A DNA stretch of 59,303 nucleotides from Verrucomicrobiaceae bacterium UBA2429. GTDB lineage: Bacteria > Verrucomicrobiota > Verrucomicrobiia > Verrucomicrobiales > Verrucomicrobiaceae. The position numbers and the translations under genes are program-made. Shown here piece by piece: positions 1 to 59,303 of this stretch; position 1 is the first letter of the stretch; every line of letters begins with the position of its first letter. The notes beneath the pieces were generated by a model, which saw nothing but the letters and a program-made list of their open reading frames with translations, made no database searches and had not been told where the DNA came from. The stretch is taken from assembly GCA_002343505.1 (NCBI GenBank), contig DDQZ01000070.1:250423-309725 (forward strand), read 5' to 3'.

Positions 1-606
1 ATCAACCTGTTGCGCGAGGGCCTCGACATTCCCGAATGCGGCTTGGTCGCGATCCTCGATGCGGACAAGGAAGGCTTTCTTCGCTCCGAAACGTCATTGA
101 TCCAGACGATCGGCCGCGCCGCCCGCAACGTCGAGGGCAAGGTCATCCTCTATGCCGACCGCATCACCGGCAGCATGGAGCGCGCGCTGAACGAGACCAA
201 CCGCCGCCGCGAAAAGCAGGAAGCGTATAATCTCGAACACGGCATCACCCCGCAGACGATCAAGCGCGACATTTCGGACATCCTGAAGGACGTCAGCAAC
301 CGCGACAGCGTGATGGTCGATACTGGCGATGCGGACACGCCCCACCTCGTCGGCCACAACCTGCGCGCCTACATCGAGGAACTCGAAGGCCGGATGCGCA
401 AGGCCGCGGCAGACCTGGAGTTCGAGGAAGCCGCCCGCCTGCGCGACGAAATCCGGAAGCTGGAGGATGACGAACTCGGCCTCCCCGACCACCAGAAACG
501 CGCGCCGATCGTCGGGCACTCGAACGAGGGCAAGCCGGGCACGCGCAAGACGCGGTTCGGCAAGCAGCAGGCGATCAGGATGGGACGGCGCGCGCGCGGG
601 GGGTGA
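1..606 (+). CDS. uvrB: UvrABC system protein B, C-terminal part (5' truncated by window edge)
   Basis: UvrB is the helicase-like damage-verification subunit of nucleotide excision repair; it receives lesions from UvrA and recruits UvrC. The frame is open from base 1 and carries the end of helicase domain 2 ([10 protein letters not shown], then the motif VI stretch QTIGRAARN, with FLRSETSLI between). A C-terminal UVR coiled-coil domain ([21 protein letters not shown]) follows, the part that contacts UvrC. The protein ends in a short basic tail. The first two thirds of the gene lie outside the window. Family assignment is secure from these motifs. Confidence 0.97.
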
Positions 607-705
607 ACTGGTTGGCCCTGGTTGAACGAGGCCCAAATGCGCGCGATTCAATATGGCTGTATGACGGCGGTAACGACTGGCTCCAGAGGCAGCTAAGATA
701 CCGCC

Positions 706-1071
706 ATGGCTGACAATATTGACCCGGACAAAGATGTCCTCTATAAAGGACAAGGCTTTTCGCTGGAGCAATCCGACGATTTCGTCCGCTGGCTGAAGAA
801 GCTGCGCGATCGCCAGGGGCGGCTGCGCATCCTGAAGCGGCTGCGGCGGTTGTCGGATGGGCAGTTCGGCGATTGCCAGCCGGTGGGCGCAGGCGTGCAC
901 GAGTTGCGCATGTTCTTCGGCCCCGGTTATCGCGTCTATTTCGCGCAGCGGGGTGATACCGTCATCCTGCTGCTGGCGGGCGGCGATAAGGACAGTCAGG
1001 CGGGCGACATCGCCCGCGCGAAGGCATTGGCGAAGGAGCTTGGTGTTGGGAACGAAGACGACCCCCTTTGA
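706..1071 (+). CDS. RelE/HigB-like toxin (addiction-module killer protein family)
   Basis: A 121-aa protein with the small RelE-like fold pattern: a basic helix (FVRWLKKLRDRQGRLRILKRLRRL), a GDCQPVGAGVHELRMFFGPGYRVYF core and the strand VILLLAGGDKDSQAGDIARAKALA. The GGDKxxQxxDIxxA motif is typical of the proteic killer toxins annotated as addiction-module killer proteins. Family members usually inhibit translation as ribosome-dependent or free RNases; activity here is inferred. The toxin gene precedes the antitoxin, as in higBA modules, and overlaps it by 26 bp, which implies translational coupling. Confidence 0.85.
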   Translation: MADNIDPDKDVLYKGQGFSLEQSDDFVRWLKKLRDRQGRLRILKRLRRLSDGQFGDCQPVGAGVHELRMFFGPGYRVYFAQRGDTVILLLAGGDKDSQAGDIARAKALAKELGVGNEDDPL

Positions 1072-1336
1072 TCCCGCCGACTATCTGTCGTCCGAGGACG
1101 ACATCCTCGATTATCTGAAAATCTGGATGGAGGACGGATCGCCACAGGAAATCGCCCGCGCCATCGGCGATGTCGCGCGGTCCAAGGGCATGAGCGAGGT
1201 TGCGCGCAAGGCGGGCGTGGGCCGCCAAGCGCTGTACAATGCGCTTTCGGTGAATGGGAACCCGACGCTGGAGACTTTGGTCGGCGTGCTGGACGCGCTA
1301 GGACTCGAGCTGACCGTCCAGAAGCGCGCCGCCTAA
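1046..1336 (+). CDS. HigA-like antitoxin of the adjacent toxin (probable addiction-module antidote)
   Basis: The reading frame continues past the toxin and encodes about 96 residues beginning GTKTTPFDPADYLSS after the start codon. The C-terminal half is an XRE-type helix-turn-helix (DVARSKGMSEVARKAGVGRQALYNALS, then NPTLETLVGVLDALGLEL). I chose the TTG at 1046 because AAGGAG lies at 1033-1038, 7 nt upstream; the GTG at 1043 is the alternative. Antitoxins of this class bind the toxin and repress their own operon. The frame is open further upstream but only as a shadow of the toxin gene. Confidence 0.8.
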   Translation: MGTKTTPFDPADYLSSEDDILDYLKIWMEDGSPQEIARAIGDVARSKGMSEVARKAGVGRQALYNALSVNGNPTLETLVGVLDALGLELTVQKRAA

Positions 1337-1734
1337 CCCATCGCCCCGATGATCGCGCCCATGATGGTGAATTGCAGGACGAAATAGCCGCCGTTGATCA
1401 GCCACAGGCCGAGGGGGCGGCGTTCGAAGAAATAGTTGAGGCCCAGGCTCGCCGCGACAATGGCGAGGCCGATGCCGAAGCCGGCACTGGCCGCGTCCTG
1501 CACTTCGCTGACGCGCCCTTCGAACAGCAAGGCGAGCATGAATGCGGCAATCAGCGCGCACACGAATGCCCCGCCGAAGATCACGCCGGCATTGCCGCTC
1601 TTGAGCTTCTCCTCGCTCTGGCCGCTGAGCGCCATCCATTTGTTCGCGAACAGCATCGGCGAATACCACAGGCCGCCGAGCACAAAGGCCGAAAGCGCCG
1701 CGAGTGCGACGGCGAGGTAATTGACGTCAGGCAT
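1333..1734 (-). CDS. DUF1761-family small integral membrane protein
   Basis: A 133-aa protein with four predicted membrane helices (NYLAVALAALSAFVLGGLWYSP; GVIFGGAFVCALIAAFMLAL; the AGFGIGLAIVAASLGLNYFF stretch; LWLINGGYFVLQFTIMGAIIGAM). The GGLWYSPxLFxxxW start and the order of helices match DUF1761, whose function is unknown. The start at MPDVNYLAV is chosen because GGGGGAC precedes it; the longer frame adds 13 residues without a better ribosome-binding site. It converges on the antitoxin gene with a 4-bp overlap. Confidence 0.75.
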   Translation of the reverse strand: MPDVNYLAVALAALSAFVLGGLWYSPMLFANKWMALSGQSEEKLKSGNAGVIFGGAFVCALIAAFMLALLFEGRVSEVQDAASAGFGIGLAIVAASLGLNYFFERRPLGLWLINGGYFVLQFTIMGAIIGAMG

Positions 1735-1800
1735 GATCAGTCCCCCGATTGAAGCCGCGAGTTGAACGATCAATCAAGCGGATTGTCAAGCCGGATCGGA

Positions 1801-3462
1801 TCAGCGGCCCGCGCTGCGCTCCCAGACCTTCGCGCCACCCACCCAGGTCTCCAGCACCTGCGTGTCGCGGATGCGGCGCTGGTCGGGTTCGGTCATCACG
1901 TCGCGGTCGATGATGATGAAATCGGCGTGGCGGCCGGGGAGGAGCTGGCCGATCCGGCCTTCCGCGAAGCCGGCATAAGCGGCGGTACGGGTGAAGGCGT
2001 CGAGCGCTTCGACGATGGTCACGCGCTGGGTGGGGAGCCAGCCGCCGGGCGGGCGCCCCTGCGCGTCCTCGCGGCTGATCGCGGCGGCGAGGCCGTGAAA
2101 GGGGTTGGGGCTTTCCACCGGGAAATCGCTGCCGAAGGCCAGGCGCGCGCCATTGTCGAGCATGCCGCGCCAGGCATAGGCGCCCTGCAGCCGCGGCAGG
2201 CCCATGCGCGCTTCGGCCATATGCATGTCGCTGGTCTGGTGGACCGGCTGCATCGAGGCGATGATGCCATTGCGTCCGAAGCGGGCGAGATCGGCCGGAT
2301 CGACGATCTGGGCATGTTCGACGCGCCAGCGCCTGTCGCCCGGAAAGCGCCGCGCCAGATCCTCGATCGCCGACAGCAATTGCGCGTTCGCGGCGTCGCC
2401 AATGGCGTGCACGGCGACCTGCAGGCCGTTGGCGGCGGCGGCTTCCATCTGTTGCCTGATCTGTGCGTCGGTCAGGAAGCCGAGGCCGTGATTGCCATGG
2501 GCGTCGAGATAATCCTCCTTCAGCCATGCCCCGCGCGAGCCGAGCGCGCCGTCCGAATAGACCTTGATGCCGACGATCCGCAGCCGGTCCTCCGGCGTCC
2601 ATTCGGTCGGCCGGCGCAGGGCGTCCGTCCAGCGCGGATCGGAGCTGCTCAGGTAAGACAGGATGCGAAGCCGCGATTCTCCGGCGGCGATAGCGCGGAT
2701 CATCGCCTGATAGTCCGTCATCGTCGTGCCCATGTCGGCAGCGGTGGTGATGCCGACCGAGAAGAGGAGGCGCTGGCTTTCGGCGAGCGCCCGGTCGAGA
2801 AACGCTTGCGTCGGCGGCGGCACGTGGCGGTCGATCAGCCCTTCCGCGGCATCAACGAAAATGCCGGTCGGGCGGCCACTTGCGTCGCGCTCGATCCGGC
2901 CGCCGCCCGGCGATTGCGTGTCGTTCGTAATGTTGGCGGCGCGCATCGCGGCGCCGTTCGCCCAGCCGGCATGGCCGTCGACGCGGCTGAGCCAGACGGG
3001 CCGGTCGCCGACCACGGAGTCGAGGTCGGCAGCGGTCGGGAAGCGGCCGAGATTCCACCTTTCCTGATTCCAGCCGCGGCCGATGATCCAGGGCAGGCCG
3101 GGATTGGCGGCGGCATAGTCGCGAATCCGCGCCTGGGCCTCGGCAAGGCTGTTCGTGTCGCTGAGATCGAGTTGCAGCGCAGCGACGCCCAGCCCCATGA
3201 CATGGCCGTGCGCGTCGATCAGGCCGGGCAGCATCGTGCGCCCGCCCATGTCGATCGTCCGCTCGACGCGATAGGCCGGGTTCGGCTCCTCCTGGTGGAT
3301 GCTCATGATCTTGCCGTCGCCGCCGATCACGAGGCCGCGGAAGCGGATCAGCGAGCCGTCGTTACCGATCGTATAGCCGTTCACGTTCGTGATGACGGTC
3401 TGGGCGGAGGCGGGCGCGGCGAGCGCGATCAGGCCGAGGAGGCCGAACAGGAAGCGGATCAT
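1801..3462 (-). CDS. Secreted amidohydrolase (YtcJ-like metal-dependent hydrolase)
   Basis: A 553-aa protein with a signal peptide (MIRFLFGLLGLIALAAPASAQ), so probably periplasmic. The metal-binding motif of the amidohydrolase superfamily is clear (LPGLIDAHGHVMG). The remaining elements fit the amidohydrolase-3/YtcJ group: a carboxylate region VGIKVYSDGALGSRGAWL, the histidines QVAVHAIGDAAN and VEHAQIVDP, and the final aspartate in ARLAFGSDFPVESPNP. Substrates of this group are mostly unknown; some act on imidazolones or N-acyl compounds. It is divergent from the threonine ammonia-lyase gene with a 57-bp gap. Confidence 0.88.
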   Translation of the reverse strand: MIRFLFGLLGLIALAAPASAQTVITNVNGYTIGNDGSLIRFRGLVIGGDGKIMSIHQEEPNPAYRVERTIDMGGRTMLPGLIDAHGHVMGLGVAALQLDLSDTNSLAEAQARIRDYAAANPGLPWIIGRGWNQERWNLGRFPTAADLDSVVGDRPVWLSRVDGHAGWANGAAMRAANITNDTQSPGGGRIERDASGRPTGIFVDAAEGLIDRHVPPPTQAFLDRALAESQRLLFSVGITTAADMGTTMTDYQAMIRAIAAGESRLRILSYLSSSDPRWTDALRRPTEWTPEDRLRIVGIKVYSDGALGSRGAWLKEDYLDAHGNHGLGFLTDAQIRQQMEAAAANGLQVAVHAIGDAANAQLLSAIEDLARRFPGDRRWRVEHAQIVDPADLARFGRNGIIASMQPVHQTSDMHMAEARMGLPRLQGAYAWRGMLDNGARLAFGSDFPVESPNPFHGLAAAISREDAQGRPPGGWLPTQRVTIVEALDAFTRTAAYAGFAEGRIGQLLPGRHADFIIIDRDVMTEPDQRRIRDTQVLETWVGGAKVWERSAGR

Positions 3463-3519
3463 GGGTGGTGCGTAAGCCTTATTTGCGCCGCATTCCAGAT
3501 GGGGCTAGGACCGCCGTCC

Positions 3520-4761
3520 ATGGCCAGTCCCGCCGCTACGGTATCCGCGCTTCCCGTCACGCTCGCTGACATTCAGGCCGCTGCAGAGCGGATCAGGGGG
3601 CAGGTCGTCCGTACCCCCATGCTGCTCAGCGAGACCCTGTCCGAGCGGACCGGCGCGACCGTCTATGTGAAGCTCGAGAATCTGCAATTCACCGGCGCCT
3701 ACAAGGAACGCGGCGCGCTCAACCGGCTGTTGCTGATGGGCGAGGAGCAGCGGGCGAGGGGCGTGATCGCGGCATCGGCCGGCAATCACGCGCAGGCGCT
3801 CGCTTATCACGCCCGCCGGCTCGGCGTACCCGCCACCATCGTCATGCCGGCGCCGACGCCCTCCGTGAAAGTCTCGCAGACCGAACGGCATGGCGCGGAA
3901 ATCGTGCTGGAAGGGGAGACGTTCGACGAGGCCTTCGCACACGCAGTGAAGCTCCGGGAGGAACGCGGCCTGACCTTCGTGCCGCCATTCGACAATGAGA
4001 TGATCGTCGCGGGGGCGGGCACGGTCGGGATCGAGATGCTGGAGGAGGTGCCCGATCTCGACGTGCTGGTCGTGCCGATCGGCGGCGGCGGGCTGATCGC
4101 CGGGGTGGCGATCGCGGCGAAGGCGATCCGGCCGGACATCGAAGTGATCGGCGTCCAGGCCGAGCTCTTCCCGTCCATGTATGCGAAGATCGAGGGCAAG
4201 GCCTTGCCCTGCCTGGGCGACACGATCGCCGAAGGGATTGCGGTCAAACGGCCCGGCAAGATTACCGGCGAGATCGTCGACGCCCTGGTCGACGAGATCA
4301 TGCTGGTGTCGGAGCGCGACCTGGAGACGGCGGTCGCCCTGCTGATCCAGCTGGAACGCACCGTGGCGGAAGGTGCCGGCGGGGCCGGGCTAGCAGCGCT
4401 GCTCGCAGACCCGGAGCGCTTTCGCGGGCGCAAATGCGGAGTCGTCGTCACCGGCGGCAATATCGACACGCGCCTGCTCGCCACCGTCCTGCTGCGCGAC
4501 CTCGCCCGGCAGGGGCGGATGACCCGGCTGCGCATCCAGATACACGACCGGCCCGGCGCGATGTTCGGGGTTGTCCGGATGTTCGAGAAGAACCGGGTCA
4601 ACATCATCGAAATCAACCATCAGCGTGTCTTCACGAAATTGCCCGCGAAGGATGCGTTCATCGAGATCGAGTGCGAGGCGCGCGACGTGGGGCAGCTGGA
4701 CAAACTGGTCGCCGACATTCGCGCCGAGGGGTTGAAGGTCGAGCCGGTAGAGATTGCCTGA
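3520..4761 (+). CDS. ilvA: Threonine ammonia-lyase (threonine dehydratase, ACT-domain form)
   Basis: PLP-dependent deamination of L-threonine to 2-oxobutanoate, the first step of isoleucine synthesis or of threonine catabolism. The 413-aa protein has the PLP lysine in TGAYKERGA (about residue 62), the SAGNHAQALAYHA loop, the glycine-rich phosphate site VPIGGGGLIAG and a C-terminal ACT-like regulatory domain (LRIQIHDRPGAMFGVVRMF to the end). That is the single-ACT short form, which is often annotated as the catabolic type; the true role is not decided by sequence. The start ATG has AGGA 9 nt upstream. A much longer open frame runs upstream only as an antisense shadow of the amidohydrolase. Confidence 0.92.
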   Translation: MASPAATVSALPVTLADIQAAAERIRGQVVRTPMLLSETLSERTGATVYVKLENLQFTGAYKERGALNRLLLMGEEQRARGVIAASAGNHAQALAYHARRLGVPATIVMPAPTPSVKVSQTERHGAEIVLEGETFDEAFAHAVKLREERGLTFVPPFDNEMIVAGAGTVGIEMLEEVPDLDVLVVPIGGGGLIAGVAIAAKAIRPDIEVIGVQAELFPSMYAKIEGKALPCLGDTIAEGIAVKRPGKITGEIVDALVDEIMLVSERDLETAVALLIQLERTVAEGAGGAGLAALLADPERFRGRKCGVVVTGGNIDTRLLATVLLRDLARQGRMTRLRIQIHDRPGAMFGVVRMFEKNRVNIIEINHQRVFTKLPAKDAFIEIECEARDVGQLDKLVADIRAEGLKVEPVEIA

Positions 4762-4887
4762 GCCTCCGTCCCGAAGCGGTACGGCCGCTTCCTGTTGGGG
4801 ATAAGCGGGCGTCAACCGCTTTTCATGTGGCCAGCACCGCCGCATAAGAAGGCTTGGGTCGGCAGCAATTTTCCGGGGCATTGGGGT

Positions 4888-5646
4888 TTGAGCGCACCAT
4901 TTCGCTTTCCGCGCTTCTTCGTGACGACGCCGTCACCTTGTCCGTACCTGCCGGGCAAGACGGAGCGGAAGGTCTTCACCGAGCTGAATGGCGGCCATGC
5001 CGACGAGCTGAACGATGCGCTCGGCCGGATCGGCTTCCGGCGCAGCCAGAATGTCGCTTACCGGCCCAGCTGCCTGAATTGCGCCGCCTGCGTTTCGGTG
5101 CGCGTGGTCGCGGCGGAATTTCAGGCGAGCACCAGCCAGCGCCGCACGCTGAAGCGCAATGCCGATCTTGAGGTCAGTGCCTGCAAGCCATGGGCGACCA
5201 GCGAGCAATATCGCCTGCTGCGCCGCTATCTCGCCGCGCGCCACCCGACCGGCGGCATGGTCGACATGGACGAGAGCGATTTCGCCGACATGGTCGAACA
5301 GAGCCCGGTCCGCACCTTCATCGTCGAATATCGCGAGCCATCGGTGGACGGCCGGCCCGGCAAGCTGGTCGGCGCCTGCCTGACCGATCAGCAGGCGGAC
5401 GGGCTGTCGATGATCTACAGCTTCTTCGATCCCGATTCCGACCGGCCGGGACTCGGCACCTACATCATCATGGATCACATCGTCCGCGCCGGGCGGGCGG
5501 GGCTGCCCTATGTCTATCTGGGCTATTGGGTCGAGGATTCGCGGCGCATGGCCTACAAGGCGCGCTTCCGGCCGCTGGAGAAGCTCGGCCCCTCGGGCTG
5601 GCACCGTTTCGATCCCGAGCAGCGCGAATTGCCGCTGCCGCTCTGA
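4888..5646 (+). CDS. bpt: Aspartate/glutamate leucyltransferase (bacterial arginyltransferase-type, N-end rule)
   Basis: Transfers leucine from Leu-tRNA to N-terminal Asp or Glu of proteins, marking them for ClpS/ClpAP degradation. The sequence contains the ATE N-domain ([24 protein letters not shown]; then [16 protein letters not shown] with its cysteine cluster) and the C-domain ([46 protein letters not shown]). Length of 252 aa from the TTG at 4888 fits the family; the ATGs at 4795 and 4825 would add 31 or 21 residues not typical of it. Start choice is moderate, family is secure. Confidence 0.9.
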
Positions 5647-5714
5647 TTGCGCGTCAGCCTTCGTTCACCGCCCGTCACGAATTATAGCGGTTCGACAGGG
5701 TGGGGAGTGCATTG

Positions 5715-7460
5715 ATGATCGCAGGGCGTAATCTTCGCGTGCTGGCGCTTGGCCTGACGGCCACGATGGGCCTGTCCGCGTGCGTGACGGTGCAGGACGA
5801 TCTCGGGCAGCCGGGGGTGCTTGCGCCCAAGCCGGTATCGCTCGACGCCTATGCCTGGCTCGACCGTTCCGACGCGCTGCTGGACGCGATCGCGCAATCG
5901 CCCCCCGATTACAGCTTCGACCATGCAGGCCAGCAATTTTACGCCTGGGAAGTCGACGACGTCCTGATCGTCGAAGAAGTCAGCGCCAATGGCTATGTCC
6001 TCTATCTCTACGATGCGGGGCAGGACTGGCCCTTCTTCATCCGCACGCCGGACGAAGCGGCGGGCTTCGATGGCCAGGAAATCGCGGTGGTCTACACGCG
6101 CGACGGCGATGTCCTCGTGGATGCCGATCGCTGGGGATCCAATCCGCGCTTCCAGCCGCTGCAATATCGCGGGCGGGCGGTGCGGCTGGCCGCCCGGCAG
6201 AGCCGGTGGGACCGGAACGCCGCGCAGGCCTGGGTCGCGGTCGAGGCCGTGATTTCGGCGCAGCGCCATGCCTGGGAACAGCGCTGGCGCGCGGATCGCG
6301 AGTGGGAATTGTATCGCACGCGGATTGAGGCGGAGGCGCAGCGGGCCAGGCTGCAGGCGGAACGCCAGCGCCGGCGGGAATCCCGCGACGCCTTCCGCCG
6401 CTGGCGTGAGAGCGGCGGGGCCGGCGCACCGCCGCCCGGCGTCCGCCGGCCGGACCGCGATGGCGACGGGCGGCCGGATCGCCCGCGCGACCGCGACGAT
6501 CGGCCCAATCGCCCGGACAGCGGCCCGAACCGTCCCGATCGTCCGGACCGGCCCAATCGTCCCAATGACGGTGCTACCCGTCCGGATCGCCCGGACCGGC
6601 CCCGCGACGGCCGGCCGACGCCGCCAGTCACCAACCCGCGCCCCGAGCGGCCGCAGCCACGCCCGCCGGGTGCCGTGACGCCCTCCCAGCCGGCCACCCC
6701 GCCCACTGTCCGGCCCGAGCCGGAATACAGGCCGACCGCTCCGGACCGGGTTTCGCGGCAGCCGCGCGTGCCGGACGAACCGCCGCCGCCGCGCGACAGC
6801 AGCGCGACGATCAGTCGCGAGGAGTTGCTGCGCAGCGAGGAAGAACGCGACCGGCGGGCCGCGGAAGACCTGGCCCGGGCGCAGCGCGAGCAGGAAGCGC
6901 TCTTGCGCGCCCAGCGTGAGGCTCAGGCCGCCGAAGCAGCCGAGGGCCGGCGGCAGGACGAGCGCCGCCGCATGCAGGCGGTTGAAGAGGCGCAGCGCGA
7001 GGCTGCGGACAATGCGCGCCAGGTCCGTGCCGCGGAGGAAGCCGCGCAGGCACGGCGTCAGGCGGAAGCGGAGGAGGCGCAACGCCGCGCTGCCCAGCAG
7101 GCGGAAGCCGAGCGGCAGCGTCAGGCCTCTCAACAAGCCGAGCGGGAGCGTCAGGCGGCCCAAGAAGCCGAGCGGCAGCGTCAGGCGGCCCAAGAAGCCG
7201 AGCGGCAGCGTCAGGCGGCACAAGAAGCCGAGCGGCAGCGTCAGGCGGCACAGGAGGCCGAGCAGCGAGCGGCCGAGCAGGCGGCTGCGCGGGAAGCCCG
7301 GCGTCAGCAGCAGGAGGCTGAGGCGGCGCAGCGGCGCGAAGCCGAGAGGGCTGCTGCGGCTGAAGCCGCTCGCCGTCAGGCAGAGCAGGATGCTGCGGCA
7401 GAACGCGCCCGTGCCGAGCAGCCCTCGCGCCCGAGAGAATCGACTCTGGAGCCGGAGTAA
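5715..7460 (+). CDS. Large repeat-rich lipoprotein with Pro/Arg and Gln/Glu/Ala low-complexity tails
   Basis: A 581-aa protein with a lipoprotein signal (LRVLALGLTATMGLSAC; lipobox LSAC). A globular part of about 200 residues follows (DDVLIVEEVSANGYVLYLYD, AVVYTRDGDVLVDADRWG), which I cannot assign. Next come an Asp-Arg-Pro-Asn linker (RPDRPDRPNRPND) and a long charged helix rich in AERQRQAAQE repeats, probably coiled coil spanning the periplasm or peptidoglycan. The start ATG has GGGGAG 7 nt upstream; the GTG at 5700 gives 5 extra residues. Function unknown; a cell-envelope structural role is inference from composition only. Confidence 0.75.
   Translation: MIAGRNLRVLALGLTATMGLSACVTVQDDLGQPGVLAPKPVSLDAYAWLDRSDALLDAIAQSPPDYSFDHAGQQFYAWEVDDVLIVEEVSANGYVLYLYDAGQDWPFFIRTPDEAAGFDGQEIAVVYTRDGDVLVDADRWGSNPRFQPLQYRGRAVRLAARQSRWDRNAAQAWVAVEAVISAQRHAWEQRWRADREWELYRTRIEAEAQRARLQAERQRRRESRDAFRRWRESGGAGAPPPGVRRPDRDGDGRPDRPRDRDDRPNRPDSGPNRPDRPDRPNRPNDGATRPDRPDRPRDGRPTPPVTNPRPERPQPRPPGAVTPSQPATPPTVRPEPEYRPTAPDRVSRQPRVPDEPPPPRDSSATISREELLRSEEERDRRAAEDLARAQREQEALLRAQREAQAAEAAEGRRQDERRRMQAVEEAQREAADNARQVRAAEEAAQARRQAEAEEAQRRAAQQAEAERQRQASQQAERERQAAQEAERQRQAAQEAERQRQAAQEAERQRQAAQEAEQRAAEQAAAREARRQQQEAEAAQRREAERAAAAEAARRQAEQDAAAERARAEQPSRPRESTLEPE
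7107..7256 (+). repeat. Five in-frame 30-bp tandem repeats inside the lipoprotein gene
   Basis: Five consecutive units of exactly 30 bp begin at 7107, 7137, 7167, 7197 and 7227, each starting GCCGAGCGG and encoding a decapeptide of type AERQRQAAQE. The last three are almost identical; the first and second have a few changes. Because 30 is divisible by 3, gain or loss of units would lengthen or shorten the coiled-coil tail without frameshift. Confidence 0.9.
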
Positions 7461-7490
7461 AGCGGCGGCGCCTCAGCGCAGCTGAAAGCT

Positions 7491-8159
7491 CTACCCGTCT
7501 GTGTCGTCGGGTTCGTCGCGCCCATTGGCTTCGGCCGCGGCGGAGATCAGATCGCGCGTGACCGGCGCGTCGGCGCCAAGGCTGGCGCGGGCAGTCGCGA
7601 CGCCGCGATCGAGCTGACCCGCAAGCTCGCGCAGGCGGCCGGCCCGCTTCAGGAATACGGCATATTCCAGCAGCGCATTGAGCGTCGCCTCGTCGCCCGC
7701 GCCGAGCGTGCGGCCGCGCGCCTCGATCACCCGGCGCATCAGCGGCTCGGCGGCGGCAGTGTCGCCACGCTCGACATGGAGCTGCGCCAGATTGGCGAGC
7801 GCATTCAGCGTTTCGGCATGATCCGGCCCGGCCACCCGCTCCAGCCCGCCGGCCGATTCCAGCGCGATCGGCAGAGCCGTGTCGAGTTCGCCCTGCAATT
7901 GGTGGATCACCGCAATGTCATTCAGCGCGCGCAAGGCCAGGATGCTCTGCGCGCCAAGCTCACCGGAAATGAAGCCGTAAGCGTCGCGCGTCATCATCAT
8001 CGCGTCGCGATAGCGGCCGGCGGCGAAGTAACGGCGCGCCTGCGCGGCGACGCGCTCATATTCGGCCTCGGCGCTCAGAATCGGCTGATCCTGCGCGGCG
8101 GCAATCGAAGGGGTGGCGAGGGCCAGGAACGCGGCCGAGACCAGAGAGATACGCTGCAT
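7491..8159 (-). CDS. Exported tetratricopeptide-repeat protein
   Basis: A 222-aa protein starting MQRISLVSAAFLALATPSIAAAQ, a clear signal peptide with AAAQ cleavage region, followed by tetratricopeptide repeats of the kinesin-light-chain type (ALNDIAVIHQLQGELDTALPIALESAGGLERVAGPDHAETLNALANLAQLHVERGDTAAAEPLMRRVIE). Such repeats mediate protein contacts. The open frame extends 66 codons upstream, but that part has no coding character and would bury the signal peptide. It ends 30 bp from the end of the convergent lipoprotein gene. Confidence 0.8.
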   Translation of the reverse strand: MQRISLVSAAFLALATPSIAAAQDQPILSAEAEYERVAAQARRYFAAGRYRDAMMMTRDAYGFISGELGAQSILALRALNDIAVIHQLQGELDTALPIALESAGGLERVAGPDHAETLNALANLAQLHVERGDTAAAEPLMRRVIEARGRTLGAGDEATLNALLEYAVFLKRAGRLRELAGQLDRGVATARASLGADAPVTRDLISAAAEANGRDEPDDTDG

Positions 8160-8265
8160 GGCGGCCGATGTGGATTGCCCGGACGCGAATGGCAAGTTTC
8201 CGGTCTTGCCTCGGGCGACGACAGGCGTAGGCTGCGCGGCGGGCCGGTTGAGGGAAGAGGTTCGG

Positions 8266-8688
8266 ATGGCCGGAAACAAGACCAAACCGACCGGCATTCC
8301 CCCTGCCGATTTTCTCGCCACCGTCCCGGACGCGACGCGGCGCGACGATGCCGGCAAGCTGATCGCGATGATGGAGCGGCTGTCCGGCGAGCAGGCCTAT
8401 ATGTGGGGGCCGAGCATCATCGGCTTCGGCTCCTACACCTACAAATGCGGCAAGCGCGACGAGAGCGCGCCGCGCCTCGGCTTCGCCCCGCGCGGGCGCG
8501 AGACGGTCGTCTATTTGACGGCGGATTACGACAGACGCGACGAACAGCTGGCACGGCTCGGCAAGCACCGGATGGCCAAATGCTGCCTCTACATCAAGAA
8601 ACTGGCGGACATTGACGAGGCGGTGCTGGAGGAGATGATCGCCGGCGACCTGAAGGCGATGGACCGCAAATATCCGAGAGACGCATGA
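8266..8688 (+). CDS. DUF1801 domain protein, copy A
   Basis: A 140-aa protein of the DUF1801 (YdhG-like) family: core MWGPSIIGFGSYTYKCGKRDESAPRLGFAPRG and the C-terminal GKHRMAKCCLYIKKLADIDEAVLEEM. The biochemical function of the family is unknown. The start ATG follows GGAAGAGG. It is closely related to the second copy at 9511-9933, the two lying on either side of a methyltransferase gene, so a local duplication is likely. Confidence 0.85.
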   Translation: MAGNKTKPTGIPPADFLATVPDATRRDDAGKLIAMMERLSGEQAYMWGPSIIGFGSYTYKCGKRDESAPRLGFAPRGRETVVYLTADYDRRDEQLARLGKHRMAKCCLYIKKLADIDEAVLEEMIAGDLKAMDRKYPRDA

Positions 8689-8728
8689 GAGTGAGGGTGG
8701 GCCAAGACCTCAGCCAAGGAGAGCCGAT

Positions 8729-9499
8729 ATGCCCAGACCTGTGATGATCGCGGCCGCAATATTGCTGGCACTGCCATCCTGCATGACCGCACCCGCGCAA
8801 CCGGGCGCGGACTATGCCGCCGCCGTCGCGGCGCCGGGCCGGACGGAGGCGCATCGTGCGCTCGACGAGGTGCGCCGCCCGGCCGAAGTGCTGGCCTTCA
8901 TGGGGCTGAAGCGCGGCGACCGTGTGCTCGATTACTTCACCGGCAACGGCTATTATGCCGAGCTGATGGCGCAGGCGGTCGGGCCGCAGGGCTCGGTGGT
9001 CGGCTGGAATTCCGAAAGCTTCGGCCGCAACCCGGAAATCCGCGCTGCCTTGGACGCGATGGCGGGCCGCAACGCCAATACGAGCTTCATCTCCGGCCCC
9101 TCGACCGCGCTCTCCTTCGCGCCGGCTTCCTATGATTTCGTGATGATGCACCTCGTCTATCACGATGCTTATTGGGAAAGCGCGCGGTTCGGGCTGCCCC
9201 GGATCGATCCGAACAGTGTGACGCAGGCGATCTACCGGACATTGCGGCCCGGCGGCACGGTCGCGGTGATCGACCATGTCGCCAATCCCGGCCGCGAGAC
9301 CCGCGCCGAGGTGGAGGCGACGCACCGCATCCTGCCCGAAACGATCCGCGCCGATTTCGAACGGGCCGGCTTCGTGCTGGAGGCGGAATCGCAATTGCTG
9401 CGCAATCCGGCGGACGACCGTTCCGTGAACGTCTTCACGCCCAGCATCCGTGGCCATACCGACCGGATCGTGTACCGCTTCCGCAAGCCCGCCCGCTAG
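8729..9499 (+). CDS. Exported class I SAM-dependent methyltransferase-like protein
   Basis: A 256-aa protein with an N-terminal export signal that looks like a lipoprotein signal (MIAAAILLALPSCMTAPA). A Rossmann-type methyltransferase domain follows: LKRGDRVLDYFTGNGYYAELMA (SAM motif I variant, with DYFTGNG), YDFVMMHLVYHD and LRPGGTVAVIDHV. It resembles the predicted periplasmic methyltransferases of COG4798. How SAM would be available outside the cytoplasm is unclear, so the enzymatic role is uncertain. AAGGAG lies 7 nt before the start. It sits between two DUF1801 paralogues. Confidence 0.8.
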   Translation: MPRPVMIAAAILLALPSCMTAPAQPGADYAAAVAAPGRTEAHRALDEVRRPAEVLAFMGLKRGDRVLDYFTGNGYYAELMAQAVGPQGSVVGWNSESFGRNPEIRAALDAMAGRNANTSFISGPSTALSFAPASYDFVMMHLVYHDAYWESARFGLPRIDPNSVTQAIYRTLRPGGTVAVIDHVANPGRETRAEVEATHRILPETIRADFERAGFVLEAESQLLRNPADDRSVNVFTPSIRGHTDRIVYRFRKPAR

Positions 9500-9510
9500 G
9501 AGCCGCGCCG

Positions 9511-9933
9511 ATGGCCGAGAACAAGACCCAGCCGACCGGGGTGGCGGTGGCGGACTTCATCGCCGCCGTCCCCGATCCCGTCCGCCGTGGCGATGCGGAG
9601 CGCGTCTGTGCGATGATGGCGCGCCTGTCGGGCGAACCGGCAAGGATGTGGGGGCCGAGCATCGTCGGCTTCGGCAGCTACAGCTATTTGTGCGGCAAGA
9701 GGGAGGAGACATTCCTGCGCATCGGCTTCTCGCCGCGCGCCAAGGAATTGGTGCTGTATCTGCTGCCCGGCTATGAGGGGAAGGAAGCGCAGCTGGCGAA
9801 GCTGGGTAAGCACCGGACCGGCAAGTCCTGCCTCTATATCAAGAGGCTGGCGGATGTTGATGAGGCTGTGCTGGAAGAGCTGACGGCCGACGCGCTCGCC
9901 TGGATGGAGGCGAAATATCCGAAGGCGGCGTGA
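9511..9933 (+). CDS. DUF1801 domain protein, copy B
   Basis: A 140-aa paralogue of the protein at 8266-8688, aligned without gaps over its whole length (MWGPSIVGFGSYSYLCGKREE; GKHRTGKSCLYIKRLADVDEAVLEEL; EAKYPKAA end). Start ATG 11 bp after the methyltransferase stop, so the two are probably co-transcribed. Function unknown. The same frame is open upstream only as a shadow of the methyltransferase gene. Confidence 0.85.
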   Translation: MAENKTQPTGVAVADFIAAVPDPVRRGDAERVCAMMARLSGEPARMWGPSIVGFGSYSYLCGKREETFLRIGFSPRAKELVLYLLPGYEGKEAQLAKLGKHRTGKSCLYIKRLADVDEAVLEELTADALAWMEAKYPKAA

Positions 9934-9987
9934 GACCCGCCCTTCCCGGGGAAGCCTGCCCCGTCGCGCTGTGTGATGCCTTCGTCG

Positions 9988-10068
9988 CATTGATCGAGGC
10001 TGTGCTGGAGGCGTTCATCATCGGCGGCCTAGCGCGGATCGGCGAGGAAGTTCCGCGGGAGACGTGAG
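9988..10068 (+). pseudogene. Possible decayed 3' end of a third DUF1801 copy
   Basis: About 80 bp before the next gene resemble the 3' ends of both DUF1801 genes. There is a run CATTGA(T)CGAGGC-GTGCTGGAGG shared with copy A apart from one inserted base, the exact 14-mer GAGGCTGTGCTGGA shared with copy B, and a similar TGAG ending at the same distance. Similarity fades upstream of 9988. The alignment was made by eye and the segment is short, so this may be chance in GC-rich sequence. Confidence 0.35.
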
Positions 10069-10788
10069 ATGAAGATGGCTATGCGTATCGCGATCGGGCT
10101 GATGGCCGGCATGACGGCCACGTCCGCCGTCGCGGAGGTGCTGGTGCTGCGTTCGGTCGGGCCGTCGAGCAGCCGCTATCCCGCCGGACGGCGCTTTCCC
10201 GACAATGCGAGCTTCACGCTGCGTGCCAACGACATGGTGTCGTTGCTGACCCCGCAGGGGACGCGGGTGTTCCGCGGGCAGGGCGTGTTCGTCGCCAACC
10301 GTTCCTATCCCACCGGACGGCAAAGCGCTGCGCAGGTACGGATCGATATTGGCGGGACGCGCGGCCCGGGCGACGTCGCGGGCGCTGCGCCGAGCATGCC
10401 GACATCGGTGTGGAGCTTCGCGGCTTATGCGGCGGGAAATCTGTGTTTCCCGGCGGGGGAGCGGCCACTGCTGTGGCGCTCCAACAGCAGCGAGGCCGTC
10501 ACCATGGTGGTCGCGGACGCGGGCGGGCGCGAGCATCGCGCGGCCTGGCCGGCGGGCGACGCGGTCGTCGCCTGGCCCGCCACGCTCGCGGTAACCGCCA
10601 ACGCGCCCTACAGGCTCAGGATGCCGGGCGCGCAGCCGCAGCGCATCTGGCTGCGGCCGATCGCGAACGGCAATTCGCTCGATCGCGACGCGCTGGCGCG
10701 GGCTTTGGTCGCGGCACGCTGCGAGGATCAGGTCGCGACCTTCGCCGCGCTGAACCTCGCCCCCGCGCCGGAAGCCGCCGGCCCTTAG
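10069..10788 (+). CDS. Hypothetical exported protein
   Basis: A 239-aa protein with a signal peptide (MRIAIGLMAGMTATSAVAE). The body begins VLVLRSVGPSSSRYPAGRRFPDN and continues DMVSLLTPQGTRVFRGQGVFVA, a pattern I have no named family for, although similar exported proteins with this SxGP/YPxG beginning are common in sphingomonads. Three methionines (10069, 10075, 10081) could be starts; the first has GGAGACGTGAG just upstream. It converges on the helicase gene with a 4-bp overlap. Confidence 0.7.
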   Translation: MKMAMRIAIGLMAGMTATSAVAEVLVLRSVGPSSSRYPAGRRFPDNASFTLRANDMVSLLTPQGTRVFRGQGVFVANRSYPTGRQSAAQVRIDIGGTRGPGDVAGAAPSMPTSVWSFAAYAAGNLCFPAGERPLLWRSNSSEAVTMVVADAGGREHRAAWPAGDAVVAWPATLAVTANAPYRLRMPGAQPQRIWLRPIANGNSLDRDALARALVAARCEDQVATFAALNLAPAPEAAGP

Positions 10789-12095
10789 CCCCGCGCGCGC
10801 TGGCGCTGGCGGGGACGGCCGGCAGGCTTCACCGCGCCGGCGTGACGGCCGACTTCGCCGCGGCGGGGGCGGGGCTCCCAGCGGCGCTCTTCGCCCGACG
10901 TGTCGCTGGCGACATTCTTGCGGGTCGCCTTGATGCGGTTGGCTTCCTGATTGAAGTTGGCGGGAAGCGGCGCGACGTCGACCTTCTGGCGCGTGAGCTT
11001 CTCGATGTCCTTCAGATAAGGACGCTCGTCCTCGGCGCAGAAGGAGACGGCGACGCCCGCGGCGCCCGCACGCGCGGTGCGGCCGATGCGGTGGACATAT
11101 TGCTCCGGCACGTTCGGCAGCTCGAAATTGATCACGTGGCTGACGCCGCTGACGTCGATGCCGCGCGCGGCGATGTCGGTCGCGACCAGGATCGGCACGT
11201 CGCCTGAGCGGAAGGCGGCGAGCGCCTTCTCGCGTTGCGGCTGGCTTTTGTTGCCGTGGATCGCGGCGGCGGCGATGCCGTTGCCCGCGAGCAGTTTCAC
11301 CACGCGGTCGGCGCCATGCTTGGTGCGCGTGAAGATCAGCACGCGGTCCATATTGCCGCGATCGCCGAAGCCGACGCGCAGCATGATGGTGAGCAGAGCC
11401 TGCTTCTCGTCCTGGCGGCAGAAGCTGACAAACTGGTCGACGCGCTCGGCCGTGGTCGCCGCCGGGGCGACGCGCACCTCGGCCGGATCGGTCAGGAACT
11501 TGTCGGCCAGCTGGCGGATGGCCGGCGGCATGGTCGCCGAGAAGAAGAGCGTCTGGCGCCTGGCCGGCAGCATCGTCACGATCTTCTTGAGCGCGTGGAT
11601 GAAGCCCAGGTCGAGCATCTGGTCGGCCTCGTCGAGGACGAGGATCTCGACTTCGCGGAGCGAAAGCGCGCGCTGTTCGACCAGGTCGATCAGGCGGCCC
11701 GGCGTGGCGACGAGCACGTCGACCCCGCGCGACACGTCGCGCCGGTTCATGTTGATCGAGGTGCCGCCGAAGACGGTTGCGACCTTCATGCCGGCAAACT
11801 GGCCGTAAGCGCGGGCGCTGTCGGCGATCTGCCCGGCCAGCTCGCGGGTCGGGGCGAGCACCAGCATGCGGCAGGTGTGCGGGCGCAGGCCGCGGCCGGA
11901 AGCGACCAGGCGGTCGATCGACGGCAGCATGAAGGCGGCGGTCTTGCCGGTGCCGGTCTGCGCGATGCCGAGCAGATCGCGGCCCTTCAACAGGGTCGGG
12001 ATCGCATCGCGCTGGATCGGCGTCGGGCTGTCATAGGATTTCAGCGCAAGCGCCTGGAGAACGGGCTGCGACAGCCCGAGATCGGAAAAGGACAT
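10785..12095 (-). CDS. rhlE: DEAD-box ATP-dependent RNA helicase, RhlE type
   Basis: A 436-aa RNA helicase with all expected motifs in order: Q motif (FSDLGLSQPVLQAL, PTPIQRDAIP), Walker A AQTGTGKT at residues 45-52, PTREL, TPGRLIDL, DEAD in VLDEADQMLDLGF, SAT in FFSATMPP, and the C-terminal domain VATDIAARGID and HRIGRTARAG. The tail is basic and ends RGRQRQRARG-like, typical of RhlE. These proteins remodel RNA in ribosome assembly and mRNA decay, often at low temperature. The upstream 229 bp to the next gene probably hold a long leader; I see no clear riboswitch there. Confidence 0.93.
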   Translation of the reverse strand: MSFSDLGLSQPVLQALALKSYDSPTPIQRDAIPTLLKGRDLLGIAQTGTGKTAAFMLPSIDRLVASGRGLRPHTCRMLVLAPTRELAGQIADSARAYGQFAGMKVATVFGGTSINMNRRDVSRGVDVLVATPGRLIDLVEQRALSLREVEILVLDEADQMLDLGFIHALKKIVTMLPARRQTLFFSATMPPAIRQLADKFLTDPAEVRVAPAATTAERVDQFVSFCRQDEKQALLTIMLRVGFGDRGNMDRVLIFTRTKHGADRVVKLLAGNGIAAAAIHGNKSQPQREKALAAFRSGDVPILVATDIAARGIDVSGVSHVINFELPNVPEQYVHRIGRTARAGAAGVAVSFCAEDERPYLKDIEKLTRQKVDVAPLPANFNQEANRIKATRKNVASDTSGEERRWEPRPRRGEVGRHAGAVKPAGRPRQRQRARG

Positions 12096-12324
12096 GGATA
12101 GACTCACAAATGAGCGGCCGGGCGCGCAGCCCAGATGGCGCACGCACGGCGGCGGGTGTCTGAACGACCCGCGTGAAAAGGGAAGCTCTCAAAACAACCG
12201 AGGCGGAGCCGGGGCCTTAAAGGTCCGATCACGCTGCATGACGCCTCGCTGCGGTGCAACATGGCGGAGGAGGGGTGAAAAGTCAATGAACGGCCGACTG
12301 CTCAATCGGTCTTGTCATCAATGT

Positions 12325-13101
12325 CTAGCTTTCCCCCCGGCGCTCGAACCGGGCGTAGACCCATAATAGCATCAGGACACTCATGGTTGCGGCCACGCCG
12401 AGCGTAGCGATGAGGGGTTGCGCATCGGCCGCAAGCCATAGGGCCTTCATCTCCCAATAAGCCGGCGACAGCCAGGCGAGATAGAGGATCGGAGGAACCG
12501 CGAAATAGGCGAAAACCGGCAGTGCGAGAATGCTGTTCGCCACACGCATGACTGCCAAGGCGCCCATCTTGTCCTTGGCGAACGCCGCCATGGCGAGTGC
12601 CACGACCGGGGCATTCAGCGCGTTGACCATCGCGATCAGCGCAACCGTCGCGATCGGGAGAGGTGACAGGCCCGCAACCGGATAAGCGACCACCGTCATG
12701 CCGACCGAGAGAGCAAGCGGCGTGAACAGGCGTGCCGCAAGATAGCGGGCAAAGGACACCGGCATGACCCGCAAGGCCAGCAGCGTGCGCTCGTCACGTT
12801 CCCCAACGAGAAGGAGGCCATAGACAGCGCCGACAAGACCGGGAGCGATCGCTGTCAGCAGGCTCATCAGCAGCATCGGCGTGGCGCGGGCGACCTCCGC
12901 GCCCAGGTCCTGGCCCAGATATGCGGCGAGCGACGCCTCCAACGTCGCGACGCCCGGCACGGCGAACCGGAAAATCAGCGCGACAGCCAGGGGGGCAGTG
13001 ATGATGCCTGCCATGAGCGGATCGCGGATTACCCTGCGAAGATCGGCTGCGATCAACGTGGCGACGAGGCCGCGGCGCCGGGCAAGCTGGGGCGAAGTCA
13101 T
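12325..13101 (-). CDS. ABC transporter permease, second of a pair
   Basis: A 258-aa membrane protein with about six hydrophobic segments (PLMAGIITAPLAVALIFRFAV, MLLMSLLTAIAPGLVGAVYGLLLVGERDERTLLAL, ARLFTPLALSVGMTVVAYPVAG and others). The GERDERTLLALRVMP loop is typical of ABC-2-type export permeases. The start ATG overlaps the stop of the upstream permease (ATGA at 13098-13101), so the two are translationally coupled. Together with the ATPase it forms a three-gene exporter resembling the actinobacterial fluoroquinolone-export type; substrate unknown. Confidence 0.82.
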   Translation of the reverse strand: MTSPQLARRRGLVATLIAADLRRVIRDPLMAGIITAPLAVALIFRFAVPGVATLEASLAAYLGQDLGAEVARATPMLLMSLLTAIAPGLVGAVYGLLLVGERDERTLLALRVMPVSFARYLAARLFTPLALSVGMTVVAYPVAGLSPLPIATVALIAMVNALNAPVVALAMAAFAKDKMGALAVMRVANSILALPVFAYFAVPPILYLAWLSPAYWEMKALWLAADAQPLIATLGVAATMSVLMLLWVYARFERRGES

Positions 13102-13811
13102 CACACGCCCCCGATCCGGGCACGCATCCGCACAATGGCGGCGTAAGCGAGGACTCCCGCCGCCGCGAGCCACGCCGCCGTCGATGCGATCGCCATGGCC
13201 AGGCTCTGCGTGGCGTCGAGGTTGAAGGCGATCTCGATCAGAGCCAAGGGGCCGGCAGTCGGGTGCCAGACAAACCACAAGGGATCGATCCCGAGCAACA
13301 CGCCGTAGCCCGGCGCGCTGAGCGCCATGATCGCGCCAATCATGGGGAGGAGAAAGGCGTACAGATCGTCGAACCAGGCGATGACCACGAAGCCGAAGAG
13401 GGCCGAAAGGCCGGCGGCGCTGAACAGCCCTCCGGCCAGTGCCAGCCGCCACATGGGCGCATCGTAGACCAGCAGGACGAGCAGGAGCGTCTGCATCAGC
13501 GAGAGCAGGCCCACCGTCACCACGCGCGCGGCCAGATAGGCCCGCGGGCTCAACGGGCTCACCCAAAGCATCGCGAAGGCACCCTCGCCGCGCTCAAGAA
13601 GGACCATCAGTCCCACCAGCATGAGCGGTGACAGCACCGCATCGAACAGGATGATGGCGGCCATGAAGCTCTCGTAGCCGGCGAAGTCCAGGCGCGACGC
13701 CTGCATCGCGATCAGCAGCATCAAACCGAACACCGCGAGGCTCACCCAGATATAGCCCGAGCGATAGAGCGTACGGATGTCGTTTCCGGCAAGCGGCGCA
13801 AAGCCCCTCAT
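13101..13811 (-). CDS. ABC transporter permease, first of a pair
   Basis: A 236-aa integral membrane protein: cytoplasmic start MRGFAPLAGNDIRTLYRSGYIW, six hydrophobic segments and the loop LLERGEGAFAMLWVSPLSPRAYLAARV, which corresponds to the coupling-helix region of ABC-2 permeases. The start overlaps the end of the ATPase gene by 4 bp (13808-13811). It probably forms a heterodimeric channel with the next permease. The order ATPase-permease-permease matches exporters annotated as fluoroquinolone export systems; that name is a homology label and no substrate can be read from the sequence. Confidence 0.82.
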   Translation of the reverse strand: MRGFAPLAGNDIRTLYRSGYIWVSLAVFGLMLLIAMQASRLDFAGYESFMAAIILFDAVLSPLMLVGLMVLLERGEGAFAMLWVSPLSPRAYLAARVVTVGLLSLMQTLLLVLLVYDAPMWRLALAGGLFSAAGLSALFGFVVIAWFDDLYAFLLPMIGAIMALSAPGYGVLLGIDPLWFVWHPTAGPLALIEIAFNLDATQSLAMAIASTAAWLAAAGVLAYAAIVRMRARIGGV

Positions 13812-14662
13812 GACAGCCTCTGCCCTGTCGTCTGAATGAAGATGTCTTCGAGGCTGGGTTCCAGCGAGTGGATGGACTCGATCCGCCGGTCCCGGATCAA
13901 CTGCTGGAAGCGCGCATCCGTCGCCAGACCGTCGAGCGAGAAACGGTCGCTCGACACGACGCCGCCAAATTCGGTGCGGAGCTCCAGAAGCCGATTGCTG
14001 TGTTCAAGTCGCAGTGCGGATGGCGCTCCAACGCGTGCGAGGCGGCCATCCACCAGGAAGCCGACATTGTCGCAGAGTTCGTCGGCGACGTGCATGTCGT
14101 GGGTGGTCAGGAAGACGGTGGTTCCCCGATCGCGTTCACGACGGATCAGGTCGCGAACGATCCGCGCGTTCACAGGATCAAGGCCCGAAGTCGGCTCGTC
14201 GAGAAAGAGGAGGGCGGGCCGATTGATCAGCGACCGGGCGAGGTTCAGCCGTGTCTGCATGCCCTTGGAAAACTGCTCCACGCGCTTGTTTGCGTCGGGC
14301 CTCAAACCCACCCACTCCAGAACCTCCTCCGGGGCGAGGGTCGGCGATCGGAAAAAGGACGAAAAGAAGCGCAGGTTTTCGATCGCCGTCAGTTTGCGAT
14401 AATTGCTGGGCATTTCGAAACACACGCCGACGCGCTCGAAATAGTCAGGGCCCCAATCCTTCAATGCGCGCGTCATGATGCGGACGTCGCCGCGATATCT
14501 CCGCAGAAGGCGGATCAGAATCTTTTGAGTGGTGCTCTTTCCGGCGCCGCTCGGCCCGAGGAAGCCGAAAACCTCGCCTTCCGCGACCGAGAAGGTGAGT
14601 CCATTAACAGCCGGGGGCCGCCCCCCATATGCGAAAGTCAGTTCGTTGGCCTCGATCATCAT
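13808..14662 (-). CDS. ABC transporter ATP-binding protein
   Basis: A 284-aa ATPase with Walker A GPSGAGKST (residues 36-44), signature FSKGMQTRLNLAR (a variant of LSGGQ), Walker B ALLFLDEPTSGLD and the switch histidine in TTHDMH. The Q-loop position reads CFEMPSNYRKLTAIENL, with glutamate where most ABC ATPases have glutamine; the same E occurs in some exporters of this subgroup. About 80 extra C-terminal residues contain FGGVVSSDRFSLDGL and SLEPSLEDIFIQTTG, the usual DrrA-type C-terminal extension. First gene of a coupled operon. Confidence 0.88.
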   Translation of the reverse strand: MMIEANELTFAYGGRPPAVNGLTFSVAEGEVFGFLGPSGAGKSTTQKILIRLLRRYRGDVRIMTRALKDWGPDYFERVGVCFEMPSNYRKLTAIENLRFFSSFFRSPTLAPEEVLEWVGLRPDANKRVEQFSKGMQTRLNLARSLINRPALLFLDEPTSGLDPVNARIVRDLIRRERDRGTTVFLTTHDMHVADELCDNVGFLVDGRLARVGAPSALRLEHSNRLLELRTEFGGVVSSDRFSLDGLATDARFQQLIRDRRIESIHSLEPSLEDIFIQTTGQRLS

Positions 14663-14792
14663 GTGCTGCGCCCCCTTCTACAGTCATTAGGTGGCCGCGA
14701 GCTGGTGAATGGTTCAATCCAGAGGTCCGAATTCGGCGGAGTCGCACCCGCACGAACTGGCTTGGGCAGCTAGTGCGTGTTTTCAGGGAGGC

Positions 14793-15167
14793 TCAAAGCA
14801 CGTCGCCGCGCTCATTCACCACCAACAGCTCAAGGCGTTTGATCGCCAGGTGCAAACGGTTGAAATGCATGACCGGCCACAGCGCCAGTTTGAGCATCAG
14901 AGCTATGAGAAACAGGACCGCCGAGGGCAAACCCCAGCGAACGGCGCTCAAGGCGTCTTCGGCCGTGAAAAACTGCCAGCCCGTCCAGATCGCGGCGAGG
15001 AAAGCCAAGGCCTGAACTGCCATGATGACGCCGCTGACCCACCCTGTCCGGCCAGAGAGAAGCGACAGGGTCTGTTCGATGTGGCCCGGATCATCGCCGA
15101 TCCTGCGCAACAGATCGCGCTCCTCTGCGGCGAGCGCCTGGTCGATGGTCTGGTCAATGTCACGCAT
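14793..15167 (-). CDS. Small membrane protein linked to the ECF sigma factor (DUF6768-like)
   Basis: A 124-aa protein: an acidic N-terminal helix (MRDIDQTIDQALAAEERDLLRRIGDD), two membrane helices (GWVSGVIMAVQALAFLAAIWTGW and WGLPSAVLFLIALMLKLALWPVMHF) and a C-terminal IKRLELLVVNE. This layout is that of DUF6768-type proteins that accompany ECF sigma genes in alphaproteobacteria. It may act as an anti-sigma factor, but this is inference from position and topology. Its start lies 8 bp inside the sigma gene. The open frame upstream is a shadow of that gene. Confidence 0.72.
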   Translation of the reverse strand: MRDIDQTIDQALAAEERDLLRRIGDDPGHIEQTLSLLSGRTGWVSGVIMAVQALAFLAAIWTGWQFFTAEDALSAVRWGLPSAVLFLIALMLKLALWPVMHFNRLHLAIKRLELLVVNERGDVL

Positions 15168-15711
15168 GATGGTCTCCTTCGAGCACGGCGCGCAGGGCGC
15201 GGCGTGCGTGCATGAGGCGGGTTTTGACGGTGCCCGCAGGAACGTCGAGGGCCACAGCGACCTCGGCAATGCTGAGTTCTTCGAAATGATACAAAGCCAC
15301 GGTCGCTCTCTGCGCTGCCGGCAGGGATCGGATCGCAATGTGCAGGCGAACGGATTCGTCGCGCGCATCGACATCTGGCTGGATCGCCGAGGGTTCCGGT
15401 TCGGCTGCTACTGCATTGGCAAGGTTGCGCCTCAGTCGGGCCGCTGTGACGTCGCGCGCGCATCGCCGCGAGACGATTCTGTAAGCCCAGGCGGGAAAGG
15501 CGCGCTCATCCTGAAGACCATGTAGGCCGCGCGCAATCTCCAACCATGCGCCTTGAACAGCGTCATAAGCGGCTTCTTCGTTGCCAAGCAGGCGCCAAGC
15601 ATGGGCGAGTAACCGCTTTTGCCAACTTCTCACCAGATCGGAGAAGGCGTGACGGTCCCCGTTGCGCGCCGCAATGACGGAATATTCGTCCAGGAGGGCG
15701 CGCTTGTTCAT
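15160..15711 (-). CDS. ECF-type RNA polymerase sigma factor
   Basis: A 183-aa sigma-70 family protein with region 2 (DLVRSWQKRLLAHAWRLLGNEEAAYDAVQGAWLEIARGL, FPAWAYRIVSRRCAR) and region 4 (AIRSLPAAQRATVALYHFEELSIAEVAVALDVPAGTVKTRLMHARRALR). Members redirect RNA polymerase to a small regulon. The downstream small membrane gene overlaps by 8 bp and is the probable partner. No autoregulated promoter could be recognised by eye. Divergent from the blaI-like gene across about 210 bp. Confidence 0.92.
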   Translation of the reverse strand: MNKRALLDEYSVIAARNGDRHAFSDLVRSWQKRLLAHAWRLLGNEEAAYDAVQGAWLEIARGLHGLQDERAFPAWAYRIVSRRCARDVTAARLRRNLANAVAAEPEPSAIQPDVDARDESVRLHIAIRSLPAAQRATVALYHFEELSIAEVAVALDVPAGTVKTRLMHARRALRAVLEGDHHA

Positions 15712-15880
15712 CCTTCTGCGGGTGTCCGGTGCCGTTTGGCCATAAGTGGCGTCAATAGAGCATTCGGTTCAATTTTCCTGTCGCACGATGGCACCGGGGC
15801 TGCAGAAGCAGGCTCGCCGGGCGATGACGGCTTCATCGACCAAAGCCCCGAAATCTGCGACGAACCGGCTTGCCGGGCGG

Positions 15881-15908
15881 CTACAAATGTAGCATGTGAC
15901 ACTTGTAG
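15881..15908 (+). promoter_or_regulatory. Two BlaI-type operators
   Basis: CTACAAATGTAG at 15881-15892 is a perfect dyad of the TACAnnTGTA type bound by BlaI/MecI/CopY repressors. A second copy, GACACTTGTAG at 15898-15908, matches the same core with one mismatch. Their centres are 16 bp apart. They lie directly before the ribosome-binding site of the blaI-like gene, as expected for autorepression. Confidence 0.75.
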
Positions 15909-15925
15909 CAGGTGAGGCAAGATAC

Positions 15926-16300
15926 GTGATCGATTCTTTACCCCGTCGCGAACGCGAGATTTTCGAATTGCTGTGCAGCGCCGGCGAGGCGACTGCCGCG
16001 CAGGTGCGCGAGCTGATGAACGACCCGCCCTCCTATTCGGCGGTGCGGACGATGCTGTCGCGGCTTGAGGCGAAGGGGCTGGCGGCGCACCGCTCGGTCG
16101 ATGGCGCCTATGTTTACAAGAGCGTGCCGCGCGCCGCGACGGTGCGCGACAGCGCGCTGACGAAAATGGTGCGGACCTTCTTCAACGGGTCCGCCGCGAG
16201 CGCCGCGACGGCCTTGCTCGGCATGTCGAAGGACATGACCGCCGACGAGGTCGCGGCGCTGCAAAAGGCAATCGATCAGGCGAAGGAGCGGGCGAAATGA
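15926..16300 (+). CDS. blaI: BlaI/MecI/CopY family transcriptional repressor
   Basis: A 124-aa winged-helix repressor: LPRREREIFELLCSAGEATAAQVRELMNDPPSYSAVRTMLSRLEAKGLAAHRSVDGAYVYKSV, followed by a C-terminal dimerisation part ending MTADEVAALQKAIDQAKER. I chose the GTG at 15926 because AGGTGAGG lies 8 nt upstream and because the earlier GTG at 15896 falls inside the operators. In known systems the repressor is inactivated by the membrane protease encoded next. Here that gene overlaps by 4 bp (ATGA). Confidence 0.88.
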   Translation: MIDSLPRREREIFELLCSAGEATAAQVRELMNDPPSYSAVRTMLSRLEAKGLAAHRSVDGAYVYKSVPRAATVRDSALTKMVRTFFNGSAASAATALLGMSKDMTADEVAALQKAIDQAKERAK

Positions 16301-17964
16301 CCAGCTGGTTCTTCATCGAGATGGCGGCCAAGTCCGCCTTGATCTGCAGCATCGCGCTGCTGCTCGCCATGGCTTTGCGCAACCGCGCCGCCGCCGACCG
16401 TTCCATGGTCCTGCGCGTGGGCGCTGGCCTGCTCGTCGCTTTGCCGCTGATCGACATGGCGTTCCCGGTGCTGGAGATCGAGGCGTTCGCCGCCCCGGCC
16501 GCGCCGTTCGAGGGGATGAGCCAGGCGCAGATCGACCAGCTGATGGCGATGGCGGCGACCATGCCGCCGGTCGAACCGACTATCTGGGATGATCCCACGC
16601 CCTTGATCCTGATCCTGTGGGGCGCGGGTGCGCTCGCCGTGCTGGCGCGGCTGGGCGTTGGCCTGGTCACGCTCAATCGCTGGACGCGCTCGGCCGAGCC
16701 GGTCACCGACCCGCACTGGCTGAACGCGCTGGAGCGCGCCCGCGTCGCCACCGGGGCGAGCGACCGCCTGCGGCTGATGGTCGGCGACAAGGTGCCCGGC
16801 CCGCTCGGCTGGGGCTGGCGCAACCCGGTCATCCTGATCGACTATGACACTTATGCGGAAGGCGAAGAGGCGGACGCGATCCTGGCGCATGAAGTGGCGC
16901 ACGTCGCCCGCCGCGACTGGCCGTCGCTGATGATGACGCGGATCGCCACGGCTCTGTTCTGGTTCAATCCTTTGGCCTGGACGCTCGCCCGCGAGTCGAT
17001 CCATCAGGCCGAGGAAGCCGCCGACGCCCATGCCGCGCGCTCGGTCGAGCCGACCCGCTATGCCGAGACCCTGCTGAGCTGGGGCCAGATCGGCCGCGGG
17101 ATCGGCGTGCCGGCCAATTCGATCGCGCCGGGCGCCCGTGCCTTGTCGCGGCGGGTGCGGGCCGTGCTCGATGCGAAATTGCTCGAGCGTTCGGCCCGGT
17201 CGCGCTTCGCGATGGTGGCGGTCTTGCTGTGCGTCGGCGTCGCCGCGCCGGTCGCCGCGCTGAAGCTGGTCGAGGAAGCGCGTCCGCCGGAAGCGCCGCG
17301 AGCGCCGAGTGCGGTTGCCAGCCTGACCCAGCCGGAAGCGCCGCTGCCGCCCGAGCCGATGGTGGCCCCGCACGCACCGGTCGCGCCCCGCGCCCCGCGT
17401 CCGCCCCGCACGCCGGAGGTCGAAGCCGAGGTGGCTGAGGCGATGCGGGAACTGCGCGAAGTGCTGCCCCGCGTGCCGGTGATCGTCCGCGACGCCATGC
17501 GCCACGTCGATCATGCCGAGATCGGGCGCGCGGTCGCGCATGCCCAGCGCGTGAACAGCGCGGAAATGCGCGCGGCGATGGCCGAAGCCCGGCAGGCGCA
17601 TGCCGAGGCGATGCGCAGCCTGCCGCGGATCGATCATGCCGCCTTGCAGGAGCGGATCCGTGCCTCGCTGCCGTCGCAGGAACAATTGCAGCAGCAGATC
17701 CGCGCGTCGATCGCCGCCAGCCGTCACAGCATGGCCGCCGGTGCGGCCGGGATGGAACAGGGCGCGGCGCGGATGGAGGCGCAGGCCCGCCGCTTCCGCG
17801 ACCGCAATGAGCGCGAGCGGATCATCGCCGAGCAGCGCGCGCGCGGCGAAACCGTCACGCACGAGGATCTGCTCGAAGCCGCCGACGGCATGGAGCAGGG
17901 TGCGCGCGGCATGCGCGAGGGCGCTCGCCAGATGCGCGAAGGCTTCGGCCACGACGACGACTGA
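16297..17964 (+). CDS. BlaR1-like M56 family membrane metallopeptidase
   Basis: A 555-aa protein with N-terminal membrane helices (SALICSIALLLAMAL, RVGAGLLVALPLIDMAF, LILILWGAGALAVLARLGVGLV), the M56 zinc motif HEVAH at residues 198-202, the further ligand region FNPLAWTLARESIHQAEEAADAHA and one more helix (FAMVAVLLCVGVAAPVAALKL). The remaining 240 residues are Pro/Ala-rich then helical and charged (AAGMEQGAARMEAQARRFRDR; MEQGARGMREGARQMREGF). No penicillin-binding sensor domain is visible, so the signal is unlikely to be beta-lactam binding in the BlaR1 manner. Probably cleaves the adjacent repressor. Confidence 0.83.
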   Translation: MTSWFFIEMAAKSALICSIALLLAMALRNRAAADRSMVLRVGAGLLVALPLIDMAFPVLEIEAFAAPAAPFEGMSQAQIDQLMAMAATMPPVEPTIWDDPTPLILILWGAGALAVLARLGVGLVTLNRWTRSAEPVTDPHWLNALERARVATGASDRLRLMVGDKVPGPLGWGWRNPVILIDYDTYAEGEEADAILAHEVAHVARRDWPSLMMTRIATALFWFNPLAWTLARESIHQAEEAADAHAARSVEPTRYAETLLSWGQIGRGIGVPANSIAPGARALSRRVRAVLDAKLLERSARSRFAMVAVLLCVGVAAPVAALKLVEEARPPEAPRAPSAVASLTQPEAPLPPEPMVAPHAPVAPRAPRPPRTPEVEAEVAEAMRELREVLPRVPVIVRDAMRHVDHAEIGRAVAHAQRVNSAEMRAAMAEARQAHAEAMRSLPRIDHAALQERIRASLPSQEQLQQQIRASIAASRHSMAAGAAGMEQGAARMEAQARRFRDRNERERIIAEQRARGETVTHEDLLEAADGMEQGARGMREGARQMREGFGHDDD

Positions 17965-17997
17965 GACGCTTCCAGCCCCTGCGTCCTGTCGCTAAGC

Positions 17998-18034
17998 GTG
18001 CCGTCCCCGCCAAGCGGGGGCGGCACGTAGCTTT
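17998..18034 (+). terminator. Hairpin terminator after the blaI-blaR1 pair
   Basis: A 13-bp stem with one mismatch (17998-18010 with 18014-18026, loop CAA) is followed by GTAGCTTTTCC. It lies 33 bp after the peptidase stop. The T-run is short, so strength is uncertain. Confidence 0.55.
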
Positions 18035-18094
18035 TCCGGCATAGCGGGAGCCAGGCGGGCGGTCGCGGGTTGAAGCCCGGAAAGGTCGGCGTCG

Positions 18095-19153
18095 ATGGCA
18101 GTGAAAGCGTATCTGAACGCCGTCGCCGGGGCGGTGCCGGATCACGACATTCATCAGCCTTATGTCGAATGGGCGGCGGCGCGGATCGCTGACCCGCGCG
18201 AACGCGCCTTGTTCGAGCGGATGGCGGAGCGGGCGGGGATCGCGCATCGCTGGTCGATCCTGCCGCCCACGCCGGCGGGCGGCTCGCCGGTCGCCGAGGG
18301 CGGCTTTTATGCCGGCGCGGCACCGGGAACGGCGGCGCGGATGGCGCTCTACGCCGACGCCGCGCCGAAGCTGGCGCTCAAGGCGATCGGCAATTTGGGG
18401 CCGCTGGGGCGGATCAGCCATCTCGTGGTGGCGAGCTGCACCGGCTTCGTCGCGCCGGGGGTGGACCAGATCATCGCCGAGGCGCTGGGGCTGGGTGATG
18501 TCGAGCGCACCCTGATCGGCTTCATGGGCTGTTATGCGGCGGCGGCGGCGCTGCGGAACGCGCATCATATCGTGCGGTCGGAGCCGGAAGCGAGGGTGCT
18601 GGTGGTGACGGTGGAGTTGTCGTCGCTGCACCTGCAATTCGCGACGGACCTTGAGGGGCTGCTGGCGGAATTGCAGTTTGGCGACGGGGCCGCGGCGGCT
18701 TTGGTGACGGCCGAGCCGGTCGGTTTCGGGATCGACGCGCCGTTCGCGGTGACGCTCCCCGAATCCGGCGAACTGATCCGCTGGTCGATTGGCGATTCCG
18801 GTTTCGAGATGGTGCTGTCGGGCGAGGTGCCGGGGCGGATCGGGACGGCATTGCGTGACGATAATGTGCGGGCGCGCATTCTCGGCGATTGGGCGGCGGG
18901 CGAGGTCGACGCCTGGGCCGTGCATGCGGGCGGGCGCTCGATCCTGGATGCGGTGGAGCGGTCGCTGGAGCTGCCGCCGGAGCGGCTCGCGGCCTCGCGG
19001 CGCGTGCTGCACGATTGCGGCAACATGTCCTCGTCGACGCTGATGTTCGTGCTGCGCGAATTGCTGGCCGATCCGGACGCGCGGAAGGGCGTCGCCATCG
19101 CCTTCGGCCCCGGGCTGGCGGCGGAAGGCTTCCGCTTCGAGCGGGCCGGGTGA
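18095..19153 (+). CDS. Type III polyketide synthase (chalcone/alkylresorcinol synthase family)
   Basis: A 352-aa homodimeric-type condensing enzyme that would extend an acyl-CoA starter with malonyl-CoA. The catalytic triad is visible: Cys146 in GFMGCYAAAAALR, His277 in AWAVHAGGRSILDAVE and Asn310 in HDCGNMSSSTLMFVL. LQFGDGAAAALV and the C-terminal GVAIAFGPGLAAEGF are also family-typical. The product is not predictable; bacterial relatives make alkylresorcinols, alkylpyrones or their quinone derivatives. The next gene overlaps by 4 bp and encodes a flavoprotein likely to modify the product. Confidence 0.92.
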   Translation: MAVKAYLNAVAGAVPDHDIHQPYVEWAAARIADPRERALFERMAERAGIAHRWSILPPTPAGGSPVAEGGFYAGAAPGTAARMALYADAAPKLALKAIGNLGPLGRISHLVVASCTGFVAPGVDQIIAEALGLGDVERTLIGFMGCYAAAAALRNAHHIVRSEPEARVLVVTVELSSLHLQFATDLEGLLAELQFGDGAAAALVTAEPVGFGIDAPFAVTLPESGELIRWSIGDSGFEMVLSGEVPGRIGTALRDDNVRARILGDWAAGEVDAWAVHAGGRSILDAVERSLELPPERLAASRRVLHDCGNMSSSTLMFVLRELLADPDARKGVAIAFGPGLAAEGFRFERAG

Positions 19154-20238
19154 GCATTCGCATCGTCCCGGCGCTGATCGTCGGCGGCGGACCGGCGGGT
19201 GCGGCGGCGGCGATCCGGCTGGCGGAAGGCGGCGTCTTCGCGGAACTGATCGAGCGATCGGCGGGGCCGCGCGACGTGGTGTGCGGCGGCTTCGTCGGCT
19301 GGGATGCGATCGCGGCATTGGAACGGCTTGGGGTGGACGCGGCGGCGCTGGGCGCGCGGCCGATCACCCGGCTCCGCTTGGTCACGATGAAGCGGATTGT
19401 GGAGACGAAGCTGCCGCAAGCCGCAGCCGGACTGTCGCGGCGCTGTCTGGACGAGGCTTTGCTGGAAAGAGCGGCGGCGCTCGGCGCGAAGGTGCGCAAA
19501 GGGGTGACGGCGCGCGGCGGGGAGGGGCGGACGATCCGGCTCGACGGCGGCGAGCTGCTTGCGGCCGAAACCCTGTTCCTGGCGACCGGCAAGCATGAAT
19601 TGCGCGGGCTGGCGCGGGACGTGCCGGCGGGCAGGGGCGCGGGCGCGGTCGGGCTGAGGGCCAGCTTCCGGCCCGGAGCGGCGGACATGGCCCGGCTCGC
19701 CGGCTTCATCGAATTGCATCCGTTCGACGGCGGCTATGCGGGCCTGCTGCTGCAGGAGGATGGGTCGGCCAATCTGTGCATGTCCGTTTCGGCGGCCCGC
19801 CTGCGCCGGGCGGGCGGTATCGACGGCCTCCTCGAGGAATTGTTGCGGGAAGCGCCCCGGCTCGCTGCGTATTTCGCCTGCGTCGCGGCAAAATGGATCA
19901 GCGTCAGCAATGTCCCTTATGGCTGGCGCGCGCGGGCGACGACGGAAGGTCTGTTCCGGATCGGTGATCAGGCGGCGGTGATCGCCTCGCTCGCCGGGGA
20001 CGGGATCGCGATCGCGCTGACCAGCGGCATCGCGGCGGCCGAGGCGCATCTTGCCGGTACTGCCGCGCCGGATTTTCAGCAGGCCTTTGCCCGGACATCG
20101 GCGCGTCCGCTGAAGCTTGCCGAGGCCTTGCGCTGGGCGGCGGAGCGCAGCGGGCCGCGACGCTTGCTGACTGGCTTGGCGGGCTTTTCGCCCGGACTCG
20201 CGCGCTGGGCGGCGTCCTCGACCCGGATCGCGTCCTAG
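19150..20238 (+). CDS. FAD-dependent oxidoreductase coupled to the type III PKS
   Basis: A 362-aa flavoprotein of the geranylgeranyl-reductase/PHBH-like group: dinucleotide motif ALIVGGGPAGAAAAIRLAEGG at the N-terminus, the substrate-side motif DVVCGGFVGWDAIAAL, and the second FAD motif GLFRIGDQAAVIASLAGDGIAIALTSG. GTG start overlaps the PKS stop (GTGA). Likely hydroxylates or reduces the polyketide product, by analogy with tailoring flavoproteins next to type III PKS genes; this is inference from the coupled arrangement. The frame is open far upstream as a shadow of the PKS gene. Confidence 0.87.
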   Translation: MSIRIVPALIVGGGPAGAAAAIRLAEGGVFAELIERSAGPRDVVCGGFVGWDAIAALERLGVDAAALGARPITRLRLVTMKRIVETKLPQAAAGLSRRCLDEALLERAAALGAKVRKGVTARGGEGRTIRLDGGELLAAETLFLATGKHELRGLARDVPAGRGAGAVGLRASFRPGAADMARLAGFIELHPFDGGYAGLLLQEDGSANLCMSVSAARLRRAGGIDGLLEELLREAPRLAAYFACVAAKWISVSNVPYGWRARATTEGLFRIGDQAAVIASLAGDGIAIALTSGIAAAEAHLAGTAAPDFQQAFARTSARPLKLAEALRWAAERSGPRRLLTGLAGFSPGLARWAASSTRIAS

Positions 20239-21278
20239 CGGCCGGTAATCGCGCCAGGAGCGTCCGTCCGCCACTGGCCGGAATTGCGGTACTCCTCGCG
20301 CACCTGGCTGCTCTGCACCTCGACCGGATCGGCGACGATGCTCGGGCGGCGTTGCGCCGTGACCGCGACGGGGGTGACGGTCGCGCCGTCCGACATGGCG
20401 GGCGGCGGCATCCATTCCGGCGCGCTGGTGACGGTCGCCGCGCCGTTCGCGCCGTAGCGGACGATGGTCGGATTCGGCCGCGCGATCGGCTCCGCACCGG
20501 CATAGCGGTCGGTGAACGCACCCGGCGATCCGCCCGCGCCCGGCAGCCGGTAGAAGATGTGCGCGCCGATCACCGCCGTCTTGGTCAGGCGCGGCGCCCA
20601 GCGCGGCATGACGTAATTGGCGTGGTAGAAGGTCGAAAGCCCCACCGGCGCGAAGACCCGGCCGGCCAGCGCCTCCTCCGCATAACGGCGCGCGCGCGAC
20701 CACATCGCGGCGTTGGGCGTACGGCTCAGCGCCCCGTCGCAGGTGAAGGTGAACTGGCAGCCGCCGCCGGCGCGCATCGGCCCCTGATAGACGACGCCGC
20801 AGACGCTGTTGGGCCAGGCGGGATGGCGGACGCGGTTCAGCACGACCTGCGCGACGGCGCGCTGGCCATCCTCGCTCTGATTGCCGGCTTCGTAGTAAAT
20901 GGCCTGGGTCAGGCAATCGAGCGCGCGCAGCTGCGAGACGGGCGCGGTGGAGGCCAGGAAGGCCGCGGCGGGCGCGGAGGCGCCGGGACCGGCGAGCGGC
21001 AAGGCGGCATTGGCCTGGAACGCATTCTCGCCGAACAGCAAGGGCGCGACGGTGGGATCGGCCAGCTCGGCGGGCGAGGAGGGCAGTTCGACCGAAGGCG
21101 GAACCTCCATCGTGACCTGTACCGCGCCAAATTGCTGCTGGATGGGGGCGACTTCGGCGACCTGAAGGGTGGTGCAGGAACCGGTGGCGAGCACGAGCGC
21201 GGCCAGCCGGAAGGGCTCGCGGCGAGCCGGCCTCGCGCGGTCCTTGTCATGCCATGGCCGTGGACGTGCCTGTGTCAC
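20235..21278 (-). CDS. SleB-type cell wall hydrolase (Hydrolase_2)
   Basis: A protein of about 347 aa with the hydrolase_2 domain known from spore-cortex lytic enzyme SleB: CLTQAIYYEAGNQSEDGQRAVAQVVLNRVRHPAWPNSVCGVVYQG, CQFTFTCDG and GLSTFYHANYVMPRWAP. The catalytic glutamate is expected in YYEAG. It probably cuts peptidoglycan glycan strands. A hydrophobic stretch LAALVLATGSC near the start could be a weak lipoprotein signal. I chose the GTG at 21278 because GGAG precedes it by 6 nt; ATGs at 21305 and 21332 are alternatives. The C-terminal 100 residues are disordered-looking. Confidence 0.85.
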   Translation of the reverse strand: MTQARPRPWHDKDRARPARREPFRLAALVLATGSCTTLQVAEVAPIQQQFGAVQVTMEVPPSVELPSSPAELADPTVAPLLFGENAFQANAALPLAGPGASAPAAAFLASTAPVSQLRALDCLTQAIYYEAGNQSEDGQRAVAQVVLNRVRHPAWPNSVCGVVYQGPMRAGGGCQFTFTCDGALSRTPNAAMWSRARRYAEEALAGRVFAPVGLSTFYHANYVMPRWAPRLTKTAVIGAHIFYRLPGAGGSPGAFTDRYAGAEPIARPNPTIVRYGANGAATVTSAPEWMPPPAMSDGATVTPVAVTAQRRPSIVADPVEVQSSQVREEYRNSGQWRTDAPGAITGR

Positions 21279-21456
21279 CCGTCGCTCCAAGCCCCGCAGG
21301 GCCATTCCAAGCCCCCGCTGGGCCGCCGCCATACGCGCGTCCCGACTCGGGCGCGCGCGTGGATTTCGCGGCGTCCCATTCGGACACAGGCTCTCACCAG
21401 CCGGTTAAGACGGGCGAATATCTGGACGGGGGCGGAGAGGGCGTTAGACGGGGCCG

Positions 21457-21753
21457 GTGCGTCGATCCGTCCTCATCCTGACCGCCTGCGCCATGCTCGC
21501 CGCCTGCGGTCCGAAGCTGGAGAGCGAGTTGATCGCCGGACGGACGGTGACCGTTACCAATCGCGAGGAGGCGCCGATGACGTTGACGAAGATCGTCGCC
21601 AACGATGCCGGCGGTCGGCAGGAATGCGTGAACGAACCGGCGACGACGCTCGGCCCGGGGCGGACCTATACCACCACCTTCTTCCTCTGCGACGAGGTGA
21701 AGACAGTGGATATCGAGACGGACCGGGGCAGCCGGCAGATCGGGTTCGAATGA
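21457..21753 (+). CDS. Small lipoprotein, unknown function
   Basis: A 98-aa protein with a short lipoprotein signal (MRRSVLILTACAMLAAC; lipobox LAAC) and a compact body with TVTVTNREEAPMTLTKIVANDAGG and two further cysteines (QECV, FLCDE). GTG start. I do not recognise a named family. It is divergent from the cell wall hydrolase and converges on the LytTR regulator across a structured repeat. Confidence 0.7.
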   Translation: MRRSVLILTACAMLAACGPKLESELIAGRTVTVTNREEAPMTLTKIVANDAGGRQECVNEPATTLGPGRTYTTTFFLCDEVKTVDIETDRGSRQIGFE

Positions 21754-21763
21754 CTCCTAACCC

Positions 21764-21965
21764 TCCCCCCTTGCGGGGGAGGATGGTCCGAAGGGCCGGG
21801 AGAGGGGGCAAGGCCGCGTCTGCGGCCGCAAAAAAATCTTTTGCGAGCCAGACGGCTCGCTACCCCTCTCTCCATGCTCAGGCGCGCCCTGTCCCCCCGG
21901 ACAGGGCTGCGGATGTCTGGGGGACATCCGCACCTGAGCATTCTCTCCCGCAAGGAGAGAGAGGC
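21764..21965. repeat. Structured intergenic repeat with a three-way-junction fold
   Basis: Between two convergent genes lie several perfect dyads. A C-rich/G-rich hairpin is at about 21764-21783 and GCGAGCC/GGCTCGC at 21843-21860. An outer stem ATGCTCAGG/CCTGAGCAT (21874-21882 with 21933-21941) encloses two hairpins: CCCTGTCC/GGACAGGG (21887-21906) and GCGGATGTC/GACATCCGC (21909-21931). Then TCTCTCC/GGAGAGA follows at 21942-21960. The outer stem and two inner hairpins would form a three-way junction. Confidence 0.75.
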
Positions 21966-21972
21966 TATCTGG

Positions 21973-22704
21973 TCAGGAGCGCCCCGCCATCCTTCGCACA
22001 TTGTCGGCGTAACTGCGGCCGATCCTCTGCTCGCCACCGTCTGTAAGCCGCGCATTCCAATGCCCTCCGGCGTCGCGCGACAGGCCGATTATGCTGTCGC
22101 GGCGCAGGATCACCGAGCGGTGGACGCGCACGAACACCGCCGGGTCCAGTTCCTCCTCCAGCCGGGCGATGGTGCGGTGGATCAGCCAGGAACGCGGGCC
22201 GACGTGGAGGCGCATATAGTCGCGCTCGGCGCTGATCCGGTCGATCCGGTCGGCCGCGACGCGGACCAGACCATTATGCTCCGGCACCCAGAATTCCTCG
22301 ACATAGAGCGAGGGTTCCGGCGTGGCCTCATCCTTCGCCGCATGGCCCCGCGCGCGTTCGATCGCCATCGCCAGCCGGGCGGGGTCGACCGGCTTCATCA
22401 GATAATCGACCGCCGCCACATCGAACGCCGCGACCGCGAAATTCTCGAAGGCGGTGACGAAGACGATGGCCGGGCTGATCCCGTCCCGGGCCAAGGCGCG
22501 GGCAACGTCGATGCCGTTCATGTCCGGCATGGCGATGTCGAGCAGGACGAGGTCCGGCCTCACCCCGGCGATCAGCGTCAGCGCGGATTCCCCATCCTTG
22601 GCGGTCCCCGCGAGGCTCACGCCCGGCTGTGCGGCGAGCAGGATCTGCAGCCGCTCGATCGCCAGCGGCTCGTCATCGACGATGACGACGCGCAGTTCAG
22701 TCAC
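21973..22704 (-). CDS. LytTR-family response regulator
   Basis: A 243-aa response regulator: receiver domain with acidic DDE near the start (RVVIVDDEP), phospho-acceptor Asp56 in DLVLLDIAMPDMNG and the lysine in DYLMKPVDP, followed by a LytTR DNA-binding domain (RISAERDYMRLHVGPRSWLIHRTIARLEEELDPAVFVRVHRSVILRRDSI). The start is GTG at 22704, 8 bp inside the sensor kinase gene, so the pair is coupled. The upstream extension of the frame is a shadow of the kinase gene. Confidence 0.92.
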   Translation of the reverse strand: MTELRVVIVDDEPLAIERLQILLAAQPGVSLAGTAKDGESALTLIAGVRPDLVLLDIAMPDMNGIDVARALARDGISPAIVFVTAFENFAVAAFDVAAVDYLMKPVDPARLAMAIERARGHAAKDEATPEPSLYVEEFWVPEHNGLVRVAADRIDRISAERDYMRLHVGPRSWLIHRTIARLEEELDPAVFVRVHRSVILRRDSIIGLSRDAGGHWNARLTDGGEQRIGRSYADNVRRMAGRS

Positions 22705-23992
22705 CTCGGATCGCCGGGAAATAGATGTGGACGGTATAGCCGCCGCCCGGATCGGCGCCGTGGATGCAGCCGCCGGCTTCGCCGAAGCGCGAGGCGAGCC
22801 GGTCGCAGACGTTGCGCAGGCCGACCCCCGTGCCCTCCGAAGCCTGCTCCGGCGCGACGCCGTCGCCATCGTCCTTCACCTTCAGATGCAGCCGCCCGGC
22901 TTCCTCATAGGCCGAGATGCGGATGGTGACGGGCCGCCGGGCCTTGGCGACGCCGTATTTAACGCAATTCTCCACCACCGGCTGCAGGATCAGCACCGGT
23001 ACGCGGCGGGTGAGCAATTCCTCCGGCACGTCGATCTCGATCTTCAGCCGGTCCGGGAAACGCACCTGCTCGATCTCGAGATAAAGCCGCTGCAGCCGGA
23101 TCTCCTCGGCCAGCGCGACATCCGCGGTCGGCTCGGTGGTCAGCGTGGTGCGGAAGAAAGCGGAGAGATTGCCCAGCATCTGCTCCGCCGCCTCCGTGCG
23201 CCTGGCCAGCACGAGGGCGCTCAGGGAGTTCAACGTGTTGAACAGGAAATGCGGATTGATCTGGTAACGCAGCGCGCGCAGCTGCGCTTCCTGCGCCTGC
23301 CGGGTCAGCGCCGCCGCCCGCCGGTCCGCTTCCCGCAGCTGCCCGGCATAGCTCAACGCCACATAGATGGCGGCCCAGGCGGCGAAGAAGAAATACCAGC
23401 TATAGGCGACGTCGGCGATCAGCTTCAGCGTCGACCATTCGGCCATGTCCCGCGTGGACATGGCATCGATCCACGGCGCCGCCTCGGGCGCGAAGACGTA
23501 GAACATGTAATTGTTCACGATCGGCTGCAGCGCCGCGGGCGGCAGGCAGGCGATCGCGGCGACGGCGATCTTCGCGGCGATTCCCCGTCGTGCGACGAGT
23601 TGCAGCGCCAGATAGATCAGGAAGCTGAGCAGCATCGCCAGCGCCACGACCGCCGCGCGGCGGCGGAACATCTCGCCCTGGCCGAGCTGGTCCATCAGCA
23701 CCGCGCGCAGCGAGGTGGAGGCGAAATAGACGGTCCAGAAGCCCAGGATCGTCTTGATCGCGAGCGGGGCGTCGGCAAACCATCGGCGCGGCAGGGGCGG
23801 CTGGGTCCGGTCCATGCCCCCATCTAGCCCGGCGGCGTTGCCGATCGTCCCCCATGCGGCGCCGCTTGCCGAAGCGCCCGCCGGGTTTATCGAAAATTCG
23901 CCGTCGCCGCGGTCCGGCAGGGGAGCACGATAGCCGGTCGCATCGGCCTCGCCATGCACGACCGGCCCTTTCCCCCGCTTCGATTCGCCCAT
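22697..23992 (-). CDS. LytS-type sensor histidine kinase (His_kinase family)
   Basis: A kinase of about 431 aa with several membrane helices (IKTILGFWTVYFASTSL, VVALAMLLSFLIYLALQLV, IAVAAIACLPPAALQPIVNNYMF, SWYFFFAAWAAIYVALSYAG), a phospho-acceptor region LRYQINPHFLFNTLNSLSALVL and an ATPase domain (LILQPVVENCVKYGV, KVKDDGDGVAP, GTGVGLRNVCDRL). Partner of the LytTR regulator. The start at 23992 has AGGGGGC upstream; a shorter form begins at MDRTQPPLP (23815), closer to the usual family beginning. The stimulus is unknown. Confidence 0.88.
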   Translation of the reverse strand: MGESKRGKGPVVHGEADATGYRAPLPDRGDGEFSINPAGASASGAAWGTIGNAAGLDGGMDRTQPPLPRRWFADAPLAIKTILGFWTVYFASTSLRAVLMDQLGQGEMFRRRAAVVALAMLLSFLIYLALQLVARRGIAAKIAVAAIACLPPAALQPIVNNYMFYVFAPEAAPWIDAMSTRDMAEWSTLKLIADVAYSWYFFFAAWAAIYVALSYAGQLREADRRAAALTRQAQEAQLRALRYQINPHFLFNTLNSLSALVLARRTEAAEQMLGNLSAFFRTTLTTEPTADVALAEEIRLQRLYLEIEQVRFPDRLKIEIDVPEELLTRRVPVLILQPVVENCVKYGVAKARRPVTIRISAYEEAGRLHLKVKDDGDGVAPEQASEGTGVGLRNVCDRLASRFGEAGGCIHGADPGGGYTVHIYFPAIRGD

Positions 23993-24261
23993 CCTCGCCC
24001 CCTGCGGCGATCCTAAGCGCCGTGCCGGCAAACGCCAGCAGTCGATACGGGCGCAAAACGAGCGCGGAAATGCGCGCATTGGCCCCGGTTTCTGTGGCTT
24101 GCCGGTGACAGTGCGGACTCGCCGTGATCACTCCGGGCGGATTTCGAATTGCCCCGGCTGATACATTTCGATTCACTTTGCCATTGGGGCAGGGGTCAAG
24201 GTTAACGGGCTGGCAATCCCGTTCAGGTATAACCGGGTCCTGGGGTAGAAGGAGCGGGGTT

Positions 24262-24810
24262 ATGAGTGCCAGTGCGCGTCAGCCAAGCGGAGCCGCAGCT
24301 CTGTCGGAAATGCGGGAATTCGCCACCTTCGGCAAAGGAACACAGCGTTATATCCGCCGCTCGCTCGACATCGGCCTTGGCCGCCGCGATGCGGTGAAGC
24401 GCTGGTCGCGCGACATTGCCGAAGCCGCCAGTATCCGCGCCCAGGAAAGCGTCTATCGCCGGCTCGATTTCATCCGCGAACATATTCCCGACGATTGCGG
24501 CCTCGATGCGATGGAGCCGATTATGGCGCCCCTGATCACGATGAGCGCCTTCGATCTGGGCCAGGACCGGCTCAGCTGCTTCGCCTCCTACCGCTTCCTG
24601 TACGAGCGGCTGCTCGGCGCCAGCGTCCGCGCCTGGCTCCCGGCCGCCTTCTGCTCGGCCTCGGCCTTGCCGCACCTCCATCCGGCGCGCCGGCGCGCGC
24701 TGCTGCAGTCGATCAGCGAAGCCGCCGCGACCGCGCCCGGCTGGTCGACCCGCGAACCGATGTTCATTCCCGACTGGGTGGAAAAGGTGGAACAGCCGGT
24801 CGAGGGCTAA
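24262..24810 (+). CDS. Hypothetical protein, unknown function
   Basis: A 182-aa cytoplasmic-looking protein, no signal peptide or membrane segment: MSASARQPSGAAALSEMREFATFGKG, then RYIRRSLDIGLGRRDAVKRWSRDIAEAASIRAQES, mostly helical and basic, and a C-terminal part ending PMFIPDWVEKVEQPVEG. GGAG lies 7 nt before the ATG. I cannot place it in a family. It stands alone between the kinase gene and the Mpl-like ligase. Confidence 0.72.
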   Translation: MSASARQPSGAAALSEMREFATFGKGTQRYIRRSLDIGLGRRDAVKRWSRDIAEAASIRAQESVYRRLDFIREHIPDDCGLDAMEPIMAPLITMSAFDLGQDRLSCFASYRFLYERLLGASVRAWLPAAFCSASALPHLHPARRRALLQSISEAAATAPGWSTREPMFIPDWVEKVEQPVEG

Positions 24811-24821
24811 GTACGGAAACT

Positions 24822-24969
24822 CCCCTCCCTGACAGGGAGGGGTAGGGGTGGGTTTAGCGGCGGACGAGGCTCGATGCCTCGGCCGCCGCTTTCGTTCGGG
24901 TGTGCGTGCAGATTCATTTGGCGCGCAGACGCGCGCACCCACCGGCCCCTCCCTGCTTGCAGGGAGGGG
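24822..24969. repeat. Paired-hairpin palindromic repeat (REP/BIME-like)
   Basis: Two nearly identical hairpins, CCCCTCCCT/AGGGAGGGG (24822-24842) and CCCCTCCCTGC/GCAGGGAGGGG (24946-24969), bound a 148-bp element. The element is itself an inverted repeat: GGGGTGGGT near the left hairpin faces ACCCACC near the right one. A central stem AGCGGCGG-GAGGC/GCCTC-CCGCCGCT lies at 24856-24890. It sits between convergent genes. Confidence 0.8.
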
Positions 24970-24972
24970 TGA

Positions 24973-26373
24973 CTAGTTGCCCAGCCGCGTCACCAGCCCC
25001 TCCGCGAACGCGGTCAGCGTGTCGTCGCGGGCGCCCATGATGATGATGCGGTCGCCGGGCCGCGCCAGTTCGATCAGGCGGTCGCCGCATTGTTCGCGCG
25101 TCGGCAGATGCTCGGCGTGGCGGCCGTGATCGGCGACCGCGTCGGTCACGACAGCGCTGCCGATTGACTTGTCGGTGGTGCCGCCATGATAGACCGGGTC
25201 GGGCATCAGCAGCACGTCTTCTTCGGCCATATTGGTGATGAAGGTCTCGCCCAGTTCGCGGCCCATCGTGCGCAGCGGGTTGTAGCCGTGCGGCTGGAAG
25301 AAGAGCAGCAATCGGCCGGGGAAGGCGTGGAGCGTCTGCAGCGTCGCGGCGATCTTGTCGGGATTGTGCCCGAAATCGTCGATCACGGTGACGCCGCCCG
25401 CTTCCCCGATCAGTTCGAACCGGCGGCGCAGGCCGGTAAAGCCTGAGAGCGCCTCGGTGGCCTCCCCGAGTCCGATGCCCGTCGCGGTGACGGCGGCCAG
25501 CGCCGCGAGTGCATTTGAGGCATTGTGGCGGCCGGGAACAGCGAGCTTGAGCGGCACCGCCTCTCCGGAGCGGTGGTCGGTAACGGTGAAGGCGATCGCA
25601 TAGGGTTCCTCGGCGATCCCGGTCGCCATCAGATCCGCCTCCCGCTTCAGCCCGTAGGAGACGAGCTTGTCCGCCGGCAGCACCGCCGCCAGCAGCCGCG
25701 CCTCGCCATCGTCCATATTGACGATCACTTTCTCCGCCTTCGCGGCGAAACCGCCGAACAGATGGCGCAATTCGTCGAGCGACTTGTGGTCGAGCGTGAT
25801 GTTGTTCAGCACCGCGACGCTCGGCCGGTACAGCGCGATCGAGCCGTCGCTTTCGTCCACCTCGCTGACGAAATCCGGGCCGGTCCCGACCAGAGCGCTG
25901 GCGAACAGCTGATCCGGCGTCGCGAAATTCTTCATCACCGCGCCGTTCATCACCGTCGGGTCACGGCCCAGCGCGTGCAGGATCCAGCCGATCATGCCGG
26001 TGACGGTCGATTTGCCCGACGTGCCGCCGACCGCGATCCGGTTCTGCGCGTCGTTGAACAGCAAAGCGAGCAATTCGGCCCGCGTGAGCCGCTCGCAATC
26101 CAGTTCGCGGGCGCGCATGGCGTCCGGGACGGTGTCTTCGACCGCGGCTGAGGCCACGAAAATCTGGTCGCCGCTGGTCACGCCCGAACCGTCCTGCGGA
26201 AAGAGCGGAATGCCGCGATCGCGCAGGAAGCCGAATTTGTCGCTGCTCTTGGCTTGGTCGAGCGCACGGTCCGAGCCGGCGATATGGCCGCCGCGGCCCT
26301 GCACGATCAGGGCGAGCGGGAGCATACCGCTGCCGCCGATGCCGCAGAAAAAATAGGGTTTGTCGAGATTCAT
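24973..26373 (-). CDS. mpl: Mur ligase, Mpl-like (UDP-MurNAc:tripeptide ligase)
   Basis: A 466-aa Mur-family ligase: N-terminal FFCGIGGSGMLPLALIVQGRGGHIAGSD, ATP loop GGTSGKSTVTGMI, central SEVDESDGSIALYRPSVAVLNNITLDHKSL and C-terminal GRHNASNALAALAA, VIDDFGHNPDKIAATL. MurC and Mpl are hard to separate by eye. I prefer Mpl, which joins recycled L-Ala-D-Glu-mDAP to UDP-MurNAc, because the divergent neighbour is an LD-carboxypeptidase that makes that tripeptide. A housekeeping MurC would normally lie in the division cluster, and none of those genes are here. Confidence 0.75.
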   Translation of the reverse strand: MNLDKPYFFCGIGGSGMLPLALIVQGRGGHIAGSDRALDQAKSSDKFGFLRDRGIPLFPQDGSGVTSGDQIFVASAAVEDTVPDAMRARELDCERLTRAELLALLFNDAQNRIAVGGTSGKSTVTGMIGWILHALGRDPTVMNGAVMKNFATPDQLFASALVGTGPDFVSEVDESDGSIALYRPSVAVLNNITLDHKSLDELRHLFGGFAAKAEKVIVNMDDGEARLLAAVLPADKLVSYGLKREADLMATGIAEEPYAIAFTVTDHRSGEAVPLKLAVPGRHNASNALAALAAVTATGIGLGEATEALSGFTGLRRRFELIGEAGGVTVIDDFGHNPDKIAATLQTLHAFPGRLLLFFQPHGYNPLRTMGRELGETFITNMAEEDVLLMPDPVYHGGTTDKSIGSAVVTDAVADHGRHAEHLPTREQCGDRLIELARPGDRIIIMGARDDTLTAFAEGLVTRLGN

Positions 26374-26420
26374 CGCGCCGCCCTATTCAGAGCGGGCTGA
26401 CTTTACAAATGGGGCGAGGA

Positions 26421-27239
26421 ATGCGGATCGGCGTGGTGGCCCCGGCGGGGCGCCTGCAGCGGGAAACGGCCGAGCGGTTCGTCGCCTTCGCGTCCGCGCG
26501 GCGGCCGGACGTGACGATCGACCTCCACCCGCAATGCTATCTCAGCCACGGCCATTTCGCCGGGACGGACGAAGAAAGGCTGGAGGCGTTTGTCGCCTTC
26601 GCCAACGATCCGGCTTTCGACGCCATCTGGTTCGCGCGTGGGGGCTATGGCTCGAACCGGATCGCGGCGGCGGCGGTCGAACGGCTGAACAAGCACGCCC
26701 GGGACAAGACCTATCTCGGCTATAGCGATCTCGGCTACATGCTCGCCGCCCTCTACAAGGCCGGCTTCCCGCACGTCGCGCACGGGCCGATGCCGCAGGG
26801 GATCAGCCATGATGATGGCGCGGAAGCGGTGGCGCGCGGGCTGGGCTGGCTGGCGGACCGCGACACGGCGTGCGTGGAGCCGAGCCTTGAGCCGGGGGTG
26901 CCCGTGGCCGCCTTCAACCTGACCGTGCTCGGCACCCTGCTCGGCACCCAGCTGGAGCCGGACCTCGCGGGCCATGTGCTGATGATCGAGGATGTCGGCG
27001 AGATGGCCTACCGGATCGACCGGGCGATGTCGCATTTGACCGGCCAACCCAGCATGCGGCGCCTTCGCGGCATCCGCGCCGGGCGGTTCGATCCGGTGCC
27101 GGACAACGATCCGCCCTTCGGCGAGACCCCCGTGGAGATCGTGCAGGCCTGGTGCGACAGCGCCGGCATCCCCTTTCTCGGCACGGCCGACATCGGCCAC
27201 GATGCGGCGAACAAGGTGGTGCCGTTCGGGACGCCCTAA
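26421..27239 (+). CDS. ldcA: LD-carboxypeptidase (peptidoglycan tetrapeptide recycling)
   Basis: A 272-aa S66-family serine peptidase: MRIGVVAPAGRL, the FARGGYGSNRI and YLGYSDLGYMLAALYKAGFPHVAHGPM segments with the nucleophile serine in YSDLG, the glutamate in HVLMIEDVGE and the histidine near the C-terminus in TADIGHDAANKVVPFG. It removes the terminal D-Ala from recycled tetrapeptides in the cytoplasm; no signal peptide is present. The start at 26421 follows GGGGCGAGGA; 26409 would add 4 residues. The divergent ligase gene is the probable next enzyme in the pathway. Confidence 0.87.
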   Translation: MRIGVVAPAGRLQRETAERFVAFASARRPDVTIDLHPQCYLSHGHFAGTDEERLEAFVAFANDPAFDAIWFARGGYGSNRIAAAAVERLNKHARDKTYLGYSDLGYMLAALYKAGFPHVAHGPMPQGISHDDGAEAVARGLGWLADRDTACVEPSLEPGVPVAAFNLTVLGTLLGTQLEPDLAGHVLMIEDVGEMAYRIDRAMSHLTGQPSMRRLRGIRAGRFDPVPDNDPPFGETPVEIVQAWCDSAGIPFLGTADIGHDAANKVVPFGTP

Positions 27240-27352
27240 AGCCGGGTTTACTTCAACTCGGCGCGCGCCTGTGGAAACCTTAGTGTAATGGACTTGCAAA
27301 CTGATTGGCGTTGGTTCAATCCCAAGCCCTGTTTCAAAGGGAGGATTATTTC

Positions 27353-27601
27353 ATGGCGCAACAAAGCGGTCTGCAACGTCCGGTCACCCCGTCCGCCGAT
27401 CTGGCGGCGATCACCGGCAGCGATCCGTTGCCGCGCAGCCAGGTCGTCAAGAAGGTGTGGGATCACATCAAGGCGAACAATCTGCAGAATCCGGCGAACA
27501 AGCGCGAGATCCTCGCGGACGACAAGCTGAAGAAGATTTTCGGCAAGGACAAAGTGTCCATGTTCGAAATGAACAAGCATATCTCCGCCCACGTGAAGTA
27601 A
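27353..27601 (+). CDS. SWIB/MDM2 domain protein
   Basis: An 82-aa protein that is almost entirely a SWIB domain (SADLAAITGSDPLPRSQVVKKVWDHIKANNLQNPANKREILADDKLKKIFGKDKVSMFEMNKHISAHVK), a fold also found in eukaryotic chromatin remodellers and in chlamydiae. The bacterial role is unknown; DNA or topoisomerase association has been suggested for some fusions. AAGGGAGGA precedes the ATG. The Tn7-like transposon begins 27 bp after its stop codon, and the coding sequence is intact. Confidence 0.9.
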   Translation: MAQQSGLQRPVTPSADLAAITGSDPLPRSQVVKKVWDHIKANNLQNPANKREILADDKLKKIFGKDKVSMFEMNKHISAHVK

Positions 27602-27623
27602 GCGGCACAGCCGATTACTTCAG

Positions 27624-27628
27624 GCGGC
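27624..27628. repeat. Left copy of the 5-bp target-site duplication (GCGGC)
   Basis: GCGGC directly before the transposon left end; an identical GCGGC directly follows the right end at 35262-35266. Five-bp duplications are the rule for Tn7-like elements. Confidence 0.9.
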
Positions 27629-27747
27629 TGTGGGGGCGGGCATAAGTTGTCCCGCGACACCCCATAAGTTGTCCCGCGGGATGGCATAATTTGTCCCGGT
27701 TACGGCCGGCTGTTCATAGGGGCGGCCGGTCCGAGCCGGGACAAATT
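27629..27747. repeat. Left-end array of putative TnsB-binding sites
   Basis: The motif GGCATAA(G/T)TTGTCCCGC occurs in the terminal repeat (27629-27655) and again as CATAAGTTGTCCCGC (27663-27677) and GGCATAATTTGTCCCG (27683-27698), all in one orientation. A partial inverted copy, CGGGACAAATT, is at 27737-27747. Spacing of the first three is about 22 bp. Confidence 0.8.
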
Positions 27748-27770
27748 CCCTTTTCAGGATCTTCATGATT

Positions 27771-27789
27771 TTGGGCTTTTCGAGCCCAA
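27771..27789 (-). terminator. Hairpin after tniQ
   Basis: TTGGGCT/AGCCCAA with a 5-nt loop lies immediately downstream of the tniQ stop. There is no strong T-run on the minus strand, so termination is only suggested. Confidence 0.4.
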
Positions 27790-27791
27790 GT

Positions 27792-29858
27792 TCATCGGAC
27801 CCCGGCTTTCAGGGGATATTGACTGATATTGTTAGCGCGTAGCTGTCTCAGCACCGCGTCAACGCCTGCGATCCCGGTCGGCCCAAACATCGCTTCCGCC
27901 TCGCGAAGGCAGTCGGCCGCCGCGTTCCGATAGCGGATCTTGTCGGCCGCCTCGTCGAGCCTCTCCTCGAAGCGGATCGCCCCGCTGCTCCGCATCTTGG
28001 TCACCCCTTTCATGAACTCGCGCCGCCGTCGGTTGCCCCAGAGATCGTTGAGGAGGCTGGCGACCGTGTTGGTGGCCATGAAACTGTCCTTACTCGCGAC
28101 GTGACGCACGCGCGCAGCGACCGCGAGGCCCTTCACTGCATGCCTCGGGATCCTCAGGTCGGCCAGCGTTGGCGCCGCCACAGTGGTGACGGCGGGAACC
28201 TCGCCGGAGAGGATGTCCACGATCAGGTCCGAGGCGGTGTAGAGGATGCTGACGGTGGTCTGTGCCACGTCTCCGTAGCGCTCGAATTTCTCGGGGATGC
28301 GCGAGGGCACCACCCTCCGCACCGCCTTCGCCAGCCTGACCTGCATGTCGATGATGTCGGTGATCGCGAAGACGTCGCCCTTGGACCGGCCGTGGGCCGT
28401 GCTCTCGATCCTGACGGGCTGGAGGAGCCGGGGGTCGTTCCACACGGCGCCGCCGGTCCGCCGCTCGCGGCTGCAGAGCGTCTCAGCCACCACGCACAGC
28501 GACGCGTGCCGGTCGACCACCTCCATGAACTGCCGCGTGCGGGTGAGGAGAGCCTCGGCCAGCTGCTCGTCGGCCATCGTGCCGATGTCCTCTGCATCGA
28601 GCTCCGCGATGGCCTGATGATAGCTGCGTCTGAGGCCGGGGCCGACCCTCTCGCCGAGGATGCCGGCAATCACTCCGAGCGGCAGGACCCCGAGCAGCCT
28701 CCTGGCCACCCGGCTTGTCCGCGCCACGATCTTCGGTCGCAGCCGGTAACCTCGCCGTTCAAGCCACCGCCTGGTCTCGTCCGTGAGGACGGTCATGGGG
28801 TAGCCGTCGACCCCGATATGCGGGTCGAGCATCAACCGGCCCATCTCCGTGGCGAAGAGATCGGCGGGCGTGGTGTCACCGGCCACCGCATTTCTTCCGG
28901 CCACCTCGTCGAGCAGCGTGTGCCAGGCGTCGGGCCACCCTCTCAACACTCGCATTGCCGCCTCGACGCTGGCGATCGTCCTGCCGATGGCCAGCGTGTC
29001 GTTAGCGCGGCCGGTGGTCGCGAACGTGCGGCTGGTGCGCGCGAGGTCCTCCGAGGCTGGCGTGGTCGCCACGCGGCCGATGAGTTCGAGGATGGCGACA
29101 GCGTCCATGACGTGCATCGGAACGGTCTGGGGAAGTGGGGGCCTGTTCCGCGGCAGATCGAGATCGTCCAGGTTGATGGATGCCGGATCCGGCGCAACCG
29201 TGCGGCTGAGCCCGTCGAAGGGCGCGTCCAGCTGAGGCCCCTCCAGCCACAGTCTCGGTGTGGTGGCGGTCAGCCGCGGACCGAGTAGCTGGACCAGCCA
29301 GCGCGTCGTCGCTAGGGCCGCTTCCGAGGCGGGTCTGGTGCTGATCCGGCTGAAGGACTTTCCGCAGGGACAGCAGTCGGGCAGGGGCTCGCGGCCCGGA
29401 CCTCGCCTGACGAGGTGCACCGGCCGCGAGCAGTCGCACCTATCGACGAGGTATGTGCCGTGCTCGACGCAAGCGACCCAGTGGATGAGCTTCCACGCCT
29501 CCCGCATCGTGCCGCCCTCCGCGAGACAGAGGGGACAGAGGCGTAGCTGGTCCAGGCTCAGGTAGGATCGCCTCACGACTGTGCCCAGAAACGTGACTTG
29601 GTTGCGCTGCCGCCGGCCTGGCACTGGCCTGCACCGCATTCCGTCCAGCTCATCGACATGCACGAGGGCGAAGTCCGCCAGCCTCTGCCACTGGGCGTCG
29701 TCCCAATGGTCCGGGTTGTGCCTCCCGCCTGCGATGTGCTCGAACAGCCACGGATACGAGAGGCCGTTGATGTCGGCGAGCCGCATCATGAACCCCACCG
29801 CCGACTCTCCCGCGAGGGGGCTGGAAACGATCGGCAGCGCGTGCACCGGCTTCTTCAC
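27792..29858 (-). CDS. tniQ: TniQ/TnsD-family target-selection protein
   Basis: A 688-aa protein. The N-terminal TniQ domain is clear: HALPIVSSPLAGESAVGFMMRLADINGLSYPWL, then paired zinc-finger motifs LRLCPLCLAEGGTMREAWKLIHWVACVEHGTYLVDRCDC and CCPCGKSF. The remaining 450 residues are long enough for the DNA-binding extension found in TnsD-type homing proteins; short TniQ proteins of about 300-400 aa lack it. It would choose the insertion site and recruit the ATPase. Start GTG overlaps the tnsC stop by 4 bp, with GGCTGGAAGCC acting as ribosome-binding region. Confidence 0.88.
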   Translation of the reverse strand: MKKPVHALPIVSSPLAGESAVGFMMRLADINGLSYPWLFEHIAGGRHNPDHWDDAQWQRLADFALVHVDELDGMRCRPVPGRRQRNQVTFLGTVVRRSYLSLDQLRLCPLCLAEGGTMREAWKLIHWVACVEHGTYLVDRCDCSRPVHLVRRGPGREPLPDCCPCGKSFSRISTRPASEAALATTRWLVQLLGPRLTATTPRLWLEGPQLDAPFDGLSRTVAPDPASINLDDLDLPRNRPPLPQTVPMHVMDAVAILELIGRVATTPASEDLARTSRTFATTGRANDTLAIGRTIASVEAAMRVLRGWPDAWHTLLDEVAGRNAVAGDTTPADLFATEMGRLMLDPHIGVDGYPMTVLTDETRRWLERRGYRLRPKIVARTSRVARRLLGVLPLGVIAGILGERVGPGLRRSYHQAIAELDAEDIGTMADEQLAEALLTRTRQFMEVVDRHASLCVVAETLCSRERRTGGAVWNDPRLLQPVRIESTAHGRSKGDVFAITDIIDMQVRLAKAVRRVVPSRIPEKFERYGDVAQTTVSILYTASDLIVDILSGEVPAVTTVAAPTLADLRIPRHAVKGLAVAARVRHVASKDSFMATNTVASLLNDLWGNRRRREFMKGVTKMRSSGAIRFEERLDEAADKIRYRNAAADCLREAEAMFGPTGIAGVDAVLRQLRANNISQYPLKAGVR

Positions 29859-31024
29859 GGCTTCCAGCCGCGCTTGCCCGAGACCTTGTTCCTCGCCACG
29901 GGTTCGGGCGGCGCGAACGGGTTCTCGACGATTCTACGTTCCTCGCCTTCCGCCTCGGCGCTCATCAGGTGGGATTCCAGGACGCCCCGCTTCAGCTCCA
30001 CCGCAGCATGGAGGTGGTGCTCGCGAATCCGGTCTGAGCCGTCCTCAATGGCGAGGTCGGCGGCCTTGACGACGATGATGCCGAGCTGTCGCAGCAGCCC
30101 GAAGGTCGCGAAGTGCAGCTTCTCGGCCAGGGAAGGCTCATCGAGTCCGGCGTGCTCGTCGAAGGGCAGCTCGTCGTCGATGTCGGCGAGCAGGGCCCGG
30201 AACGTCTCCTTCTCCTCGTCGCTTCCATATCGGTATCGATCCACCTTGATCCGGTAGGGGGTGATGCTGGCGAGCTCGTCGTTCAAAGAGGGATCGACGA
30301 TGAGTTCGACCTTCTTGGTGCCGATCAGGACGAAGACGATCGTCTCCGCCAGTTCGCCATCGGGCTTGGCGGCGCTACGGGACTTGGACTTGGCGAAGTC
30401 GCGGACCCAGTTGGCGATGCGGTTGAGCCGGTCCGTGCCGTTGTCGCTGACCGTGTTGTGGAATTCGTCGAGCATCGCCAGCACGACCCCCTGGGCCATC
30501 ATCTGCGTCTTCACGCGGCGGGTGATCTCGGGAACGCCGAGCGACTTCACGCTGTTGACGAGCTTGTCGATATCCACGAGCGGTTCGCCGTTCAGCGTCA
30601 TCAGCTGGACCAGCATCGCCTGTGCCACCGCCTTGGGCGTGGAGCAGTTGCGCACGTCGACGTAGAGGACCGGCCGGACCACGCAGCGGGTGTCAGGGTC
30701 GCGACCCTCGGGGTGCGCGGCCAGGATGCGCTTCATGATCTCGGACTTGCCTACGCCGGTCTCCCCGGTGATGATTACGTTCTGAGCCTCGGCGTGCAGG
30801 TGTCGGTCGCGTACTGCCGACTTGACCACGCTAACGATGCGCTCCTCGATGTCGCGGGCGATGAACAGGTGGCGCAGGGCCTGCCGCCGCACCTTGTCCG
30901 GCGCAACCGCCCACGGCAGTTCGTCATCGGCAGTGGCTTCGCTGCCGGCGTATCCGTCCTGTTCGATGGTCGCCCGGGCATCGCCGCCCGTCTCGCGCTT
31001 CCTGGCCGACATGCGACAGTTCAC
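29855..31024 (-). CDS. tnsC: TnsC/TniB-like AAA+ transposition ATPase
   Basis: A 389-aa AAA+ ATPase: Walker A GETGVGKS at residues 87-94, Walker B VLAMLDEFHN at 181-190, then FVLIGTKKVELIVDPSLNDELASITPYRIKVDRY with sensor-like positions. In Tn7-like elements this protein links the target selector to the transposase and enforces target immunity. GTG start at 31024 overlaps the tnsB stop; an ATG at 31012 is possible. The C-terminus reads KRGWKP, the same last four residues as TnsB. Confidence 0.9.
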   Translation of the reverse strand: MNCRMSARKRETGGDARATIEQDGYAGSEATADDELPWAVAPDKVRRQALRHLFIARDIEERIVSVVKSAVRDRHLHAEAQNVIITGETGVGKSEIMKRILAAHPEGRDPDTRCVVRPVLYVDVRNCSTPKAVAQAMLVQLMTLNGEPLVDIDKLVNSVKSLGVPEITRRVKTQMMAQGVVLAMLDEFHNTVSDNGTDRLNRIANWVRDFAKSKSRSAAKPDGELAETIVFVLIGTKKVELIVDPSLNDELASITPYRIKVDRYRYGSDEEKETFRALLADIDDELPFDEHAGLDEPSLAEKLHFATFGLLRQLGIIVVKAADLAIEDGSDRIREHHLHAAVELKRGVLESHLMSAEAEGEERRIVENPFAPPEPVARNKVSGKRGWKP

Positions 31025-33183
31025 GGCTTCCAGCCCTTCTTCTTGCGCGGAGGCCGGGGCGGGGAGGAGCCACCCTCCGTCTCGTTTGTGGTGGTCGGCG
31101 CGCGCCCGTCCTCGGCCTCCGCTCCGACTAGGTGGAGGCGCGCCTTCTTGGCGACGGGTGTGTCCATGTCGTTCGAGGCCGTGGGCTTCGATTTCCAGGC
31201 CGCCTTGTGCGCCTCGGTCCCTGGCACGGTGTTGCGGGCGTCATTGCCTGCGGGAGCCACGCGTCCGACACCATCGAGGCGGGCGATCTGGGAGCTCGCG
31301 CGGATGCTGCGCCGCTTGCCGAGCGCGGAGCCGCGCATGATCGCGACCAAGTCCAGCTTGGCCTTGAGGAGCGCCTCGACGTCGGTGGACGCGTCGGCGC
31401 GGATGAATTCGCGGATCCGCCGGTGGTGCCACAGCGACAGGCCGCGGGCGTATTCGCGCCACTTCGGGGCGACGGGGACCGGGATCACGCGGTCGCTCTC
31501 GTGCGGCATTCTGACGTGGATCATGTCGATGCAGGCGGGGTCGGTGTGGAATTCCAGCTTGCCGCCCTGCTTGGCGAGGGCCTTCTGGAAGGCCGGCAGG
31601 CGCTGTACCTGGAGCAGCTCCGGGGAAAAGTACTGCATGCTGTGGGCGTTGATGCCGAACCGACCGGGCCTGGCGTGATCCGTTCGTCCGAAGAGATGGG
31701 CGACGTCGTCGATGTGGCTGATGATGTCGACCGGATCCTTGTCGGTCTTCTCCCTCCAGACCTTGATCGGCTGGCGGCCGTTAAGCCCTCGGTGGCCGGT
31801 ATAGGGGTAGATGTCGATGAAGAACTTGTGCAGCCCGTAGTCAAGGTCGTCCGGCGTGCAGACGGCGTCCTTCTGGGAATCGTAGCCCATCCGGACCAGC
31901 GTGTTGTGGAAGGTCGTGCCCTTCGTCGGGTGGAGCACCTTGCGGGTGATGGTGCCGATGACCTTCTCGACGGCGCCCTTCAGCCAAGGCTTCTTGCCGG
32001 CCATGATCTCGACGCGGTTGATGCCGATGCGCATGGCGAAGCGGGCGAGATGCTCGGCGATGTTCTCGCGCGCTCGGTCCACGGCCAGGGCGCGGGGCAC
32101 GCCGCCGGTCTCCGGCTCGCGGTCGATGACCCAGCCGCGTTCCTTCTTGAGCTCGTCGAGGTAGATCTTGGGCAGGATCGCATTGCGCAGCGCCTGCATC
32201 AGCGCGAGCGTGCTGGGTGGCTCGAAGGTCACGAACCAGCCAAGGACCATGCGGGTGCAGCGGTCCAGCACCACGACGAGCCACGGCCGTCCGATCGGCA
32301 GCAGGGTCTCGGGATCCACGACGAACAGGTCCATCCGGGTCGCGTCGAGCTCCACCCTGTCGAGCGGCGCTTCCGGGTCCGCCTGGGCCTCGGCCGAGCC
32401 ATAGCGGAGGAACGCGGCCATCTCGCCATAGCGGGCGCGCAGGACGGTGTCCTTGGGGATGGCGTCGATGGATGACTGGATCGCGGCCAGCCCGGGGGCC
32501 GCCAGGACCTTCTCGCCCTTGGCCAACCGCTCGGCGTTGAACCCCTTCATCCTGCCGGCGATTCGGTCCTTGAGGTCGTCGATCGTGATCGGCGGACGGA
32601 CAAGGTAGTGCTCGTCGACCATCTCCCCGATCAGCTGTCGGAGTGCCGCGTCGATGCGGTCCTCGTAGTTACCCTTGTGCCGGTGCCTGGAGATCAGCTT
32701 CTCGAGGTTAGGCGGATCGCCAGCGGCTGCGACCCAGCGGCGTGCGGATTTGAGCGTGGGCTTCGCGACCGTCTCGTGCGTGCGATTGCGCAGGCGCTTC
32801 CAGGTGCGGCCCTGGTCCTCGTAGGTGGCGTCGATGACGTCCTGCCAGTCTTGGGGCGTTTTGCCCTCTCCGGGGATGCCCTTCTCCGCCAGCGCCAGCA
32901 CGTAGATCAGCTTGCGTCGCGCCTCCTCGACATCGAGGTCTGTGGCCTTGCGCTGGCCGTGGACGCGGGAGGCGTTCCCATCCTTGGGCGGCCGCCCGAT
33001 CCCGCTGAAGAACCTGGCCTTCCCCGTGGCGATCTGCCTCTGCAGCTCGGCGTCGGTCCAGACCATGTGCACGAGGGTGGCACGGCAGCGCCATTCCATG
33101 GTGCGCCCCTGGCGGCGCTCCAGGTGGTAGCGGTGGCCATGATAGTCGACCCACGCGCCATCGACGGCCCTGACCGCGGTCAC
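31021..33183 (-). CDS. tnsB: TnsB/TniA-like DDE transposase
   Basis: A 720-aa retroviral-integrase-fold transposase. The catalytic residues are visible: Asp280 in VELDATRMD, Asp369 in ALAVDRARENIA and Glu406 in KGAVEKVIGTI. The core is preceded by about 250 residues of helix-turn-helix regions and followed by a beta-barrel part and a basic, disordered tail ending PPRKKKGWKP. It would bind the end repeats and join the 3' ends to target DNA. GTG start overlaps the tnsA stop (GTGA at 33180-33183). Length fits TnsB. Confidence 0.92.
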   Translation of the reverse strand: MTAVRAVDGAWVDYHGHRYHLERRQGRTMEWRCRATLVHMVWTDAELQRQIATGKARFFSGIGRPPKDGNASRVHGQRKATDLDVEEARRKLIYVLALAEKGIPGEGKTPQDWQDVIDATYEDQGRTWKRLRNRTHETVAKPTLKSARRWVAAAGDPPNLEKLISRHRHKGNYEDRIDAALRQLIGEMVDEHYLVRPPITIDDLKDRIAGRMKGFNAERLAKGEKVLAAPGLAAIQSSIDAIPKDTVLRARYGEMAAFLRYGSAEAQADPEAPLDRVELDATRMDLFVVDPETLLPIGRPWLVVVLDRCTRMVLGWFVTFEPPSTLALMQALRNAILPKIYLDELKKERGWVIDREPETGGVPRALAVDRARENIAEHLARFAMRIGINRVEIMAGKKPWLKGAVEKVIGTITRKVLHPTKGTTFHNTLVRMGYDSQKDAVCTPDDLDYGLHKFFIDIYPYTGHRGLNGRQPIKVWREKTDKDPVDIISHIDDVAHLFGRTDHARPGRFGINAHSMQYFSPELLQVQRLPAFQKALAKQGGKLEFHTDPACIDMIHVRMPHESDRVIPVPVAPKWREYARGLSLWHHRRIREFIRADASTDVEALLKAKLDLVAIMRGSALGKRRSIRASSQIARLDGVGRVAPAGNDARNTVPGTEAHKAAWKSKPTASNDMDTPVAKKARLHLVGAEAEDGRAPTTTNETEGGSSPPRPPRKKKGWKP

Positions 33184-33950
33184 GCAGCTTGCTCCAGGTC
33201 CAGATCCTCGATCGGCCGGCGTCGCGGCAGCAGTGGATCCGGCATTTCCTGGGTGTCAGCGTGCCGGATCAGGCTCCCGCGACCGATGGGCTGGGTGAGG
33301 TCGATGAAGATGCGCCCGTTGGCGGCGAGGGACAGCACCTGCTGGACAGTGGGCGCGTTGTCGTCGCCGGCGAGGTCCGCGACCACATCGGCGATCGTCC
33401 GTTCCCCAGTGCCGAGCACCCGCTCGACCGCGAGGTGCTGCAGCCTGGTGAAGATCGGCCTGTGGCGCCGCCAAAGACACTCGGCGTGGCGGAAGTGAGG
33501 TGCGTCCCGCATCTCCTCGTCGAGCGAGACGAAGTAGGACCAGCCGCGCGCCTCGATCGAGATGCTGGCCGACGCGAGTCGGCGGCGGACCGTGGGATCG
33601 GCATATTTACGCGCGGTCTTGACCTCGTGGAGCACGCTCTCGCCAGCTTCGCGCAGGGCATAGTCGGGGAAGTGCCGGCAGGCTCGACCCTCATGTCCGA
33701 ATCCGATCTCGCAGGGCTGTGCCGCGATCAGCGTGACGTTGGGGTCCATCTCGGCGAGCACGAGGAACAGCGCCAGCTCCGGCCGGGACTCGGCCGGTAG
33801 GTAGCCGGAGGGGTGCTTGTTGGTGCGGTGCCAGCCGTTGTTGATCTGCGAGGATCGGCCAACGACCTTGCGCAGCGGCTGCATCGAGATATCGATCCCG
33901 CCCTTCCATGTGGGATTTCGCGCATCGCACGTCAGAAGTGGCTCGAACAT
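33180..33950 (-). CDS. tnsA: TnsA-like endonuclease subunit of the transposase
   Basis: A 256-aa protein with a restriction-endonuclease-like TnsA core: SRPELALFLVLAEMDPNVTLIAAQPCEIGF, HFPDYAL and VLHEVKTARKYADP, giving catalytic candidates Glu58, Asp96, Glu109 and Lys111. A C-terminal helical part follows (FTRLQHLAVERVLGTGERTIADVVADLAGDDNAPTVQQVLSLAANGRI), as in TnsA. It cuts the 5' ends, so the element should move by cut-and-paste. I chose the ATG at 33950; the frame runs up to 34055, but that part is made of palindromic, AT-richer DNA and is probably untranslated. An ATG at 33962 is also possible. Confidence 0.85.
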   Translation of the reverse strand: MFEPLLTCDARNPTWKGGIDISMQPLRKVVGRSSQINNGWHRTNKHPSGYLPAESRPELALFLVLAEMDPNVTLIAAQPCEIGFGHEGRACRHFPDYALREAGESVLHEVKTARKYADPTVRRRLASASISIEARGWSYFVSLDEEMRDAPHFRHAECLWRRHRPIFTRLQHLAVERVLGTGERTIADVVADLAGDDNAPTVQQVLSLAANGRIFIDLTQPIGRGSLIRHADTQEMPDPLLPRRRPIEDLDLEQAA

Positions 33951-33965
33951 AAAAACGACCATTCC

Positions 33966-34033
33966 TAGTCTATTTGAATAGACTAACTGTGGATCGTTTT
34001 CGAATCGTTCAAGTAGTGCAAATTGCACTACTT
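33966..34033. promoter_or_regulatory. Two long palindromes in front of tnsA
   Basis: TAGTCTAT/ATAGACTA (33966-33985) has 8-bp perfect arms with a TTGA centre. AAGTAGTGCAA/TTGCACTACTT (34011-34033) has 11-bp perfect arms around a single base. On the minus strand TTGAAC just after the second palindrome could be a -35 box for tnsA, with the first palindrome near the -10/start region. They look like operators controlling the transposition operon and perhaps the divergent ORF. Confidence 0.7.
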
Positions 34034-34073
34034 CCCGAGCTGAGACATTCGACAATGCTGGTCGTGAAGTTGC

Positions 34074-34346
34074 ATGTCACTGTCTACCGGTACCAACCGA
34101 CTGCATCCCTCCAACCCCGCGGTCGATGATCTAGCTGCTATTGAACGCATTCACGCCGCAGCGGACCGTCAGCATCTCCTCATTGCTTTCGAACGCGAAG
34201 TAGCGGGTCTATCCCAACCTCAGCCTCCAGCGCGCCGACTAGGTGACGCCAAACTGGATGAACTCCTTCCTCTACCCTCCAACCTCGCTCACGTCTTAGT
34301 TTCCGCGACTGGCGGTGCGGACCGCGTCGCCGAGGATCAGCATTGA
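34074..34346 (+). CDS. Doubtful 90-aa ORF, divergent from tnsA
   Basis: An ATG-started frame of 90 codons (MSLSTGTNRLHPSNPAVDDLAAIERIHAAADRQHLL...), no family recognised. It has no convincing ribosome-binding site, its third codon positions are less GC-biased than those of neighbours, and its last 51 bp are antisense to the end of the next gene. The helical middle part (AAIERIHAAADRQHLLIAFEREVAG) could be a small regulator, but non-coding DNA is equally possible. Confidence 0.35.
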   Translation: MSLSTGTNRLHPSNPAVDDLAAIERIHAAADRQHLLIAFEREVAGLSQPQPPARRLGDAKLDELLPLPSNLAHVLVSATGGADRVAEDQH

Positions 34347-35012
34347 GCTGCCGACGCGGTCGCGCAGCGCAGCCATGTCAATGCGCAGCACCGGCGGCGG
34401 CTCTGCGATTTCGCGGCGGGGGCGGGATCCAGCGAGGGCCAGCGCGCCGACGCGTCCCGACGGCCTGCCACGCCCTTCGCTGCCGAGCGTCGCGTAGGCG
34501 TCAACCTCGACCTCGAGCCAATGCTCGGCCGGCGCGCGCGCAGCTTCGATCCACATGCGTTCCAGCTCGTCCCGGTTGTCGATGACGAACGCGCCGGCCG
34601 CAGCCGGATCAATCAGTGCCCGCTGAAGCTGGAACACGAGCGCCAGCTGCAGGACATCGAGGAGGAGGTAGCGGCGGTGGCCGCGCGGTCCGTTGCCGCC
34701 ATCGGGTCGGTCGTCGGGCACAACACCCTGCCGGAGGGTGTGCTTGAGGCGGGAATCGAATGCCGGCTTCGAGTGCTCCGGTGCCCCAACGAGGTTCATC
34801 AGCAGGGTGCGGACGGAGCCATGGTCAAGGCCCCTGAAGCGGAGATCGACGCCGAGCGCTTGCCGGAGCTGCTGGTCGACCTCCAGCTTCGCCGCCGCGT
34901 TGACGACCGTCCGGCGGATTAGGGTCCTGGCCCGGTCGAACGGCCCGGGATCCGGGCGTGCGTTATCGTCCGCGCCCGGGTCGCCGGGCGCGTGCGTCTT
35001 GTCGTTGGCCAT
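34296..35012 (-). CDS. Transposon cargo protein with a MerR-like helix-turn-helix segment
   Basis: A 238-aa protein, no signal peptide. The ATG at 35012 has AGGAG 7 nt upstream. Residues about 84-140 (AFDSRLKHTLRQGVVPDDRPDGG-(N)GPRGHRRYLLLDVLQLALVFQLQRALIDPAAAG) resemble the second half of a MerR winged helix, where a basic GHRRY motif is followed by a helix. The rest is unrecognised: an Asp/Pro-rich start and a part with HWLEVEVDAYATLG. It is the only clear gene between tnsA and the right end, so it is either cargo or a regulator of the element. Confidence 0.7.
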   Translation of the reverse strand: MANDKTHAPGDPGADDNARPDPGPFDRARTLIRRTVVNAAAKLEVDQQLRQALGVDLRFRGLDHGSVRTLLMNLVGAPEHSKPAFDSRLKHTLRQGVVPDDRPDGGNGPRGHRRYLLLDVLQLALVFQLQRALIDPAAAGAFVIDNRDELERMWIEAARAPAEHWLEVEVDAYATLGSEGRGRPSGRVGALALAGSRPRREIAEPPPVLRIDMAALRDRVGSSMLILGDAVRTASRGN

Positions 35013-35120
35013 GGCCAATCTCCTGTGGTGTAGGGGGGGTGGCGGCGAACGCCGCGGCCAGCCGCTCGTCGGCAGCTTTTCAACTCAGTAATTTAGCTAA
35101 ACTGATAGCTGTTCCGGTCG

Positions 35121-35261
35121 GCGGGACAGATTATGCCATCCGTTTCCATTTAGCTGGGACAACTTTTGGCATTGGTGTGGACAAGTCTTGGTAGGCTTGG
35201 ACGAAGGGATAGGTCAGGGTGCGAGATTCAGCATGCGGGACAAATTATGCCGATCCTCACA
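35121..35261. repeat. Right-end array of putative TnsB-binding sites
   Basis: Three copies of the end motif, inverted relative to the left end: GCGGGACAGATTATGCCA (35121-35138), GCTGGGACAACTTTTGGCA (about 35153-35171) and the terminal repeat beginning GCGGGACAAATTATGCC (35235-35261). The terminal copy ends in CACA, the complement of the left TGTG. Confidence 0.82.
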
Positions 35262-35266
35262 GCGGC
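35262..35266. repeat. Right copy of the 5-bp target-site duplication (GCGGC)
   Basis: Identical to 27624-27628. Removing the element and one copy restores a 33-bp spacer between the SWIB stop and the acetyltransferase start. Confidence 0.9.
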
Positions 35267-35272
35267 GCCGCC

Positions 35273-36091
35273 ATGGACCGGGCGGCGGCGCTGGTCTCTG
35301 AACTGAGGGAATTGGGCGTGAAGCCCGGCGACCTCATCATGGTCCACGCATCACTGCGCAAGCTCGGCCTCGCCTGTTCACAGAATGTGGACGGCGGGGC
35401 CGAATTGCTTGTGGACGCGATCGATGCCGCGGTCGGTCCGGATGGCAGCTGGATGATGGTGCTGGGCAGCGAATATGCGCTCGATTGGGTGAATTACCGC
35501 CCGGTCGAGGCGCGCGCCGCCTTGCTCGCGGGCACCGAGCCGTTCGACGCCGCGACCGCGCCGGCGATGAAGGATGTCGGCTATCTGGCCGAGGCGTTCC
35601 GGCAGCGGGACGGGACTTTGCTCAGCGCCAATCCCAGCGGGCGGTTCGCGGCGCGAGGGGCGCGGGCCGAGGAATTGCTGCGGGATCAGCCGTGGAACGA
35701 TTATTATGGGCCGGGTTCGCCGCTTGAGAAATTGACCGGCTGGGGCGGCAAGGTGCTCCGCCTCGGCGCGGACCCGGAGACGGTAACCGTCCTGCATTAC
35801 GCCGAATATCTCGCGGATCTGACGGACAAGCGCCGGACGCGCTGGGACTATCTGCTGGCAACGCCGGAGGGGCCGGAGCAGGTCTGGGTCGAGTGCCTGG
35901 ACGATCTGAACGGCATCGCCGACTATGCGGGCGAGGATTATTTCGCGGCGATCGTGAGTGCCTATCTGGCCGAGGGTCGCGGGCAAACCGGCCCGGTCGG
36001 CGCGGCGCAGGCGGAACTGCTCGATGCGGCCGACCTGGTTGAGTTCGGCGCGCGCTGGATGGAGACGAATCTCGCTCCAGCTACCGGCTGA
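35273..36091 (+). CDS. AAC(3)-family aminoglycoside N3-acetyltransferase-like protein
   Basis: A 272-aa member of the antibiotic N-acetyltransferase family: MVHASLRKLGL near the start, NPSGRFAARGARAEELL, YGPGSPLEKL and VLRLGADPETVTVLHYAEYLAD. Enzymes of the family transfer acetyl from acetyl-CoA to the 3-amino group of 2-deoxystreptamine drugs; chromosomal members often act on other substrates, so resistance is not assured. The ATG is 11 bp beyond the transposon end, so the native upstream sequence has been displaced. The same frame is open to a GTG at 35219 inside the transposon. It converges with the TonB receptor gene (11-bp overlap). Confidence 0.85.
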   Translation: MDRAAALVSELRELGVKPGDLIMVHASLRKLGLACSQNVDGGAELLVDAIDAAVGPDGSWMMVLGSEYALDWVNYRPVEARAALLAGTEPFDAATAPAMKDVGYLAEAFRQRDGTLLSANPSGRFAARGARAEELLRDQPWNDYYGPGSPLEKLTGWGGKVLRLGADPETVTVLHYAEYLADLTDKRRTRWDYLLATPEGPEQVWVECLDDLNGIADYAGEDYFAAIVSAYLAEGRGQTGPVGAAQAELLDAADLVEFGARWMETNLAPATG

Positions 36092-38126
36092 AGCTCAGCC
36101 CCAGCCACAAGGTTCGCGGCGTCGCACGTTCGATCAGGCCGTCGGCGCTGATCGCGGACGCGACGCGGGCGTCCGCGAGATTCTCGGCGCGGGCCTCGAT
36201 CGCCAGCCCGCGCGCGACCGGCCAGCGGGCGGTGGCGTCGAGCGTGAAGGCGTGCGGCAGCAGCTGGCGGTTGAGATCGTCCTCATATTGCGCACCGATA
36301 TAGTGCGCGCCGAGCGAGGCGCGGGCGCCATTGTCGCCGGTCCAGGCAACGGTGAGACTGCCGCTGTGGCGCGGAGTCTGCGCCGGGTGCCGACCGTCGA
36401 GCGGCAAAGCCGCGCCGCTCGCCGACACGCGGGCGTCGGCAAAGGCATAGCCGGCGGTCAGCGACCATTGCCCTGACTGCACCGACGCTTCGACCTCCAC
36501 GCCCCGGCTCGACACGGCGTCGAGATTGTCCCGGCGACGATAGGCACCGCCCGCCGCAACGAAGCCGACGCCCGGGAAAGTGCCGGGTCCTGTACCGAGC
36601 GTAACGTTGGCGATCGCACCCTCGATCCGGTTGGCGAAGGCGGTAGCGGCGACACGAAAGGCGCCCTGCCGCCACTCCAGCCCGACCTCGCCGCCGCGCA
36701 GCCGCTCCGGCGCGAGCATTTCGTTCGCGGCGGTCGCGTCTACGCCGACTCGGAAGGGCCGGTACAATTCGTTCAGCGTCGGCAGCCGCCAGCCGAGATA
36801 GGCGGCAAGGCGGGCGGTGACGCCGCCTCCGGCGCGCCAGGCCAGGCCGCCGCGCGCGGTCGGTTCCCAGCCGGAACGGTCAGTGAAGAGCTGCTGCGTG
36901 AGGGCCGCGCCGGTCGCGAGCGTCTCCTCGCGCAAATGGCCGTTGCCGATCCTCCAGCGGTCCAGCCTGCCGCCGCCAGTGAGAGTGAGCGGTCCGCTTT
37001 CCAGCGCCGCCTCCGCGAACAGGCCCGCAGTCAGCGTTTCGCCGCCCGCCCGCCGCCCGCGCGTCGCGGTGCCGCCCTGGAAGGCAAAAAGCTCGCGCGT
37101 CTCGCCGCTCACCCGCCTGACATCGCCGCCGACCCGCAACGAAACCGGCCCGAGCGGCGGACGCAATTCGATCCGGCCGCCCGCGCCGGTCGACGGTACC
37201 TCATATTGCTCGGCCGTGCGGGTCGCGAGCGCGCGGGCGGCGTCCACGGACGCGAAGCTGTTGTAGAAGCTGCGGGTCTGCACATAGGCCAGCGCGGACC
37301 AGGCCCAGCGGCCGCTCCCGACCAGGCGGAGCGAGGCGTCCATGCCATCGGTGCGGATGTCGCTGAAGGCCGTGCCGCGCTCACGTTCGTCATGGAAGAG
37401 CAGGAGATTGGCCTGCAATTCGGTCGCCGCGCCGATCGGAGCGACTCCGCGAAAAGCGACACTGCCCTGCCGGTAAGCCGAGGCCCGGTCGGCGGGACCG
37501 CGCTGGCCCTCGACAATCGGCATGAAACCATCGCCGGAGGCATAGCCGCCGCTGACGGTCAGCGAACCGCCGCCCAGCTCCAGCCCGGCCGTCGCGAAGG
37601 CATCAATGCCGTTGCGGCTCCCACCCGCGAGCGAGGCGCTCAGCGTCCCCAGTTCATCCGGACCCGCGCTCTCCAGTTCGATCGACCCCGCCAGCGCACC
37701 CGGTCCGGCCGCGCCCCCGCCGCCGCCGCGCACCACGCGTACCTGCCCGAGCCGCCGCGGCTCCAGCGCCGGCCAGGCGATCCAGCCGCCGAACGGATCG
37801 GCCTGCGGCACGCCGTCCAGGGTCACCAGCACTCGCGAGGCCGCATTGCCGCCGAGCGCGCGCAGGGTCACGCCCTGACTGGTCGGATTGGCGCTACGTG
37901 CGTCGGAGCGCCGAAAGAGTTGGAAGCCCGGCACGGCGCGCAGCACATTTTCAAGCCGGCTGGAGGGCGAAAGCGCCAGCCGCTCGCGCTCGACAATGGT
38001 GACCGCATAGACCGCCTCGCCAGCCGGCGCCTCCAGCCCGCGACCGGTGACGACGATCTCCGGCGGCCGATCTTCGGCGGCCGGCTGAACGAGCGCGGAT
38101 AGGAAAAGGGCGGCGGTGAAACTCAC
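36081..38126 (-). CDS. TonB-dependent outer-membrane receptor
   Basis: A 681-aa receptor with a short signal region (MSFTAALFLSALVQPAA), a TonB-box-like PPEIVVTG, a plug domain (RLENVLRAVPGFQLFRRSDARSANPTSQGVTLRALGGNAASRVLVTLDGVPQADPFGGW) and a 22-strand-type barrel ending LWLGLSFSR. GTG start preceded by AAGGGG. It imports a chelate or other ligand across the outer membrane using TonB energy. The GGNAASRVLVTLDGVP form of the plug is common among proteobacterial receptors of unknown ligand. No siderophore or cobalamin genes are nearby. Confidence 0.9.
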   Translation of the reverse strand: MSFTAALFLSALVQPAAEDRPPEIVVTGRGLEAPAGEAVYAVTIVERERLALSPSSRLENVLRAVPGFQLFRRSDARSANPTSQGVTLRALGGNAASRVLVTLDGVPQADPFGGWIAWPALEPRRLGQVRVVRGGGGGAAGPGALAGSIELESAGPDELGTLSASLAGGSRNGIDAFATAGLELGGGSLTVSGGYASGDGFMPIVEGQRGPADRASAYRQGSVAFRGVAPIGAATELQANLLLFHDERERGTAFSDIRTDGMDASLRLVGSGRWAWSALAYVQTRSFYNSFASVDAARALATRTAEQYEVPSTGAGGRIELRPPLGPVSLRVGGDVRRVSGETRELFAFQGGTATRGRRAGGETLTAGLFAEAALESGPLTLTGGGRLDRWRIGNGHLREETLATGAALTQQLFTDRSGWEPTARGGLAWRAGGGVTARLAAYLGWRLPTLNELYRPFRVGVDATAANEMLAPERLRGGEVGLEWRQGAFRVAATAFANRIEGAIANVTLGTGPGTFPGVGFVAAGGAYRRRDNLDAVSSRGVEVEASVQSGQWSLTAGYAFADARVSASGAALPLDGRHPAQTPRHSGSLTVAWTGDNGARASLGAHYIGAQYEDDLNRQLLPHAFTLDATARWPVARGLAIEARAENLADARVASAISADGLIERATPRTLWLGLSFSR

Positions 38127-38174
38127 CGCCGCCCCTTAGTCACGGCGTAACCCGGAGGCTATGCTGTGGGCTGG

Positions 38175-38786
38175 TTATTCCGGCGCCTCGGGCGTTTCCG
38201 GGGCCGTGGCCGGAGGCGTCACCGCCTCAGGCTGCACTGCCGGAGCCGGATCGGCCGCCGGTGCCTGACTCTCCTCGGCATCCGGGGTTTCCGGACCGCC
38301 AAGGCCGCTCACCAGACCCTCGAACTGCGCGCGGCTATAGCCGATCAGCAGGCCGCGCTCATTCTTGTAGAAAGCGTCGAGGTTCAGGCGGCCGCGGGCA
38401 TTGCCGGTGGACACCACCGCGCCGGTCGCATCAGCCGTTTCGATCGTCCCGACCGGCTGGCCCTGCTGGTCGAGGACCTGCGCGCCCGCAACCAGATCGG
38501 CCGCGGTGGCCGGAATCGGCGTCGACGTGGCCGTTGCCGCCTGGGCCGGCGCCGCGGGAGCGGTCTGCGTGGTCGGCTGCTGGACCGGGTCAGCCATCGG
38601 TCCCGGCTGGGCCGGAGCATCGGTTGCCGTCGGATTCGCCGGCGGGATCATCGGCTGTTCGGCCGGCGCCGTGGTCGCTGGAGCGACCGGCGGAGTCGCC
38701 GCCGGAGCAGCCGGATCCTGTGCCGCCGCCGGAACAGCGAAGGCCGAGACCGCGACTGCGGCGAGCAGGGTGCGAGTGAGTTTCAC
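38175..38786 (-). CDS. Exported Ala/Pro-rich protein with a PRC-barrel-like core
   Basis: A 203-aa protein: signal peptide (VKLTRTLLAAVAVSAFAVPAAAQ), an Ala/Pro/Thr-rich linker, a compact segment VLDQQGQPVGTIETADATGAVVSTGNARGRLNLDAFYKNERGLLIGYSRAQFEGLVSGL resembling a PRC-barrel, and an acidic Pro-rich tail. The GTG at 38786 is chosen because GGAG lies 7 nt upstream and it puts the signal peptide at the start. Periplasmic or envelope-associated; function unknown. Confidence 0.75.
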   Translation of the reverse strand: MKLTRTLLAAVAVSAFAVPAAAQDPAAPAATPPVAPATTAPAEQPMIPPANPTATDAPAQPGPMADPVQQPTTQTAPAAPAQAATATSTPIPATAADLVAGAQVLDQQGQPVGTIETADATGAVVSTGNARGRLNLDAFYKNERGLLIGYSRAQFEGLVSGLGGPETPDAEESQAPAADPAPAVQPEAVTPPATAPETPEAPE

Positions 38787-38909
38787 CTTATTTCTCCATG
38801 ACTTACGTCTAAACACGATCACATGGAGAACTAACGTGGCAGGTGCGGTTCCGGTCGCAACGGCTGCGACTGTGCGAGCCGATTCAGGGTTGAATCGAAT
38901 TGATTCAGA

Positions 38910-40250
38910 TCAAAGCACGTATTTGCTGAGGTCGCTGTTCCGCGCGATCGCGCTGAGCTGCTGCTCGACATAGGCCGCGTCCACGAGAATCGTCTCGCCG
39001 CCGCGATCCTCGGCCTCGAAGCTGACCGTTTCGAGCAATTTCTCCATCACCGTCTGGAGCCGCCGCGCCCCGATATTCTCGATCTCGCCATTCACCTCGG
39101 CCGCGATGCGGGCGAGCGCTGCGATGCCCTCGGCGGTGAACTCGATCTCGACCCCCTCGGTCTTCAGCAGCGCGCGATATTGCTCGGTCAGGCTGGCGCG
39201 CGTGTCGGAGAGGATGCGGACGAAATCCTCCTCGGTCAGCGCCTTCAGCTCGACGCGGATCGGCAGACGCCCCTGTAATTCGGGCAGCAAATCGCTCGGC
39301 TTGGCCACGTGGAAGGCGCCGCTGGCGATGAACAGGATATGGTCCGTCTTCATCGGGCCGTATTTCGTCGAGACCGTTGTGCCCTCGATCAGGGGCAGCA
39401 GATCGCGCTGCACGCCTTCGCGGGAAACTGAACCCCCGCGCACGTCGCTGACCGCGATCTTGTCGATCTCGTCCAGGAAGACGATGCCGTTCGCCTCCGC
39501 GTCCTTCAGCGCCACGCGGTTCACATCGTCCATGTCGAGCCGCTTGTCGCTCTCTTCCTCGACCAATTTGGCGAGCGCTTCCTTCACCTTCAGCTTGCGC
39601 TTTTTCTTCGGTGGGCCGCCCATCGCCTTGCCGAGCATGTCGCTCAGATTGATCATGCCCACCTGGCCGCCCATGCCGGGAATCTCGAACGGCGTGTTCG
39701 GCTGGTCCGCGACCTCGACCTCGACCTCGCGCTCGTCGAGATGGCCCTCGCGGCCCATGCGGCGGAAGCTCTCGCGCGTTGCCTCGCTCGCTTCCTTGCC
39801 GGTCAGCGCGTCCAGCAGCCGCTCGACCGCCGCTTCCTCGGCCGCTTCCTTCACCGCCACGCGGCGGCGCTCGCGCTCGAGCCGTACCGCTTCCTCGGCC
39901 AAATCGCGGGCGATCTGCTCGACGTCGCGGCCGACATAGCCGACTTCGGTGAACTTGGTCGCCTCGACCTTCACGAACGGCGCGTCGGCCAGCTTGGCCA
40001 GACGCCGCGAAATCTCGGTCTTCCCGCAGCCGGTCGGGCCGATCATCAAAATGTTCTTGGGCGTAACCTCGTCGCGCAGCCCCTCGGGCAATTGCTGCCG
40101 ACGCCAGCGATTGCGCAGCGCGACCGCGACGGCGCGCTTGGCATCGTCCTGACCGATAATGTGAGCGTCCAGAGCCGCGACCACCGCCTTCGGGGTCAAA
40201 GCATCGTTGCGGGGGGAGGTGAGGGCCGCGGGGGCGATCGTGTCTGCCAT
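38910..40250 (-). CDS. hslU: ATP-dependent protease ATPase subunit HslU
   Basis: The unfoldase of the HslUV protease. The 446-aa protein begins [37 protein letters not shown] and has Walker [10 protein letters not shown], the pore loop [10 protein letters not shown], an I-domain, Walker [12 protein letters not shown] and the sensor/C-terminal [18 protein letters not shown] and NSDLSKYVL end that inserts into HslV. It is the last gene of a four-gene cluster that starts with hslV. ATG at 40250 is the family start; a 30-codon upstream extension of the frame is not coding. Confidence 0.96.
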
Positions 40251-40284
40251 ATCGTCCGCTAGATGTGACGGCACAGGCCGGCGT

Positions 40285-41400
40285 TCAAGCACAGCGCCAG
40301 CCGGCCATGATCCGCCGATGGTTCGCGATGATGCGGGCAATGGCGTCCGGCTGCGGCGTCGCGTCCCATTCGCCGCGCTCGAACGTGCCGCCGATCAGGA
40401 TGCCGTCGGGGCGCGGAAACATGTAACCCGCGTCGCCGGTGAAGGCGTAAAGTATCTCCGGCTGCGGCAGCAGGACGGCGAGCTGGCCGCGGATCGGAAC
40501 CAGTTCGGTGTCGCCGAACAGGCTGTGCGAGCCGAGGCCGGTGCAGTTGAAGACCAGGCTTTCCGGCAGCGTCGCAATGTCCGCCCGCGTCCCGAACTCG
40601 CGAACCTGAACAATACCGCCAGCCGCCAGCACATCGCGCGTCAGCTGGCGCAGGAAGCGGCCCGTTTCGACATACATCGTCTCGAACCGGAAGATGCGGT
40701 CGCGGGCGAAGGGATGCTCGCCGGGGCCGAGAATGCGTCCGCCGGGATGATAGGCTGCCATCGGCGAAGGCCCGTCATCATCCTCCACCGGCGCATCGAC
40801 GTAGGTGGGCAGCCAGCGCACGCCATAATCCTCGCCGACCATGATCTGGAAGCGCCGCCAGCTGTAGGCGAGCGCGGCCGCGAACTGCACGCGCCATTCC
40901 GGCGTGACGGCGCTGTCGCGATAATGGCCGAACGGGCTCCACTGGCCGCCCGCAATGTTGGAGGTCGTGTCGGGCGGCAGCGCCTTCGTGTAGATGGTGA
41001 CGGGGAAACCCGCCTCCTGCATCAGCCGCGCGGTCGTCAGCCCCATCACCCCCGCGCCCAGCACCGCGACCGGGCCGCTATGACCGCGCAGGCCGATGTC
41101 GGCCGCCAGCCGTGACGTGCCCCAGCTCAGGGTGATGCCCGCGCCGCCATGGCCGTAATTGTGGACTACCCGCTTTGTACCGAGCGCCTCCTCGCGCACG
41201 ACGAAGCCGGAGGCGCGATAGGGGCGAAGTCCGGCAACGGCGCGGATCAGGCGGGAAGGCTGGGCATCGACCTTGGGGAGGCAGCTGGCTGGAGCGGCCG
41301 GCGTAACGGCTGGACGCATCTGGCGCGCCGAGCAGGCGGGAAGAGCCAGAGTGGCCGCTCCGGCTCCCAGAAACAGGCGGCGATCGAATGATCCCTTCAT
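40285..41400 (-). CDS. Tat-exported FAD-dependent oxidoreductase with permuted D-amino-acid-oxidase motifs
   Basis: A 371-aa flavoprotein with a twin-arginine signal and lipobox-like cysteine ([19 protein letters not shown]). The D-amino-acid-oxidase motif RPYRASGF ... [15 protein letters not shown], normally at the C-terminus, lies at residues 60-94. The FAD Rossmann motif [17 protein letters not shown] follows at 111-127, and [13 protein letters not shown] and VPIRGQ come later. So the domain order is circularly permuted relative to classical DAO. It would oxidise an amino-acid-like substrate in the periplasm; substrate unknown. It lies between hslV and hslU on the same strand. Confidence 0.82.
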
Positions 41401-41449
41401 CGCCCGACACTATCCGTTCGCCCGATGTGAAGTCGAGCGGAACCCGGGT

Positions 41450-42058
41450 TCAGACCCGCTCGAAAACGAGCCAGGTCCAGTGAACCCCCGCAGCGCGATT
41501 GACCGCTTGAACCGAGTCCGCGGCGCGGCGGCGAAGCAAGGTGAGAGCGTTCGCGGCGGCGCCGTCGATCGTATGCTCGACCGTGCCGGCATGGACGGGC
41601 CGCCCCGGCGAAGCGGGGCCGTGGCGATAGGACAGGATCAGCCTGCCGCCCGGTGCGATCAAGTCGGCGAGGCGGCGGATCGCGCTGTCGCGCTGGCCGT
41701 CGTCGAGATGCTGCCAGACGCCGATCAGCTGGACGAGGTCGAAGCCGGCCTCGTCGCCGGCGAGCGCCGCCAGATCGGGGAGGCGAGAATCGACCCAGCA
41801 TATGCCGGGGTCGGGGTGAAGCGTCTGGCCCGCCTCGCGCAGCGCCGCGACAGGCTCGACCGCCGTGACACTGTGACCGAGGCTCGCCAGCCAGGCCGCA
41901 TCTCGGCCGGTGCCCGCGCCGATATCGGCGATCCGGCTCGGCGCCGACGGCAGGAGGTCCGCTACCGGCGCGAACATCTCCTCGACCGAAATCGCGTCGT
42001 AGCGCGCGATCAGGCCGGGCGCGGCCGCGCTATAACCCGCAATGACTTCGTCGCTCAT
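41450..42058 (-). CDS. Class I SAM-dependent methyltransferase
   Basis: A 202-aa methyltransferase: SAM motif I RIADIGAGTGRDAAWLASLGHSVTAVEP, an acidic residue ending the second strand, FDLVQLIGVWQHLDD and LIAPGGRLILSYRHGP. Substrate unknown. It begins 20 bp after hslV and ends 49 bp before the flavoprotein gene, all on the same strand, so it is probably co-transcribed with hslV and hslU. Confidence 0.88.
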   Translation of the reverse strand: MSDEVIAGYSAAAPGLIARYDAISVEEMFAPVADLLPSAPSRIADIGAGTGRDAAWLASLGHSVTAVEPVAALREAGQTLHPDPGICWVDSRLPDLAALAGDEAGFDLVQLIGVWQHLDDGQRDSAIRRLADLIAPGGRLILSYRHGPASPGRPVHAGTVEHTIDGAAANALTLLRRRAADSVQAVNRAAGVHWTWLVFERV

Positions 42059-42078
42059 GCCCCCGGCCTGCCGCGCGG

Positions 42079-42624
42079 TCAGGCCGCGTTCTCGATCGCT
42101 TCCACGGTGAGCTGATCGTTCGTGTAGACGCAGATATCCGCCGCGATCTTCATCGCCTTGCGTGCGATCGTCTCCGCCTCCTCCTCATAGTCGAAGATGG
42201 CGGTGGCGGCGGCCAGGGCGAAATTGCCGCCCGAGCCGATCGCCGCGACGCCCGCCGCAGGCTCCAGCACGTCGCCATTGCCGGTGAGGATCAGGGTCAC
42301 GTCCTTGTCGGCGACGATCATCATCGCCTCCAGGTTGCGCAGATATTTGTCGGTCCGCCAGTCCTTGGCGAGCTCGACCGCGGCGCGCATCAATTGGCCG
42401 TGATGCTGCTCCAGCTTGCGCTCCAGCCGCTCGAACAGGGTGAAGGCGTCGGCGGTCGCGCCCGCGAAGCCGGCGATCACCTTGCCGTCCGCGCCCAGCC
42501 GGCGGACCTTGCGCGCATTCGGCTTGATCACCGTCGATTGCAGCGACACCTGCCCGTCGCCCGCAATCACCGCTTTGCCATTCTTGCGCACACCGATGAT
42601 CGTCGTGCCGTGCCAGCTTTCCAT
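42079..42624 (-). CDS. hslV: ATP-dependent protease proteolytic subunit HslV
   Basis: The proteasome-like threonine peptidase of HslUV. The 181-aa precursor [29 protein letters not shown] has the active threonine after a short propeptide ending in HG. The rest matches the family: [30 protein letters not shown] and [17 protein letters not shown]. First gene of the hslV-methyltransferase-oxidoreductase-hslU cluster; in most bacteria hslV and hslU are adjacent. Confidence 0.96.
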
Positions 42625-42716
42625 TGGACCCTAACTCCCGGTTTCGCATTCTACGTAGGTGAGGATCGCCCCGCTTTCCAATGACACTCGCATGGCGAGC
42701 GGCTAAGGCACGGACA

Positions 42717-44420
42717 GTGACCGATTTTCTCCTCGCCCTCGTGCTGGTCGGCCTTGCCGCTTTCTTCGCGGTGGCGATGCGTTTGCAGGTCGGTCTGCGG
42801 CGGCTGGAGGAAAGGCTCGACGCGGCCGGGATCGCCCGTCCCCGCAAGCCGGGGGAGGCTGAGGACGGCGCGCCCGCGCCGGAACCGGCTTCCTTCGCCA
42901 ATTTCTTCGAAAATCTCGTCGGCGGGCGGCTGCTGATCTGGGTGGGCGGCGCGGCTTTGTTCGTGGCCGCGATCTTCCTGATCAATTATTCGATCGAGAT
43001 CGGCCTGATCACGCCGGAAATGCGGATGATCGCCGCCGGTCTGTTCGGCCTGACCCTGCTGGCGGCGGGCGAATATGCGCGCCGATCGCCACGCCTCGCC
43101 GCCGACATTCGCGTGTCGCAGGCGCTCGTCGGCACCGGCCTCGCCGTCCTCTACGCCACCGTCTACGGCTCCTACTGGCTGTATGGCTTCTTCGGCATCA
43201 ACACCGCGTCCCTGCTGATGCTGGCGATCACTGTCGCGGCATTGGGCCTGTCCTTCCGCCACGGCATCGGCACCGCCGCCCTGGGCCTGATCGGCGGTTT
43301 CCTGACCCCCGCTCTGGTCGGCGATCCGGATACGGGGGCCTTGGGCTTGCTCGCCTATATTGCGCTGCTGAACATCGCCGTTTTCTACATCGCCTGGCGG
43401 CGCGGCTGGGGCTGGCTGGCCGGGGTTGCGGTGCTGGCGAGCTTCGCCTGGACCGCTTTCTTCATCTTCCAGCCCGATCCGGGCGACGCCATCGCCGCCG
43501 GCTGGTTCGCGGCCGCGCTCGGCATCATCGCCGGGCTGCTGAAGCCCGCCGGCACCTCGCTCACCTGGATCCAGCCGGTCGCCATCGCCGCGACCATCGT
43601 GATGATCCTGACCGCGCGGGACGATGTCGAGACCTGGGGCTGGCTGGCCTATGCCGTCATTGCGGCGGGCGCGATCGCGATCACGCGGCTCAGGGAGCAT
43701 GTCCCGGCCGTGCCCTTCTACGTGCTGCTGCTTGGCGTGCTGCTGATCCCGGTCCGCATCCTGATCCATGACGAGGCCGGCGTCGCGTCGGCGGCGACGG
43801 GCATGATCCTGCTGTTCGGGCTGGGCAGCCTGATCATCGCGGTTGAGTGGAGAAGCGGCTTGTGGGCGGCGCTCTCGGCGGTCGGCTTCGCCGCGCCCGC
43901 CTTGGTGCTGCGCTGGAGCTATCCGGGTCTGATGAGCGACATGAACTGGGGCGCGCTGCTGGCCTTGCTCGCGGCCGGGCCGGTGGCGCTCGTCTTCATC
44001 CGCCGCCGCCAGATTCACTATGCCGTCGCGCTCGATTTCCTCGCTTTGCTGCCCGCGCTCACCGCCGCCGCTCTGCTCGCCTTCGCCGCGATCGATCTGG
44101 TGCCGTCGGACGGCCTGTCCATCGCCTGGATGGTCCTGTCCATCGCCCTGATCGGCGCGGGCATGGCGCTGCACGACCTTGCCTTCCGCATCGCCGGCCT
44201 GACCCTGCTGACGGTGACGGTGGTGAAATTGTTCCTGATCGACGCCTCCGCGCTGGACGGGGTGCTGCGCATCCTGTCCTTCGTCGGGCTGGGCGTGTCG
44301 CTGATCGTCCTCGGCTGGCTCTACGGCAAATTGCTGCGCGGCGAGCGGCGGGACAATGAGAAGGAAAAATTGGTCGGAGCGACAGGATTCGAACCTGCGA
44401 CCCCCACACCCCCAGTGTGA
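42717..44420 (+). CDS. DUF2339 polytopic membrane protein, 3' end running through a tRNA
   Basis: A protein of about 567 aa with many membrane helices. It starts VTDFLLALVLVGLAAFFAVAM, followed by a coiled region and the conserved NLVGGRLLIWVGGAALFVAAIFLINYSIEIGLITPEMRMIAAGLFG and GIGTAALGLIGGFLTPALVG segments of DUF2339. Function unknown. I chose the GTG at 42717 with AAGG 8 nt upstream; ATG at 42681 lacks a ribosome-binding site. The last 17 codons, KLVGATGFEPATPTPPV, are the antisense of the tRNA-Pro gene, so the natural stop is probably lost or the C-terminus is tRNA-derived. Confidence 0.85.
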   Translation: MTDFLLALVLVGLAAFFAVAMRLQVGLRRLEERLDAAGIARPRKPGEAEDGAPAPEPASFANFFENLVGGRLLIWVGGAALFVAAIFLINYSIEIGLITPEMRMIAAGLFGLTLLAAGEYARRSPRLAADIRVSQALVGTGLAVLYATVYGSYWLYGFFGINTASLLMLAITVAALGLSFRHGIGTAALGLIGGFLTPALVGDPDTGALGLLAYIALLNIAVFYIAWRRGWGWLAGVAVLASFAWTAFFIFQPDPGDAIAAGWFAAALGIIAGLLKPAGTSLTWIQPVAIAATIVMILTARDDVETWGWLAYAVIAAGAIAITRLREHVPAVPFYVLLLGVLLIPVRILIHDEAGVASAATGMILLFGLGSLIIAVEWRSGLWAALSAVGFAAPALVLRWSYPGLMSDMNWGALLALLAAGPVALVFIRRRQIHYAVALDFLALLPALTAAALLAFAAIDLVPSDGLSIAWMVLSIALIGAGMALHDLAFRIAGLTLLTVTVVKLFLIDASALDGVLRILSFVGLGVSLIVLGWLYGKLLRGERRDNEKEKLVGATGFEPATPTPPV

Positions 44421-44447
44421 TGCGCTACCAGGCTGCGCTACGCTCCG
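44371..44447 (-). tRNA. tRNA-Pro (anticodon GGG)
   Basis: Read on the minus strand, the 77 nt form a full cloverleaf: acceptor CGGAGCG/CGCTCCG, D arm GCGC-AGCCTGGTA-GCGC, anticodon arm TCACA-CTGGGGG-TGTGG with anticodon GGG, variable loop, T arm GCAGG-TTCGAAT-CCTGT, discriminator A and an encoded CCA. The 3' half overlaps the last 50 bp of the opposite-strand DUF2339 ORF. Confidence 0.95.
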
Positions 44448-44588
44448 ACCCGAAACCCCGACGAAGCATCGCTTCGGCGGGAGCCTGAAGCGGCGCATCT
44501 AGGCCCGCCGTCCGGGGAAGGCAAGGCGAGCGCTTGACTTGCCCCACGCTCCAATAATAGTTGCATATTGCAACCAAGTGGAGCCGAT

Positions 44589-45062
44589 ATGGCCGACGAC
44601 ATCCAGTTCGGGCTGGCGCAGCGCGAGGCGTTCGAGACTTTGAGCGGCATCGAATTGCTGCGCGCGATGATCCGCAAGGAATTGCCCGCGCCGCCCATTT
44701 CGCAGGCGATGGGCATATTGCTCACCGAGATCGAGCCGGGGCGGGTGGTGTTCGAAGGGCGGCCGGGGCCGCATTTGTTCAATCCGCTGGGCGGCATTCA
44801 CGGCGGTTTCGCGCTGACCCTGATCGACAGCGCCACCGGCTGCGCCGTTCATACCGAGCTGGACGCGGGTGTGGGCTATACCACGGTCGAGACGAAGGCG
44901 AATTTCGTGCGGCCGGTGCCGTCCGAAGGCGTGGTCCGTTGCGAGGGCAGGGTGGTCAGCCGCGGCCGCCAGATCGCCACCGCCGAAGCCTATCTGCGCG
45001 ACGAGCGCGGCAAATTGCTCTCGCACGGCACCTCGACCCTGATCATTCTCGGCAAGCGCTGA
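44589..45062 (+). CDS. PaaI-family hotdog thioesterase
   Basis: A 157-aa hotdog-fold protein: VVFEGRPGPHLFNPLGGIHGGFALTLIDSATGCAVHTEL contains the GGxHGG-type active-site loop, and YTTVETKANFVRPVPSEGVVRCEGRVVSRGRQIATAEAYLRD is the second half. Such enzymes hydrolyse aromatic or other acyl-CoA thioesters. The ATG at 44589 has GGAG 5 nt upstream. Physiological substrate unknown; no catabolic genes nearby. Confidence 0.88.
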   Translation: MADDIQFGLAQREAFETLSGIELLRAMIRKELPAPPISQAMGILLTEIEPGRVVFEGRPGPHLFNPLGGIHGGFALTLIDSATGCAVHTELDAGVGYTTVETKANFVRPVPSEGVVRCEGRVVSRGRQIATAEAYLRDERGKLLSHGTSTLIILGKR

Positions 45063-45071
45063 ACGCGCGCC

Positions 45072-45374
45072 TCATTCCCCCATCAGCGTTTTCAGGAAGC
45101 GCGCCTCATAGGCATTGGCCAGCAGCGCCGGCATCTCGGCCCCGGCGATCACCTGCATCAACGGCCCCAGCTCCGCCATGTGCGCGTCGATCGCGGCCTC
45201 GTCCCGCCAGCTGTGGCTGATGTGCAAAACGTTGGGATCGCCCATGTCCACCGAATAGCAATAGGACAGGCATCCGTCCCGCTGCCTCACCTCCTCGATC
45301 CACGCATTGAGCGGTTCGCGCAGGCGCTCGATCTCGCCTTCGCCGAAGCGCGCTTCTCCCTTGACGATGATCAT
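45072..45374 (-). CDS. Antibiotic biosynthesis monooxygenase (ABM)-domain protein
   Basis: A 100-aa ferredoxin-like dimeric-fold protein: MIIVKGEARFGEGEIERLREPLNAWIEEVRQRDGCLSYCYSVDMGDPNVLHISHSWRDEAAIDAHM. Members range from cofactor-free monooxygenases to heme-binding or unknown proteins. It converges with the thioesterase gene, separated by 9 bp. No biosynthetic cluster surrounds it, so a specific role cannot be given. Confidence 0.82.
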   Translation of the reverse strand: MIIVKGEARFGEGEIERLREPLNAWIEEVRQRDGCLSYCYSVDMGDPNVLHISHSWRDEAAIDAHMAELGPLMQVIAGAEMPALLANAYEARFLKTLMGE

Positions 45375-45408
45375 GCGTCAGTCTCCTATTGCGACTGTAA
45401 ACGCACCC

Positions 45409-45446
45409 ACCCTGATCCGATCGCTCTGCGATCGGTGAGTCAGGGT
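45409..45446. other. Compound inverted repeat upstream of the yajC operon
   Basis: An outer arm ACCCTGA/TCAGGGT (45409-45415 with 45440-45446) encloses CCGATCG/CGATCGG (45417-45423 with 45429-45435). It lies in the 243-bp divergent gap between the ABM gene and yajC. No T-run follows; it could be a regulator site or RNA hairpin. Nothing else recognisable is in the gap. Confidence 0.5.
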
Positions 45447-45617
45447 CGCACCATAAAACAGATCAGGATTTGCGGGGCAAGCTGGGACAGATTGCCCCGA
45501 TCCCGATCTGGGGCCGCCTTGCCTTGGCAAGCGGCGCACCCCATGATAACCGCGTCCGCTTTCCGGGGCGAGCGGCATCTTGCGCGCTTGCCGCCCACTC
45601 CCATCAAGTAGGAAACG

Positions 45618-45953
45618 ATGTTCATCACGCCCGCTTACGCCGCCGATGCCGGTGCCGCCGCCGGAGGGGGTGGAAACCTCTTCCTCAGCCTCGCACCGAT
45701 GCTGATCATCTTCGTGATCTTCTATTTCCTGCTGATTCGTCCGCAGCAGAAGCGCATGAAATCGCATCAATCCATGCTCGCGGCGGTGAAGCGCAACGAC
45801 ACCGTCGTCACCTCCGGCGGGCTGATCGGCAAGGTTACCAAGGTCGACGAGACCGAGGTCGAGGTCGAGCTGGCCCCCAACGTCCGCGTGAAGGTGGTCA
45901 AGGGCATGCTCGCCGAGGTCCGCCAGGGCGGCGTCAAGCCCGCGAACGACTGA
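45618..45953 (+). CDS. yajC: Preprotein translocase accessory subunit YajC
   Basis: A 111-aa single-span membrane protein: MFITPAYAADAGAAAGGGG, membrane helix LAPMLIIFVIFYFLLIRPQQKRMKSHQ with the family motif FLLIRPQQKR, then a cytoplasmic domain (VVTSGGLIGKVTKVDETEVEVELAPNVRVKVVKGM). It associates with SecDF and with AcrB-type pumps. First gene of the Sec operon, 7 bp before secD. Confidence 0.95.
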   Translation: MFITPAYAADAGAAAGGGGNLFLSLAPMLIIFVIFYFLLIRPQQKRMKSHQSMLAAVKRNDTVVTSGGLIGKVTKVDETEVEVELAPNVRVKVVKGMLAEVRQGGVKPAND

Positions 45954-45960
45954 CCGGGCG

Positions 45961-47544
45961 ATGCTGAACTTTTCGCGTCTGCAGGTCTGGCTGATCACGG
46001 CAGTCTGCATGTTCGGCGTGCTGCTCAGCATTCCGAGCCTCCTGCCGCCGCACGTTACCGAGAATTGGCCGAACTGGGCCAAACCGCACGTCAATATGGG
46101 CCTCGATCTCGCCGGCGGCAGCCAGTTGCTGCTCGAAGCGGATACGAGTTCGCTCGCGCGGCAGCGGCTCGAGACGATCGAGGATTTGATGCGCACCGAG
46201 ACGCGGCGCGTGAATATCGACATTGCCGACGTCTCGACCGCGGAGAATCAGCTGTCCTTCACCGTCGGCAATCCCGACCAGGCCGATCAGGCGCTGCAGA
46301 TCGCGCGCGCCCAGTCCGGTGCCGGCATGGTCGGCACGGCGACGCAATGGGATGTCGCCCGGCCGGAGCCGAACCGGATCGTCATGCGTCCGACCGCCGC
46401 CGGCCAGTCCGAAGCGGTGGACAATGCGATGGCCGCTGCACGTGACGTCATCGACCGGCGCATCAATTCGCTCGGCACGCTCGAGCCGACCATCATTCGC
46501 GAGGGATCCGACCGCATCCTTGTCCAGGTGCCGGGCGTCCAGAATCCCGAGCAGATCAAGTCGCTGATCGGCCGCACTGCCCGCCTCGAATTCAAGGCGG
46601 TGCCAGACGAGCAGCCGTCGGCCGAAGTGCTGGCCTCGGGCCGGGCCCCTCCCGGCCTGCAGATCCTGCCGATGGCCGATGGTGGTCGCATCGCGGTGCA
46701 GCGCCGCGCCATCATTACCGGCGACCAGATCGTTCGCGCCCAGCAAAGCTTCAATCAGCAGGGCCAGCCCGACGTTTCGATTACCTTCGATTCGAACGGC
46801 GGCACCCGCTTCGCCAAGCATACGCGCGAGAATGTCCGCAAATTGTTCGCCATCGTGCTCGACGGCACCGTCCTGTCGGCGCCGGTGATCAACGAACCGA
46901 TCCTGGGCGGACAGGCGAGCATTGCCGGCAACTTCACGGTGGAAAGCGCCAACGAACTGGCCATCTCGCTGCGCTCGGGTCGCCTGCCGGTCGAGTTGAA
47001 GGTGGTGGACGAGCGCACGGTCAGCCCGGAACTGGGCCGCGATTCAATCGAATTGGGCGTGCTGGCCACGATCATCGGCGCGGTGCTGGTCATCGGCTTC
47101 ATGCTGCTCACTTATGGCGGCTTCGGCCTGTTCGCGGTTACCGCCTTGGTCCTGAACGTGTTCCTGATCCTGGGCTGGATGGCCTTGTTCAACGCCACGC
47201 TGACGCTGCCAGGCATTGCCGGCTTCGTGCTGACGATCGGCGCGGCGGTGGACGCGAATATCATCATCAACGAACGCATCCGCGAGGAATTGCGACGAGG
47301 CCGCACGGTGCTCGATTCGATCGACACGGGCTGGAAGGAAGCCAGCACCGCGATTCTCGACGCGAACGTCACCAACGCCATTGCCGGCGCTTTGATGTTC
47401 CAGTTCGGCTCCGGCCCCGTCCGCGGCTTCGCGGTCGTGCTGGTGATCGGGATCATCACCTCGGCCTTCACCGCGATTACCGTCGCGCGTCTGTGGGTGT
47501 CCATCTGGGTGCGCCGCCGGCGGCCCAAGTCGCTGGTGCTTTAA
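45961..47544 (+). CDS. secD: Protein translocase subunit SecD
   Basis: A 527-aa subunit of the SecDF translocation motor, which uses the proton gradient to pull proteins out of the SecYEG channel. It has the first membrane helix, a large periplasmic domain (VNMGLDLAGGSQLLLEAD, ITFDSNGGTRFAKHTREN, IAGNFTVESANELAISLRSGRLPVELKVVDERTVSPELGRDSI) and five further helices with GFVLTIGAAVDANIIINERIREELRRGRTVLDSID. Operon position between yajC and secF confirms it. Confidence 0.96.
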   Translation: MLNFSRLQVWLITAVCMFGVLLSIPSLLPPHVTENWPNWAKPHVNMGLDLAGGSQLLLEADTSSLARQRLETIEDLMRTETRRVNIDIADVSTAENQLSFTVGNPDQADQALQIARAQSGAGMVGTATQWDVARPEPNRIVMRPTAAGQSEAVDNAMAAARDVIDRRINSLGTLEPTIIREGSDRILVQVPGVQNPEQIKSLIGRTARLEFKAVPDEQPSAEVLASGRAPPGLQILPMADGGRIAVQRRAIITGDQIVRAQQSFNQQGQPDVSITFDSNGGTRFAKHTRENVRKLFAIVLDGTVLSAPVINEPILGGQASIAGNFTVESANELAISLRSGRLPVELKVVDERTVSPELGRDSIELGVLATIIGAVLVIGFMLLTYGGFGLFAVTALVLNVFLILGWMALFNATLTLPGIAGFVLTIGAAVDANIIINERIREELRRGRTVLDSIDTGWKEASTAILDANVTNAIAGALMFQFGSGPVRGFAVVLVIGIITSAFTAITVARLWVSIWVRRRRPKSLVL

Positions 47545-47553
47545 GGAAATATC

Positions 47554-48534
47554 ATGCGGCTGCTGAAGCTCGTCCCCGACAATACGAATATCGATTTCCT
47601 CCGCTGGCGGAATTTCGCGATCATCTTCTCGATCCTGATGATCGGGGCGTCGATCTTCTTCATCACCACGCGCGGCCTCAATCTGGGCGTCGATTTCGTC
47701 GGCGGCCGGAGCATCCGCGCGACCTTCCAGGAGCCGCCGCAGCTCGACGAATTGCGCAGCCGGATCGGTGCGCTCGATGTCGGCGAGCCGGTGATCCAGC
47801 AATCCGGCTCGGAGCGCGAGATCTCGATCCGCATTCCGCTGCCGGACGATGCGACCGAGGAATCGGCCAATGCCGCGGCAACCGCGGTCCGGCAGGAGAT
47901 CACCTCCAACTATGCCGGCTCGCGGATCGAATCGGTCGAGACCGTGTCGGGCAAGGTGTCGAACGAACTGGCGTGGGATGGCGGCCTGGCGCTGCTGCTC
48001 GCGATGCTGGGCATCTCGGCCTATATCTGGATACGCTTCGAATGGCAGTTCGGCGTCGGCGCGCTGGTCAGTCTGGTCCACGATCTCACCATCGTGACCG
48101 GCTTCTATGCGATGACGCAGATCGAGTTCAGCCTGAACGCGGTCGCGGCCCTGCTGACCCTGATCGGCTTCTCGCTGAACGATACGGTCGTGGTGTACGA
48201 CCGAATACGCGAGAATTTGCGAAAATACCGAAAGATGGAGATCGAGCCTTTGCTCAATCTCTCGGTCAACGAGACGCTGGCACGGACGATCAACACCAAC
48301 ACCTCGGTGATGCTCGCCATCCTGGCGCTGCTGATCTTCGGCCCGGACGTGATCTACGATCTGACCATCGGCATTTTCGCCGGCGTGATCATCGGCACCT
48401 ATTCGTCCGTCTATGTCGCCCGCTTCCTGCTCGTGCCGCTTGGCGTGAACAGCGACAGCTTCGTGCCGAAGACGACTGTCGGCGGCGCCGAACGTGTGTC
48501 CGCGCGCAAGGCCGAGGATGGCGCCCAGGTTTGA
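47554..48534 (+). CDS. secF: Protein translocase subunit SecF
   Basis: A 326-aa partner of SecD: first helix IIFSILMIGASIFFITTRGLNLGVDFVGG, the periplasmic domain (RIGALDVGEPVIQQSGSEREISIRIPL) and helices with the conserved FSLNDTVVVYDRIRENLRK and TINTNTSVMLAILALLIFGPDVIYDLTIGIFAGVIIGTYSSVYVA. It begins 9 bp after secD and overlaps the next gene by 17 bp. Confidence 0.96.
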   Translation: MRLLKLVPDNTNIDFLRWRNFAIIFSILMIGASIFFITTRGLNLGVDFVGGRSIRATFQEPPQLDELRSRIGALDVGEPVIQQSGSEREISIRIPLPDDATEESANAAATAVRQEITSNYAGSRIESVETVSGKVSNELAWDGGLALLLAMLGISAYIWIRFEWQFGVGALVSLVHDLTIVTGFYAMTQIEFSLNAVAALLTLIGFSLNDTVVVYDRIRENLRKYRKMEIEPLLNLSVNETLARTINTNTSVMLAILALLIFGPDVIYDLTIGIFAGVIIGTYSSVYVARFLLVPLGVNSDSFVPKTTVGGAERVSARKAEDGAQV

Positions 48535-48895
48535 TCCCGCGCGAGGCGCCGGGCCGATGGTCCGGGGCTTTACCGCCAGCGGCCGCTTCCGGCTCGACGA
48601 GGGCGATCATGCGGCCCTGCTGCTGACGCCGGAATGGGCATCGGCTTGGGATGCGCCTGCGCTGACGGACCTGACGCCGGGGCATGTCGCCGCCGCGCTA
48701 GCGCTGGAACGGCCACCGGAATTTCTTTTGCTCGGCACCGGTCCGTCTCTGGCGCGCCCGCCGCTCGCCTTCATCCGCGCGCTGGAAGGGCAGGGGATCG
48801 GCGTCGAAGCCATGGACAGCCGCGCCGCCGCCCGCACCTGGGCCGTGCTGCGCGCCGAAGAGCGCTGGATCGCCGCGGCCCTGCTGCCGCTCTAG
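48518..48895 (+). CDS. Mth938-like domain protein (NDUFAF3 family) of the Sec operon
   Basis: A 125-aa protein with the Mth938/DUF498 fold: VRGFTASGRFRLDEGDHAALLLTPEWASAWDAPALTDLTPGHVAAAL, then PPEFLLLGTGPSLARPPLAFIRALEGQGIGVEAMDSRAAARTWAVLRAEERWIAAALLPL. The human relative NDUFAF3 helps assemble complex I; the bacterial role is undefined. Start ATG overlaps the secF end by 17 bp with AAGG 6 nt before it. This yajC-secD-secF-Mth938 order is typical of alphaproteobacteria. Confidence 0.88.
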   Translation: MAPRFDPARGAGPMVRGFTASGRFRLDEGDHAALLLTPEWASAWDAPALTDLTPGHVAAALALERPPEFLLLGTGPSLARPPLAFIRALEGQGIGVEAMDSRAAARTWAVLRAEERWIAAALLPL

Positions 48896-50046
48896 CCTGC
48901 CAGCCCGGCGAGATGCGCGTGCAACTCGCCGGCATTGCGCTCCCAGCTGAACCGCTCGGCCGCCTTGCGAACCGCGTCAGGCTCGGGCGGATTGGCCAGC
49001 ACTTCGCGTACCGCCGCGGCCAGTGCCTGCGCGTCTCGCGCCGCAATCCGCCCCGCTTCGGCCCTGTCGATCACATCCCGCGCGCCCCCGGCCTCGCAGG
49101 TCACGACCGGCGTACCGCAGGCGAGCGCCTCGACCCAGACATTGGCGATCCCTTCCGCCCGCGTCGGCAGCAACATCACGTCCGCCGCGCCAAGCAGATG
49201 CGCGACCTCTGCGGGCGCCTGTGAACCCAGGAAGCGGACGCGCTTGCCCAAAGGTGCCGCGCGTTGCTCCAGCGCCGCGCGATCCGGCCCATCGCCGACG
49301 ATCAGCAAAGTGGCGTCGGGTAAGGCAGCGAGCGCGTCGATCGCGAACGCCTGTCCCTTGCGCTCGATCAGCCCGCCGACAGTCACCAGCAACGGCCCCT
49401 CGGCGCCAAGCGCCGCCTTCGCCGCCGCCCGGTCGATCGGCCGGTAGAGGCCCAGATCGACGCCGGTATGATGCACCCGGATCTTCGCGCCCGGCATGCC
49501 GCGCGCGACCATCTCGTCCTTCAGTGACTGGCTGACGGCGAGCAGCCCGTCCGCCGCCTCCGCCGCCGCGCGGACCTGCTCGCCGATCCCCGGCACATCG
49601 CCCCAATGATAGATGTCGCTGCCCCGCGCCTTGACCGAGAAGGGCACGCCGAGCGCATGTGCGAGATGCATCGCGGCCACGCCGTCCGGCCAGAAAAATT
49701 CCGCGTCGATCACGTCGAACGGGAAATCGCGGCGAAGCTCTTTCAGCAATGGCAGGACGGCGCGCGCCACCGCCCGCCCCGCGCCGCGATTGAATTTCGG
49801 CCAGACCCGGAAGCGGGGGCGATGGACGTCCAACCCGTTCCACACCTCGCGCTTCGGCAGCGCCGTCAGCGGCCGGTAGTGCGGGTGGTGCGAAAGCGGC
49901 CAGACCGGCAATCCCACCGGCGCGACGACGCGCACCTCGACACCGTCGCGCGCCGCCAGCCCCTGCGTCTGCCGCTCCACGAACAGCCCCAGCCGCGGCT
50001 GATGCGCGTTCGGGAAAAGGGTGGAGAGGGTGAGGGTGCGCAGCAT
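48892..50046 (-). CDS. GT4-family glycosyltransferase
   Basis: A 384-aa GT-B glycosyltransferase: N-terminal LSTLFPNAHQPRLGLFVERQTQGLAAR, acceptor-side FSVKARGSDIYHWGDVPG, LLVTVGGLIERKGQAFAIDALAALPDATLLIVGDGPDRAALEQ, and the nucleotide-sugar motif PTRAEGIANVWVEALACGTPVVTCEAGG (EGxxNVxxEA). It probably builds part of an exopolysaccharide or glycolipid. No other polysaccharide genes are in the window. It converges with the Mth938 gene (4-bp overlap). Confidence 0.9.
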   Translation of the reverse strand: MLRTLTLSTLFPNAHQPRLGLFVERQTQGLAARDGVEVRVVAPVGLPVWPLSHHPHYRPLTALPKREVWNGLDVHRPRFRVWPKFNRGAGRAVARAVLPLLKELRRDFPFDVIDAEFFWPDGVAAMHLAHALGVPFSVKARGSDIYHWGDVPGIGEQVRAAAEAADGLLAVSQSLKDEMVARGMPGAKIRVHHTGVDLGLYRPIDRAAAKAALGAEGPLLVTVGGLIERKGQAFAIDALAALPDATLLIVGDGPDRAALEQRAAPLGKRVRFLGSQAPAEVAHLLGAADVMLLPTRAEGIANVWVEALACGTPVVTCEAGGARDVIDRAEAGRIAARDAQALAAAVREVLANPPEPDAVRKAAERFSWERNAGELHAHLAGLAG

Positions 50047-50085
50047 CGGCAGAAGCCCTAACAGAAGAGGGTTAAAGCGAGCCCA

Positions 50086-50116
50086 AACGAAAACCGCCCG
50101 GGTTTCCCCGAGCGGC
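50086..50116 (-). terminator. Rho-independent terminator after ctrA
   Basis: On the minus strand a 10-bp stem (two wobble pairs) with a GAAA tetraloop, GCCGCTCGGG-GAAA-CCCGGGCGGT, is followed by TTTCGTTT. It lies 27 bp after the ctrA stop. Confidence 0.8.
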
Positions 50117-50142
50117 TTTTCTTACCCCGATGATTGTCCGCG

Positions 50143-50844
50143 TCAGGCGACCTGCGCCTGCTGATCCTCTTCCGGATCGCGCAGCACGTAGCCGCGGCCC
50201 CAGACGGTCTCGATATAATTCTCGCCCTGACAGGCCAGGCTGAGCTTCTTGCGAAGCTTGCAGATGAAGACGTCGATGATCTTCAACTCCGGCTCGTCCA
50301 TGCCGCCATAAAGGTGGTTCAGGAACATTTCCTTGGTGAGCGTCGTGCCCTTGCGGAGCGAAAGCAGCTCCAGCATCGCATATTCCTTGCCGGTCAGGTG
50401 GACGCGGCTGCCGTCCACTTCGACCGTCTTCGCGTCGAGGTTCACCGCGAGCTTGCCGGTGCGGATCACCGACTGGCTGTGGCCCTTCGAGCGGCGGACG
50501 ATGGCGTGGATGCGCGCGACCAGTTCGTCGCGATGGAAAGGCTTGGTGACATAATCGTCGGCGCCGAAGCCGAAGGAGCGGACCTTGGAGTCCATCTCGG
50601 CCATGCCCGACAGGATCAGCACCGGCGTCGCGACCTTGGCGGTGCGCAGCTTCTTCAGCACGTCATAGCCGTGCATGTCCGGCAGGTTCAGGTCCAGACA
50701 GATGATGTCGTAATCATAGAGCTTGCCGAGGTCCAAACCCTCTTCGCCCAGATCCGTCGTGTAGACGTTAAAGCCCTCATTGGTGAGCATAAGCTCGATG
50801 GCTTTGGCCGTCGTCGGCTCGTCTTCGATCAGTAGCACCCGCAT
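50143..50844 (-). CDS. ctrA: Cell-cycle response regulator CtrA
   Basis: The master cell-cycle/developmental regulator of alphaproteobacteria. The 233-aa OmpR-type protein has [67 protein letters not shown] with phospho-acceptor Asp51. The DNA-binding domain [36 protein letters not shown] is the diagnostic CtrA version. The C-terminus ends AQVA; Caulobacter CtrA needs a C-terminal AA for ClpXP, so degradation may differ. Autoregulation is suggested by a CtrA box upstream. Confidence 0.96.
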
Positions 50845-50929
50845 CGAATTGCCCCTTCCACGTCGCGCGCAGCCCTTCCCAGGCGCGGTTCGCCGAAAAA
50901 TTAACTATGCTGGAAGTGAAGGCAAAAGG

Positions 50930-50966
50930 TTAATTCGAGGTTAAGCGGGGTAAACGAGTTCGACTC
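50930..50966 (-). promoter_or_regulatory. CtrA box and CcrM (GANTC) site upstream of ctrA
   Basis: TTAATTCGAGGTTAA (50930-50944) is an exact TTAA-N7-TTAA CtrA box, about 90 bp before the ctrA start. A GACTC (GANTC) methylation site lies at 50962-50966, and further TTAAC half sites at 50911 and near 50978. Both elements occur in the Caulobacter ctrA promoter region. Confidence 0.75.
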
Positions 50967-51034
50967 TGACAGGGGCGTTAACGTTTTGAACCGCCCTGTT
51001 GCCCGGAAGACTCACAAATGCGAGTGGCGGCGTC

Positions 51035-51691
51035 ATGCTGACGGACCGCGTCCTCTTTATCGACGGCGAAGCGATCGTGATCGACAAGCCCGCGGGCCTG
51101 GCGGTCGATCCGCCGCGCGACGGATCGCCGAGCCTGAACGATGAGCTGGACGATCTGCGTTTCGGCTTCCGGCGTCTGCCTCTGGCTGTGCATCGGCTCG
51201 ATCGCGACACGTCTGGCTGCCTGCTGCTCGCCCGCAATCCGAAGGCGCACAAGAAGTTCGCGACGGCGTTCGAGGCGGGCGTGGTGCGCAAGACCTACCT
51301 CGCCGTGCTCGACGGCGTGCCGGGTGAGGCGGAAGGCCGGGTCGAACTGGCGCTGAAGAAGGTCAGCAGCCGCGAGGCCGGCTGGCGGATGGTGCCGGAT
51401 GCCGCCGGCAAAGGCGCGGTGACGGACTGGGCGGTGGTGGGAGAGGCCAATGGCCGGGCGCTGGTGCGCTTCACGCCCACGACGGGCCGCACCCATCAGT
51501 TGCGCGTCCATGCCGCCTCCGGCATCGGCGTGCCGATCCTCGGCGACCCGGTCTATGGCCGTCCCTCGCAGTTCAGGATGCTGCTCCATGCCGCTTCGCT
51601 CGGGCTCGACCGGGAGGGCAAGGAGCCGGTCGCGGCCGTAGCGCCGCTGCCGGTCAGCTTCGCCAATGCCGGCTTCCGCGATGCCATATGA
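51035..51691 (+). CDS. RluA-family RNA pseudouridine synthase
   Basis: A 218-aa synthase without an S4 domain: VLFIDGEAIVIDKPAGLAVDPPRDGSPSLND, catalytic Asp in PLAVHRLDRDTSGCLLLARNP, ALVRFTPTTGRTHQLRVHAASGIGVPILGDPVYG and MLLHAASLGL. It isomerises uridine in rRNA or tRNA; which position cannot be told, though the compact length is closest to RluA/TruC. The ATG at 51035 begins MLTDRVLF. Overlaps the next gene by 11 bp. Confidence 0.9.
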   Translation: MLTDRVLFIDGEAIVIDKPAGLAVDPPRDGSPSLNDELDDLRFGFRRLPLAVHRLDRDTSGCLLLARNPKAHKKFATAFEAGVVRKTYLAVLDGVPGEAEGRVELALKKVSSREAGWRMVPDAAGKGAVTDWAVVGEANGRALVRFTPTTGRTHQLRVHAASGIGVPILGDPVYGRPSQFRMLLHAASLGLDREGKEPVAAVAPLPVSFANAGFRDAI

Positions 51692-52082
51692 GCTGCCGGA
51701 AGAGGCGCTGAGCGAAACCTTTCTCGCCGCGAGCGGTCCGGGCGGCCAAAACGTCAACAAGGTCGCGACCGCTTGCCAGCTGCGCTGCAACATCTTCGCG
51801 CTCGGTCTCGCGCCCGATGTCTATCATCGCCTGAAGGAACTGGCCGGCTCGCGGCTGACGGCGGGCGGCGAAATCGTCATCACCGCCCGCAGCCACCGCA
51901 CGCAGGAGGCGAACCGCATCGACGCCCGCGCGCGCCTGACCGACCTCATCGAAAAGGCGCACCTGCGAAAGGCAAAGCGCAAACCGACCAAGCCGAGCAA
52001 GGCGGCGAAGGCCAAGCGCGTGGACGCGAAGAAGAGCCGGGGGACCGTGAAGCAGGCGCGAGGGAAGGTGAGTCTGGATTAG
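51681..52082 (+). CDS. arfB: Alternative ribosome-rescue factor ArfB (peptidyl-tRNA hydrolase, GGQ type)
   Basis: A 133-aa class I release-factor-like protein: LSETFLAASGPGGQNVNKVATACQLRCNI contains the catalytic GGQ, and the long basic tail (KRKPTKPSKAAKAKRVDAKKSRGTVKQARGKV) is the part that enters the mRNA channel of stalled ribosomes. It frees ribosomes on messages without stop codons. Start overlaps the pseudouridine synthase by 11 bp, suggesting coupling. Confidence 0.93.
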   Translation: MPYELPEEALSETFLAASGPGGQNVNKVATACQLRCNIFALGLAPDVYHRLKELAGSRLTAGGEIVITARSHRTQEANRIDARARLTDLIEKAHLRKAKRKPTKPSKAAKAKRVDAKKSRGTVKQARGKVSLD

Positions 52083-52217
52083 CTGGAGAAGGGTCTCGTT
52101 TCGCCACCGGAAAGATCAAAACCTCTCTTCCCGCTCGAATAACTTCTCCCTTGTCTGTCTTTTTCAAATGGTTAGTCTCAACTCGTCGGCGTCCTGTCGA
52201 CAGGGGGTAATATAGAA

Positions 52218-52733
52218 ATGAAGAAGGTAATTCTTGCCTGCGCCATGATTGTGTCTGGCGCTGGTCTGGGCGGTTGCGCCACCGTGATGAACGGTGTTCA
52301 CCAGGGGGTCGAATTCAATTCGGATCCCGCGGGCGCCACCATCCGCATCTCGCAGGGCGGCACCTGCGTCACGCCGTGCCGGATCCAGATGCGTCGCGCG
52401 CATGATTCGATGGCGACGTACGAGCTCGCTGGCTACGAGACCGCGCATCTCTATCTGCAGAGCAAGCTTGGCGGCGCGGTTGCCGGCAATCTGATCGCGG
52501 GCGGCCTGATCGGCGGCATCGTCGACGGCGCCAACGGCGCGTCGAACCGGCTGACGCCGGCCCCGGCCTATATCCGGCTGGCGCCGATCGGCTCGGGTCG
52601 CGAGGCGGAACTGCTGGACGGCGAAGGCCGGGTGATCAGCACGGTCGCCGCCTACAACGCCACGGTCGAAGCTGACGTGCTCGGCGGGCTGCGCAACCAG
52701 GGCCTCGCCCCGGACGGCAGCACGCCGCGCTAA
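52218..52733 (+). CDS. Lipoprotein with PEGA-like region
   Basis: A 171-aa lipoprotein: MKKVILACAMIVSGAGLGGC (lipobox LGGC) ATVMNGVHQGVEFNSDPAGATIRISQGGTCVTPCRIQMRRAHDSMATYELAGYETAHLYLQSKLGG, a PEGA-like beta domain (SDPAGATIRI...G..TPC), then a glycine-rich membrane-like stretch AVAGNLIAGGLIGGIVDGANGA and a C-terminal tail. Similar lipoproteins are widespread in proteobacteria; function unknown. Confidence 0.82.
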   Translation: MKKVILACAMIVSGAGLGGCATVMNGVHQGVEFNSDPAGATIRISQGGTCVTPCRIQMRRAHDSMATYELAGYETAHLYLQSKLGGAVAGNLIAGGLIGGIVDGANGASNRLTPAPAYIRLAPIGSGREAELLDGEGRVISTVAAYNATVEADVLGGLRNQGLAPDGSTPR

Positions 52734-52757
52734 GCCGGTCATCGACTATTGAATCGC

Positions 52758-52792
52758 GAAGGGCGGTCCCGCGGGGCCGCCCTTCCTTTTTG
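52758..52792 (+). terminator. Rho-independent terminator
   Basis: GAAGGGCGG/CCGCCCTTC (52758-52766 with 52777-52785), a perfect 9-bp stem, followed by CTTTTTG. It ends the PEGA lipoprotein transcript and may also serve lpdA, whose minus-strand stop is next to it. Confidence 0.88.
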
Positions 52793-52794
52793 CC

Positions 52795-54189
52795 CTACAT
52801 ATGCAACTGCCGCCCGTATGCGGCGAGCACGCTCTCGTGCATCATCTCGCTCAGCGTCGGGTGCGGGAAGACGGTGTTCATCAATTCCGCCTCGGTCGTT
52901 TCCAGCGTCTTGCCGACCGCATAGCCCTGGATCAGTTCGGTCACTTCCGCGCCGATCATGTGCGCGCCTAAGAGCTCTCCGGTCTTCGCGTCGAACACGG
53001 TCTTGATGAAGCCTTCCGCCTCGCCCAGCGCGATCGCCTTGCCGTTGCCGATGAAGGGGAAGGTGCCGGCCTTCACCTCATAGCCCGCTTCCTTGGCCTT
53101 CGCCTCGGTCAGGCCGACCGACGCGATCTGCGGGTGGCAATAGGTGCAGCCGGGGATGTTCAGCGGATCCATGGCGTGCGGATGCTTGCCCGCAATCGCC
53201 TCGACCGCGATCACGCCCTCGTGGCTCGCTTTGTGCGCGAGCCAGGGCGGCGCGGTGACGTCGCCGATCGCGTAGAGACCGTCGACATTGGTCTTGCAGG
53301 TTCCGTCGGTAACGATGTGGCCGCGCTCGGTCTTCACTCCCAGCGCTTCCAGGCCGATTTCTTCCGTGTTCGGCACGATGCCGATGGCGACGATGACGTG
53401 GCTGTAATCGCCGGTCACGACCTTGCCGTCCTTGCCCTTGATGCTGGTCTTCACGCCCGACGCATTGGTCTCGATCTTCTCGACGCCCGCGCCGGTCATG
53501 ATCGTCATGCCCTGCTTCTTCAGCGCTTTCTCCAGGAAAGCGGAGACGTCCGCATCCTCGACCGGCACGATCCGGTCGAGCATTTCCACGACCGTCACCT
53601 CGGCGCCCATATCGTTGTAGAAGCTGGCGAATTCGATCCCGATCGCGCCGGAGCCGATGACCAGCAATTTCGTCGGCATTTCGGCCGGGACCATCGCATG
53701 GCGATAGGTCCAGATGCGCTTGCCGTCCGCCTTGGCGAAGGGCAGGTCGCGCGCCCGTGCGCCGGTGGCGACGATGATGTTCTTGGCGGTCAGCTCCTCA
53801 CTCTTGCCGTCCTTCGTGACGGTGAGCTTGCCTTTACCGGTCAGCTTGCCGTCGCCCATATGCACGGCGATCTTGTTCTTCTTCATCAGGTGCGTGACGC
53901 CCTGATTGAGCTGCTTGGCCACCCCGCGCGAACGCTTCACCACCGCGTCGATATCCGCGCTGATCTTCTCCGCGGCGAGGCCGTAATCCTTGGCGTGCTG
54001 CATATAATGGTAGATTTCCGCCGAGCGCAGCAAAGCCTTGGTCGGGATGCAGCCCCAGTTGAGGCAGATCCCCCCCAGATTCTCCCGCTCGACGATCGCC
54101 GTCTTCAGCCCCAGCTGCGCCGCGCGGATCGCCGCGACATAGCCGCCGGGTCCGGAGCCGAGGACGATGAGGTCGTAAGTTTCAGACAT
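52795..54189 (-). CDS. lpdA: Dihydrolipoyl dehydrogenase (E3)
   Basis: The FAD-dependent E3 component that reoxidises lipoyl groups for pyruvate dehydrogenase. The 464-aa protein has YDLIVLGSGPGGYVAAIRAAQLG (FAD), the redox disulfide GGICLNWGCIPTKALL, the NAD motif KLLVIGSGAIGIEFASFYNDMGAEVTVVE and the C-terminal His-Glu pair in TVFPHPTLSEMMHESV. ATG at 54189 with GGAG upstream. Together with pdhC upstream on the same strand it forms the PDH block, now interrupted by a repeat-flanked nuclease gene. Confidence 0.96.
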   Translation of the reverse strand: MSETYDLIVLGSGPGGYVAAIRAAQLGLKTAIVERENLGGICLNWGCIPTKALLRSAEIYHYMQHAKDYGLAAEKISADIDAVVKRSRGVAKQLNQGVTHLMKKNKIAVHMGDGKLTGKGKLTVTKDGKSEELTAKNIIVATGARARDLPFAKADGKRIWTYRHAMVPAEMPTKLLVIGSGAIGIEFASFYNDMGAEVTVVEMLDRIVPVEDADVSAFLEKALKKQGMTIMTGAGVEKIETNASGVKTSIKGKDGKVVTGDYSHVIVAIGIVPNTEEIGLEALGVKTERGHIVTDGTCKTNVDGLYAIGDVTAPPWLAHKASHEGVIAVEAIAGKHPHAMDPLNIPGCTYCHPQIASVGLTEAKAKEAGYEVKAGTFPFIGNGKAIALGEAEGFIKTVFDAKTGELLGAHMIGAEVTELIQGYAVGKTLETTEAELMNTVFPHPTLSEMMHESVLAAYGRQLHM

Positions 54190-54709
54190 GGGAAGCTCCA
54201 ATCAGCCCCTCTCCCTGCAAGGGAGAGGGAGGGGCCCGCCGCGAAGCGGTGGGAGGGTGAGGGTCGTTCAAAGCGGCGAAGATCGCGTCTGCAACATTGT
54301 CAGATCGCGCCAGCACATCATTGTTCCAGAAGCGGAGCACACGGAAACCGCGCTGACCCAAATAAGCATCGCGGCGCTCATCGTCGCGATTGTCGACATG
54401 CTGCGAGCCGTCCGCCTCGACGATCAGCCTCGCGGGCAAGCAGATGAAATCGACGATGTAGGGAAACACGATCTGCTGCCGCCGAAAGCGAAGACCAGCA
54501 ATCGCGCCGTTCCGCAGCATCGACCAAAGCCGCTTTTCCGCCTCGGTCGGGTGCGCGCGCATCCATCTCGCACGGGCTTGCAGGTCGGTCAGTGAAACAG
54601 GGCGGCGACCCTCACCCTCCCACGCGGCTGGCGCCGCGCGGGCCCCTCCCTCTCCCGTGCCGGGAGAGGGGTGAGAAAAAGCCGCGGCCGTCAAACGCTC
54701 ACCCCGCAA
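54182..54709 (-). CDS. DUF559 endonuclease-like protein bracketed by inverted repeats
   Basis: The core (LQARARWMRAHPTEAEKRLWSMLRNGAIAGLRFRRQQIVFPYIVDFICLPARLIVEADGSQHVDNRDDERRDAYLGQRGFRVLRFWNNDVL) is a DUF559 domain, related to the Vsr/restriction-endonuclease fold, with candidate catalytic residues in VDF and VEADGSQH. Start is uncertain: the frame opens at a TTG (54709), the first internal ATG (54565) cuts into the conserved N-terminus. The codons at both ends are made of the flanking repeat (SPGTGEGG..., SPLQGEG). It overlaps lpdA by 8 bp. Confidence 0.75.
   Translation of the reverse strand: MRGERLTAAAFSHPSPGTGEGGARAAPAAWEGEGRRPVSLTDLQARARWMRAHPTEAEKRLWSMLRNGAIAGLRFRRQQIVFPYIVDFICLPARLIVEADGSQHVDNRDDERRDAYLGQRGFRVLRFWNNDVLARSDNVADAIFAALNDPHPPTASRRAPPSPLQGEGLIGASHV
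54206..54266. repeat. Left inverted repeat flanking the DUF559 gene
   Basis: About 61 bp running from CCCCTCTCCC to GTGAGGGTCG. Read in reverse complement it matches 54606-54671 closely, with differences mainly in the middle. It contains its own hairpin CCTCTCCCT/AGGGAGAGG. Confidence 0.85.
54606..54671. repeat. Right inverted repeat flanking the DUF559 gene
   Basis: About 66 bp running from CGACCCTCAC to GGGAGAGGGG, the inverted partner of 54206-54266. It carries the hairpin CTCTCCCG/CGGGAGAG and a GCGGC-GCCGC type centre. Confidence 0.85.
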
Positions 54710-55232
54710 TCACCTCGATGTCCGTGGACCGCACCCAGCCGCTGCGGCACGGACCCGCATAGGCCACACCGCCATTGCCGGCCGAAGTGCCGCCCAGGCC
54801 GCAGCCGTCCAGTTCCTCGCCGGTCGCCGGATAGACGATCGCGTACCAGCCGGCCTGCGGCTGCGAGCGGTCGTCCTGGTCGCAGATGGCGACGTTGACG
54901 GGGCGATTGAGCGTGCCGGCGTCACCCGCCGCCGCGTTCGGCGCGGCGCGGACGGTGATCGGGCGGGTACCGCTGAAGCGGCCCAGCGACGGGCATTTGT
55001 CCAGTTCGGCGTCGATGCCGACCAGCACCGGGCGCGGCGTGATCGGGCTGCCGCCGGCGGCCAGATTGGCTGACGCGCTGTTGTCGGCCGGGGCGCCCGC
55101 GGCGGTGTTGGCGGCGTCGGCGGCAGCCGTGGCATTGGCGGGCGCCGCGCCATTGGCGCTGTCGTTCGCACTCTTGGTGCCGCCGCACGCCGCCAGCGCG
55201 GTCAGGGCCAGCAGGCCGATCGTGATACGCAT
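54699..55232 (-). CDS. Ala/Asn-rich lipoprotein, unknown function
   Basis: A 177-aa lipoprotein: MRITIGLLALTALAACGG (lipobox LAAC), a low-complexity Ala/Asn linker, and a C-terminal globular part (PVLVGIDAELDKCPSLGRFSGTRPITVRAAPNAAAGDAGTLNRPVNVAICDQDDRSQPQAGWYAIVYP, then GPCRSGWVRSTDIEVIAG) with conserved-looking cysteines; it may be SH3-like. The ATG at 55232 follows the pdhC stop by 26 bp. The longer frame upstream is a shadow of pdhC. Confidence 0.75.
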   Translation of the reverse strand: MRITIGLLALTALAACGGTKSANDSANGAAPANATAAADAANTAAGAPADNSASANLAAGGSPITPRPVLVGIDAELDKCPSLGRFSGTRPITVRAAPNAAAGDAGTLNRPVNVAICDQDDRSQPQAGWYAIVYPATGEELDGCGLGGTSAGNGGVAYAGPCRSGWVRSTDIEVIAG

Positions 55233-55258
55233 CTCACTCTCCCAATTGGTCGCTCGTC

Positions 55259-56563
55259 TCAGGCGATCATGCCCAGCGGGCTTTCCACCAGTTCCTTGAA
55301 GCGCTTCATCAGCCGCGCGCCGTCGGCGCCGTCGATGGCACGATGGTCGAAGCTGCCGGTGGCGCTCATGATGCTGGCGATCTGCAGCGCGTCGTCGATC
55401 ACGTAGGGGCGCTTCTCGCCCGCGCCGATCGCCATGATCATGCCCTGCGGCGGATTGATCACCGCTTCGAACTGCTTGATCCCGAACATGCCCATGTTGG
55501 AGAGGCTCGCGGTGCCGCCCTGATATTCGTGCGGCTGCAATTTGCCTTCCTTGGCGCGTCCGGCCAGCTCGGCCATCTCCTTGCTGATCGCCGACATCGC
55601 CTTGTTGCCCGCATCCACGATGATCGGGGTGATCAGGCCGTTCGGGATCGACACGGCGACGCTGATGTCGGCCCTGGAATACTGGATCAGATTGTCCGGC
55701 GTGAAGCTGACATTGCATTCCGGCACATCGGTCAGCGCGACCGCGAGCGCCTTGATCAGCATGTCGTTGACGCTCAGCTTCACGTTGCGCGCCGCGAGTC
55801 CGGCATTCAGCTCGCCGCGCAGCTTCAGCAAGGCGTCGAGGCGGATATCGACGGTCAGATAGATGTGCGGGATCGTCTGCTTCGCCTCGGTCAGGCGGCG
55901 CGCGATCGTCTTGCGCATGTTGGAAAGCTTGATCGCCTCGTGCGGCGTTTCGGAGGTAAAGGCAGTGGCCTGCGGCGCCGCGGCGGGGGCCGGAGCGGAC
56001 GATGCGGGCGCGGCAGCGGCCTGCGGCGCAGCGCTGGCGGGTTTGCCCGCAGCGGCGTCGAGGTCGCCCTTCACGATGCGTCCGCCGGGGCCGGAGCCGG
56101 AAATGGAGCCGAGGTCGATGCCCTTCTGCTCCGCCAGGCGGCGGGCGAGGGGAGAGGCCTTCACGCGATCGCCACCGGATGCGGCGGCAGGGGCCGGGGC
56201 AGGGGCGGGCGCCGGAGCCGGAGCCGGAGCAGGCGTTTCAGCCTTGGCGGGCGCTTCTTCTTTCGCGGGCGCCGGGGCTTCGGCCTTCGCCGGGGCGGCG
56301 GACGCGGCGCTCGCATCTTCGCCTTCCGCCGCGATGACCGCGATCACGGTGCCGACCTTCACCCCGTCCGTGCCTTCCGGCACCAGGATCTTCGCGATCA
56401 CGCCTTCGTCGATCGCCTCGAACTCCATCGTCGCCTTGTCGGTCTCGATCTCCGCGATGACATCGCCGGATGCGACCGTGTCGCCTTCCTGCTTCAGCCA
56501 TTTGGCGAGCGTGCCTTCCTCCATTGTCGGGGACAAAGCGGGCATTTTGAGTTCGATCGGCAT
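55259..56563 (-). CDS. pdhC: Pyruvate dehydrogenase E2, dihydrolipoyllysine acetyltransferase
   Basis: The 434-aa core of the pyruvate dehydrogenase complex. The N-terminal lipoyl domain ([24 protein letters not shown]) carries the lipoylated Lys43 in [12 protein letters not shown]. An Ala/Pro linker, the peripheral-subunit-binding domain ([36 protein letters not shown]) and the catalytic domain with [10 protein letters not shown] follow. The single lipoyl domain and [11 protein letters not shown] start are typical of alphaproteobacterial PDH. E1 genes are not in the window. Confidence 0.96.
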
Positions 56564-56692
56564 CTCTCACATCGCCTTTCTGGAACGAAGCGTTGCGCGA
56601 CCCTTTCCGCAGCGGGCGGGGAGGGTCAAGTGCGGGCTTGCCAGTCTTCGGCTTTGGCCTCACCCTCGCGGCGCACAACAGGGGCCACGGAC

Positions 56693-57151
56693 ATGCGGAC
56701 ATATCTGGTCGTCATGGACGAAACGCAGGAAGCGGAAGTCGCGCTCCATTATGCCGCCCGCCGCGCCGCGGCCACCGGCGGGACGGTCGAGATCCTCGCC
56801 ATCATTCCGCCCCAGGAAGTGGTCGAATGGGGCGCGGTGCAGGAGGCGATGGCCGAGGAAGCGCGGCTGCGCGCCGAGGCCCGCGTGGTCGCGGCGTCCG
56901 GCGAGATGATGGAGGAATCGGGCATCCGCCCGTCCATCACCGTGCGGCAGGGCACGCCGGTGCGCGCACTGACCGATTTCCTGAAGGAAAGGCAGGATAT
57001 TTCCGTGCTGGTGCTCGCGGCGGCGAGCGACGGCGCGCCCGGGCCGCTGGTGGCGCATTTCGGCGGCGCGGCGGCGGGGGGCTTGCCCTGTCCGCTGGTG
57101 ATCGTGCCCGCGGCGCTGACCGGGGAAGCGCTGGACCGGGTGACGGCCTGA
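56693..57151 (+). CDS. UspA-family universal stress protein
   Basis: A 152-aa single UspA domain: MRTYLVVMDETQEAEVALHYAARRAAATGGTVEILAIIPPQE at the N-terminus and, near the end, ISVLVLAAASDGAPGPLVAHFGGAAAGGLPCPLVIVPAAL, which matches the ATP-loop position with a degenerate G-2x-G-9x-G pattern. Nucleotide binding is possible but not assured. Start ATG is 129 bp from the divergent pdhC start. A long open frame upstream is the antisense of pdhC. Confidence 0.88.
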   Translation: MRTYLVVMDETQEAEVALHYAARRAAATGGTVEILAIIPPQEVVEWGAVQEAMAEEARLRAEARVVAASGEMMEESGIRPSITVRQGTPVRALTDFLKERQDISVLVLAAASDGAPGPLVAHFGGAAAGGLPCPLVIVPAALTGEALDRVTA

Positions 57152-57153
57152 AC

Positions 57154-57188
57154 AAAAAGCCCTCTCCCGTGAGGGGAGAGGGCTTTCA
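57154..57188. terminator. Bidirectional rho-independent terminator
   Basis: A perfect 13-bp stem, AAAGCCCTCTCCC with GGGAGAGGGCTTT (57156-57168 and 57174-57186), has A-runs on the left and T-runs on the right. It serves both the stress-protein gene and the convergent RcnB-like gene. Confidence 0.9.
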
Positions 57189-57194
57189 GGATGG

Positions 57195-58289
57195 TCAGCC
57201 CCGCTCGCCGCTCGGCTGATAGACCCGGCGCGGAGCCGGCGCGGGCGCCGGCGCGCGCGGACGCGGAGCCGGGCGGCGGACCGCCTGACGGCGCGGCGCG
57301 GCGCGGTGGCGCACGGCCCGCTCCTCGATCACTTCCTCGATAATCTCTTCGGTTACGATCGTCTCGCCGGGGGTGATGGTGGTCTCGGTGACGATCACGG
57401 TGCCGTTGCCGCCATAACCGTAGCCGCCATAGCCCGCGCCATAGCCGCCATGGCCATAAGCGCCGGAGCCGGAGACGCCGTAAGCGCCGCTGCCATAGCT
57501 GTAGCCGTCGCGGGCATAGGCGCCGTCATAACGGGCGTCATATCCGCCTTGGCCGCCCTCGCGGCGGACGATCACGTTCACCCGGCGACCGTCACGATCA
57601 TATTCGTAACGCTCGTCGCGGTCATAGCGGCCGTCGCGCTCGCCATAGCGTTCGTCCCGGTCGTAGCGCGCGTCCCGGTCGTAACGATCGTCCCGTCGCA
57701 CGCCCCGGCCGTCATAATCGTACCGGTCATAGCCCGCGCCGCAGGCATACATGCCCCGGCAGTCATAGCCCTGGCGCCGCTCCCGCTCGACGCGGGCATG
57801 CTCGCCCCGGCCCGGACGGTAATCGCCGCGGCCGGCATAATAAGGAATGCCCTGGCCGTCGCGCGCCCAGCGCTCGCCATAGCGGTCCCAGTCCAGCCGG
57901 CGGCGGCTGTCATGCACATAACCCCGGCCGTCGACCAGATAGGCGTCGTCATAATAGCGGATCCACTGCCGCTGGGGACCCGGATCGATGAAGCCGTACA
58001 GCTGCCAGTTCTGCACATGATATTGCGGCTGCTGCCAGAAGCCGCCGAAGCCGAAGCCGCCGAAGAAGCTGCCATTGCTCCAGCCGCCCTGGTTCCAGCC
58101 GCCGTTCCAGCCGCCGCCATGACCCCAGCCGCCATTCCAGCCGCCGCCATGGCCGCCGCCCGGACGTGGCCCCGGAGTGTGCCCGCCGCCCGGATTGCCT
58201 CCCCCCGGATGACCCCGGCCGGCGACCTGCGCATGCGCGCTGCCGGCCATCAAAATGCCGGCTGCGGCGATCAATGCGAGCTTCTTCAT
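57195..58289 (-). CDS. Exported Gly/Tyr/Arg-rich protein with RcnB-type domain
   Basis: A 364-aa protein: signal peptide MKKLALIAAAGILMAGSAHAQ; a Gly/Trp/His/Asn-rich region (GGGWNGGWGHGG), a short RcnB-type segment (PQRQWIRYYDDAYLVDGRGYVHD), a strongly biased Arg/Asp/Tyr repeat (DRYDRDARYDRDERYGERDGRYDRDERYEYDRDGRR), a Gly/Tyr stretch and a basic Pro tail ([18 protein letters not shown]). RcnB of E. coli is a periplasmic nickel/cobalt homeostasis protein. The extended low-complexity parts are unusual and may bind polyanions or metals; this is inference. Confidence 0.78.
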   Translation of the reverse strand: MKKLALIAAAGILMAGSAHAQVAGRGHPGGGNPGGGHTPGPRPGGGHGGGWNGGWGHGGGWNGGWNQGGWSNGSFFGGFGFGGFWQQPQYHVQNWQLYGFIDPGPQRQWIRYYDDAYLVDGRGYVHDSRRRLDWDRYGERWARDGQGIPYYAGRGDYRPGRGEHARVERERRQGYDCRGMYACGAGYDRYDYDGRGVRRDDRYDRDARYDRDERYGERDGRYDRDERYEYDRDGRRVNVIVRREGGQGGYDARYDGAYARDGYSYGSGAYGVSGSGAYGHGGYGAGYGGYGYGGNGTVIVTETTITPGETIVTEEIIEEVIEERAVRHRAAPRRQAVRRPAPRPRAPAPAPAPRRVYQPSGERG

Positions 58290-58367
58290 GGGCCTTACGC
58301 TCCCTGTTTCTCATACCGCGAAACGCGGCCCAGCCCTGCGGGACTCGCAAGGATGGTTAGGAGAAAC

Positions 58368-58877
58368 TTAACGCGCGGCCGGGACCACCGCCACCGTGGA
58401 GAGTCGCCCGGAGAGGCGCTGTATCAATTCGGCACAGAAGGCGGCGTCTTCGCTATCGAAGCGTGCCGGAAGGGGACTGTCCAGGTCGAGCACGCCGATC
58501 AGTTCGCCGTCATGGACGATCGGCACGACCAGCTCCGAGCGGCTGGCCGCGTCACAGGCGATATGGCCGGGGAAAGCATGCACATCCTCGACCAGCTGCA
58601 CCTCGCGGCTCGCCGCCGCCGTGCCACACACGCCCTTGCCGAACGGGATGCGGATGCAGGCGGCCTTGCCCTGAAACGGCCCGAGCACCAGTTCGCCGCC
58701 GGCATTGCGGTAGAAACCGGCCCAGTTGAGATCCGGCAGTGCTTCGAACAGCAAGGCGGAAAGGTTCGCCATGTTGGCGATCGGATCGGGTTCGCCGGCA
58801 GTGACCGCGTCCGCCGCCTCGATCAGCTGGCGGTACAGGTCCGGCTTGTCGGCGGCGCTCAGGTGGAAATCGAACAT
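58368..58877 (-). CDS. msrC: Free methionine-(R)-sulfoxide reductase (GAF type)
   Basis: A 169-aa GAF-domain enzyme: WAGFYRNAGGELVLGPFQGKAACIRIPFGKGVCGTAAASREVQLVEDVHAFPGHIACDAASRSELVVPI. The three catalytic/resolving cysteines of the family are visible at 74, 84 and 108. It reduces free Met-R-sulfoxide with thioredoxin. Length equals the E. coli enzyme (YebR/MsrC) closely. Stands alone, divergent from the small lipoprotein gene. Confidence 0.92.
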   Translation of the reverse strand: MFDFHLSAADKPDLYRQLIEAADAVTAGEPDPIANMANLSALLFEALPDLNWAGFYRNAGGELVLGPFQGKAACIRIPFGKGVCGTAAASREVQLVEDVHAFPGHIACDAASRSELVVPIVHDGELIGVLDLDSPLPARFDSEDAAFCAELIQRLSGRLSTVAVVPAAR

Positions 58878-58970
58878 GATGCCTATCTAGGGCGCGGCGC
58901 CCGGCGAAACCACGTCCGCGATGGATGCAAATGATTGCGCCCCGGCAATGACGCGGCAATAATCCCGGTC

Positions 58971-59201
58971 ATGCGCAGCCTTGCCCCTCTCATCCTGTGT
59001 CTTCCGCTCGCCGTGGCGGGGTGCGGCGGCGCGGTCGCCAACAATGTGACGAATGCGGTGAACGTCGTCGCGGAGGAGGGGATTGAGGACGTCAACAGCT
59101 CGATCGAGGGCGATCAGCTGGCCCCCGATCTCGAAGCGGTCGACGACATGGCGGGCAACAATGCCGCAAAGGCACCGCCCGCGCCGCCGCAGGGAAAGTA
59201 A
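58971..59201 (+). CDS. Small lipoprotein, unknown function
   Basis: A 76-aa protein: MRSLAPLILCLPLAVAGCGG (lipobox VAGC) followed by a hydrophilic tail rich in Asn/Val/Glu/Asp (NNVTNAVNVVAEEGIEDVNSSIEGDQLAPDLEAVDD). No family recognised. The ATG at 58971 puts the signal at the start; the frame is open 12 codons further. Confidence 0.65.
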   Translation: MRSLAPLILCLPLAVAGCGGAVANNVTNAVNVVAEEGIEDVNSSIEGDQLAPDLEAVDDMAGNNAAKAPPAPPQGK

Positions 59202-59210
59202 GAACCACCC

Positions 59211-59303
59211 CCTGCCCCTCCACGAAGTCGTGGAGGGGAGTCTTGGTGGTTTGAAGATGCGCCGCGCTGACTCCCCTCCAGCCCTTGCTGGAGGGGCTGG
59301 GGG
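59211..59303. repeat. Paired-hairpin repeat at the window edge
   Basis: CCCCTCCACGA/TCGTGGAGGGG (59215-59238) and CCCCTCCAGC/GCTGGAGGGG (59273-59296) are perfect hairpins in the same arrangement as the element at 24822-24969. Outer bases CCACC...GGTGG and CCCCC...GGGGG suggest that a larger inverted repeat continues beyond the window. Confidence 0.78.

Follow-up and report, generated by a model that had tools for sequence, protein, structure and literature searches.

Tn7 combines TnsABC with TnsD for insertion at glmS; its ends hold repeated transposase sites, and 5 bp of target are duplicated. At attTn7, TnsD reads coding DNA from +23 to +58 and the sequence at the insertion point is free; the element enters just past the stop of the conserved gene, whose coding 3' end is recognized, in a fixed orientation (PMC2918618). 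The sites tabulated for Tn7-like elements in a review include glmS, yhiN, comM, parE and tRNA genes (PMC11406308), and a survey of 6,549 such elements reports cargo in 96% and median lengths of 14 to 29 kb (PMC8649781). Type V-K CASTs encode CvkR, a MerR-type wHTH protein whose gene lies beside and opposite cas12k; the palindrome that it recognizes, close to a transposition gene, spans 15 nt around a single central base (PMC9938897). Here we describe an element of the Tn7-like kind that is both intact and minimal; at 7.6 kb it is small beside those of the survey (PMC8649781).

Within the stretch of DNA that we analysed (59,303 bp; hereafter the window), 7,633 bp at 27629-35261 form an intact tnsA-tnsB-tnsC-tniQ element with TnsB-type sites at each end. 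The terminal inverted repeats lie at 27629..27655 (plus strand, tniQ side) and 35235..35261 (minus strand, orf5 side); read as TGTGGGGGCGGGCATAAGTTGTCCCGC from 27629 and as TGTGAGGATCGGCATAATTTGTCCCGC from 35261 on the reverse strand, they are identical at 22 of 27 positions, a level that none of 200,000 random pairs of 27-mers drawn from the flanks attained. GCGGC flanks the element at 27624..27628 and again at 35262..35266 as a target-site duplication, which together with the repeats bears out the claim of the sequence-only reading to have placed both ends to the base. Three candidate TnsB-type sites, each an exact CATAANTTGTCCCG, start at 27641, 27663 and 27685 (27641..27698, plus strand) in 22-bp steps, and three more stand at 35236, 35155 and 35122 (35122..35249, minus strand), spaced by 81 and then 33 bp, with 0, 2 and 1 mismatches. 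All four exact copies of CATAANTTGTCCCG in the window fall inside the element ends. At up to three mismatches the window holds nine matches, seven of them within the ends, a total at chance level (shuffles average 6.6, and 28 of 100 attain 9); the weight therefore rests on the exact copies and their clustering.

Five genes, all on the minus strand, together fill the element, and a DNA search found a single copy of it in the window's own assembly. The tniQ gene (27792..29858) encodes a TnsD-sized protein of 688 aa, the proposed target selector, which matches PF06527 at 55.3 bits against a cut-off of 27; tnsC (29855..31024) encodes an AAA+ ATPase that matches PF05621 (TniB) and PF13401, each above cut-off, and whose closest solved chain is Tn6677 TnsC (E 2.4e-14). 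The DDE transposase gene tnsB (31021..33183), which reaches PF00665 only below cut-off, is assigned from its TnsB relatives and from the tree described below. Residues D280, D369 and E406, which we take to be the DDE triad, are invariant in all 33 rows of TnsB alignment A2, the window's row included. The heteromeric endonuclease gene tnsA (33180..33950) scores 56.4 bits to NF033179 (TnsA-like) and 20.6 bits to PF08722, both below the curated cut-offs, and its product has no match among PDB sequences; its longest ORF begins upstream at 34055, and the ATG common to the window and its relative is at 33950. All four frames are open at full length, as had been claimed. The fifth gene, orf5 (34296..35018), encodes 240 aa and is matched only beside the TnsB of the window's subclade; other elements that bear it occur, for instance, in S. 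beigongshangi and on the contigs that encode P0002, P0006, P0007, P0012, P0013 and P0018. The sequence-only reading had seen almost no cargo here; its view of a compact element stands, but the frame that it counted as cargo is this conserved core gene. Together these features support a compact, complete, cargo-free Tn7-like element.

Scaffold C12, which belongs to a 5.96-Mb assembly, ends with the 59,303 bases of the window. The tetranucleotide profile shifts near C12:220-225 kb from the type of the rest of the assembly to that of the window, and window positions 19858-41024 are identical to a 21,167-bp stretch of the assembly 'Sphingomonadales bacterium UBA2369'. Because of this shift and this identity, the scaffold is, on compositional and sequence grounds, chimeric: the window, enclosed in an unrelated MAG, is DNA of a sphingomonad host. 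Relatives were therefore sought through the UBA2369 genome. The chimerism, the inferred SWIB attachment site and the conserved candidate regulator described below had all escaped the sequence-only reading.

Searches with TnsB matched 59 proteins, the window's own included, among 7,995 scored candidates sharing most words, and the close matches come from sphingomonads wherever a name is given. By tblastn, the only whole genomes besides the host with a TnsB at least 47% identical are G697 (80%), G1003 (47%), G1307 (52%) and G1152 (48%). These searches covered three overlapping sets: the family of G697 (397 genomes, 24 matching at E 1e-20), its genus (295 genomes, 5 at 1e-40) and, by profile search, its order (396 genomes, 5 at 1e-60); L107-L109, which the profile also matched, show identities of 29-33%. 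In a maximum-likelihood tree of 42 TnsB proteins, the window's protein belongs to a 17-row sphingomonad clade with support of 100/100. This agrees with the earlier proposal of an uncharacterised sphingomonad branch, to be placed by TnsB phylogeny, of which literature searches found no description; MuA stands apart, on a long branch where its placement is unsure, and the tree was built without IS21 IstA.

In a comparison with solved structures, the TnsB profile reaches 203 bits to PseTnsAB, which we take to be I-F3, 155 to Tn6677 TnsB, 72 to a further solved TnsB, presumably the V-K one, and 58 to Tn7 TnsB. By these scores, the window TnsB is nearest, among solved proteins, to the I-F3 (Tn6677) TnsB. 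The element resembles the type I-F3 CASTs in this, in its nearest solved TnsC and in a TniQ that matches I-F TniQ. It differs from them in the length of that TniQ (688 aa, against 394-396 in solved Tn6677-type chains) and in that no Cas effector was found within it: five genes fill the element, family searches gave no Cas effector, PADLOC assigned only the names TniQ, TniQ_IF and TnsB of CASTs plus a mad8 match to TnsC, and Rfam gave no match in 26500-36500. By these results it lacks the cas genes and CRISPR array that define a CRISPR-associated transposon. With Tn7 it shares TnsA, TnsC and a TniQ/TnsD protein in operon order (TnsA only below curated cut-offs), a TnsB related to known ones by profile and tree, repeated end sites and the 5-bp duplication. 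Unlike Tn7, it has neither cargo nor a spare gene for TnsE, and its TnsB is distant from that of Tn7, which falls outside the window clade in a tree that places MuA, Tn7 and further long rows only uncertainly. Mu and Tn5053 are not known to encode TnsA. Their transposases likewise pair a DDE enzyme with an AAA+ partner but fall outside the 23-row set containing the window clade, at a fork of moderate support (96/65).

Before the left end of the element lies a gene for a SWIB/MDM2-domain protein (27305..27601, plus strand; ATG start probably 27353; PF02201, E 2.5e-30), and we take the 3' end of this gene to be the probable attachment site. Its coding block ATGTTCGA.ATGAACAA is invariant in 32 of 32 SWIB loci (30 from the host-genus search plus L070 and L071), and a ATGTTCGARATGAACAA block in the gene is conserved. 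The element starts exactly 30 bp past the AAG of the final conserved HVK codons. A relative, Sphingomonas sp. CROZ-RG-20F-R02-07 (L003/L071), carries a 7,609-bp, cargo-free element with the same five genes (TnsA 79%, TnsB 80%, TnsC 82%, TniQ 63% and Orf5 60% identical to those of the window), terminal repeats matching at 19 of 27 positions and a GCGCG duplication. On its tniQ side, sites separated by 44 bp flank what looks by eye like a degenerate one, and those at its other end, with 2-3 mismatches, follow steps of 82 and 33 that match the window's. Across the two elements all five genes have dN/dS of 0.16-0.24 (NG86) at synonymous distances of 0.7-1.6, near saturation, and so look to be under purifying selection, which speaks to long-term function only and leaves the recent, active state suggested by the sequence-only reading a conjecture.

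The L071 element likewise lies 30 bp past its SWIB HVK, in the same orientation, with the tniQ side toward the SWIB 3' end; in both orf5-bearing elements with DNA, insertion next to a conserved gene is thus specific in site and orientation. One of the two SWIB genes stops right after HVK, and the other adds one codon. Counted from the middle of the duplication, the last conserved SWIB codon ends at +28, and by analogy the 30-bp geometry is attTn7 logic. In Tn7 the tnsA side is proximal to the attachment gene, whereas here the tniQ side is, and SWIB stands in place of glmS. Judging from these two elements, SWIB 3' ends are most likely the homing target of TniQ, with a geometry of the attTn7 type.

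Sister lineages suggest rnhA as another coding 3' end used as a site. Read by eye, L073 holds a decayed element bounded by TGAT...ATCA and flanked by CTACC, and its end beyond tnsA directly adjoins the stop of rnhA. At L072, the final rnhA codons adjoin a sequence that resembles an element end; the opposite end was looked for at this locus and not found.

The predicted fold of Orf5 matches CvkR over 138 of 148 CvkR residues, nearly the whole chain, including the MerR-type wHTH and the CvkR dimerization arrangement. About 58 extra N-terminal residues of Orf5 lie outside the match, and an Orf5 profile (A1) searched against PDB sequences up to E 10 detected no sequence similarity to CvkR, 7xn2 not being among its matches. 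Like CvkR, Orf5 is element-encoded; unlike CvkR, it stands in tandem with tnsA in an element that has TnsA and no cas12k. Upstream of tnsA is a perfect palindrome, AAGTAGTGCAA-A-TTGCACTACTT (34011..34033; core AGTGCA-N3-TGCACT at 34015-34029), a candidate operator. Its 15-nt form AGTGCAnnnTGCACT has the layout of the CvkR motif AnnACATnATGTnnT, including the one-base centre, with partly other bases: of the eight inner bases specified by CvkR, four are different in the window core, two in one L071 core and four in the other. It stands 64-79 bp before tnsA in both elements, and L071 has the exact core twice. Among 13 Tn7-like loci, the core (at most one mismatch) occurs only in the two that bear orf5, each time upstream of tnsA, and in none of the other 11; 200 mononucleotide shuffles per source gave no exact core. 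On this fold match and palindrome, Orf5 is most likely a CvkR-like MerR-type repressor that binds before tnsA.

Because only two loci with DNA define the geometry and SWIB is present in every host-genus genome searched (26 of 26, one as a partial match), the SWIB neighbourhood might be a coincidence of a low-specificity element, or both copies might descend from one ancestral insertion. We consider this very improbable. The duplications differ (GCGGC and GCGCG), as do the distal neighbours, an AAC(3)-family acetyltransferase gene in the window (35273..36091, plus strand; PF02522) and a transporter-like frame (MFS by eye) in L071; the SWIB proteins are just 67% identical; the SWIB coding ends share 70 of 90 bases, and the 30-bp gaps share only 5 of 30 and yet have the same length. 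Further, in 5 of the 32 SWIB loci (L080, L081, L084, L085 and L102), which extend only about 1.5 kb and so limit what can be said of those without AAC(3), this chromosomal gene adjoins SWIB with no element between them; its products are 62-74% identical to the window's, and the aligned gene parts are 49-145 bp apart. Since the pair exists without the element in these relatives, the window insertion split an existing pair. The empty site expected by the sequence-only reading is thus seen as synteny, but a single GCGGC is not demonstrable because the SWIB-AAC(3) spacer is not conserved.

Homing by TniQ also has to be weighed against selection by Orf5, which might bind SWIB DNA directly with TniQ as its partner, in the manner of TnsF (Tn6022). 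A predicted DNA-binding fold and an occurrence restricted to the window's TnsB subclade would suit such a role, and separate selectors are known; the source that describes them takes partners longer than 400 aa for likely direct selectors, although in its account sizes form a continuum (PMC10293859), and the 688-aa TniQ, with a repressor-like Orf5 and a palindrome of matching layout before tnsA, makes selection by Orf5 improbable. We give somewhat more room, while still thinking it unlikely, to a reading in which Orf5, still a MerR-type regulator, does something else, such as activating genes or controlling those of the host, and a host protein binds the palindrome: the match to CvkR is structural only and binding is predicted, but among the 13 loci scanned the core palindrome is confined to the two that bear orf5, upstream of tnsA.

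From the observed anatomy, ends, duplication, two-element geometry, empty-site synteny, orf5 linkage and palindrome in both elements, and from the predicted fold, we propose, with a probability of about 0.8, a streamlined, cargo-free sphingomonad Tn7-like transposon whose TniQ directs it to SWIB 3' ends and whose Orf5 acts as repressor. TnsB would bind the site arrays at both ends and, with TnsA, excise the element, the roles of TnsA, TnsB and TnsC being those of known families. TniQ, as a TnsD-type selector, would recognize conserved coding sequence where SWIB ends and recruit TnsC. Insertion would then take place at a fixed 30 bp beyond the final conserved codon and always in the same orientation, with a 5-bp duplication and SWIB left intact. 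Orf5 would bind the palindrome before tnsA and hold the tnsABC-tniQ operon down. With its fixed 30-bp SWIB spacing in two bacteria and its own likely off-switch, the element looks like a streamlined one-site homing transposon.

Literature searches on Tn7-like elements with SWIB and on SWIB with tnsD found no paper, and one on Tn7-like transposons with Sphingomonas and tnsB found only a genetic-tools review, both weak absences as much literature was out of reach. A search on Tn7-like elements with MerR and a tnsA regulator gave only the CvkR paper and PMC11406308 as relevant by title, and no paper found joins this attachment site and regulator to a Tn7-like element.

Since the gene is present in all host-genus genomes searched, SWIB 3' ends could offer a safe place to insert DNA into sphingomonads by way of a five-gene, 7.6-kb system. 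A broader reading, which we offer only tentatively and regard as doubtful, is that SWIB is an unreported Tn7-type attachment site with a dedicated TniQ lineage and that repressors of the CvkR type serve Tn7-like elements in general as a control module, present even where there is no CRISPR system. A repressor resembling CvkR outside any CRISPR context would open the origin of CAST regulation to testing; if the module is indeed general, the regulator of V-K CASTs may descend from, or have a common ancestor with, one that serves protein-guided elements.

Scaffold C12 of the metagenome-assembled genome, from which the window derives, is chimeric. Within approximately 220,000-225,000 of this scaffold, outside the window, the tetranucleotide profile changes from that of the MAG itself to a sphingomonad profile, and stretches of N lie near the switch. 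The sphingomonad part contains the entire window (C12:250423-309725).

Immediately before the start of tnsA, the window carries a second inverted repeat (33966-33985; TAGTCTATT-tg-AATAGACTA), distinct from the candidate operator palindrome at 34011-34033; it has no counterpart among the repeats listed for L071, the Sphingomonas sp. CROZ-RG-20F-R02-07 locus that holds a related element.

Both occupied SWIB genes (L076 and L071; 2/2) have an HVK ending, encoded with GTGAAG, whereas most of the unoccupied SWIB genes among those listed end in HLS- or HLK-type codons. With two occupied genes, this difference may offer a hint as to what the selector reads.

Sister elements of the same TnsB clade adjoin a different gene. 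The element at L073, matched to S. jeddahensis, is decayed: its tnsB is interrupted by a stop, and tniQ and tnsA each match in two pieces. In tniQ-left orientation this element runs from 4157 to ~13036, and an end-like sequence of the element at L072 lies at ~13119; in both, the end beyond tnsA adjoins a gene identified by eye as rnhA, for RNase HI, at its 3' end. The rnhA 3' end is a candidate second attachment site within this TnsB clade.
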